From IMG/VR virus record IMGVR_UViG_3300047560_000787, positions 1 to 22,483 of that record: a DNA stretch of 22,483 nt, one strand, 5' to 3'. Made by a program: the position numbers and the translations under genes. The notes under the pieces were generated by a model, which had not been told where the DNA came from, searched no databases, and was given only the letters and a program-made list of their open reading frames with translations. The stretch's first letter is position 1. Every line of letters starts with the position of its first letter. Shown one piece after another: positions 1 to 22,483 of the stretch. Origin of the DNA: a virus.

Positions 1-454
1 GAATCCAAATGATTCTTATTATGGATCTGGTAAGAAATTAGAATTGGCTATTAAAAAATACGGTAAAGAAAACTTTACTAAAGAAATACTCTTCATTTTT
101 AATAATGAAGAAGAAATGAATGCAAAAGAAAAAGAGATAATTACTGAAGAGTTTGTTTCTCGCAGGGATACCTATAACGTAGGTGTTGGTGGAGAAGGTG
201 GTCCTCATTTCAAAGGAAAGAAACATTCGGCTGAAAGCAAAGCAAAGATGCTTCGTAAAGACTATACTCATTCTGCCGAAACTAGAGCTAAACTTTCTGA
301 AGCCAATAGAAAAAGAGTTCTTAGTGAAGAAACAAGGAAAAAGCTTTCTGAAAAAGCAAAATTAAGAAGATTAAATCCTGAATATAAACAACGTATTTCA
401 GAAAGTATGAAAAATATCATTTGCTGCGGACAGGTGGTCAGGAGACCATTCTAG
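1..454 (+). CDS. GIY-YIG homing endonuclease, C-terminal part
   Basis: The reading frame is already open at base 2, so the N-terminus with the GIY and YIG residues lies outside the window. The visible start reads NPNDSYYGSGKKLELAIKKYG, the second half of a GIY-YIG nuclease fold. It is followed by two or three NUMOD3 DNA-binding repeats (GKKHSAESKAKM, HSAETRAKLSEANR and LSEETRKKLSEKAK), typical of phage Seg-like homing enzymes, which cut intron- or gene-free alleles to spread themselves. The TAG stop at 452-454 lies inside the following tRNA-Met gene. Lys-rich composition and AT-rich codons differ from the neighbouring tRNA region, as expected of a mobile gene. Family assignment is firm; the target site is unknown. 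Confidence 0.88.
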   Translation, partial: NPNDSYYGSGKKLELAIKKYGKENFTKEILFIFNNEEEMNAKEKEIITEEFVSRRDTYNVGVGGEGGPHFKGKKHSAESKAKMLRKDYTHSAETRAKLSEANRKRVLSEETRKKLSEKAKLRRLNPEYKQRISESMKNIICCGQVVRRPF

Positions 455-499
455 TCTCATAAGCTAGAGAGCCAGGATCGTTACCTGGGTCCGCTTCCA
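425..499 (+). tRNA. tRNA-Met (or Ile2), anticodon CAT
   Basis: The anticodon arm is CTAGT-CTCATAA-GCTAG, giving CAT at 458-460. The T-arm CCAGG/CCTGG is perfect and CCA is encoded at 497-499. The acceptor pairs 425-431 with 489-495 except for a U1:U72 mismatch, and base 73 is U. A mismatched first pair is an initiator-like trait, but the irregular D-arm means elongator Met, initiator Met or lysidine-modified Ile are all possible. The 5' 30 nt overlap the end of the homing endonuclease. Confidence 0.72.
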
Positions 500-503
500 A
501 ATT

Positions 504-523
504 CGTAGGGTTGGGATCCTACG
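504..523 (+). other. Small perfect hairpin
   Basis: CGTAGGG (504-510) pairs with TCCTACG (517-523), with one G-U pair and a six-base loop. It lies between tRNA-Met and candidate RNA unit 9. No T-run follows, so a terminator is unlikely; a processing signal is possible. Confidence 0.4.
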
Positions 524-533
524 TCTGCCGATC

Positions 534-592
534 GAGCTGGCTACAGGCATCGAATCGGGTACAGTGTCTGGCCACTGAAGTCCAGTTTGTAG
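534..592 (+). ncRNA. Divergent member (unit 9) of the GNNG-tailed RNA family
   Basis: GAGCTGG (534-540) pairs with CCAGTTT (582-588) using two G-U pairs. It is followed on the 5' strand by CTACAGGC, close to the family box NT[A/T]CNGCA, and on the 3' strand directly by GTAG (589-592), matching the family tail GNNG. Unlike the eight units at 5933-7423 it has no neighbour at 5 nt, and its box deviates at two bases. It may be a degenerate or diverged copy. Confidence 0.45.
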
Positions 593-663
593 CCGTCTTG
601 TCCCACAAAATCTACTCCGCGAAAAGGGAGATGCCGGATGGCAGTAACCGGTGCGAGATTCAT
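593..663. other. Noncoding tRNA-array spacer with small hairpins
   Basis: No gene is seen here. Two small stems can be drawn, CTCC/GGAG (615-630) and GCCGG/CCGGT (633-652). No T-arm or anticodon arm is recognisable, so I do not call a tRNA. Confidence 0.4.
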
Positions 664-740
664 GGCCTCGTAGCTCAGTTGGTTAGAGCGCTAGCCTGTC
701 ACGCTAGAGGTCGCCGGTTCGAGACCGGTCGAGGTCGCCA
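664..740 (+). tRNA. tRNA-Asp(GTC)
   Basis: Acceptor GGCCTCG/CGAGGTC, D-arm GCTC..GAGC, anticodon loop CTGTCAC, T-arm with TTCGAGA, discriminator G and encoded CCA. All standard. Confidence 0.95.
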
Positions 741-741
741 T

Positions 742-815
742 TGGGGATTAGTTAAGTGGTATAACAGCGGACTCTGACTCCGTTATCCGAGGTTCGAATC
801 CTTGATCCCCAGCCA
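742..815 (+). tRNA. tRNA-Gln(CTG)
   Basis: Acceptor TGGGGAT/ATCCCCA, anticodon loop CTCTGAC within GCGGA/TCCGT, T-loop TTCGAAT, discriminator G and encoded CCA. It starts 2 nt after tRNA-Asp, so the two are probably processed from one transcript. The U1-A72 pair is the usual tRNA-Gln feature. Confidence 0.93.
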
Positions 816-830
816 ACACAAGAGTATACT

Positions 831-1031
831 ATGAAGAAATCAAAACTCACTGATCTGTGGTACAACGAGTATGTCGTGAAGTACATGTGTGGTCTGTGTG
901 GAAATCATGGGTTCATTGATACTAGAAACAAAGTCAAGTCACCCGCGGGCGTTGAGTGCGGTGGAGTCTTTTATTGTATATGTCCAAACGGTAGAGCACT
1001 CAAAAAAGGAAAAGCGACGTTGCCTGAGTAG
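831..1031 (+). CDS. Small zinc-ribbon-like protein
   Basis: A 66-residue protein with a treble-clef or ribbon-like cysteine pattern: CGLCG near residue 20, a lone Cys near residue 43, and YCICPNGR near residue 49. Proteins with a CxxCGxxGxIDT start and a CPNGR end recur in tailed phages as uncharacterised small zinc-binding proteins; I infer metal binding only. The start ATG follows tRNA-Gln by 15 nt with a weak AAGAG ribosome site. Its TAG stop (1029-1031) lies in the D-arm of the following tRNA-Cys, so gene and tRNA share 13 bases. Confidence 0.75.
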   Translation: MKKSKLTDLWYNEYVVKYMCGLCGNHGFIDTRNKVKSPAGVECGGVFYCICPNGRALKKGKATLPE

Positions 1032-1093
1032 GACGGTAATGCACGGGACTGCAAATCCTTGAGAACCCGGTTCGACTCCGGGAGGCAACTCCA
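1019..1093 (+). tRNA. tRNA-Cys(GCA)
   Basis: Acceptor GTTGCCT/AGGCAAC is perfect, anticodon loop CTGCAAA, T-arm CCCGG-TTCGACT-CCGGG, discriminator U (a Cys identity element) and encoded CCA. The anticodon stem is weak at its outer end. The 5' end overlaps the preceding CDS. Confidence 0.9.
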
Positions 1094-1105
1094 ATATGAG
1101 GCACT

Positions 1106-1570
1106 ATGAAGAATATCTTTGCAATGTTGTTTCTACTGATCGCTGCGCCCGCTTACGCTGACGTGTTGATCGGGTTTAAGGGTAAGTACGGACAGTTCGA
1201 TACTCGTGCGTTCAACGAGCTCGCCGCTAAGAAGGGCTTGAAGCCGGTTATCGCTAACGAGACGAGTCGTCTGTACCTCATCAACTTGATTCAGAACAAT
1301 CCCAACTACGAACTGTACGGGTACAGCCGCGGCGCTGCCATCGTTAGCTACGTAGTTAGCATGGTGCATGAGAACAAGATGAACAAGCCGAAGTATATCA
1401 CTACTGTCGGCGCCTACAGGACTACAGATGTCGACTTCACTAAGTACGGCATCGAGTTCAACAACTACTTCGACGATTCCGGCATCGGACAGAAGTCTCC
1501 CGGCGTCTTCGTTAAAGTTCCTCATGACAAGATCATGAGATATGTAACGGATACCTATAAGGTCAGGTAG
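1106..1570 (+). CDS. Secreted alpha/beta-hydrolase-like protein
   Basis: A 154-residue protein with a clear Sec signal peptide (residues 1-18, cleavage after AYA). The mature part contains GYSRGA, a nucleophile-elbow motif (G-x-S-x-G with Ser74) of alpha/beta hydrolases or lipases. Length is about half a normal hydrolase, so it may be a minimal or truncated member. I cannot assign the Asp and His of a triad with confidence. GAGG precedes ATG 1106. The end is odd: the last bases GGTCAGGTAGCTCA (1561-1574), containing the TAG stop, repeat the 5' end of the tRNA-Arg gene 193 bp downstream. Confidence 0.65.
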   Translation: MKNIFAMLFLLIAAPAYADVLIGFKGKYGQFDTRAFNELAAKKGLKPVIANETSRLYLINLIQNNPNYELYGYSRGAAIVSYVVSMVHENKMNKPKYITTVGAYRTTDVDFTKYGIEFNNYFDDSGIGQKSPGVFVKVPHDKIMRYVTDTYKVR

Positions 1571-1574
1571 CTCA
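1561..1574 (+). repeat. Direct repeat copy 1 (tRNA-Arg 5' fragment)
   Basis: These 14 bases are identical to the first 14 bases of tRNA-Arg (1754-1767). The two copies flank the 60-codon gene at 1594-1776, suggesting a duplication or cassette insertion at the tRNA 5' end. Confidence 0.75.
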
Positions 1575-1593
1575 TTCAATAAAGGAAACACAT

Positions 1594-1776
1594 ATGCCAA
1601 AAAGTCCAGTTGGATATAATGGTTCTAGCTTCTGTGCTGGTAACGTGAACATGAAGGGTAAGAAATATAAACTTATGCGCTGCGGATGTTGCGTTTGTGT
1701 TGATTATCGTGAACGTGAATTGAAGAAAGAACACGATAAAGAAATCAAAAATTGGTCAGGTAGCTCAACTGAATAG
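1594..1776 (+). CDS. Small Cys-rich protein in a repeat-flanked cassette
   Basis: A 60-residue basic protein with an MRCGCCVCVDYRERELKK core. Four closely spaced cysteines could bind a metal, but I recognise no family. AAAGGAAACACAT precedes ATG 1594. The last seven codons and the TAG stop run through the acceptor and D-arm of tRNA-Arg (shared bases 1754-1776). It sits between two copies of a 14-nt tRNA fragment, so it looks like an inserted cassette. Function unknown. Confidence 0.6.
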   Translation: MPKSPVGYNGSSFCAGNVNMKGKKYKLMRCGCCVCVDYRERELKKEHDKEIKNWSGSSTE

Positions 1777-1830
1777 AGCACTCGGCTACGAACCGAGAGG
1801 TTGAGGGTTTGAGTCCTTCCCTGACCGCCA
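1754..1830 (+). tRNA. tRNA-Arg(ACG)
   Basis: Acceptor GGTCAGG/CCTGACC, D-arm GCTC..GAGC, anticodon loop CTACGAA, discriminator G and encoded CCA. The A34 anticodon implies deamination to inosine by host TadA. The 5' 23 nt overlap the preceding CDS. Confidence 0.94.
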
Positions 1831-1918
1831 GGTGCCTTCCAGTGGCCGATTGCTAAACAGTCGCCCACGCACAACAGGTTTACTGTCATCCTGTGGAAGA
1901 GAAAACAGTCAAGTTTAC
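1831..1918. other. Noncoding spacer in the tRNA array
   Basis: No gene is seen. CTTCCA (1836-1841) can pair with TGGAAG (1894-1899), and several ACAGT/ACTGT short inverted repeats occur. It directly precedes a tRNA-like remnant. Confidence 0.4.
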
Positions 1919-1988
1919 GCTGCTGTCAGTACTGTCGGGAAGTACAGATGGACAACACTAGGACGCCGTTCGAATCGGAGCAGCAGCA
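1919..1988 (+). pseudogene. tRNA-like element lacking a normal anticodon arm
   Basis: GCTGCTG (1919-1925) pairs perfectly with CAGCAGC (1981-1987). A T-arm with loop TTCGAAT lies directly before the 3' strand, and a D-like arm GTAC..GTAC has GGG in its loop. Only about 18 nt remain for the anticodon and variable region, no 7-nt anticodon loop forms, and no CCA follows. It is either a decayed tRNA or a deliberate tRNA mimic. Confidence 0.55.
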
Positions 1989-1994
1989 CTTATT

Positions 1995-2069
1995 GCGGAG
2001 GTAGCTCAGTGGTAGAGCTCTTGCTTGCCAAGCAAGTGGTCGTGGGTTCGAGCCCCATTCTCCGCTCCA
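1995..2069 (+). tRNA. tRNA-Gly(GCC)
   Basis: Acceptor GCGGAGG/TCTCCGC, anticodon stem CTTGC/GCAAG around TTGCCAA, T-loop TTCGAGC, discriminator U (normal for Gly) and encoded CCA. Confidence 0.95.
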
Positions 2070-2074
2070 ATATT

Positions 2075-2149
2075 GCGGGTATAACTCAGTGGTAGAGTGT
2101 CAGCCTTCCAAGCTGTTCGTCGCAGGTTCGAATCCTGTTGCCCGCTCCA
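2075..2149 (+). tRNA. tRNA-Gly(TCC)
   Basis: Acceptor GCGGGTA/TGCCCGC, anticodon loop CTTCCAA, T-loop TTCGAAT, discriminator U and encoded CCA. It complements the GCC isoacceptor 5 nt upstream. Confidence 0.94.
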
Positions 2150-2155
2150 ATACAG

Positions 2156-2184
2156 TTGACATTTTTCGTTAGACCGAGTACAAT
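2156..2184 (+). promoter_or_regulatory. Sigma-70-type early promoter
   Basis: TTGACA (2156-2161), a 17-nt spacer, then TACAAT (2179-2184). It lies just before the gene at 2207 and would also feed the tRNA genes downstream. Confidence 0.8.
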
Positions 2185-2206
2185 CTTATCTTCAATGGAG
2201 ATGAAC

Positions 2207-2425
2207 ATGCAGAGACCCGGTAAAAAGAAAGCTATGACGTTAGTAGATCACGAAGACAAGATCTCGTTGATCTCGCTCATTCGTTTCTGTGACGAAGCTG
2301 TCAAGCAGCTAAAGGATTCAAACGATCACGACGCAGCACTTCGCTTCGAGATCTTCAAAGAATATCTGACTCAAGACTTCAAGGGTGGCTATCTCAAGTA
2401 CACTCACAAAGCTCTTGGTCTCTAG
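2207..2425 (+). CDS. Small hypothetical phage protein
   Basis: A 72-residue soluble, mostly helical protein; no family recognised. Three in-frame ATGs occur at 2195, 2201 and 2207. I chose 2207 because GGAG (2197-2200) sits 6 nt before it, the arrangement seen for several other genes here (ATGGAG then ATG). It is driven by the promoter at 2156. The TAG stop (2423-2425) shares its last base with the first base of the following tRNA. Confidence 0.7.
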   Translation: MQRPGKKKAMTLVDHEDKISLISLIRFCDEAVKQLKDSNDHDAALRFEIFKEYLTQDFKGGYLKYTHKALGL

Positions 2426-2501
2426 CCCCAGTAGCCCAATTGGTAGAGGTGCCGGTCTTAGAAACCGTAGGTTGTCAGTTCGAATCTGACTTGGGGCACC
2501 A
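2425..2501 (+). tRNA. tRNA with Leu anticodon TAG but short variable loop
   Basis: Acceptor GCCCCAG/TTGGGGC, anticodon loop CTTAGAA (anticodon TAG, reading CUA), T-arm GTCAG-TTCGAAT-CTGAC, A73 and encoded CCA. The variable region is only about 5 nt, whereas bacterial tRNA-Leu is class II with a long arm, so charging identity is uncertain. Confidence 0.85.
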
Positions 2502-2505
2502 ACAC

Positions 2506-2582
2506 GATCTCGTAGCTCAGCAGGATAGAGCATCTGTTTCCTACACAGAGGGTCAGGGGTTCGAATCCCTTCGGGATCGCCA
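2506..2582 (+). tRNA. tRNA-Arg(CCT)
   Basis: Acceptor GATCTCG/CGGGATC, anticodon stem TCTGT/ACAGA around TTCCTAC, T-loop TTCGAAT, discriminator G and encoded CCA. Confidence 0.93.
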
Positions 2583-2595
2583 TATATACATGTAT

Positions 2596-2671
2596 GCCCA
2601 CTTAGCTCAGTTGGTAGAGCAACTGATTAGTAATCAGTAGGTCGGGAGTTCGAATCTCTCAGTGGGCACCA
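2596..2671 (+). tRNA. tRNA-Thr(AGT)
   Basis: Acceptor GCCCACT/AGTGGGC, anticodon stem ACTGA/TCAGT around TTAGTAA, A73 and encoded CCA. An A34 anticodon is unusual for bacterial Thr and would need inosine formation to read more than ACU. Confidence 0.9.
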
Positions 2672-2672
2672 T

Positions 2673-2748
2673 GCGTCCTTAGCACAGCGGTAGTTGCACT
2701 ACCTTGACATGGTAGGGGTCGCTGGTTCAATCCCAGCAGGACGCACCA
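2673..2748 (+). tRNA. tRNA-Val(GAC)
   Basis: Acceptor GCGTCCT/AGGACGC, anticodon stem CTACC/GGTAG around TTGACAT, T-loop TTCAATC, A73 and encoded CCA. Confidence 0.93.
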
Positions 2749-2749
2749 T

Positions 2750-2825
2750 GCTGCTTTAGTGTTGTTGGTCAGCACGTCAGATTGTGGATCTGAAGGATCA
2801 GGTTCGAATCCTGAAAGCAGTACCA
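2750..2825 (+). tRNA. tRNA-His(GTG)
   Basis: Anticodon stem TCAGA/TCTGA around TTGTGGA, T-loop TTCGAAT, encoded CCA. The acceptor GCTGCTT/AAGCAGT ends in a G1-U72 pair with A73, so the usual bacterial G-1:C73 pair of tRNA-His is not evident. Confidence 0.85.
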
Positions 2826-2833
2826 AAGTTCAC

Positions 2834-2917
2834 GCCGAGACCGCCTGAGTGGACGGGCACCCGACTGTAAATCGGACGTCTTAGACATGGTAGGTTCGAA
2901 CCCTACTCTCGGCACCA
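2834..2917 (+). tRNA. tRNA-Tyr(GTA)
   Basis: Class II tRNA with a long variable arm, acceptor GCCGAGA/TCTCGGC, anticodon loop CTGTAAA, T-loop TTCGAAC, A73 and encoded CCA. Confidence 0.94.
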
Positions 2918-2922
2918 ATTAA

Positions 2923-2999
2923 GCCGTTGGGGCGGTGGTGGCCATCGCACAGTCCTCATAAGACTGCCTAAGTTGTTTCGAGTACAACCATCGGCACCA
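2923..2999 (+). tRNA. tRNA-Met or Ile2, anticodon CAT
   Basis: A perfect anticodon stem CAGTC/GACTG surrounds CTCATAA, T-arm GTTGT-TTCGAGT-ACAAC, A73 and encoded CCA. The acceptor has one U-U mismatch inside (base pair 5-68). CAT could be Met or lysidine-modified Ile; sequence alone does not decide. Confidence 0.85.
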
Positions 3000-3005
3000 A
3001 CTATA

Positions 3006-3054
3006 TGTTATAAAAAGACTAATAATAGCTTTTGTTGTTGGTCTTTTTATAACA
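3006..3054 (+). other. Long RNA hairpin inside the tRNA array
   Basis: Fourteen perfect pairs (3006-3019 with 3041-3054) are continued by nine further pairs including G-U wobbles, closing on a 3-nt loop: a 23-bp RNA stem in 49 nt. The inner part only pairs as RNA because it relies on wobbles, TAATAATAG against TTGTTGTTG. No T-tract follows. It may be an RNase III processing site, a partial terminator or a stable small RNA. Confidence 0.75.
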
Positions 3055-3060
3055 GAATAA

Positions 3061-3137
3061 CGGTGTGTAGCGCAGTCTGGTAGCGCATCTGCTTTGGGAG
3101 CAGAGGGTCGGGAGTTCGATTCTCTCCACACCGACCA
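3061..3137 (+). tRNA. tRNA-Pro(TGG)
   Basis: Acceptor CGGTGTG/CACACCG, D-arm GCGC..GCGC, anticodon loop TTTGGGA, A73 and encoded CCA. It starts 6 nt after the 23-bp hairpin. Confidence 0.94.
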
Positions 3138-3141
3138 ATAC

Positions 3142-3231
3142 GGAGAGTTAATTAGGGCGGCCCCTAACCTCGTCTTGAAAACGAGTGGTACCTTGACCGG
3201 TATGGCGATCGACACGACCAGCTCTCCGCCA
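3142..3231 (+). tRNA. tRNA-Ser(TGA), irregular T-stem
   Basis: Acceptor GGAGAGT/GCTCTCC, anticodon stem CTCGT/ACGAG around CTTGAAA, variable arm GTACC/GGTAT, discriminator G and encoded CCA. The T-stem TGGCG pairs with CG-CCA only if A3217 is bulged, and the T-loop starts ATCGA rather than TTCGA. It may be a decaying gene. Confidence 0.82.
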
Positions 3232-3237
3232 CTTTAT

Positions 3238-3313
3238 GCTTCGGTAGCTCAGCTGGTAGAGCACTGGTCTGAAGAACCAGGTGTCGGCGGTTCGATCCCG
3301 TCCTGAAGCACCA
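3238..3313 (+). tRNA. tRNA-Phe(GAA)
   Basis: Acceptor GCTTCGG/CTGAAGC, anticodon stem CTGGT/ACCAG around CTGAAGA, T-loop TTCGATC, A73 and encoded CCA. Confidence 0.95.
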
Positions 3314-3318
3314 TATAT

Positions 3319-3406
3319 GGGGAGTTGGCCGAGTGGCTGAAGGCACCTCACTGCTAACGAGACATACCGCAAGGTATCATAGGTTCGAATCCTATACTCC
3401 CCGCCA
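3319..3406 (+). tRNA. tRNA-Ser(GCT)
   Basis: Class II tRNA: acceptor GGGGAGT/ACTCCCC, anticodon loop CTGCTAA, variable arm ATACC/GGTAT, T-loop TTCGAAT, G73 and encoded CCA. Confidence 0.94.
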
Positions 3407-3420
3407 ATTCGGAGATATGC

Positions 3421-4032
3421 ATGTCATTTGAACTTCTTCCTTTATTTCCATCTGCTCTTTATTCTTCTAGACTTGATAGAAATATCACCGACGAAGAGTA
3501 TGCATATGTGAAGGAGCAGGCTCAAGAGGTATCTAAAAACTATTTTAATTACACCAGTTGTAATAAAAATGTGTTAGACGATGCGCCGATGAAATCAATA
3601 AAAAACTTCATCGAGAAGCACGTAGATACATATATGGAAAATGTGATCTGTCCTAAAAAGGATGTGAAGTTCTATATTACTCAGTCTTGGCTTAACTATA
3701 CAAGAGAAGGTGGTTCTCATCATGAGCATACACACCCTAACAGTATAATCTCTGGTGTGTTTTATTTTTCTTGTAACTCTAAAGTAGATAGCATCGTCTT
3801 CAGCGATAAGACACATAAGACTATCTCAATAGAGTCAAAAGACGGAAATCTATACAATTCGACTTCCTTCGTAGTTCCAGTAGATCCTGGAATGTTACTA
3901 CTATTTCCTTCAAATCTTTTTCATAAAGTAGAAACTTTGACAGAAAAGCATGACAGGATAAGTCTAGCTTTTAATACCTTTGTCAAGGGTGATCTTGGTG
4001 AAGAGAAGGAATCTACTTACTTAAAGTTATAA
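3421..4032 (+). CDS. Putative 2OG-Fe(II) oxygenase
   Basis: A 203-residue protein of the phage 2-oxoglutarate/Fe(II) dioxygenase group. A His-rich metal site HHEHTHPN (100-107) is followed by a jelly-roll strand GVFYF. The distal part has PGMLLLFPSNLFHKV (H168) and DRISLAFNTF, whose R179 would bind the 2OG carboxylate, so all three ligand regions are present. The family hydroxylates proteins or nucleic acids; the substrate here is unknown. Genes like it are common in T4-like phages of marine and soil bacteria. GGAG (3411-3414) is 6 nt before ATG 3421. It lies between tRNA-Ser and tRNA-Trp and is more AT-rich than its neighbours. Confidence 0.87.
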   Translation: MSFELLPLFPSALYSSRLDRNITDEEYAYVKEQAQEVSKNYFNYTSCNKNVLDDAPMKSIKNFIEKHVDTYMENVICPKKDVKFYITQSWLNYTREGGSHHEHTHPNSIISGVFYFSCNSKVDSIVFSDKTHKTISIESKDGNLYNSTSFVVPVDPGMLLLFPSNLFHKVETLTEKHDRISLAFNTFVKGDLGEEKESTYLKL

Positions 4033-4035
4033 ATA
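4028..4035 (+). promoter_or_regulatory. Possible T4-type late promoter TATAAATA
   Basis: The exact octamer TATAAATA overlaps the stop of the oxygenase gene. In T4 this is the late promoter recognised by gp55-bearing RNA polymerase. It could serve tRNA-Trp and the beta-barrel gene at 4182. A single match by itself is weak evidence. Confidence 0.35.
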
Positions 4036-4041
4036 CAAAGT

Positions 4042-4115
4042 ATCGGTGAAGTGTTACGGTAGCACATCAGTCTCCAAAACTGAGGGCGAGGGTTCGACTC
4101 CTTCCACCGGTGCCA
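4042..4115 (+). tRNA. tRNA-Trp(CCA)
   Basis: Acceptor ATCGGTG/CACCGGT, anticodon stem TCAGT/ACTGA around CTCCAAA, T-loop TTCGACT, G73 and encoded CCA. Its anticodon loop differs by one base from that of the amber-suppressor tRNA at 6141. Confidence 0.94.
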
Positions 4116-4135
4116 TTTCATTAGAGTAGTTGTTT

Positions 4136-4172
4136 CGTTATGCTTCTTGATGATTGATCATCAACCATAACG
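4136..4172 (+). promoter_or_regulatory. Structured leader hairpin before the beta-barrel gene
   Basis: CGTTATG (4136-4142) pairs with CATAACG (4166-4172), and within it TTGATGA pairs with TCATCAA (4147-4153 with 4158-4164) around a TTGA loop. The stem ends at the GGAG ribosome site (4172-4175) of the next gene, so it could protect the 5' UTR or modulate translation. Confidence 0.55.
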
Positions 4173-4181
4173 GAGCATCAA

Positions 4182-5927
4182 ATGAGAAAGATATTGAGCG
4201 CTGTCCTAGCGCTGTTCATTACGTCTGCAGTCCAGGCTCAGACTCTACCAGCTGGCTACATAGGTACCGTTACCAGCAACACGCCAAACACTTGGCAGAC
4301 TTACACTTATACTTTCACTCCAACACAGACCGGTGCAAACTACATCGGCTTCGCGTTTCGTCAAGATCCAGCTTTCTGGACTTTCGATAACGTACGTCTG
4401 ACTGTATCTGGTTCTAGCACTAATCTTCTTACGAACGGCGGATTCAACACCGGCGGTTCTTTCAACGTAACTACAAGCAACGGTCCTTCGAGTATACAGG
4501 CTCCAACTAACTGGGGTGTGTGGTACCAGAACGGAACTTATCCAGCAGCTGCTGGTACTTGGACCGACATCGGCGGTACACAGGGCGGCGTCTGGTACGA
4601 CGGCGCAGTAGGAACATTTGACGGCATCTATCAGGGTGTAGTGCTTCAAGCTGGTACCACTTACACTATTACTTTCGATGTGTTAGGTAATCATACATCT
4701 AACGGTGGTTCTGTACAGCTTGGCATCTACGGTGGACCATGCGATAATGCTTCGATAGCAGCTTCGCAGTGTACTATCCCATCGTCTTCAGGATTCACTA
4801 CTCTAGCTACTCCTGAACAGGGTGCAGCTGCTGGTGGTCCTCCTACACCTACTATCGTGAGTACTGCTTCTGCTACTGCACTTGTAGCTACTACCACTAC
4901 TTTCGGAGCTTCGTCGACTACTACTCAGGTCGTAGACGTTAGCAACAACAATAGAGTAAGGTTCACTGTAACTAGAACTAGGACTCCGATAACTTCGACT
5001 CCTTGGACTACGACAGTCGTCACTACTCCTAGAATAACGCAGACATGGAGCGACGGATCGACTACTACTATCGATGATCCGAACAATCCATCTACTACGA
5101 CTACTACGAACGGCATCATAGTCACTACTGGTACTGCTACACAGCAGACTCAGACGGCTGCATCTAATACTCTTAAAGATCAGCTGTCTATCAACACTCT
5201 GAACCCGTTCTTAGTAGATCCTCTTTCTCTGAAAGACGGCGTATGGTCTGCACCAGTGTTTGGTTATCACAGAGCTGGTGGTTCCGTTCGTGCGACTGGT
5301 ATAACTCTTGGTGTTCAGGGTTCTGACAACAAGACTACTATCGGTGGTGCGTTCAGGTATCAGGAAGCAAACGCTCATAGCTACTTAAACGCTGAATCAC
5401 AGGCGTTTCAGTATCACGGCGTTGCCTATATACTGCAGAAGTTAGAAGATGTTTGGGTCAAGGGTCTGTTCGGTATCGGTAACTCCAGTTATACGACTAC
5501 TACATCGATCCCAACCTTTTCTCTGTCTAATCAGAACAAAGTCAACCAAAGAAACTACTACGCTGACTTGACTCTCTACACTCCGAACGCGTTCGGAGGT
5601 TTTAGACCGTTGGTCGGCGTTCTAATCAACGGCAGCCAGATAGTTTCTCAACATGAAGTCGGTACTCCGCTTCTCTCTACGTTACCAGGAACTGGTACCC
5701 AGACTTACTGGATGCCGTACGTTGGTACTAGATACGAAGTTACTGACAACATTTCTTTAGAGACTAGGTTAACACATAATAAGGACTATGGTAATATAGT
5801 ACAAAATCGAGTATCGATCGATTCTGAGATATACGACAACGTGTTCTTGGAAGGTAAGGTCGGGTTCGACAAGGGCAGTAACTACACTGCTGGAGTCGGC
5901 ACGGTCGGACTAAAGATCAAGTTCTGA
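4182..5927 (+). CDS. Secreted outer-membrane beta-barrel protein with Thr-rich stalk
   Basis: A 581-residue protein. A Sec signal peptide (residues 1-19, SAVQA) is followed by about 200 residues with two similar beta-sandwich-like stretches (YTFTPTQTG..IGFAFR; TYTITFDVLGN..VQLGIYGG), reminiscent of carbohydrate-binding or adhesion modules. Residues about 215-335 are Thr/Ser-rich and low in complexity. The last 240 residues show alternating beta strands and end GVGTVGLKIKF, the terminal aromatic signature of outer-membrane barrels such as autotransporters. It resembles a bacterial surface protein more than a virion protein. I infer insertion into the host outer membrane, perhaps altering receptors. 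A TATAAATA element and a leader hairpin precede it. Confidence 0.68.
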   Translation: MRKILSAVLALFITSAVQAQTLPAGYIGTVTSNTPNTWQTYTYTFTPTQTGANYIGFAFRQDPAFWTFDNVRLTVSGSSTNLLTNGGFNTGGSFNVTTSNGPSSIQAPTNWGVWYQNGTYPAAAGTWTDIGGTQGGVWYDGAVGTFDGIYQGVVLQAGTTYTITFDVLGNHTSNGGSVQLGIYGGPCDNASIAASQCTIPSSSGFTTLATPEQGAAAGGPPTPTIVSTASATALVATTTTFGASSTTTQVVDVSNNNRVRFTVTRTRTPITSTPWTTTVVTTPRITQTWSDGSTTTIDDPNNPSTTTTTNGIIVTTGTATQQTQTAASNTLKDQLSINTLNPFLVDPLSLKDGVWSAPVFGYHRAGGSVRATGITLGVQGSDNKTTIGGAFRYQEANAHSYLNAESQAFQYHGVAYILQKLEDVWVKGLFGIGNSSYTTTTSIPTFSLSNQNKVNQRNYYADLTLYTPNAFGGFRPLVGVLINGSQIVSQHEVGTPLLSTLPGTGTQTYWMPYVGTRYEVTDNISLETRLTHNKDYGNIVQNRVSIDSEIYDNVFLEGKVGFDKGSNYTAGVGTVGLKIKF

Positions 5928-5932
5928 GTTTT

Positions 5933-5997
5933 AGGAACCCTACAGCATTAATGCCGCGAGGCACTTTTTATGGGAAAAAGCAAAGTGGTTCCTGTTG
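5933..5997 (+). ncRNA. GNNG-tailed RNA family, unit 1
   Basis: AGGAACC (5933-5939) pairs perfectly with GGTTCCT (5987-5993). The 5' strand is followed by the box CTACAGCA (5940-5947) and the 3' strand by GTTG (5994-5997). The 47-nt insert forms TGCC-GCGA-GGCA (5952-5963) and CTTTTT/AAAAAG (5964-5980), then GCAAAGT before the 3' strand. It starts 5 nt after the stop codon of the barrel gene and ends exactly 5 nt before unit 2. Confidence 0.75.
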
Positions 5998-6002
5998 TTT
6001 TT

Positions 6003-6125
6003 AGGCTATCTACAGCACATTTTTTGCTTATGACGCCGTAGGTCGTGGGTTCGAGTCCCACCTCAGAGGTCATAGATCGATGAGTAGCTCAGTTGGATAG
6101 AGCGACGAAAAAGTATAGCCTGTTG
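6003..6125 (+). ncRNA. GNNG-tailed RNA family, unit 2, with permuted tRNA module (Y-RNA-like)
   Basis: AGGCTAT (6003-6009) pairs with ATAGCCT (6115-6121), box CTACAGCA (6010-6017) and tail GTTG (6122-6125). A second 7-bp helix (6019-6025 with 6108-6114) stacks on it. The insert is a tRNA in circularly permuted order: variable AGGTC, T-arm GTGGG-TTCGAGT-CCCAC (6045-6061), then CTCA/TGAG and GGTC/GATC joined across an ATA loop (6062-6084, a closed acceptor stem), TA, then D-arm GCTC-AGTTGGATA-GAGC (6087-6103). ACG (6105-6107) pairs with CGT (6037-6039). The closing helix thus replaces the anticodon arm, as I recall for bacterial YrlA Y RNAs that bind Ro60. Confidence 0.78.
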
Positions 6126-6140
6126 TATATATAGAATTGA

Positions 6141-6214
6141 GACCCTAGAGCATGACGGTAATGCAAGCGTCTCTAAAACGTATGATATGGGTTCGAGTCC
6201 CGTTAGGGTCACCA
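6141..6214 (+). tRNA. Amber-suppressor tRNA, anticodon CTA
   Basis: Acceptor GACCCTA/TAGGGTC is perfect, D-arm GCAT-GACGGTA-ATGC, anticodon loop CTCTAAA (6171-6177) with CTA at 6173-6175 pairing with UAG, T-arm ATGGG-TTCGAGT-CCCGT, A73 and encoded CCA. The outermost anticodon-stem pair is A-A and the next is G-U. The anticodon loop differs from tRNA-Trp(CCA) at 4042 by one base, and its D-arm resembles tRNA-Cys. The charged amino acid cannot be told from sequence. Confidence 0.87.
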
Positions 6215-6231
6215 ATAGTTGGAGTATTAAA

Positions 6232-6270
6232 ATGAAAGCATTTTTCCTCTAGGTTTTTAGACCGCCTTAA
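6232..6270 (+). other. Mini-ORF with in-frame amber codon
   Basis: TTGGAG (6219-6224) precedes ATG 6232. The frame reads MKAFFL, then TAG (6250-6252), then VFRPP and TAA (6268-6270). Six codons are translated without suppression and twelve with it. It starts 18 nt after the amber-suppressor tRNA and ends just before a promoter. It may be a leader peptide or minigene, or chance. Confidence 0.35.
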
Positions 6271-6278
6271 TTTTCCTA

Positions 6279-6307
6279 TTGACACGTTATATCTAATACT
6301 TTATTAT
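6279..6307 (+). promoter_or_regulatory. Sigma-70-type promoter
   Basis: TTGACA (6279-6284), a 17-nt spacer, then TATTAT (6302-6307), 18 nt before ATG 6326. Confidence 0.78.
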
Positions 6308-6325
6308 TAAACAATAGGAAACAAA

Positions 6326-6796
6326 ATGTCTATAGAACTCAAAATCAAATCAAAGCATCTAGCTCTCGAACCGGCTATCATTCGCAAAGAAGAGCAGAAG
6401 CTAAACAAACAAATCAAACACTATAAGATGCATCATCAGATTGCTAGCGATGATGATACTTGGTCATATTCTAAGAATCATCCCGATCTTTATAGTCTGT
6501 GTTTGAAACGTGGCAGTTTGATATGCCATCGAAAGTGGAATGTTCGTAATGAAGCACGTGCAACATATCTTGCGCGCGCCTATATCAAGGGTGTTCCATA
6601 TAGAGTAGTGGAATCTAACTGTAAAGAAAAACTTTGGGTTCCAGTTATGGAAAGTTTAGTTCGTATGGTCATGAAGTATGGTAAGACATATTACAGACCA
6701 GACTACGAAAAAACTCCAACAGGGGTAAGGAATCTACTTAAGACGGCCGAATGTAAAGCCGAAGAAGACGTCCTTGCTTGGTTGAATAAAGAATAA
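6326..6796 (+). CDS. Hypothetical phage protein
   Basis: A 156-residue basic, soluble protein; no recognised family. N-terminal residues 1-40 are strongly helical and Lys-rich. The middle part has YLARAYIKGVPYRVVES and may be a compact helical domain. The basic character fits nucleic-acid contact, but there is no diagnostic motif. It has its own promoter at 6279 and an AGGAAAC ribosome site. It separates the two blocks of structured RNA; unit 3 of the RNA family begins 6 nt after its TAA. Confidence 0.75.
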   Translation: MSIELKIKSKHLALEPAIIRKEEQKLNKQIKHYKMHHQIASDDDTWSYSKNHPDLYSLCLKRGSLICHRKWNVRNEARATYLARAYIKGVPYRVVESNCKEKLWVPVMESLVRMVMKYGKTYYRPDYEKTPTGVRNLLKTAECKAEEDVLAWLNKE

Positions 6797-6802
6797 AGTT
6801 TT

Positions 6803-6864
6803 AGGATTGTTACAGCATACATGCACTTGTTTTGTAAACAAACCTGCAAAGGGCAATCCTGTAG
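6803..6864 (+). ncRNA. GNNG-tailed RNA family, unit 3
   Basis: AGGATTG (6803-6809) pairs perfectly with CAATCCT (6854-6860), box TTACAGCA (6810-6817) and tail GTAG (6861-6864). The 44-nt insert has GCAT-AC-ATGC, a TTGTTT/AAACAA stem and GCAAAGGG before the 3' strand. Unit 4 starts exactly 5 nt later. An alternative pairing GTAGTTT (6861-6867) with AAACTAC (6886-6892) would link units 3 and 4. Confidence 0.75.
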
Positions 6865-6869
6865 TTTCT

Positions 6870-6988
6870 AGATTGGCTTCCGCAAAAACTACTTACTTGG
6901 TTCGATTCCAAGGCTCCCCGCCATTATGGGGAGCTGGGCTGGCGCCCCCGTAGAGGTCTTCCTCTATGGTTTCCCCACCAATCTGTTG
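6870..6988 (+). ncRNA. GNNG-tailed RNA family, unit 4, with permuted tRNA-like module
   Basis: AGATTGG (6870-6876) pairs with CCAATCT (6978-6984), box CTTCCGCA (6877-6884) and tail GTTG (6985-6988). Inside, a canonical T-arm CTTGG-TTCGATT-CCAAG (6896-6912) is followed by acceptor strand GCTCCCC, G, CCA, a short linker, then GGGGAGC (6928-6934). The acceptor is therefore closed by a loop and the 3' half precedes the 5' half. Next come a D-like arm GGGC-TGGC-GCCC (6936-6947) and a 9-bp hairpin (6948-6969). A competing fold pairs GGGGA with TCCCC (6972-6976) before a second CCA. The tail overlaps the next promoter. Confidence 0.7.
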
Positions 6989-7014
6989 ACATTTTTAACG
7001 TATAGTAGTACTAT
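6986..7014 (+). promoter_or_regulatory. Sigma-70-type promoter for the RNA array and Ro-like gene
   Basis: TTGACA (6986-6991), a 17-nt spacer, then TACTAT (7009-7014). The start TTGACATTTTT matches the promoter at 2156. Transcription from about 7021 would run through units 5-8 into the Ro-like gene, with no terminator between. Confidence 0.78.
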
Positions 7015-7033
7015 ATCAGAGTTAAAGAGTTTA

Positions 7034-7088
7034 GGGATCAGTTCAGCAACTAACTGCTTCGCATATAGCAACCAAGATGATCCCGCTG
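7034..7088 (+). ncRNA. GNNG-tailed RNA family, unit 5
   Basis: GGGATCA (7034-7040) pairs perfectly with TGATCCC (7078-7084), box GTTCAGCA (7041-7048) and tail GCTG (7085-7088). It is the shortest insert (37 nt), with GCAACCAAGA before the 3' strand. TTCAGC (7042-7047) could also pair with GCTGAA (7085-7090). Unit 6 starts 5 nt later. Confidence 0.7.
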
Positions 7089-7093
7089 AATTA

Positions 7094-7182
7094 AGAATGC
7101 TTTCTGCATGTAACATGGTTGATCAACGATATGCGCTCGCGCATTTCCGTCTGGAGGTTCAATTCCTCCGAGCATTCTGTAG
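7094..7182 (+). ncRNA. GNNG-tailed RNA family, unit 6, with T-arm
   Basis: AGAATGC (7094-7100) pairs perfectly with GCATTCT (7172-7178), extended to nine pairs including one G-U (7094-7102 with 7170-7178). Box TTTCTGCA (7101-7108) and tail GTAG (7179-7182). A tRNA T-arm GGAGG-TTCAATT-CCTCC (7153-7169) sits next to the closing helix as in a normal tRNA. The anticodon position is instead a tight hairpin ATGCG-CTCG-CGCAT, so it is tRNA-like but cannot decode. Confidence 0.68.
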
Positions 7183-7187
7183 AATCT

Positions 7188-7354
7188 AGGTTAGATACAG
7201 CAAAAAGCTGCATTTGAAATCGCGATAACAGCGAAGGCGATAGAACGGAGGCATCTGTCTATCGGGTGGTCGAGGAAACTCGTAACAACCTGACTTTTTG
7301 TAGTCACGTACTACAAGTGAGTGGTGTACCACAATGATGCGAGCTAACCTGTCG
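7188..7354 (+). ncRNA. GNNG-tailed RNA family, unit 7 (largest)
   Basis: AGGTTAG (7188-7194) pairs perfectly with CTAACCT (7344-7350), box ATACAGCA (7195-7202) and tail GTCG (7351-7354). The 149-nt insert is highly structured: GCAT/ATGC (7210-7213 with 7337-7340), CGATAGA/TCTATCG (7238-7264), CGAG-GAAA-CTCG (7271-7282, GNRA loop), TTGTAGT/ACTACAA (7298-7316) and GTGG/CCAC (7321-7332). An outer AATCT/AGATT pairing is also possible. Confidence 0.73.
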
Positions 7355-7359
7355 ATTTA

Positions 7360-7423
7360 AGATTCAGTTCCGCAACCAAATGAAAAGCAATTTCGTAACT
7401 TGCTCAACAAGTTGAATCTGTAG
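7360..7423 (+). ncRNA. GNNG-tailed RNA family, unit 8, in the 5' UTR of the Ro-like gene
   Basis: AGATTCA (7360-7366) pairs perfectly with TGAATCT (7413-7419), box GTTCCGCA (7367-7374) and tail GTAG (7420-7423). The insert contains AACTTG/CAAGTT (7397-7413). It ends 15 nt before the Ro-like start codon; the ribosome site AAAGGAAAAG lies in between, so this unit could also act as a cis-regulator. Confidence 0.72.
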
Positions 7424-7438
7424 AAAAGGAAAAGTGAA

Positions 7439-8872
7439 ATGACTACTTTTGTAAATGCCGTCGTAAACCAGTCTGCCCGTACTGAGAACGGGATGAAGGC
7501 ACGTCAGAACACAGCCAATGCGTTGACTGACTTGTTCTTCAAGATCGGCGCTATGCGCGGTCAGAACGTGATCCCTGTATGGACTGCTGCTCGTGTTCAA
7601 GATCCTGTTATGGCGGGTCGTATCGCTCTCTGGGCGCGCGACGTTCGCGGCGGTGCCGGTGAGCGTAAGATCTTCCGCGACATCCTCGTAGATCTTGCTA
7701 ACACTGATCAGATCCGGGCAGCTGAATTGATGCGTAAGGTTCCTGAGCTCGGTCGTTGGGACGACTTGCTTGTACTCGTAGGTACTCCTATGGAAGAGCA
7801 AGCGTTCTATATGATTCGTCTCGCTCTCGAAGACAACATTGGTCTCTGTGCTAAGTGGATGCCTCGTAAGGGTGAAGTAGCTGCGAAGCTGCGTGCACAC
7901 CTTGGCTGGACTCCTAAGTTCTACCGCAAGCGTCTAGTCGAGTTGACTAAGGTCGTCGAGACTCAGATGTGTGCTGGTAAGTGGGACGAGATCAACTTCA
8001 ATCATGTTCCCTCTGTAGCTTCTGCTCGTTACAAGAAGGCGTTCGCTCGTCATACTGAGAAGTACAAGGAGTGGGCTGCTGCTCTTGTGTCTAAGGATCC
8101 TGAAGTCGCTAAGACTGTAAAGGTCAACGCCGGTGCGGTGTATCCCTACGACGTGCTGAAGGGCCAGATCGGCCACTATCGTATGTCCTACACTCAGGAT
8201 AACCTAAACCACATCTTGGCTCAGTGGGAAGCTCTGCCTAACTACGTCGGTGACGCGAACGTCCTTCCTATCGTCGACGTGTCTGGGTCTATGACCTGTG
8301 CTGCTGGTGGACATCAGTCAAAGTCTGGTGTAACTTGCCTTGACGTATCTGTGTCTCTTGGTCTGTATCTTGCAGACAAGAACAAGGGTAAGTTCAAGGA
8401 TACGTTCCTGACTTTCTCTGCTAAGCCTCAACTTCTGCACTTGAAGGGTAACGTCCTCGACAAGATCAAGCAGATGATTGAGTCTAAGTGGGAGATGAAC
8501 ACTAACCTGCATGCAGCGTTCGACAAGATCCTGCAGGTAGCTATCGAAGGCAATGTTCCTCAGGAAGAGATGCCTGGAATGCTGCTGATCCTCTCGGATA
8601 TGCAGTTCGATCAGTGTGCTTCATACGACGACTCCGCTATGCAGATGATCGCTCGTAAGTATGCTGAGGCTGGGTACAACGTACCAAACATCGTTTTCTG
8701 GAACATCAACGCGCACGACAACGTGCCCGCTAAGTTCAATGAGAAGGGTGTAGCCCTCGTGTCTGGCTTCTCACCAGCGATCGTCAAGGGTGTCCTCGCC
8801 GCTGATCTTGATGACTTCACACCAGAAGCCATCATGCTGAAGACGATCATGTCAGAGCGCTACGACTACTGA
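7439..8872 (+). CDS. Ro60-like TROVE/vWA protein (DUF2828-like)
   Basis: A 477-residue protein with the architecture of Ro60 orthologs: an all-helical HEAT-like N-terminal domain (about 20-265; ALWARDVRGGAGER, LGRWDDLLVL, and CAKWMPRKG) and a C-terminal von Willebrand A domain. The vWA MIDAS is complete: DVSGS (280-284), T355 and D387 in LSDMQF. The N-terminal motifs fit Pfam DUF2828, which I regard as TROVE-like; this relationship is from memory. Ro60 binds Y RNAs and misfolded RNAs and in bacteria works with PNPase. Six structured RNA units directly upstream, two of the family being tRNA-permuted, support an RNA partner. ATG 7439 follows AAAGGAAAAG. It is GC-richer and codon-smoother than its flanks, suggesting high expression. 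Confidence 0.82.
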   Translation: MTTFVNAVVNQSARTENGMKARQNTANALTDLFFKIGAMRGQNVIPVWTAARVQDPVMAGRIALWARDVRGGAGERKIFRDILVDLANTDQIRAAELMRKVPELGRWDDLLVLVGTPMEEQAFYMIRLALEDNIGLCAKWMPRKGEVAAKLRAHLGWTPKFYRKRLVELTKVVETQMCAGKWDEINFNHVPSVASARYKKAFARHTEKYKEWAAALVSKDPEVAKTVKVNAGAVYPYDVLKGQIGHYRMSYTQDNLNHILAQWEALPNYVGDANVLPIVDVSGSMTCAAGGHQSKSGVTCLDVSVSLGLYLADKNKGKFKDTFLTFSAKPQLLHLKGNVLDKIKQMIESKWEMNTNLHAAFDKILQVAIEGNVPQEEMPGMLLILSDMQFDQCASYDDSAMQMIARKYAEAGYNVPNIVFWNINAHDNVPAKFNEKGVALVSGFSPAIVKGVLAADLDDFTPEAIMLKTIMSERYDY

Positions 8873-8874
8873 TC

Positions 8875-9285
8875 ATGCTAGACTGTCTAGTCATGGGCGA
8901 CTCGATCGCCGTTGGCATCGGTCAAAACCGACCCGAGTGTACTACCGTCGCTCGGGTCGGCATCACTTCCAAGAAGTGGTACGAGACATACAAGATCAAA
9001 GACAAGAACTACGAACAAGTAGTGATCAGTCTTGGTACTAACGATTTTCATAACATCACAGAGAAGTCTCTTCGCAAGATCAGATCCGAGATCAAATCTC
9101 AGAGAGTAATCTGGATCTTACCAAGTAGTACTCTAAAACCAGAACAGAGAAGCGTAGTTCTCGATATCGCTAGAGAATATCGAGACGCGACGGTTGACAT
9201 TTCTGGCTATTTGGGGTATGATCATATTCATCCTACAGGAAGAGGCTATCAGGACATAGCCAAGATTACTAGGGGTATGAGATGA
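8875..9285 (+). CDS. SGNH/GDSL-type hydrolase
   Basis: A 136-residue protein with SGNH blocks: GDS (8-10, nucleophile Ser10), SLGTND (block III, G54 and N56) and DHIHP (block V, Asp116 and His119). The catalytic triad is therefore intact, although the protein is shorter than usual (about 180-200). SGNH enzymes are esterases or acetyl hydrolases, often acting on polysaccharide; no signal peptide is present, so a cytoplasmic or virion role is likely. It starts 2 nt after the Ro-like stop and overlaps the next gene by ATGA, so the three form an operon. A promoter lies inside it (9194). Confidence 0.78.
   Translation: MLDCLVMGDSIAVGIGQNRPECTTVARVGITSKKWYETYKIKDKNYEQVVISLGTNDFHNITEKSLRKIRSEIKSQRVIWILPSSTLKPEQRSVVLDIAREYRDATVDISGYLGYDHIHPTGRGYQDIAKITRGMR
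9194..9222 (+). promoter_or_regulatory. Intragenic sigma-70-type promoter
   Basis: TTGACA (9194-9199), a 17-nt spacer, then TATGAT (9217-9222), inside the SGNH gene. TTGACATTTCTGG is identical to the start of the promoter at 11771. It would drive the gene at 9282, tRNA-Lys and possibly the porin. Confidence 0.65.
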
Positions 9286-9515
9286 GCAACGTGGTTTCTA
9301 TGGACGGCAGAGCAGTGGGCTTCATCAACGGTGAGGCTATTCCCAAGCCAAGATCTGGTCAAGAATATCTAGCGATCTGCAAACGATTCTTGACAGAGGA
9401 AGATTATCGACAAGTTCTCTGCTGTATCATGGACGTAGACATCCAAGAGAAAGCTATCATGGACGGAGATCCTCTGGTAGCCATCGTGGATAGCTACTTC
9501 AGCTTCTCAAACTAA
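9282..9515 (+). CDS. Small hypothetical protein
   Basis: A 77-residue soluble acidic protein; no family recognised. It overlaps the SGNH gene by ATGA (translational coupling) and is followed 8 nt later by tRNA-Lys. Sequence is mixed helix and strand with EEDYRQVLCCIMDVD in the middle. Confidence 0.7.
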   Translation: MSNVVSMDGRAVGFINGEAIPKPRSGQEYLAICKRFLTEEDYRQVLCCIMDVDIQEKAIMDGDPLVAIVDSYFSFSN

Positions 9516-9523
9516 TAAATATA

Positions 9524-9599
9524 GGATCCTTAGCTCAATAGGTAGAGCAAGCGGCTTTTAACCGAGAGGTTTCGGGTTCGAGTCCCGAAGGATCCACCA
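9524..9599 (+). tRNA. tRNA-Lys(TTT)
   Basis: Acceptor GGATCCT/AGGATCC, D-arm GCTC..GAGC, anticodon loop CTTTTAA, T-arm TCGGG-TTCGAGT-CCCGA, A73 and encoded CCA. Confidence 0.95.
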
Positions 9600-9622
9600 A
9601 TTCAATTTGAGAGCTCTATATT

Positions 9623-9736
9623 ATGACTTTACGTGAAATATTGATGGCGATATTATGGTGCAACTGGATGGCAATTGCAGCCTTTGGCATATTGCTTTTG
9701 TACATCGGTTTTGATGTGAACATCGTAAACAACTAA
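9623..9736 (+). CDS. Tiny single-pass membrane protein
   Basis: A 37-residue protein, MTLREILMAIL then one hydrophobic segment (about residues 14-30, WMAIAAFGILLLYIGF). Ribosome site GAGAG is weak. It lies 11 nt before the porin gene and may be co-expressed. Tiny membrane proteins are common in phage early regions; the function is unknown. Confidence 0.5.
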   Translation: MTLREILMAILWCNWMAIAAFGILLLYIGFDVNIVNN

Positions 9737-9747
9737 GGAGTAAATAA

Positions 9748-10284
9748 ATGCAAAAGACTATCGTATCGGCGCTCGCAGTTCTTGCGTCGACAGCAGTGGC
9801 TCTCGCCTCTGACCTGCCAAGCAAGACGGCACCGTCGGCACCAGCGTTTGCTGCTAGTTTTAGCCAGTACTACGTCGGTGGCAACGTCGGTGGTGATCTA
9901 GACACTGCTCGCGCATACACGATTGGTGCTGTTGCTGGCTGGAACGTCCTTCCGTTCCTTGCAGTAGAGGGTACATATGACCTTTCCCGAGCCGATAATA
10001 AGGTTCATGGAAACTGGAACTACGGCAACACTGTCGCAGTTAACGTTGTACCACAGTACAAGATTCCTGGTTCTGATCTCACCGTGTATGCACTCGGTGG
10101 TGTCGGCTACAAGTGGAATACTCAGGCTGCAGACTACTCAGTCTACAACGTCGGCGGTGGCGTCAAGTACGACCTCACCAGCAAGATCGAGGTCGACACT
10201 CGTTATCGTCGGATCGCTCCTATCGATTCGAAGAACGGTAACTCAGAAGACCGCATCACTGCAGGCGTGAACTACAAGTTCTGA
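9748..10284 (+). CDS. Opacity-type outer-membrane porin
   Basis: A 178-residue protein. A signal peptide (residues 1-20, ALA cleavage) leaves a mature N-terminus SDLPSKTAPSAP, closely like the (A)ADLPSRKAP start of Rhizobiales opacity and Omp25-like porins. The rest alternates beta strands of an 8-stranded barrel (YYVGGNVGG, IGAVAGWNVLPFLAVEGTYD, VYALGGVGYKW, VGGGVKYDLTSKIEVDTRYR) and ends GVNYKF, with the terminal Phe recognised by BamA. A phage gene like this is probably acquired from a host. Possible roles are receptor masking, superinfection exclusion or envelope support. AAGGAG precedes ATG 9748, and a terminator follows. Confidence 0.85.
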   Translation: MQKTIVSALAVLASTAVALASDLPSKTAPSAPAFAASFSQYYVGGNVGGDLDTARAYTIGAVAGWNVLPFLAVEGTYDLSRADNKVHGNWNYGNTVAVNVVPQYKIPGSDLTVYALGGVGYKWNTQAADYSVYNVGGGVKYDLTSKIEVDTRYRRIAPIDSKNGNSEDRITAGVNYKF

Positions 10285-10307
10285 TCATTTAAGCAGAACC
10301 AGCGTTC

Positions 10308-10342
10308 AGCGCAGAGGCTCCGGTCTCTGCGCTTTTTTTTTT
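10308..10342 (+). terminator. Strong intrinsic terminator
   Basis: AGCGCAGAG pairs with CTCTGCGCT (10308-10316 with 10325-10333) around an 8-nt loop, overlapped and followed by a run of ten T. It ends the porin transcript. Confidence 0.92.
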
Positions 10343-10537
10343 GTTAAACAATGTTACAAAGATTGTTACAATCTATTATTGTTATGGCCAAGCTTGCGTA
10401 AAAATGTTAAAAAAGTTAAGCCATTGATATAGTTAGCTTTTTTCCAAAGTCAAGTCGTTGATTTTATTGGCCTTTTGAGCTATTCACTGGCCGCTACTCA
10501 GCTATGCGAAAATAGCGGTGTTCTTTCTCGGCAGGCT
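10343..10537. other. AT-rich intergenic region with inverted repeats
   Basis: No gene is seen. It holds an operator-like palindrome AGATTGT-T-ACAATCT, an 11-bp inverted repeat (10409-10419 with 10433-10443; A-run and T-run arms, usable as a bidirectional terminator) and CCGCTA/TAGCGG (10491-10518). Confidence 0.5.
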
Positions 10538-10546
10538 TGATACAAT
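10538..10546 (+). promoter_or_regulatory. Possible extended -10 promoter
   Basis: TGATACAAT fits an extended -10 element (TGn plus TACAAT). No good -35 lies upstream. It precedes the start of the early gene cascade at 10572. Confidence 0.45.
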
Positions 10547-10571
10547 GGTCTCATCAAATGGAGACAGACAC

Positions 10572-10781
10572 ATGGTATTCGAGAACGTCATCAACAAGCT
10601 GGTCCGAGACACCCTCAAGGACAGCCCCTTCTTCTCAGAGTTCTACAGTCACACCCTGTTCGTGAACGTAGCTGAAGAAGATGCACGGAAGCTCTACCAC
10701 GTGTTGACAGAGTACTGCGGTCTCGGCCACGTTCAAATCACTAAGATCACTCATGGAGAATATGCATATGACTTCGTTTAA
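10572..10781 (+). CDS. Hypothetical early protein
   Basis: A 69-residue soluble protein, MVFENVINKLVRDTL onward, with an alpha/beta pattern; no known family. I chose ATG 10572 over a GTG 54 nt upstream because GGAG lies 8 nt before it. First gene of a plus-strand cascade that runs to 17357. It overlaps the next gene by 14 nt. Confidence 0.75.
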   Translation: MVFENVINKLVRDTLKDSPFFSEFYSHTLFVNVAEEDARKLYHVLTEYCGLGHVQITKITHGEYAYDFV

Positions 10782-11001
10782 TGATGGCGTCGATTACGCC
10801 TTTGAGATGTATGTCCGTCTGTTCGCTTCGGCTTTGGCACACTCTGATGGCTTGAATGCCGAGATGGCTGATCGCCTCAGAGAGATCGCTGCAGAACGTC
10901 ACAGTGGCAACGGCTACTTCTCATGGGACGGTATACTGGACGATCTGACTGAACTGACCGGCGACGTCGACGTCGCCGCTGAAATTCTCAACAGAGCTTA
11001 A
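10768..11001 (+). CDS. Hypothetical acidic early protein
   Basis: A 77-residue acidic, helical protein; no family recognised. Candidate ATGs are 10753, 10762 and 10768. ATGGAG at 10753 acts as the ribosome site, best placed for 10768. Confidence 0.72.
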   Translation: MTSFNDGVDYAFEMYVRLFASALAHSDGLNAEMADRLREIAAERHSGNGYFSWDGILDDLTELTGDVDVAAEILNRA

Positions 11002-11011
11002 GGAGCACATC

Positions 11012-11311
11012 ATGCGTCACCAACTTACCGCTCAATTCTTGGAGCGCTATCCTCACCTCTCTGGTTACACGTTTCTCAGCGTGGTCGAGGACTACGTTCG
11101 TGTTCTCAACGAGCGCAACGTGATCCCTACGACTAGCGAGGCTGTGATGGCCGAGGCTCTTCGTAATCCGTTCGTAGAACAAGTACTCGTTGGCGTCACA
11201 GAAGTTCGCCAGAACATGCAGGCGGCTGAAGACGAGAGTCCTGAATACTTAGCTCACTTAGAAGATCAAGCTCAGGAAGACATGTACGTACGCGAAGTGA
11301 TGGAGTACTAA
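11012..11311 (+). CDS. Hypothetical early protein
   Basis: A 99-residue acidic, helical protein (MRHQLTAQFLERYPHL onward). AGGAG lies just upstream of the start codon. No recognised domain; the C-terminal third is rich in Glu and Asp. Confidence 0.78.
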   Translation: MRHQLTAQFLERYPHLSGYTFLSVVEDYVRVLNERNVIPTTSEAVMAEALRNPFVEQVLVGVTEVRQNMQAAEDESPEYLAHLEDQAQEDMYVREVMEY

Positions 11312-11312
11312 G

Positions 11313-11504
11313 ATGACTAACCAAGAGATTGCCAATGCAATCAGCCACAAGTTGTTCGCTGATCGTGAGACTATCAAGGAAGCATGGGACTATGCTTTTC
11401 AAGTGATCAACAGCCTGCGAGAGTCTGATCGTATGGCAGCAACGACCGCTATGATGGTCATGCTGAACACGGTGGCCAAGGAATTGACTAAAGAGGAGAA
11501 GTAA
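11313..11504 (+). CDS. Hypothetical early protein
   Basis: A 63-residue helical protein starting 1 nt after the preceding stop, so probably translationally coupled. No family recognised. Confidence 0.75.
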   Translation: MTNQEIANAISHKLFADRETIKEAWDYAFQVINSLRESDRMAATTAMMVMLNTVAKELTKEEK

Positions 11505-11505
11505 G

Positions 11506-11679
11506 ATGACTTTTCAAGAAAAGATGCAAGTAGAAGCTTTAAAAACGGCCATCTTCAGCATCGCATTCAATCTGGCTCTTCTTGGTGGTGGAGTTGTGCT
11601 TATAAGCGCAGCACTTGGCTGGCAGGTCGGCGCAGGCATTGGTCTGCTGTTTATGTTTCTCAAAGGAGGTATGAAATGA
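11506..11679 (+). CDS. Small membrane protein
   Basis: A 57-residue protein, MTFQEKMQVEALKTAIFSIAFN, with a hydrophobic hairpin-like stretch (about residues 15-53) containing glycines between two possible segments. GAGGAG lies before the preceding stop and serves as ribosome site. Confidence 0.65.
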   Translation: MTFQEKMQVEALKTAIFSIAFNLALLGGGVVLISAALGWQVGAGIGLLFMFLKGGMK

Positions 11680-11774
11680 TGAAAGAACGTGCAATGGAAA
11701 TCATTCCGGAATTCCTGATGATCGTCGGGGCTGCCGGCGCAATTCACCAGCTTCTGATGCTGGTTATCGGTTGA
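11676..11774 (+). CDS. Tiny membrane protein
   Basis: A 32-residue protein, MMKERAMEIIPEFLMI, with one hydrophobic segment to the C-terminus. It starts within the previous stop (ATGA), with AAAGGAGG just upstream. Its TGA overlaps the TTGACA box of the next promoter. The strong ribosome site supports expression. Confidence 0.55.
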   Translation: MMKERAMEIIPEFLMIVGAAGAIHQLLMLVIG

Positions 11775-11799
11775 CATTTCTGGACCAGTTTGGTATAAT
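11771..11799 (+). promoter_or_regulatory. Consensus sigma-70 promoter
   Basis: TTGACA (11771-11776), a 17-nt spacer, then TATAAT (11794-11799): both hexamers are perfect. It drives the gene at 11829 and those downstream. Confidence 0.9.
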
Positions 11800-11828
11800 A
11801 ATCTAGTAGAAATCATGGAGATCTGGTT

Positions 11829-12038
11829 ATGCCTAACATGTCCTACTGCCGCTTCGAGAACACAGCTTCTGACATGTACGATTGTCTGTCGGTATTGTAC
11901 GAGGCGATCGACGAGGGTAAGACTCTGGAGCAGTTTGCCGAGAGTCTTCCGAGTGAGCATGAGCGTCTTGGATTCGAGCGTATGATCACTATGGCAATCC
12001 AGATCACGCAGACTTTTGAAGAGCTGAGGGATTCATGA
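11829..12038 (+). CDS. Conserved phage protein (MPNMSYCRFENT family)
   Basis: A 69-residue protein whose start MPNMSYCRFENTASDMYDCL is a widely shared signature of an uncharacterised phage family. It is helical after residue 15. ATGGAG (from 11815) is the ribosome site. Overlaps the next gene by ATGA. Function unknown. Confidence 0.82.
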   Translation: MPNMSYCRFENTASDMYDCLSVLYEAIDEGKTLEQFAESLPSEHERLGFERMITMAIQITQTFEELRDS

Positions 12039-12187
12039 AAAAGTACTACTACGAGATCGACTTCTACGATGGACGTAAGATTCGTCGTGAGATGGTAAGC
12101 AAGAAGACTGCGAAAGCTATCTTCGATGCTATGGAATACGAGATGGTCTTTTTCGGTGTTAAACACGTATCATGGGGATTGATGTAA
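12035..12187 (+). CDS. Small hypothetical protein
   Basis: A 50-residue basic protein starting MKKYYYEIDFYDGRK. It is coupled to both neighbours: ATGA at its start and TAATG at its end. Beta-hairpin then helix is likely. No family recognised. Confidence 0.7.
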   Translation: MKKYYYEIDFYDGRKIRREMVSKKTAKAIFDAMEYEMVFFGVKHVSWGLM

Positions 12188-12600
12188 TGGCTACTCGTTC
12201 AGCAATCGGCATCCAGTACACAGACGGCACCATCACTGCGGTCTACTGTCACTGGGATGGCTATCCCGATCACAACGGTCTGCTTCTGCAGACTTACTAC
12301 AACGATGCGTATCTAGTTGAAGATCTCGTCAGCTACGGCGACATCTCGTCTCTCGGTCGCTCAGTCGGCGAGAAGCACGACTTCGACAAGCGTGGCAACG
12401 GCGACGAGACTACTTTCTACGGTCGTGATCGTGGTGACAAGGACGTCGACTGCCAGTACTTCAAGAACGTCGATGAGATGGTAGATCACTACGTTGGCTG
12501 CGACTACTTCTATCTTTTCAAGGACGGTACGTGGTTCTGCGCTAACAACGACGAGGGCGAATGGAAGTCGCTCAAGGAAATTCTTACGGAGATCGCATGA
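12187..12600 (+). CDS. Conserved phage protein (MATRSAIG...CHWDGYP family)
   Basis: A 137-residue protein of a very common uncharacterised phage family, marked by MATRSAIGI and VYCHWDGYPDHNG near residue 22. The middle is charged and the C-terminal part (YFKNVDEMVDHYVG, WFCANN) is conserved in similar proteins. I chose ATG 12187 (TAATG overlap) over the ATG 15 nt upstream because family members begin MxTRSAIG. Function unknown. Confidence 0.85.
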   Translation: MATRSAIGIQYTDGTITAVYCHWDGYPDHNGLLLQTYYNDAYLVEDLVSYGDISSLGRSVGEKHDFDKRGNGDETTFYGRDRGDKDVDCQYFKNVDEMVDHYVGCDYFYLFKDGTWFCANNDEGEWKSLKEILTEIA

Positions 12601-12788
12601 TGAAGTTTGTGGCCAAGCCTAATCTCAACAACACGCTCGGCATGCAGACCTTTGACACTATCAAGGAAGCTGTCAAGTACCTAGAACAGGCCACTGGCCA
12701 CAAAATGGACTACGTGGTGGATCGCAAGACCGGCGTGAAGACTTACGACTGGGAACTAATCGGAAAGCTCAAGCGAGTGGAGGCATAA
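12597..12788 (+). CDS. Small hypothetical protein
   Basis: A 63-residue protein, MMKFVAKPNLNNTLGMQTF. The start lies in the ATGATG that overlaps the previous stop. Mixed alpha/beta with the phrase DTIKEAVKYLEQATG; no family recognised. Confidence 0.75.
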   Translation: MMKFVAKPNLNNTLGMQTFDTIKEAVKYLEQATGHKMDYVVDRKTGVKTYDWELIGKLKRVEA

Positions 12789-13136
12789 GTGAATAGCCAG
12801 TTTCATACAGCATGTGTCAAGAACTTCGTGAAGCTGTCGCTGATCACAGTAGCAGCACTCACTAGTACTCTCGGTCTACGTACCGAGTTGATCGTTATCA
12901 TCGGCGATCCGTTCGTATCTACTTGGATCGCCATCGTGTGGGTGCTGACGATCATCACAGTTCTGGGGTACTACAAAGCCAAACAGGACGTCGAGCTTGA
13001 GGTATTCCGCGAACACGAGCGTAATCGCCACATCCTCGGCATGCCGCCCATCGGCACCAATAACGCTATCTACTCGAAAAAAGAGTCTGGCGAGTTGCAA
13101 TTGGGCGATCAAGTTTTCCTCAAAGAGGATAAATAA
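12789..13136 (+). CDS. Two-pass membrane protein
   Basis: A 115-residue protein with two hydrophobic segments (about 14-37 and 43-61), then a charged cytoplasmic-like tail. It uses GTG immediately after the previous stop, with GGAGG upstream. Function unknown; position suggests an early host-envelope or takeover role. Confidence 0.7.
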   Translation: MNSQFHTACVKNFVKLSLITVAALTSTLGLRTELIVIIGDPFVSTWIAIVWVLTIITVLGYYKAKQDVELEVFREHERNRHILGMPPIGTNNAIYSKKESGELQLGDQVFLKEDK

Positions 13137-13157
13137 GCGAAGACACAGGAGGTCAAC

Positions 13158-13355
13158 ATGTCTGCATACGCTTACAAAGTAGTGTACAACGTGAAGCACA
13201 TCGACAAGAAGTCTGCTTTGTATGGACTCGTGTCGTTCGACCAGACGTGCAAGTTCGGGTCTCTCAAGGAAGCTTTTCGCTTCGCGCACGAGATGAAGAA
13301 CAAGCGTACCTCTAAGATTCAGGTGGTGGGGCTTCCCATCGTTGAGCGCCTCTAA
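13158..13355 (+). CDS. Small basic protein
   Basis: A 65-residue protein, MSAYAYKVVYNVKHIDKKS, with predicted beta-beta-alpha-beta. AGGAGG gives a strong ribosome site. No family recognised. Confidence 0.75.
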   Translation: MSAYAYKVVYNVKHIDKKSALYGLVSFDQTCKFGSLKEAFRFAHEMKNKRTSKIQVVGLPIVERL

Positions 13356-13366
13356 AGGAGGGCATC

Positions 13367-13651
13367 ATGCGTAAGTTAGTACTCGCACTCTCAGTAGTCT
13401 TAGCAGCTTCTCCGGCTCTAGCAGACTATCGTCATCGTCCTAGGTACTCACCACCCCCTCAACACCATCATCATCGTGGTGGTGTCAATCCATGGGTGGC
13501 CGGTGCAGTAGGTCTCGGTATATTAGGTGCGGGTGCTTACATGTACAATCGACCCGCACGACAATGCTGGAACGAAGTGGTCATTGATCCCTATGGTCGT
13601 CAGCTCTTTGATCAGTACGGTCGACCCGTACTACAAGTAGTCTGCCAATAA
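13367..13651 (+). CDS. Secreted His- and Gly-rich small protein
   Basis: A 94-residue protein with a clear signal peptide (residues 1-19, SPALA cleavage). A His/Pro-rich stretch (HRPRYSPPPQHHHHRGG) could bind metal. A glycine-zipper-like hydrophobic segment AGAVGLGILGAGAYMY follows, and there are two cysteines near the C-terminus. It resembles small periplasmic or outer-membrane glycine-zipper proteins of proteobacteria and may be host-derived. AAAGGAGG precedes ATG 13367. Confidence 0.75.
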   Translation: MRKLVLALSVVLAASPALADYRHRPRYSPPPQHHHHRGGVNPWVAGAVGLGILGAGAYMYNRPARQCWNEVVIDPYGRQLFDQYGRPVLQVVCQ

Positions 13652-13660
13652 GAGTCAATC

Positions 13661-13996
13661 ATGTTCATCGAAACTAAGTACGACGTGGGCCACACGTTCT
13701 GGGTTCCTCGTGTCCGTAAAGAAATCAAAAAGGAAGAATTCCACTTCGAGGGCGAGAACTGGTATAAGGACGTCGTGACTTATGTCCCGTATGTCAAGCA
13801 GAAGAAGATCGTGCAGATCGAAGCGCGTGTCGGCGATCGCACGGGTATCATCTACGGTGTCGTTACAGTAGACGAGGGAGTTCCCGCTCTTTCGCAGTAC
13901 TATCCCGAAGGCAACATCACCGACTACACTGAAGATGAAGCTCGTCGTATTGCCGAAGACTACGCTGAGCAGGGTAAAGAGTACTTCGGCAACTGA
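13661..13996 (+). CDS. Conserved hypothetical phage protein
   Basis: A 111-residue soluble protein starting MFIETKYDVGHTFWVPR, a beginning I associate with a conserved phage family of unknown function. The central part is a beta-rich SH3-like or barrel pattern (VQIEARVGDRTGIIYGVVT); the C-terminus is a charged helix. Its TGA directly abuts the following tRNA-Gln. Confidence 0.78.
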   Translation: MFIETKYDVGHTFWVPRVRKEIKKEEFHFEGENWYKDVVTYVPYVKQKKIVQIEARVGDRTGIIYGVVTVDEGVPALSQYYPEGNITDYTEDEARRIAEDYAEQGKEYFGN

Positions 13997-14072
13997 TCGG
14001 GGTTAGTTCAACTGGTAGAACAGCGGACTTTGAATCCGTAGGTTGGTGGTTCGAACCCATCACCCCGAACCA
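13997..14072 (+). tRNA. tRNA-Gln(TTG)
   Basis: Acceptor TCGGGGT/ACCCCGA, anticodon loop CTTTGAA, T-loop TTCGAAC, A73 and encoded CCA. It lies alone within the early cascade, starting the base after a stop codon. Confidence 0.94.
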
Positions 14073-14088
14073 TATCATGGAGCACGTG

Positions 14089-14292
14089 ATGAAACGTAAC
14101 GCACTAGACTACGCCAGAGAAACCATCAAAGAATACACCAACAAATCAATTCTCAATCCATACAATAGAGCTGGTAACGTAATGTTTGAAAGCGAACGAT
14201 TGAAGTGGAATGAGCATCTCCAAAATGTAAAGATCGTTACGTATCTCGAGACCATCCTTGAACGACTCCCATACGAACCAGAGGTGAAGTGA
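14089..14292 (+). CDS. Small hypothetical protein
   Basis: A 67-residue helical protein, MKRNALDYARETIKEYTNK. ATGGAG at 14077 is the ribosome site, so I start at 14089 rather than at the in-frame ATG within that site. Overlaps the next gene by TGATG. Confidence 0.72.
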   Translation: MKRNALDYARETIKEYTNKSILNPYNRAGNVMFESERLKWNEHLQNVKIVTYLETILERLPYEPEVK

Positions 14293-14483
14293 TGCTAAAG
14301 AGAATGCACGAACTGTTCGATGAGTTCCGCGATGAACATGGTATCATCACAGCAAGGAAGATGGCAAAGAAGCAGTGTCTTGATGAGCTGATCGATGAAT
14401 TGTGTGAAGAGAATTTGACTACCACAGAAAAGGTTGATAAGATTATCGAAGTCCTAGAACTCATGAACATGAAGGTGGACTGA
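14292..14483 (+). CDS. Small acidic helical protein
   Basis: A 63-residue protein, MLKRMHELFDEFRDEHG, almost entirely helical and acidic. It is coupled by TGATG at both ends. No family recognised. Confidence 0.72.
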   Translation: MLKRMHELFDEFRDEHGIITARKMAKKQCLDELIDELCEENLTTTEKVDKIIEVLELMNMKVD

Positions 14484-14767
14484 TGAACCGCGAAGAATAC
14501 GAAGAACTAGAAGATCAGTTTGATGGCTTGTATGACAAGTGGTTAGTTGCTAAACAGCGTATTAAACATCTGGAATCTGGTCCAGGTGGCATCATGGAGA
14601 TGAAGCAAACGATTGCTGATAAAGAGAAACGCATTGAGGCGCTGGAAGCGGCGCTGCTGTCTTATTACAGGTATGTCTGCCCAACGTGCGGCGGTCGTTG
14701 CTGTGTTGTTCAAAGCTGCCCAGAGAATCTAGCCCGCGCTGCACTAGGGGAGAAGAAAGATGACTGA
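14483..14767 (+). CDS. Coiled-coil protein with Cys cluster
   Basis: A 94-residue protein: an N-terminal coiled coil (residues 2-60) followed by CPTCGGRCC and SCP (about 66-79), a likely zinc-binding knuckle. A common layout among small phage proteins of unknown function. Overlaps both neighbours. Confidence 0.75.
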   Translation: MNREEYEELEDQFDGLYDKWLVAKQRIKHLESGPGGIMEMKQTIADKEKRIEALEAALLSYYRYVCPTCGGRCCVVQSCPENLARAALGEKKDD

Positions 14768-15038
14768 TCTTGATGCAGACGCTCATCAATACAGACTAGA
14801 TCAAATTCTAGAACTAGAAGCAGAAGTTGCTCGTCTCAAAGAGAAGTGTGACAAGCAAGCCATGATCCTTAGGCGGTTGACACCTGAGAACTTTCCTGAT
14901 ACTATCTTTATATGCGATGTACTCGGCGAGCGAGATCAGAACAACATGCCAGATAAGCTACTAGTAGTTCCAGCTTATGGTGTAGACTTCGCTTACGTGT
15001 ACCAAAACACTGGTAAGATAACAGGACCTGAGTGGTAA
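14760..15038 (+). CDS. Coiled-coil hypothetical protein
   Basis: A 92-residue protein: heptad-like helix LDQILELEAEVARLKEKCDKQ (13-33) followed by a small alpha/beta part. It overlaps the previous gene by 8 nt and the next by TAATG. Confidence 0.72.
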   Translation: MTDLDADAHQYRLDQILELEAEVARLKEKCDKQAMILRRLTPENFPDTIFICDVLGERDQNNMPDKLLVVPAYGVDFAYVYQNTGKITGPEW

Positions 15039-15328
15039 TGAACCTATCTCTTGACTTCGACGATACGTATACTAAAGATCCAGTCTTGTGGAACGCCTTC
15101 ATTCAGTTGGCCAAAGATCGCGGACATGACGTTCGCATCGTCACTTTTCGTAAGAAGACGATGACTGATCCTATGTTGGATGCTCTGGCTAAGAAGATTC
15201 CCGTGATCTATACTGAGTACACACAGAAGAGAAAGTTCACCAACGACATGGGTTGGAAGGTAGACGTGTGGATCGACGATAGTCCTGAGTTCATCATCGA
15301 ACAGTCATACATCATCAGGAGCATGTGA
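15038..15328 (+). CDS. HAD-like phosphatase
   Basis: A 96-residue protein with HAD motif I DFDDTYT (Asp7 nucleophile, Asp9) at the N-terminus and WIDDSPE (about residue 81) as a motif IV-like acidic site; a Thr or Lys for motifs II and III can be placed less clearly (TFRKK, QKRK). It is compact and capless, like phage polynucleotide-phosphatase-type HADs. The natural substrate is unknown. ATG 15038 gives the TAATG overlap with the preceding gene. Confidence 0.78.
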   Translation: MNLSLDFDDTYTKDPVLWNAFIQLAKDRGHDVRIVTFRKKTMTDPMLDALAKKIPVIYTEYTQKRKFTNDMGWKVDVWIDDSPEFIIEQSYIIRSM

Positions 15329-15519
15329 TGACAGAGGAAACAAACAAGAAAGTATCACTAGCAGATCAGATCGCTAATGAAATTGTTTCTGTGCAACCAA
15401 TGCCAGAGGATGTTATCAAGAAACTATATGAACAGTCTATGACTAAAGAAGAACTAAAGAAAGAAGGCTATAAGCCTGTTTCTCGTCTTGGTCTAATGTG
15501 GGTGAAAGATGATGACTAA
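15328..15519 (+). CDS. Small hypothetical protein
   Basis: A 63-residue charged, helical protein, MTEETNKKVSLADQIANEI, ending GLMWVKDDD. TGATG overlap with the HAD gene. No family recognised. Confidence 0.7.
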   Translation: MTEETNKKVSLADQIANEIVSVQPMPEDVIKKLYEQSMTKEELKKEGYKPVSRLGLMWVKDDD

Positions 15520-15775
15520 AGTAATTGAAAGACCTATGTCAACTACGCACGCGCTAGAGTTTCTGTTTCATTATATCAAGGATGAACAGGAAGCAGAGAA
15601 CGTACGAAAGATCATCGGTGACAGAGAAGTGTTGCAGGTTCATCGCGGCATTGATGAACATACATTTCAACCAATTCTCTACTTCGCTATCCCTGAGAAA
15701 GACAAACCTTTCTTTTTCTGGATGAAGTATGCAGCTCCTATGACGATTTGGGCAACAGATGACAAAGCTAATTGA
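15509..15775 (+). CDS. Hypothetical protein
   Basis: An 88-residue protein, MMTKVIERPMSTTHALEF, alpha then beta. Two adjacent ATGs (15509, 15512) are possible starts. It overlaps both neighbours (11 nt and 17 nt). No family recognised. Confidence 0.7.
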   Translation: MMTKVIERPMSTTHALEFLFHYIKDEQEAENVRKIIGDREVLQVHRGIDEHTFQPILYFAIPEKDKPFFFWMKYAAPMTIWATDDKAN

Positions 15776-15959
15776 GAGACTTCGCAAAGGCTGCGTAACA
15801 GGAAACTACGAAGGTCTTGAGTTTATTGAATGGTCTAAATCTAATGACACAATGAACGAAGCTGCCGATGCTATTCAAAGGCTACAATATATTGTTACAG
15901 TGTTGTCAATTAGTAGTTTACTTTTGCTTCTGACCGTTATAATATTGGTGAATAGATGA
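15759..15959 (+). CDS. Tail-anchored small membrane protein
   Basis: A 66-residue protein: a soluble N-terminal 43 residues and one C-terminal hydrophobic helix (about 44-64, IVTVLSISSLLLLLTVIILV). Likely an inner-membrane protein with its N-terminus in the cytoplasm. Function unknown. Confidence 0.7.
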   Translation: MTKLIERLRKGCVTGNYEGLEFIEWSKSNDTMNEAADAIQRLQYIVTVLSISSLLLLLTVIILVNR

Positions 15960-16204
15960 TCGGCTATAAAGTAACACCGGGTAGACTGCCGCCAAGAACA
16001 GTTCTTCCATTGAAAGACGAGTACGTAACTGTCGGCGACGTCATCGGAAAGTACTACGTATACTCTATGACCAGAGGTGAGTTCATTGGACTGTGCATGA
16101 AGTGGTGTCACGGCATGGGTAATCCAAAACGATTCTCTGATGTGTACGATGACTTGATGGAAGAAGCTGGCTTGCCGCCGCTAGAAGATGAGAAAGATGA
16201 ATGA
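15956..16204 (+). CDS. Hypothetical protein
   Basis: An 82-residue soluble protein, MIGYKVTPGRLPPRTVLPL; acidic C-terminus. ATGA overlaps at both ends. No family recognised. Confidence 0.72.
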   Translation: MIGYKVTPGRLPPRTVLPLKDEYVTVGDVIGKYYVYSMTRGEFIGLCMKWCHGMGNPKRFSDVYDDLMEEAGLPPLEDEKDE

Positions 16205-16686
16205 GCAACTATAATTCACATGCAATGACAGAGTTTCGTGCTGCTGGCTGGGTCGATGAGAACGGTAAGTATTGCGATGAGATGCAGCAAGCGATCTGCG
16301 AACATGTATTGAAGCTGCTTGAAGTGTTCGCAGACGAAGGTCACTCTGGAACTTCTGCAGGTTATGCCGTTCATCTGTTCGAAAAGCTAGCAATGTTCGA
16401 ACCTATCTTTCCTTTGACTGGCGAAGATTGGGAATGGATTGATGTTCGTGAATATGGTGCTGAACATATAAAGTATCAGAATCATCGTTGCAGTCACGTA
16501 TTCAAGGATGCTGATGGTCGCGCGTATGATAGCGAAGGTAAGATCTTTTGGGAATGGTGGACTAATCCTGAAACTGGAGAAAAGCACAAGTCACATTACA
16601 CAAGTAGAGACAGTCGTGTCTATATCGAGTTCCCATATACGCCGACTCGTGAATATGTTTATCGTGAATCAGGAGCTGAACAATGA
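16201..16686 (+). CDS. Conserved phage protein (MSNYNSHA family)
   Basis: A 161-residue protein with signature MSNYNSHAMTEFRAAGW, EGHSGTSAGYAVHLFEKL and PLTGEDWEW, a combination common in tailed phages and annotated only as hypothetical. Mixed alpha/beta and soluble. Coupled to neighbours by ATGA. Confidence 0.82.
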   Translation: MSNYNSHAMTEFRAAGWVDENGKYCDEMQQAICEHVLKLLEVFADEGHSGTSAGYAVHLFEKLAMFEPIFPLTGEDWEWIDVREYGAEHIKYQNHRCSHVFKDADGRAYDSEGKIFWEWWTNPETGEKHKSHYTSRDSRVYIEFPYTPTREYVYRESGAEQ

Positions 16687-16949
16687 TTGGTGAATGGGAA
16701 ATTCATAAGCGTGTGATTACTATTCTAGCGTATATTGCAGGAGTCATCGGTGGTGTAGCATTTACTATCTACGTTTTGACGGCGTTGGTAGGCCTAGAAG
16801 CTACGTTGATTATCACCATCGGGATGCCTGCATTTCTTGGTCTTTATTGGATGATGTACACACAGGTAGAGCTAGAGAAGATGCAAGATGAGAAGTGGAA
16901 AGAGTTTCACGAAGACATCATGAAGAACGGACGCTATCGTCCCGACTAA
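16683..16949 (+). CDS. Two-pass membrane protein
   Basis: An 88-residue protein with hydrophobic segments about 11-35 and 38-58, then a charged helix. ATGA overlap with the previous gene. Function unknown. Confidence 0.72.
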   Translation: MIGEWEIHKRVITILAYIAGVIGGVAFTIYVLTALVGLEATLIITIGMPAFLGLYWMMYTQVELEKMQDEKWKEFHEDIMKNGRYRPD

Positions 16950-16964
16950 TCATAGGAAGAAACG

Positions 16965-17357
16965 ATGTTTGATAGAGCAAACTATACTACCATTGGTTCT
17001 GGACCAACATACGTAACTAAGACAGTCACAGAGAATCGTGCACCGACTGATGAGTCTGTCCGTCTTTTGAAAGAGATGGAAGAGAAGGCTCGTGAAAAGA
17101 TCATCGAATCGATTGCAGTTCGTGACTGTCAAGTCGAGTGTCAGATCCTTTTCGAAAGGGGTTATGTTGACCGATCTAACCATTACACCATCGTCTATTC
17201 TATGAACGGCGAGCGGAGTAAAGTTAAGGTGATGGTTCATGAATATGAGTTTGAGGCTGGTCTAGAAAAATATGTCGCCGAACGTCTTCGTGACACACTC
17301 GCTAAGGATATTGCCACTAAGATGATCGGCGATGCTTTTGTAAAGATAATGAAGTGA
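16965..17357 (+). CDS. Hypothetical phage protein
   Basis: A 130-residue soluble protein, MFDRANYTTIGSGPTYVTK; a helix-rich N-terminal half then strands (HYTIVYSMNG, SKVKVMVHEYEF). AGGAAGAAACG is the ribosome site. Last gene of the plus-strand cascade; its TGA abuts the stop of the convergent spanin gene. Confidence 0.75.
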   Translation: MFDRANYTTIGSGPTYVTKTVTENRAPTDESVRLLKEMEEKAREKIIESIAVRDCQVECQILFERGYVDRSNHYTIVYSMNGERSKVKVMVHEYEFEAGLEKYVAERLRDTLAKDIATKMIGDAFVKIMK

Positions 17358-17663
17358 TTACTTCTTCTCAGGAGCTTGACCTTCAGTCGTCTTTTTCTTT
17401 GCCTCATCAAGTGTTTTATAGAGTGCATTCATATTCTTCTGACATTCGGTGTTCTTCGAATGAAGCTCAACTAGCAATTTGGCGACTTGTGCATCCGTCA
17501 GCGTATCTGGATTCGGAAAACGTCTTACGTTCTGGCAATAAAACATAGAGCGATCAGGAACATAAACCTGAAGTTCGGTCTTCGTTATCACCTGTGGTGG
17601 TTTCGATGCACATCCACTCAGTAAAAGCGTAGCAGCTGCAGCGACAGCGATAAGTATCTTCAT
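17358..17663 (-). CDS. Outer-membrane spanin subunit (Rz1-like lipoprotein)
   Basis: A 101-residue lipoprotein: signal with lipobox LLSGC (Cys18), then a short periplasmic domain (VITKTELQVYVPDRSMFYC) typical of o-spanins, and a helical tail. With the overlapping i-spanin it would bridge the envelope and fuse the membranes at the last step of lysis. Its start overlaps the i-spanin stop (ATGA, 17660-17663). The minus-strand orientation amid plus-strand early genes suggests separate late expression. Confidence 0.78.
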   Translation of the reverse strand: MKILIAVAAAATLLLSGCASKPPQVITKTELQVYVPDRSMFYCQNVRRFPNPDTLTDAQVAKLLVELHSKNTECQKNMNALYKTLDEAKKKTTEGQAPEKK

Positions 17664-18004
17664 TTTGGTGCATCCTTTAGCTTGTTGACTGTCTTCTTCA
17701 ATACATCAGAGGCCGGACGATCGACTGTATCTTTGGATTGAATCTCGTTGTTGATTGCATCCATCTTGCCCTTGAACACTCCCTTGTCGGCAGCGTTAGC
17801 AGCTTCGATCTCTTTCTGCTTTGCGTCCATAGCTTCTAGCTTCTCGCGCATCGCTTTCTGATCTTTAATGTTCTGTTCGATCTGCGCCTGATTGTACTCG
17901 AGTAGAGCTTCACGCTCGATGCTCTTGCGCCAGGAGTAATAGATTCCGGTAAGCACACTAAAAGCAAGAATGCCACCAATTATGTACATGTAAAGACGAC
18001 TCAT
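17660..18004 (-). CDS. Inner-membrane spanin subunit (Rz-like)
   Basis: A 114-residue protein with an N-terminal membrane anchor (about residues 4-23, YMYIIGGILAFSVLTGIYY) and a long periplasmic coiled coil (30-75), the i-spanin layout. I chose the ATG at 18004 because GGAGG lies 5 nt upstream on the minus strand; an ATG 12 nt earlier overlaps that site. Forms a spanin pair with the downstream lipoprotein. Confidence 0.78.
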   Translation of the reverse strand: MSRLYMYIIGGILAFSVLTGIYYSWRKSIEREALLEYNQAQIEQNIKDQKAMREKLEAMDAKQKEIEAANAADKGVFKGKMDAINNEIQSKDTVDRPASDVLKKTVNKLKDAPK

Positions 18005-18033
18005 ATCAACCTCCATTAGACAGGACTATTTAT

Positions 18034-18597
18034 ATGAAAGTGAACATCGGACCCTACAAGAGCTGGATCGGCCCGTATCAGGTTGCCGATAAGATCTTCT
18101 TCTGGCAAAATGAGAGGATCATTACTGGCGATGAACCGTTCCTCGAACGATGGGACTACAAGCTCAAAGACAAACTCGGTGACTTCCTCGGTCGGTTCAT
18201 GCCCTTCTTTAACTGGATACACGATCGCAAAGAACGCAAGGTAGACGTCAGGATCGACTACTACGATACGTGGTCTATGGACCATACGTTGGCACACATC
18301 ATCCATCCCATGCTGGTGCAACTTAAGAACACACATTATGGGTCTGCTCACATAGATCCAGAAGACACTCCTCATATTGAACCAGATCCAGATGCTACTC
18401 AATATGAAGACAAGAAAGTTCACGAGCGATGGGATTGGGTACTCGACGAGATGATCTGGACATTTGCTGCCATCATCGAAGACAAGACCTTCATCGTCGA
18501 TGGAGTGTATGATACTGAAGCCCACGATGAACATGACGAACGTATTGCCAACGGTCTGCGTCTATTCGGCAAGTACTACAGGAATCTGTGGGATTGA
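18034..18597 (+). CDS. Conserved phage protein (MKVxIGPYKxWIGPYQ family)
   Basis: A 187-residue protein with start MKVNIGPYKSWIGPYQVAD and a conserved RWDWVLDEMIWTF segment. Proteins of this kind occur widely in T4-like and other large phages, without known function. Soluble, rich in Asp, Trp and Tyr. AGGA precedes the ATG. It diverges from the spanin genes. Confidence 0.82.
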   Translation: MKVNIGPYKSWIGPYQVADKIFFWQNERIITGDEPFLERWDYKLKDKLGDFLGRFMPFFNWIHDRKERKVDVRIDYYDTWSMDHTLAHIIHPMLVQLKNTHYGSAHIDPEDTPHIEPDPDATQYEDKKVHERWDWVLDEMIWTFAAIIEDKTFIVDGVYDTEAHDEHDERIANGLRLFGKYYRNLWD

Positions 18598-18608
18598 TAA
18601 ATACAGGT

Positions 18609-18830
18609 ATGAAGAGAGTACCACCACTAGAAAACATGCAAATAGTACCAGAAGAGATCGTTCAGCTCTGTGCAAAAGAGCTTGAGGGTGAAGACAATAA
18701 CTTTGAACAGTTCCTTCAGGTAGCTAAAGAGTTTCGATACGCTGGATTAACGCCTATCTTTCTTTGTTCCCATTCTATGCAGGACCTCTACGTTACTACG
18801 AAAGAGAAGCTGCAAAAAAAGTTTCACTGA
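18609..18830 (+). CDS. Small hypothetical protein
   Basis: A 73-residue protein, MKRVPPLENMQIVPEEIVQL, helical. I prefer ATG 18609 to a GTG 21 nt upstream. GATAAATA overlaps the preceding stop and could be a late-promoter variant. No family recognised. Confidence 0.65.
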   Translation: MKRVPPLENMQIVPEEIVQLCAKELEGEDNNFEQFLQVAKEFRYAGLTPIFLCSHSMQDLYVTTKEKLQKKFH

Positions 18831-18834
18831 GCAG

Positions 18835-18864
18835 TTGACATTTGCTGTTTGGTGAATATATAAT
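18835..18864 (+). promoter_or_regulatory. Sigma-70 promoter for the heat-shock gene
   Basis: TTGACA (18835-18840), an 18-nt spacer, then TATAAT (18859-18864). The first box starts TTGACATTT like the others. GTGGAT(15 nt)CCAC-type dyad follows in the leader (GTGGATGCC/GGATCCACG around 18873-18893). Confidence 0.85.
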
Positions 18865-18927
18865 ATGTACGTGGATGCCTAATGGATCCACGAACATATA
18901 TCAACTCGCTTAACAAGGAGAAATGAA

Positions 18928-19422
18928 ATGACTAACTGGCCTACCTATAAGTTCGATCACAGCTTTGCAGAACTCGATAAGTTCTCTAAGTTCTTCGTTG
19001 GAGCAGACAAGTTCGCTCAGAAGATGAATGAGACCGTGGAACATATTGCCAAGACTGCAGCTTCCTCATATCCTCCATTCAATCTCAAGAAGACAGATGA
19101 CAACGTCTATGTTCTCGAGATGGCTGTGGCTGGCTTCGGCAAGCAAGACATCGAACTCACTCTCGAAGCTAATAAGCTGATCGTCAAGGGCAACTCTTCA
19201 GTCGATTCAGACGAAACATCAGACTACCTGCATAAGGGTATCGCTGACCGCGCGTTCACTCGTACGTTCTCTCTCGCAGACAACGTCGAGATCAACAACG
19301 CCGCTATGATGAACGGCATCCTGAAGATCTGGCTCGAGCACATCATTCCAGAAGACAAGAAGCCTAAGAAGATCGACATCGTTGATACTGAGGAAACTGC
19401 GTCTAGGAAGAAGATCAAGTAA
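18928..19422 (+). CDS. hsp20: Small heat-shock protein, Hsp20/IbpA type
   Basis: A 164-residue protein with an alpha-crystallin domain of about 95 residues (YPPFNLKKTDDNVYVLEMAVAGFGKQDIEL, FTRTFSLADNV, and MNGILKIWLEHIIPEDKKPKKIDI). The A-x-x-x-n-G-v-L-like MMNGILKI motif and the C-terminal I-x-I (IDI) for oligomer assembly are visible. ATP-independent holdase. T4-like phages, notably cyanophages, often carry hsp20, thought to protect proteins during scaffold or capsid assembly. AAGGAG precedes ATG 18928. Confidence 0.93.
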   Translation: MTNWPTYKFDHSFAELDKFSKFFVGADKFAQKMNETVEHIAKTAASSYPPFNLKKTDDNVYVLEMAVAGFGKQDIELTLEANKLIVKGNSSVDSDETSDYLHKGIADRAFTRTFSLADNVEINNAAMMNGILKIWLEHIIPEDKKPKKIDIVDTEETASRKKIK

Positions 19423-19424
19423 TT

Positions 19425-19622
19425 ATGAACTTCTGGACAGGCGTAATGTTTTGGCTCGATGCACTTCGTGAGAGCATGAGAGCTTCAAGAGCAGCTAGAG
19501 AACTATACTCTTTATCGGACCGTGAACTTAATGATCTTGGTATTTCGAGATTCGACATACCGAGGGTGATCTTTGAAACGTTCGATAAGCAACCACAGAG
19601 AATACCTTCTAGAAGCTGGTAA
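19425..19622 (+). CDS. DUF1127 protein
   Basis: A 65-residue protein with the DUF1127 signature RELYSLSDRELNDLGISR (about 26-43). DUF1127 is abundant in alphaproteobacteria; in Rhizobiales small Arg-rich members influence RNA turnover and phosphate or stress responses. Its presence in a phage suggests host acquisition and supports an alphaproteobacterial host. It starts 2 nt after hsp20 and ends at a terminator. Confidence 0.85.
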   Translation: MNFWTGVMFWLDALRESMRASRAARELYSLSDRELNDLGISRFDIPRVIFETFDKQPQRIPSRSW

Positions 19623-19628
19623 GAAGAT

Positions 19629-19655
19629 AGCGGGGCTCGTCCCCGCTATTTTTTA
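19629..19655 (+). terminator. Intrinsic terminator
   Basis: TAGCGGGG pairs with CCCCGCTA around CTCGT, followed by six T (19650-19655). Ends the hsp20 transcript. Confidence 0.93.
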
Positions 19656-19657
19656 GT

Positions 19658-19686
19658 TGACACTTTACACTACCCGTGGTAGTATA
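19658..19686 (+). promoter_or_regulatory. Sigma-70 promoter for DNA polymerase
   Basis: TTGACA (19658-19663), a 17-nt spacer, then TAGTAT (19681-19686), 26 nt before ATG 19713. Confidence 0.82.
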
Positions 19687-19712
19687 AGAAATCACATCAT
19701 TCAGGAGAAGTT

Positions 19713-22241
19713 ATGAAGTTCTACACGAACGTCGTCGCTCGTGGCGACAAGATCTATGTTCGAGGCTTTGAAAAGGGAAAGCGTGTAGAGTTCATTGAGA
19801 AGTATCGTCCTTACCTCTTCCTTCCTAAGAAGGATGGGTTCTATCGTACGTTGGACGGTCAGCAAGTCGACAAGATGCAGTTCGACTCCATTAGAGATGC
19901 TCGTGACTTCGTAGCTCGTTATAAAGACGTGGACAACTTCAAGTACTACGGTCTCGACAACTATCAGTACGTGTTCATGTACGACTACTACAACGGTGAG
20001 ATCGACTACGATCCATCCATCGTATCAGTAGTAACTCTCGACCTTGAGTGTGCATCCGACGAGGGTTTCCCCGACATCTCCCTAGCGAATAAAGAGATCA
20101 CTGCTATTACTCTTCGCAAGAACGGTAAGAGCTTGGTCGTGGGTTGCGGTGAGTTCGTGACAGACGATCCTAATGTTTACTATAAGCGATGCGCTGACGA
20201 GAAAGATCTACTCAAGTCCTTCCTTAACATGTGGGAGAAGCTGAAGCCAGACATCATTACTGGTTGGAACGTAGAGATGTTCGACATCCCGTATCTGGCC
20301 AATCGTATCAAGAACTTGCTCGGTGAAGAGTACGTCAAGCAGATGTCGCCTTGGCGTATAGTCAATCGCCGCGAGATCATTCGTGGTAAGTCAGTCAATC
20401 GTGGTGGTAAGCAGATCGAGAGTCGTATGGACGAGGTGTTCGACATCTTTGGTGTGTCTGTACTCGATTACCTGCAACTCTATAAGAAGTTCAAGTTCGG
20501 TAATCAGGAGTCGTACAAGCTCGACTACATCGCACAGGTAGAACTCGGTGAGAAGAAGATCGACTACTCTGAGTACGGTAACCTTCTCGATCTATACAAG
20601 AACAACTATCAAAAGTTCATCGAGTATAACATCCATGACTGTGTGCTGGTCGAAAGACTCGAAGAGAAGTTGAAGTTCATTGAACAGGTCATGGCTCTTG
20701 CTTATGACGCCAAAGTCAACTACAACGACACCATGACTACAGTTCGTCCGTGGGACGTCATCATCCATAACTATCTACTCGATCGTCGTATCGTTATCCC
20801 TCAGTTCAACAAGAAGTTGATGCCAGATCATCTGATCGGTGGATACGTCAAAGAGCCTAAGATTGGCATGAGTAAGTGGGTGGTGTCTTTTGACTTGAAC
20901 TCTTTGTACCCGCATCTCATCATGCAGTACAACATCTCGCCTGAGACATACGCCGGTCGTTCTGGTAAGTTCCCATCTATCGAAGACATCATCGAACAAG
21001 AAGACATCAACTATCGTAAAGGTGATGGACAGACCGAATACGCTATTACTGCCAACGGTTGTTACTATCGTAAAGACAAACAGGGTTTCTTACCGGCTCT
21101 GATGGAAAAGATGTACGATGATCGCGTCGAGTACAAGAAGAAGATGATCGAGGCCAAGAAGAAGTACGAGCAGACAAAGAAGCGAGAGGACGAGATGCTC
21201 ATCGCTCGCTATCACAACATGCAGTTAGCAAAGAAGATTCAGCTGAACTCAGCCTATGGTGCTCTCGGTAACGAATACTTCCGTTGGTTCTCTTTTGACA
21301 ACGCTGAAGCTATCACCACTTCTGGTCAGCTGTCTATTCGTTGGATCGAGAAGAAGATGAATGAGTTCATGAACAGAGTCTGCAAGACTCAGAACGTAGA
21401 CTACGTCATCGCATCTGACACCGACTCGATTTATGTTACCTTCGAGCGTCTCATTCCAAGCGACTGCGATGAGCTCAAGGCAGTGAAGCTACTCGATGAG
21501 TTTTGTGAGACTAAGGTACAGTCATGGATCAATACCTGTTATGATCAACTGGCTGGTAAGATGAACGCCTATCAGCAGAAGATGCAGATGAAGCGAGAGA
21601 CCATCGCCAACAAGGGCATCTGGCGTGGTAAGAAGATGTACATCCTCAATGCATGGAACGTCGAGGGTGTGCAGTACGACGAACCTAAGTTGAAGATTCA
21701 AGGTATCGAAGCAGTTCGTTCTTCTACTCCACACGTATGTCGCGAGAAGATCAAAGAGTCTCTCAAGATCATCATGAACCAGGATGAGAAGACACTGCAG
21801 AAGTACGTAGCTGAGTTTAAGAACGATTTTATGAACATGTCTTTCGAGTCTATAGCATTCCCTCGAGGCGTTAAGCTATCACATTACGTTCGAGCAGAGA
21901 ACGGCGGTACTTTCAAAGTACCATACAAACTAGAAGATAAGGGTCTGCCCATTCACGTTAAGGGTGCATTGCTGTATAACAAGTACAGGTCCAGAAACAC
22001 ACAGCTTCCACCTATTCAAGACGGTGATAAGATCAAGTTCGCATACCTCAAGCAACCTAACCCGATCGGCGAACACGTCATAGCAGCTTTAAGCGAACTG
22101 CCTCCAGAGTTTAATCTGGACAAGTATATAGATAAGAGTATGCAGTTCTCTAAGACGTTCCTAGAACCATTGAGTTCAATTGCCACCGTAATCGGTTGGG
22201 AGGTAGAGAAGCAAGCATCACTCGAGGAATTTTTCACATGA
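19713..22241 (+). CDS. 43: T4-like family B DNA polymerase
   Basis: An 842-residue protein, slightly shorter than T4 gp43 (898). The 3'-5' exonuclease domain has DLE (Asp110, Glu112), ITGWNVEMFDIPY (Asp191) and YNIHD (Tyr305, Asp309). Polymerase motif A is DLNSLYPHL (Asp394), motif B is KIQLNSAYGALGN (508-520) and motif C is SDTDSIYV (Asp569, Asp571). The C-terminal ASLEEFF matches the gp45 sliding-clamp binding tail of T4 polymerase. All catalytic residues are present, so it should be a proofreading replicase. Own promoter and AGGAG site; it overlaps the next gene by ATGA. Confidence 0.98.
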   Translation: MKFYTNVVARGDKIYVRGFEKGKRVEFIEKYRPYLFLPKKDGFYRTLDGQQVDKMQFDSIRDARDFVARYKDVDNFKYYGLDNYQYVFMYDYYNGEIDYDPSIVSVVTLDLECASDEGFPDISLANKEITAITLRKNGKSLVVGCGEFVTDDPNVYYKRCADEKDLLKSFLNMWEKLKPDIITGWNVEMFDIPYLANRIKNLLGEEYVKQMSPWRIVNRREIIRGKSVNRGGKQIESRMDEVFDIFGVSVLDYLQLYKKFKFGNQESYKLDYIAQVELGEKKIDYSEYGNLLDLYKNNYQKFIEYNIHDCVLVERLEEKLKFIEQVMALAYDAKVNYNDTMTTVRPWDVIIHNYLLDRRIVIPQFNKKLMPDHLIGGYVKEPKIGMSKWVVSFDLNSLYPHLIMQYNISPETYAGRSGKFPSIEDIIEQEDINYRKGDGQTEYAITANGCYYRKDKQGFLPALMEKMYDDRVEYKKKMIEAKKKYEQTKKREDEMLIARYHNMQLAKKIQLNSAYGALGNEYFRWFSFDNAEAITTSGQLSIRWIEKKMNEFMNRVCKTQNVDYVIASDTDSIYVTFERLIPSDCDELKAVKLLDEFCETKVQSWINTCYDQLAGKMNAYQQKMQMKRETIANKGIWRGKKMYILNAWNVEGVQYDEPKLKIQGIEAVRSSTPHVCREKIKESLKIIMNQDEKTLQKYVAEFKNDFMNMSFESIAFPRGVKLSHYVRAENGGTFKVPYKLEDKGLPIHVKGALLYNKYRSRNTQLPPIQDGDKIKFAYLKQPNPIGEHVIAALSELPPEFNLDKYIDKSMQFSKTFLEPLSSIATVIGWEVEKQASLEEFFT

Positions 22242-22483
22242 AGAATCTAGACGACGACTTTGGTTTTAGTCTCGTATCAGAGCAAGAACTAAAGGCACAC
22301 GAAGAACTTCTGAAAAAGAAGGTCGAAGAGCAGAGTAAAGTAGTCCAACAAACTACCATTCAACTTCAGCAGACAGCTGAAGAGTTGCAGGCTAAGATCA
22401 ACGGTCTGCGTTCGATGATCATGCCGCTGTTGAATAACTTGGCTTCTGATCCTGAAAAAGAATATATTTTGTGGCCCGATCGC
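22238..22483 (+). CDS. Conserved phage protein, N-terminal part
   Basis: Eighty-two codons are visible, with no stop before the window edge. It starts MKNLDDDFGFSLVSEQELK, then a coiled coil (about 18-55), then MIMPLLNNLASDPEKEYILWPDR. Small acidic proteins of this sort lie near the polymerase or recombination genes in T4-like phages; the role is unknown. Translationally coupled to the polymerase by ATGA. Confidence 0.78.
   Translation, partial: MKNLDDDFGFSLVSEQELKAHEELLKKKVEEQSKVVQQTTIQLQQTAEELQAKINGLRSMIMPLLNNLASDPEKEYILWPDR

What the first reader, a model, noticed from the sequence alone, without database searches (positions are those of the whole stretch)
5928..7425. A tandem family of structured RNA units with a covarying 7-bp helix and fixed spacing
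Eight units (5933, 6003, 6803, 6870, 7034, 7094, 7188, 7360) obey one rule. A perfect 7-bp helix has a different sequence in each unit (for example AGGAACC/GGTTCCT, AGGCTAT/ATAGCCT, AGGATTG/CAATCCT, AGATTCA/TGAATCT). The 8 bases right after the 5' strand are NT[A/T]CNGCA, and the 4 right after the 3' strand are GNNG. Every adjacent pair (1-2, 3-4, 5-6, 6-7, 7-8) is separated by exactly 5 nt. Compensatory change at all seven pairs with constant boxes is strong evidence for a conserved RNA fold. Inserts range from 37 to 149 nt and differ in content. I know no described family with these features.
Basis: seen in the sequence. Interest (0 to 1): 0.93.

Follow-up and report, generated by a model that had tools for sequence, protein, structure and literature searches.

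The report
Phage array of Ro60-partner Y-like RNAs
A bacterial virus carries eight small structured RNAs in a row, just before the gene for a Ro60-type RNA-holding protein; they share one docking-type core but carry different cargo (some of it tRNA look-alike), which makes them a larger and more modular form of the known Y RNAs.

Summary
The eight units are real and exact. They lie on the same strand as, and end 15 nt before, a gene (7439-8872) whose predicted fold best matches Ro60/TROVE ring proteins. The same core is a 7-bp closing helix, NTNCNGCA after its 5' strand, and G-T-T-(G/A/T) after its 3' strand. It recurs beside phage Ro60 genes from viruses of at least four host groups. I chose 129 5' halves by 5' sequence alone: 118 have the exact complement of their own helix downstream, against 2% when helices are swapped. 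A search with the RNA pattern alone found true units in 50 contigs, 44 of which also encode Ro60, against 1 of 30 chance matches. Around Ro60 genes, 159 units lie on the Ro60 strand and none on the other. About half of the long inserts hold a tRNA T-arm. One window insert is a circularly permuted tRNA that Rfam's YrlA (bacterial Y RNA) matches weakly. The units are best read as Y RNAs, the RNA partners of Ro60, in a tandem modular array. Related phages also show the inverse: tRNA-like genes whose anticodon loop is replaced by the same core, capped by a tetraloop. Binding to Ro60, processing and function are inferred, not shown.

The parts
5933..5997 (+). Unit 1. Helix 5933-5939/5987-5993 (AGGAACC/GGTTCCT), box 5940-5947, 39-nt insert with two short hairpins, tail 5994-5997. 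Begins 5 nt after the stop codon of the upstream ORF.
6003..6125 (+). Unit 2. Helix 6003-6009/6115-6121 (AGGCTAT/ATAGCCT), box 6010-6017, 97-nt insert that is a circularly permuted tRNA-like module: T-arm about 6045-6061, capped acceptor-like stem, D-arm about 6086-6107; tail 6122-6125. Rfam YrlA match 6023-6132, 40.1 bits.
6803..6864 (+). Unit 3. Helix 6803-6809/6854-6860 (AGGATTG/CAATCCT), box 6810-6817, 36-nt insert, tail 6861-6864. Close relatives of this unit occur in L003, L004, L005, L008 and L012.
6870..6988 (+). Unit 4. Helix 6870-6876/6978-6984 (AGATTGG/CCAATCT), box 6877-6884, 93-nt insert with a T-arm (6896-6912) followed by three further hairpins; tail 6985-6988.
7034..7088 (+). 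Unit 5. Helix 7034-7040/7078-7084 (GGGATCA/TGATCCC), box 7041-7048, 29-nt insert, tail 7085-7088.
7094..7182 (+). Unit 6. Helix 7094-7100/7172-7178 (AGAATGC/GCATTCT), box 7101-7108, 63-nt insert ending in a T-arm (7153-7169), tail 7179-7182.
7188..7354 (+). Unit 7. Helix 7188-7194/7344-7350 (AGGTTAG/CTAACCT), box 7195-7202, 141-nt insert with several hairpins and no T-arm, tail 7351-7354.
7360..7423 (+). Unit 8. Helix 7360-7366/7413-7419 (AGATTCA/TGAATCT), box 7367-7374, 38-nt insert, tail 7420-7423. Ends 15 nt before the Ro60 start codon; the corresponding unit is at the same place in many relatives.
7439..8872 (+). Ro60/TROVE-type ring protein (477 aa; PHROG 850 'RNA-binding protein'; Pfam DUF2828 + DUF7788 with a MIDAS DVSGS motif). 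The presumed protein partner of the RNAs.
6141..6214 (+). tRNA gene with anticodon CTA (an amber-suppressor-type tRNA, labelled Pyl by ARAGORN) between units 2 and 3. Not part of a unit.
6986..7014 (+). Promoter-like TTGACA-17-TACTAT immediately after unit 4, which could serve units 5-8 and Ro60. The number of such sites in the region is not above chance.

Best explanation
The units are phage Y-type RNAs: small non-coding partners of the Ro60 ring protein encoded right after them. Each unit has two modules. The constant module is a 7-bp helix that joins the 5' and 3' ends, with NTNCNGCA on the 5' strand and GTT on the 3' strand. It is the proposed docking site for Ro60, as the basal stem is in known Y RNAs. 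The variable insert is the effector: a hairpin, a permuted tRNA mimic, or another fold. I infer that an array is transcribed together, often with the Ro60 gene, and cut apart in the short AU-rich spacers. The helix sequence differs between neighbours, which would let each 5' strand find its own 3' strand in one long transcript. Several different adaptors then load onto one kind of Ro60 ring, to gate its cavity or to tether tRNA-handling enzymes or nucleases such as PNPase during infection. Shown here: the anatomy, its conservation, its linkage to Ro60, and the tRNA modules. Inferred: binding, processing and function.
For: Anatomy. Unbiased helix test 118/129 against 2.2%; 79 distinct helices in 371 units. 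Protein: the top Foldseek matches among 350,542 PDB chains are a TROVE domain, D. radiodurans Rsr and human Ro60; the top ten VIA-align rows are all Ro60/TROVE, Z 10-16, then a drop to single VWA domains. Linkage: 47 of 62 Ro60 loci have units within 2.5 kb upstream, including all 39 with Ro60 identity of 60% or more; several of the rest have units downstream; 159 units on the Ro60 strand, 0 opposite. RNA-only searches: 13 of 15 hit loci had Ro60 and the two without had no true unit; a second search gave 44 of 50 records with a valid helix carrying Ro60 against 1 of 30 without (Fisher p 8e-15). Whole phage genomes: wV8 has 4 units in 88 kb, all within 1.1 kb after Ro60; APT65 has 4 of 6 just upstream; BUCT-ZZ01 has 2 of 4 adjacent; 0.1-0.4 expected by chance. 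tRNA modules: T-arm in 123 of 232 long inserts against 1.9 in shuffles; 49 permuted T-then-D, 0 in shuffles. Known Y RNAs have this plan: basal end-pairing stem bound by Rsr plus a tRNA-like effector domain (PMC8394870), and vertebrate Ro60 sites use a 7-bp helix (PMC4726728).
Against: No binding, expression or end-mapping data exist for these units. The vertebrate-type bulged C and opposite 3-nt bulge are not evident. Rfam YrlA scores are below the gathering cut-off, and at low scores that model also matches in 11 of 14 control genomes. 247 of 371 units have no T-arm, so most units cannot be assigned to YrlA by their inserts. Some units lie several kb from Ro60, and 6 records with units show no Ro60, though these are IMG/VR contigs of 8.6-52 kb that may be fragments.
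Confidence: 0.8

Rival explanations
1. The units are mainly cis-acting: Ro60 binds the leader of its own mRNA (unit 8 ends at the ribosome-binding site) and represses or stabilises it; the other units are spare binding sites or processing signals.
For: The last unit ends 13-24 nt before the Ro60 start in about half of the loci that have units upstream. No intrinsic terminator separates the units from the gene.
Against: Units also lie downstream of Ro60 or several kb away, in wV8 inside a tRNA cluster after the gene. Inserts with intact T- and D-arms are not needed for a leader.
Confidence: 0.12
2. The tRNA-like units act chiefly as decoys for host anticodon nucleases or tRNA-modifying enzymes, with Ro60 serving to store or stabilise them.
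For: Three units hold D, anticodon and T arms in normal order but no acceptor end, and others are permuted tRNAs. Decoy action of YrlA was proposed for Salmonella (PMC7790460).
Against: Most units have no anticodon arm and 247 of 371 have no T-arm. The same paper reports that YrlA itself was not cut.
Confidence: 0.15
3. The units are decayed or split tRNA genes in a tRNA cluster, and the helix is a relic of the acceptor stem.
For: The helix is 7 bp like an acceptor stem, and 20 tRNAs lie in the window.
Against: The helix is followed by GTT rather than NCCA, the invariant box has no tRNA counterpart, and the 139 short units contain almost no tRNA element. Decay would not keep exact complementarity with 79 different helices.
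Confidence: 0.02
4. The units are recombination sites such as integron attC sites, because the tail plus spacer (GTTGAGT) fits the GTTRRRY core.
For: The text match of GTTGA[GA]T to GTTRRRY (consensus; GTTRRRY from general knowledge).
Against: attC needs a complementary RYYYAAC on the 5' side; here the 5' flank is [AG]TTTT. The inserts look non-coding, and the complete phages scanned keep most units beside Ro60.
Confidence: 0.01

Closest known systems
YrlA / bacterial Y RNA (Rfam RF02553; Salmonella, Deinococcus, mycobacterial and mycobacteriophage Y RNAs)
   Same: Encoded beside a Ro60/Rsr gene; 5' and 3' ends pair into a basal stem; some inserts carry a circularly permuted tRNA-like module (T-arm, capped acceptor stem, D-arm).
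   Different: Eight tandem units with 5-nt spacers; a shared NTNCNGCA/GTT core; most units have non-tRNA inserts; scores below the Rfam gathering cut-off.
Vertebrate Y RNAs and their Ro60 site
   Same: A 7-bp helix in the lower stem next to unpaired conserved bases (PMC4726728).
   Different: No evident bulged C with opposite 3-nt bulge; unrelated sequence; found in phages.
Putative Y RNAs of Listeria phage CKA15 (PMC12282133)
   Same: Abundant non-coding RNAs encoded within 2 kb upstream of a phage Rsr homologue, same direction.
   Different: The related Listeria phage LMSP-25 shows no unit of this core near its Ro60 but does have a ROOL-like match there.

Membership tests
Y RNA in the broad sense (RNA partner of Ro60/Rsr) | Encoded near a Ro60/TROVE gene | tested here: met
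   Ro60 fold; linkage
Y RNA in the broad sense (RNA partner of Ro60/Rsr) | 5' and 3' ends pair into a stem | tested here: met
   8/8 units; 118/129 against 2%
Y RNA in the broad sense (RNA partner of Ro60/Rsr) | Known Ro60-binding sequence in the basal stem | tested here: inconclusive
   The 7-bp helix is present. The motif GNCGAAN0-1G (recalled from memory as the Ro-site consensus) is in only 16 of 371 units.
Y RNA in the broad sense (RNA partner of Ro60/Rsr) | Bound by Ro60 in vitro and in the cell | not testable with these tools
   Needs binding assays
Bacterial YrlA (Rfam RF02553) | tRNA-like domain with T-, D- and capped acceptor arms | tested here: met
   Met by unit 2 of the window; T-arm then D-arm in 49 of 371 units; not by most units
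Bacterial YrlA (Rfam RF02553) | Score at or above the gathering cut-off (69 bits) | tested here: not met
   40.1 bits for unit 2, none for the other seven
tRNA | Cloverleaf closed by an acceptor stem with NCCA | tested here: not met
   ARAGORN and Rfam at its cut-off call no tRNA in any of the eight units
ROOL / GOLLD and other large phage RNAs | Match to the Rfam models | tested here: not met
   No match even at E up to 10 in 5850-7500
Integron attC site | Complementary RYYYAAC / GTTRRRY ends | tested here: not met
   The 5' flank consensus is [AG]TTTT

The most novel reading that the evidence does not exclude
Phages use one portable Ro60-docking core as a plug that is joined to many RNA bodies in two circular permutations. 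In the tandem array the core forms the free ends and the tRNA body is inside with its acceptor stem capped. In other Ro60-carrying phages (S13, Ci1, BUCT-ZZ01, APT65, KVP40 and metagenomic relatives) the acceptor ends are free, often with encoded CCA, and the same core, capped by a GNNN loop, replaces the anticodon loop. This would be a modular system of tRNA-Y chimeras that brings many cargoes to one ring protein, and a direct clue to how Y RNAs arose from tRNAs.
Probability: 0.45. Interest if true: 0.85.

Novelty: new variant of a known kind. Interest (0 to 1): 0.66.

Why it matters
Y RNAs have been hard to recognise outside a few bacteria because their sequences diverge. A short, searchable core (7-bp end helix + NTNCNGCA + GTT) that marks hundreds of phage units makes phage Y RNAs findable and makes Ro60 recognition testable with short RNAs. 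The array suggests that one ring protein is supplied with many exchangeable RNA adaptors during infection. The capped-core tRNA-like genes are now annotated as ordinary, pseudo- or 'other' tRNAs; if confirmed they link tRNAs and Y RNAs by circular permutation.

Tried and rejected
A pseudoknot between the box (CNGC) and the tail (GTTG): the variable box base does not covary with the tail (C faces T, not G). Presence of arrays in cellular genomes: 37 pattern matches in 84,980 species, none with a supporting helix at the match and none beside Ro60. Rfam YrlA at low scores as a whole-genome detector: it matches in 11 of 14 control genomes, so it is not specific. Sequence search of PDB with the Ro60 profile found nothing; the fold comparison did. 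Avoidance of identical helices within arrays: 3 of 142 pairs identical within arrays against 4.5% between arrays, suggestive only. My first two D-arm scans were too strict or faulty and were redone. The key papers on bacterial Y RNAs (PMC4201824, PMC6047535, PMC10870794) are not held, so I could not check whether this phage core was noted there.

Full report
WHAT WAS CLAIMED AND WHAT IS THERE. The window is a 22.5-kb fragment of an uncultured virus (IMG/VR record) with 20 ARAGORN tRNA calls and a family B DNA polymerase. A script that asks for a perfect 7-bp helix, the box NT[A/T]CNGCA right after its 5' strand and GNNG right after its 3' strand returns exactly the eight reported units and nothing on the other strand. 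200 shuffles of the whole window gave one unit in all. The spacing rule is exact. One part of the claim is too strong: pair 2 of the helix is G-C in all eight units. Across 371 distinct units, pairs 3 to 7 carry several pair types while pair 2 hardly varies, and the scan itself fixed base 2 as G. GNNG is better written GTT followed by G, A or T.

IS THE HELIX REAL? Choosing units by their helix would be circular, so I chose 5' halves by 5' sequence only, in all loci held at that point. Of 129 distinct halves, 118 have the exact reverse complement of their own seven bases within 260 nt, followed by GT or GC. When the helices are dealt out among the units, 2.2% do (maximum 5.8% in 200 deals). 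At least one of the failures is a G-U pair (L091) and another has a different tail (L005, GATG). The sequences are related, so the 129 are not independent; the 371 units found later have 79 distinct helices. Helices differ within an array (139 of 142 pairs), which would prevent mispairing between neighbours, but this is not clearly beyond what unrelated arrays show.

THE NEIGHBOUR. The gene 15 nt after unit 8 (7439-8872) encodes 477 residues with Pfam DUF2828 and DUF7788 and PHROG 850 'RNA-binding protein'. An AlphaFold2 model from 22 relatives (mean pLDDT 76) has as its best three matches among 350,542 PDB chains a TROVE domain, D. radiodurans Rsr and human Ro60. VIA-align puts ten Ro60/TROVE entries first (Z 16 to 10, about 380-400 residues aligned), including a Ro60 of Thermus phage phiLo, followed by single VWA domains. 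It is a Ro60-type ring protein by fold; sequence search alone did not reach the solved structures.

LINKAGE, TESTED IN BOTH DIRECTIONS. From protein to RNA: 79 viral loci encode relatives. Of 62 with an intact start and at least 600 nt upstream, 47 have units within 2.5 kb upstream, including all 39 whose Ro60 is 60% or more identical; several of the others have units downstream. In these loci 159 units lie on the Ro60 strand and none on the opposite strand, which is a built-in null. From RNA to protein: a pattern for the junction of two units hit 15 contig stretches. Thirteen held Ro60, and the two without had no true unit. A looser pattern gave 80 loci. Counting L177, whose unit contains an ambiguous base, 50 records have a valid helix, and 44 of them encode Ro60. 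Of 30 records without a valid helix, 1 does (Fisher p 8e-15). In 84,980 cellular genomes a similar pattern gave only chance matches.

REACH. The same core lies beside more distant Ro60 genes of isolated phages: Synechococcus phage BUCT-ZZ01 (3 units), Cronobacter S13, Citrobacter Ci1, Felixounavirus wV8 (4), Aeromonas APT65 (5), Campylobacter PC5 and Enterococcus EF5. KVP40 has two candidates with long inserts, 3-6 kb before its Ro60. Mycobacteriophage LeBron, read by eye, has three variants with CAGCA boxes and a shorter helix. In three complete genomes scanned whole, 14 units were found, mostly close to Ro60, where 0.1 to 0.4 per genome are expected by chance.

INSERTS. They fall into short (under 55 nt, 139 units) and long. 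Of 232 long inserts 123 have a tRNA T-arm, against 1.9 after shuffling. In 49 units the T-arm precedes a D-arm, the permuted order of YrlA. Three units hold D, anticodon and T arms in normal order but no acceptor stem. In the window, unit 2 is permuted tRNA-like and matches Rfam YrlA at 40 bits, below its cut-off of 69; units 4 and 6 have T-arms; the other five do not.

PERMUTED COUNTERPART. Long tRNA calls beside Ro60 in several phages contain the same core turned inside out: 3' strand, a loop GNNN, 5' strand beginning AG, then the box. At least a dozen such genes have a 7-bp acceptor stem and most have a good T-stem and encoded CCA, with the core where the anticodon loop should be. They occur in S13, Ci1, BUCT-ZZ01, APT65, KVP40 and in two metagenomic relatives of this virus (L191, L203). 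None was found in the window itself. Whether this is a fixed arm or an intron cannot be told from DNA.

HOW IT PROBABLY WORKS. Published Y RNAs have a basal stem held by Ro60/Rsr and a tRNA-like effector domain that can reach PNPase (PMC8394870). A 7-bp helix is part of the vertebrate Ro60 site (PMC4726728). By analogy, the constant core is the Ro60 dock and the insert is the effector. The lack of terminators between units, the fixed short spacers and their AU-rich sequence suggest one precursor cut between units; this is inference. A Listeria phage shows very abundant non-coding RNAs upstream of an Rsr homologue, which its authors suggest may be Y RNAs (PMC12282133). Possible roles are gating the ring, tethering nucleases, or decoying anticodon nucleases (suggested for YrlA, PMC7790460).

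KNOWN OR NEW. Phage Y RNAs near Ro60 with tRNA-like domains are known in principle (Chen et al. 2014, RNA 20:1715, from memory and citations; paper not held). What I found no description of is the eight-unit tandem array, the common core across distant phages, the many inserts without tRNA features, and the capped-core tRNA-like genes. I therefore call it a new variant of a known kind.

Noticed in passing
L084 7895-8015 and 8025-8137; L082 7891-8005 and 8012-8125; L081 about 7581-7692 and 7711-7824; L106 671-784 and 3715-3827; L264 1176 and 1417 (-); L191 8501 (-); L203 539 (-): tRNA-like genes of about 112-123 nt, most with encoded CCA, whose anticodon loop is replaced by a capped, circularly permuted version of the same core ([NNNNNCT]-GNNN-[AGNNNNN]-NTNCNGCA). 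Annotated, where at all, as tRNA-Ser, tRNA-OTHER or tRNA-Pseudo.
   Followed up: partly
L073 2541; L197 11752: The capped core inside a stem (CCCGAC...GTCGGG) followed by a T-run, like a terminator hairpin carrying the core; a third context for the module.
   Followed up: no
window 6141-6214: tRNA with anticodon CTA (amber-suppressor type). The sixteen likely genes checked end in TAA or TGA, none in TAG.
   Followed up: partly
L081 1780-2076 (Synechococcus phage BUCT-ZZ01): Match to permuted tmRNA (Rfam RF04321, 111.9 bits, above its cut-off) about 4 kb upstream of Ro60: a phage-encoded two-piece tmRNA.
   Followed up: no
L103 3470-4021 and 983-1081 (Listeria phage LMSP-25): ROOL-like match (88.5 bits, just under its cut-off) and a drum RNA (above cut-off) upstream of Ro60, with an annotated tRNA splicing ligase (RtcB type, from the name) and an RNA ligase downstream.
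   Followed up: no
window 9748-10284, 18928-19422, 19425-19622: A possible outer-membrane beta-barrel protein (weak NCBIfam match, below cut-off), an Hsp20 protein and a 65-aa protein of unknown PHROG family that resembles bacterial DUF1127 from memory: host-like genes in the phage.
   Followed up: no
window 44-454: Protein with a NUMOD3 motif (often in homing endonucleases) at the edge of the tRNA cluster.
   Followed up: no

Follow-up and report, generated by a model that had tools for sequence, protein, structure and literature searches.

The unit at positions 6870–6988 (plus strand) of a viral genome fragment is most likely a phage Y RNA that mimics a tRNA in the manner of YrlA, and it is one of eight units that precede the gene for a Ro60-like phage protein of the DUF2828 family. 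The fragment, hereafter the window, is an IMG/VR virus record of 22,483 bases, which carries 20 tRNAs (ARAGORN) and a family B DNA polymerase. The eight tandem units (R1–R8), all on the plus strand, occupy positions 5933–7423 directly upstream of the DUF2828 gene.

An array of eight units upstream of a Ro60-like gene

The preliminary description of this DNA had taken 6870–6988 for the second tRNA-like module; it is instead R4, one of eight tandem units rather than the second of two. That description missed their common denominator, the enclosing stem with its motif: every unit has a stem AG-N5 ... N5-CU and a conserved (N)NCNGCA motif. A strict scan (an AG-N stem, then NNCNGCA, closed by CU-GYNG) returned eight sites in the window, seven of them within the array, against a mean of 0.07 in the shuffled windows used as control; the one site outside the array (12799–12839) is isolated. 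R5 is the eighth unit, with slightly deviant ends that place it outside the strict count. A search for direct repeats recovered the recurring edges TTTTAGG...ACAGCA and CCTGTTG.

The units are almost contiguous in 5933–6125 and 6803–7423, with a tRNA gene, an ORF and short gaps between. Four are short hairpins of 56–65 nt: R1 (5933–5997; end stem AGGAACC/GGTTCCT, motif CTACAGCA), R3 (6803–6864; AGGATTG/CAATCCT), R5 (7033–7088; GGGATCA/TGATCCC, motif GTTCAGCA, with a looser 3′ end, GCTG) and R8 (7360–7423; AGATTCA/TGAATCT), which stops 16 nt short of the Ro60-like gene's start codon. R7 (7188–7354) is long, at 167 nt, with end stem AGGTTAG/CTAACCT and a multi-helix interior (z −3.0). The other three, R2, R4 and R6, contain a T-arm. 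R2 (6003–6125) is a YrlA-type unit with a permuted tRNA, made up of the T-arm, a short acceptor (CTCA/TGAG) and a D-arm. In R6 (7094–7182), the end stem (AGAATGCT/AGCATTCT) has the T-arm stacked immediately on it; the unit's weak match to the tRNA-Sec model (18.6 bits) is not significant. Orthologues were found for R1, with compensated stems, in loci L003 (AGGATCC) and L011 (AGGATCT); for R3 in L005, L006, L010 and L014; for R5, with canonical ends, at L004:844–897; and for R7 at L007:2442–2618.

Several other features lie in the same region. Directly after R2 is a tRNA (6141–6214) with the amber anticodon CUA, named "tRNA-Pyl" by ARAGORN, and an encoded ACCA. Amber-codon recoding by this tRNA was considered and is unsupported: three small ORFs end in TAG, and the read-through is short. 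A putative promoter-like site, TTGACA-17-TACTAT (6986–7014, plus strand), lies between R4 and R5 and overlaps the 3′ end of R4, and a second, with a perfect TTGACA, is at 6279–6307; promoter-like sites are no more numerous in the window than in shuffles.

The gene that follows the array (7439–8872, plus strand) encodes a 477-residue protein with DUF2828 and DUF7788 matches, PHROG 850 ("RNA-binding protein") and a MIDAS motif, DVSGSM. The MIDAS residues D280, S282 and S284 (DxSxS of the vWA domain) are invariant among 24 sequences. The predicted fold of this protein, modelled from a 24-sequence alignment (pLDDT 79), matches Ro60. Its top folds are the TROVE domain 9kop, the Thermus phage phiLo Ro60 9l5y, the D. 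radiodurans Rsr 2nvo, and the Xenopus and human Ro60 (Foldseek E 7e-8 to 5e-4; VIA-align Z 16.6 to 10). All nine PDB matches at E ≤ 0.001 in Foldseek are TROVE/Ro60 structures, and VIA-align puts the same family first. A sequence search against PDB sequences returned nothing, so that the Ro60 link came only from the fold search, and because the Pfam TROVE profile had no match at E ≤ 0.001 (only DUF7788 and DUF2828 were reported), we call the protein Ro60-like by fold. The annotators of Ochrobactrum phage OC gave the same name, via HHpred; a literature search for a paper on DUF2828 found none.

Relatives of DUF2828 are encoded in 79 viral contigs and in 682 phage records. We examined the 1.6 kb preceding the DUF2828 gene in 81 loci: 68 carry units on the coding strand, and none of the 81 carries any on the other strand. 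In 53 of the 68 loci with units, the last unit ends 10–28 nt before the ATG. This spacing is what favours reading the array as a 5′ leader only, in which Ro60 binds the last hairpins at the ribosome-binding site and stops its own translation, the tRNA parts being decoration or stabilisers. We consider that highly unlikely, because there are as many as eight units, a good number of which contain tRNA domains that are elaborate and covary, and because some units lie downstream of the Ro60-like gene or among tRNA genes. Autoregulation by Ro60 could, however, be something that the last unit alone does in addition.

Among known phages, units occur in Listeria LP-048, E. coli wV8, Aeromonas APT65, Enterococcus EFGrNG and mycobacteriophage LeBron, and also in Cronobacter phage S13 and KVP40. 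Eleven of the 15 known-phage loci had no strict open unit (one with the end stem open) in the 1.6 kb upstream; six of these have units elsewhere nearby (L082, L084, L087, L089, L091 and L093), and the others had none within the stretch examined. Across whole records, strong model matches fall mostly within about 5 kb of the gene, and 8–40 kb away in three records. No near-identical DNA was found among sequenced phages, and the distant search yielded fragments only. In Listeria phage CKA15, three very highly transcribed non-coding regions, which its authors suspect to be Y RNAs, lie less than 2 kb upstream of an Rsr-like gene, and the Rsr-like protein is present in purified particles (PMC12282133). 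The related Listeria phage LP-048 has three units in the corresponding upstream region. Taken together, these observations give an independent hint of expression, by analogy, and suggest the units as candidates for what is transcribed so strongly from non-coding regions in P100-like Listeria phages.

The tRNA-like unit R4 and its relatives

R4 is enclosed by a 7-bp end-pairing stem. The 5′ strand, AGATTGG (6870–6876), leads into the motif CTTCCGCA, the two spanning 6870–6884, and the 3′ strand, CCAATCT (6978–6984), is followed by GTTG, so that the closing part spans 6978–6988. Within this stem lie the T-arm CTTGG-TTCGATT-CCAAG (6896–6912), a permuted acceptor stem (6913–6934), and a D-like hairpin with a 9-bp arm (6936–6969), the latter in the place of an anticodon arm. 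The acceptor begins with its 3′ strand, GCTCCCC (6913–6919), which is followed by GCCA (6920–6923), TTAT (6924–6927) and the 5′ strand GGGGAGC (6928–6934). The D-like hairpin, GGGC-TGGC-GCCC (6936–6947), has a minimal loop of just 4 nt, and the 9-bp arm (6948–6969) has a UCUU loop. All of the elements from the T-arm to the closing CCAATCT had been picked out in the preliminary description and are present in the unit, and the 7-bp acceptor with its 3′ strand first does pair exactly, as had been claimed. The minimum free energy (MFE) fold of the unit, which equals the centroid, reproduces these elements (−50.9 kcal/mol, z −4.67; 0 of 200 shuffles as stable). A second CCCC-A-CCA occurs at 6973–6980, its CCA falling within the closing strand. 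The alternative pairing GGGGAG/UUUCCCC is kept in L052, L070 and L072 and is the weaker helix of the two; it may permit the switch that the preliminary description had proposed.

Compensatory change in relatives was assessed for both classes of T-arm and acceptor unit. Across 13 loci, R2-type units have 91.5% of cells paired and compensatory changes in 21 of 26 pairs, with a covariation score of 0.619 compared with at most 0.113 in slid controls. The R2-type covariance model gave 107 matches in 59 loci, all on the Ro60 strand. Ordinary adjacent tRNAs score 30–36 bits with this model; thus, only stronger matches are specific, and the 29.9 bits of R4 are not decisive. R4 represents a second class, of which a member follows an R2-like unit in L004, L005, L006, L014 and L049 and another is found in L012. 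Its close relatives in L052, L070 and L072 have the form ACTCCCC-NCCA-(about 80 nt)-GGGGAGT, with a D-like hairpin, an extra arm and CTTTCCCCA. Since the permuted form is conserved in all nine of these loci, it does not stem from a recent rearrangement in R4, the circumstance that had been named as speaking against the original interpretation. The suggested covariation check bore out the acceptor: in the R4 class, 66 of its 70 cells are paired, and double changes occur at 5 of its 7 pairs. The counting was manual, because the 80-nt spacers prevented alignment with MAFFT, and used units picked in part for their pairing.

More broadly, an exact 7-bp acceptor abutting the T-arm (loop ≤8) is present in 13 of 37 T-arm units, compared with 0.12 in shuffles, and of 18 exact cases, 5 have NCCA immediately after the acceptor 3′ strand. 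Because the scan selects stems for pairing, counts of pairs in these stems are conditional on that choice, and a fair test is given by the strand control and by the slid controls. A chance hairpin at R4 was rejected on the fold z-score together with these acceptor/T-arm counts against shuffles.

Neither ARAGORN nor the Rfam tRNA model calls a tRNA at 6870–6988, and R4 has no match in Rfam. On these negatives and the covariation, a plain tRNA or a tRNA remnant was rejected. Two adjacent tRNAs read in permuted order were also considered; R4 has its own end stem and no flanking tRNA bodies. The broader idea that the units are a decayed tRNA gene or functionless tandem tRNA remnants draws on the density of tRNAs in the window and on the way two adjacent tRNAs imitate the permuted order in the model search. 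It is strongly disfavoured, and in our judgement extremely unlikely, because the acceptor pairs exactly and shows compensatory changes in relatives, and because the end stem and motif are perfect and conserved across many phages.

The preliminary description had suggested, from the encoded GCCA, that R4 either descends from a real tRNA by permutation or is a permuted tRNA that is processed. Derivation from a tRNA by circular permutation is supported by the NCCA joints, by unpermuted relatives and by anticodon arms that can be restored in other units (see below). The second suggestion is unsupported for this unit: R4 lacks the anticodon arm of a complete permuted tRNA, so a processed, decoding tRNA is unlikely here.

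Other arrangements of the same parts were seen in related loci. Permuted units with NCCA and a 70–100-nt spacer occur at L016:273–460, L049:3261–3459, L052:8314–8526, L070:9052–9240 and L072:6937–7124, and the spacers have similar ends (..ATACA.. / ..TGTATCTTTGAT in most), as if they were a separate element. At L039:2173–2240 and L075:2530–2590, acceptor minihelices with an encoded GCCA run straight onto the closed stem motif, with no D- or T-arm. Long units of 220–258 nt that share this end stem and enclose a large interior lie at L033:4656–4913, L048:4690–4943 and L075:4549–4767; those of L033 and L075 had no Rfam match at the gathering threshold.

Two topologies and the anticodon arm

Alongside the open units there are closed ones, in which the tRNA is unpermuted and the stem forms a hairpin within the anticodon stem. 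A search for closed hairpins found tRNA frames in normal order in Cronobacter S13, Synechococcus BUCT-ZZ01, Aeromonas AsFcp_1 and APT65, KVP40, Citrobacter Ci1 and Vibrio phage 1.081.O, as well as in viral contigs such as L031. The closed units of KVP40 are the annotated "tRNA-Pseudo-3" and "tRNA-Pseudo-5" plus two unannotated ones; "tRNA-Pseudo-4" is alike by eye, with an imperfect stem. The two unannotated tRNA-stem chimeras are on the reverse strand of L097 (KVP40 173500–187000), near tRNA-Pseudo-3/-4/-5. In Cronobacter S13 (L084:5896–6138), the annotated "tRNA-Ser" (121 nt) and "tRNA-OTHER" are likewise tRNA-stem chimeras and are probably mis-annotated.

In closed units the insert interrupts the 5′ strand of the anticodon stem, mostly after position 28 or 29, and most of these units carry an encoded NCCA. 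A perfect anticodon arm (5-bp stem, 7-nt loop, U33 and purine 37) results from removal of the insert in 13 of 18 closed units (0.13 expected) and from rotation in 7 of 13 open, permuted units (0.11 expected), although these counts overstate the number of separate events, since we parsed the 31 units by hand and the related loci among them are not independent. Rotation of R2 gives ACG|GC-TTATGAC-GCCGT, with anticodon AUG. The arm is also present in L003/L004/L049/L023; it is missing from R4, L005, L014, L056 and the second unit of L093. Some perfect arms have anticodons beginning in A (ATG, ATT and AGG), which are rare in working bacterial tRNAs.

The restored arms raise the question of whether the units are precursors of permuted or intron-bearing tRNAs, with the stem excised at about position 29/30, the anticodon halves ligated and the acceptor joint cleaved to yield working tRNAs, much as happens with permuted tRNA genes in red algae and archaea. 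Consistent with this are the arm counts themselves, the encoded NCCA of most closed units and of some permuted joints, and the RNA ligase genes nearby in Serratia phage BF and Listeria LP-048. We nevertheless regard it as unlikely. The same stem occurs without any tRNA part in R1, R3, R5 and R8 and is therefore not simply a tRNA intron; the odd A-initial anticodons and the lost anticodon arms, without which R4 cannot decode, argue against decoding; and no bulge-helix-bulge is apparent by inspection. Distinctly unlikely, too, is the form of this idea in which the Ro60-linked stem is a removable tRNA insert, in either gene order, from which a phage RNP and RNA ligase make working tRNAs. If true, it would amount to a tRNA splicing and permutation system of bacterial viruses outside group I introns.

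Proposed role and comparison with known systems

As a tRNA-mimicking Y RNA, R4 would belong to a scheme in which we infer transcription, cutting, Ro60 binding and an effector. The leader would be cut into separate units, each of which would dock on the Ro60 ring through its end stem and the NNCNGCA / A-rich internal loop, and the far end, which varies from unit to unit, would be the working end. In R2 and R4, the far end would be a tRNA closed at its acceptor ends and opened instead within the anticodon stem, where the Ro60-docking stem would take its place. These two units may present a tRNA-like acceptor/T-arm, and in R2 also an anticodon arm, to tRNA-binding host or phage proteins. Such proteins would then be tethered to Ro60, or the units may act as decoys for host defences that cut tRNA. 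The tRNAs encoded by phages are known to play a part against defences of this type.

The same tRNA parts thus occur in both circular permutations, some with an anticodon arm and CCA, which suggests a direct route from tRNA to Y RNA. To our knowledge, tRNA-mimicking Y RNAs are established, and their origin and purpose are not. The route could be tested in laboratory phages, namely, the Felix O1-type wV8, KVP40, S13 and LeBron, and the Y RNA reading would account for several annotated phage "pseudo-tRNAs." The kind of RNA is itself already known, since Chen et al. in 2014 (RNA 20:1715) reportedly described, for over 250 species of bacteria and phages, likely Y RNAs close to Ro60, with at least one Y RNA per species containing a tRNA-like domain. 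What appears to be new here is the grouping of units in an array, their stem motif, the NCCA where the permuted ends join, and the existence of two topologies: the array form, stem motif, NCCA joint and unpermuted counterparts were not found in the literature searched, and "permuted tRNA" with "bacteriophage" returned only reviews or other subjects.

Among known RNAs, YrlA (RF02553) is close in plan. Both have an adjacent Ro60 or Ro60-like gene and an end-pairing stem followed by a conserved asymmetric internal loop, and R2 and R4 share with YrlA the order of T-arm, acceptor with reversed strands and D-arm. They differ in that the array has up to eight units, its stem motif is AG-N5-NNCNGCA / A-rich / CUG in place of the Rfam YrlA consensus CGAAUGC / ACUUGUCG, NCCA is found at some joints, some members have an anticodon arm, and unpermuted members exist. 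R2 scores 40.1 bits against the YrlA model, under the gathering score of 69, R4 does not match, and the Ro-site letters differ from the consensus; because the gathering score is not reached, we file the units as Y-RNA-like and not as RF02553. The protein compares with Ro60/Rsr (2nvo and phiLo 9l5y) in a similar way: the predicted fold matches over nearly the full length and the MIDAS DVSGSM is shared, whereas identity is about 15% and the Pfam assignment at E 0.001 is DUF2828/DUF7788, not TROVE.

Permuted tRNA genes are known from the red alga Cyanidioschyzon and some archaea. Like them, the units have the 3′ half first and a short spacer at the joint, with an encoded CCA in some relatives; unlike them, they bear the Ro60-linked stem at an opening near position 29/30, show no evident bulge-helix-bulge, and in the case of R4 have no anticodon arm. 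Further counterparts are certain annotated tRNAs and pseudo-tRNAs of phages (KVP40 tRNA-Pseudo-3/-4/-5, Ci1 tRNA-Pseudo-AAC and S13 tRNA-Ser/tRNA-OTHER), which combine the stem motif and tRNA parts as in the array but, in contrast to R4, are unpermuted, with the stem closed inside the anticodon stem and the acceptor ends free.
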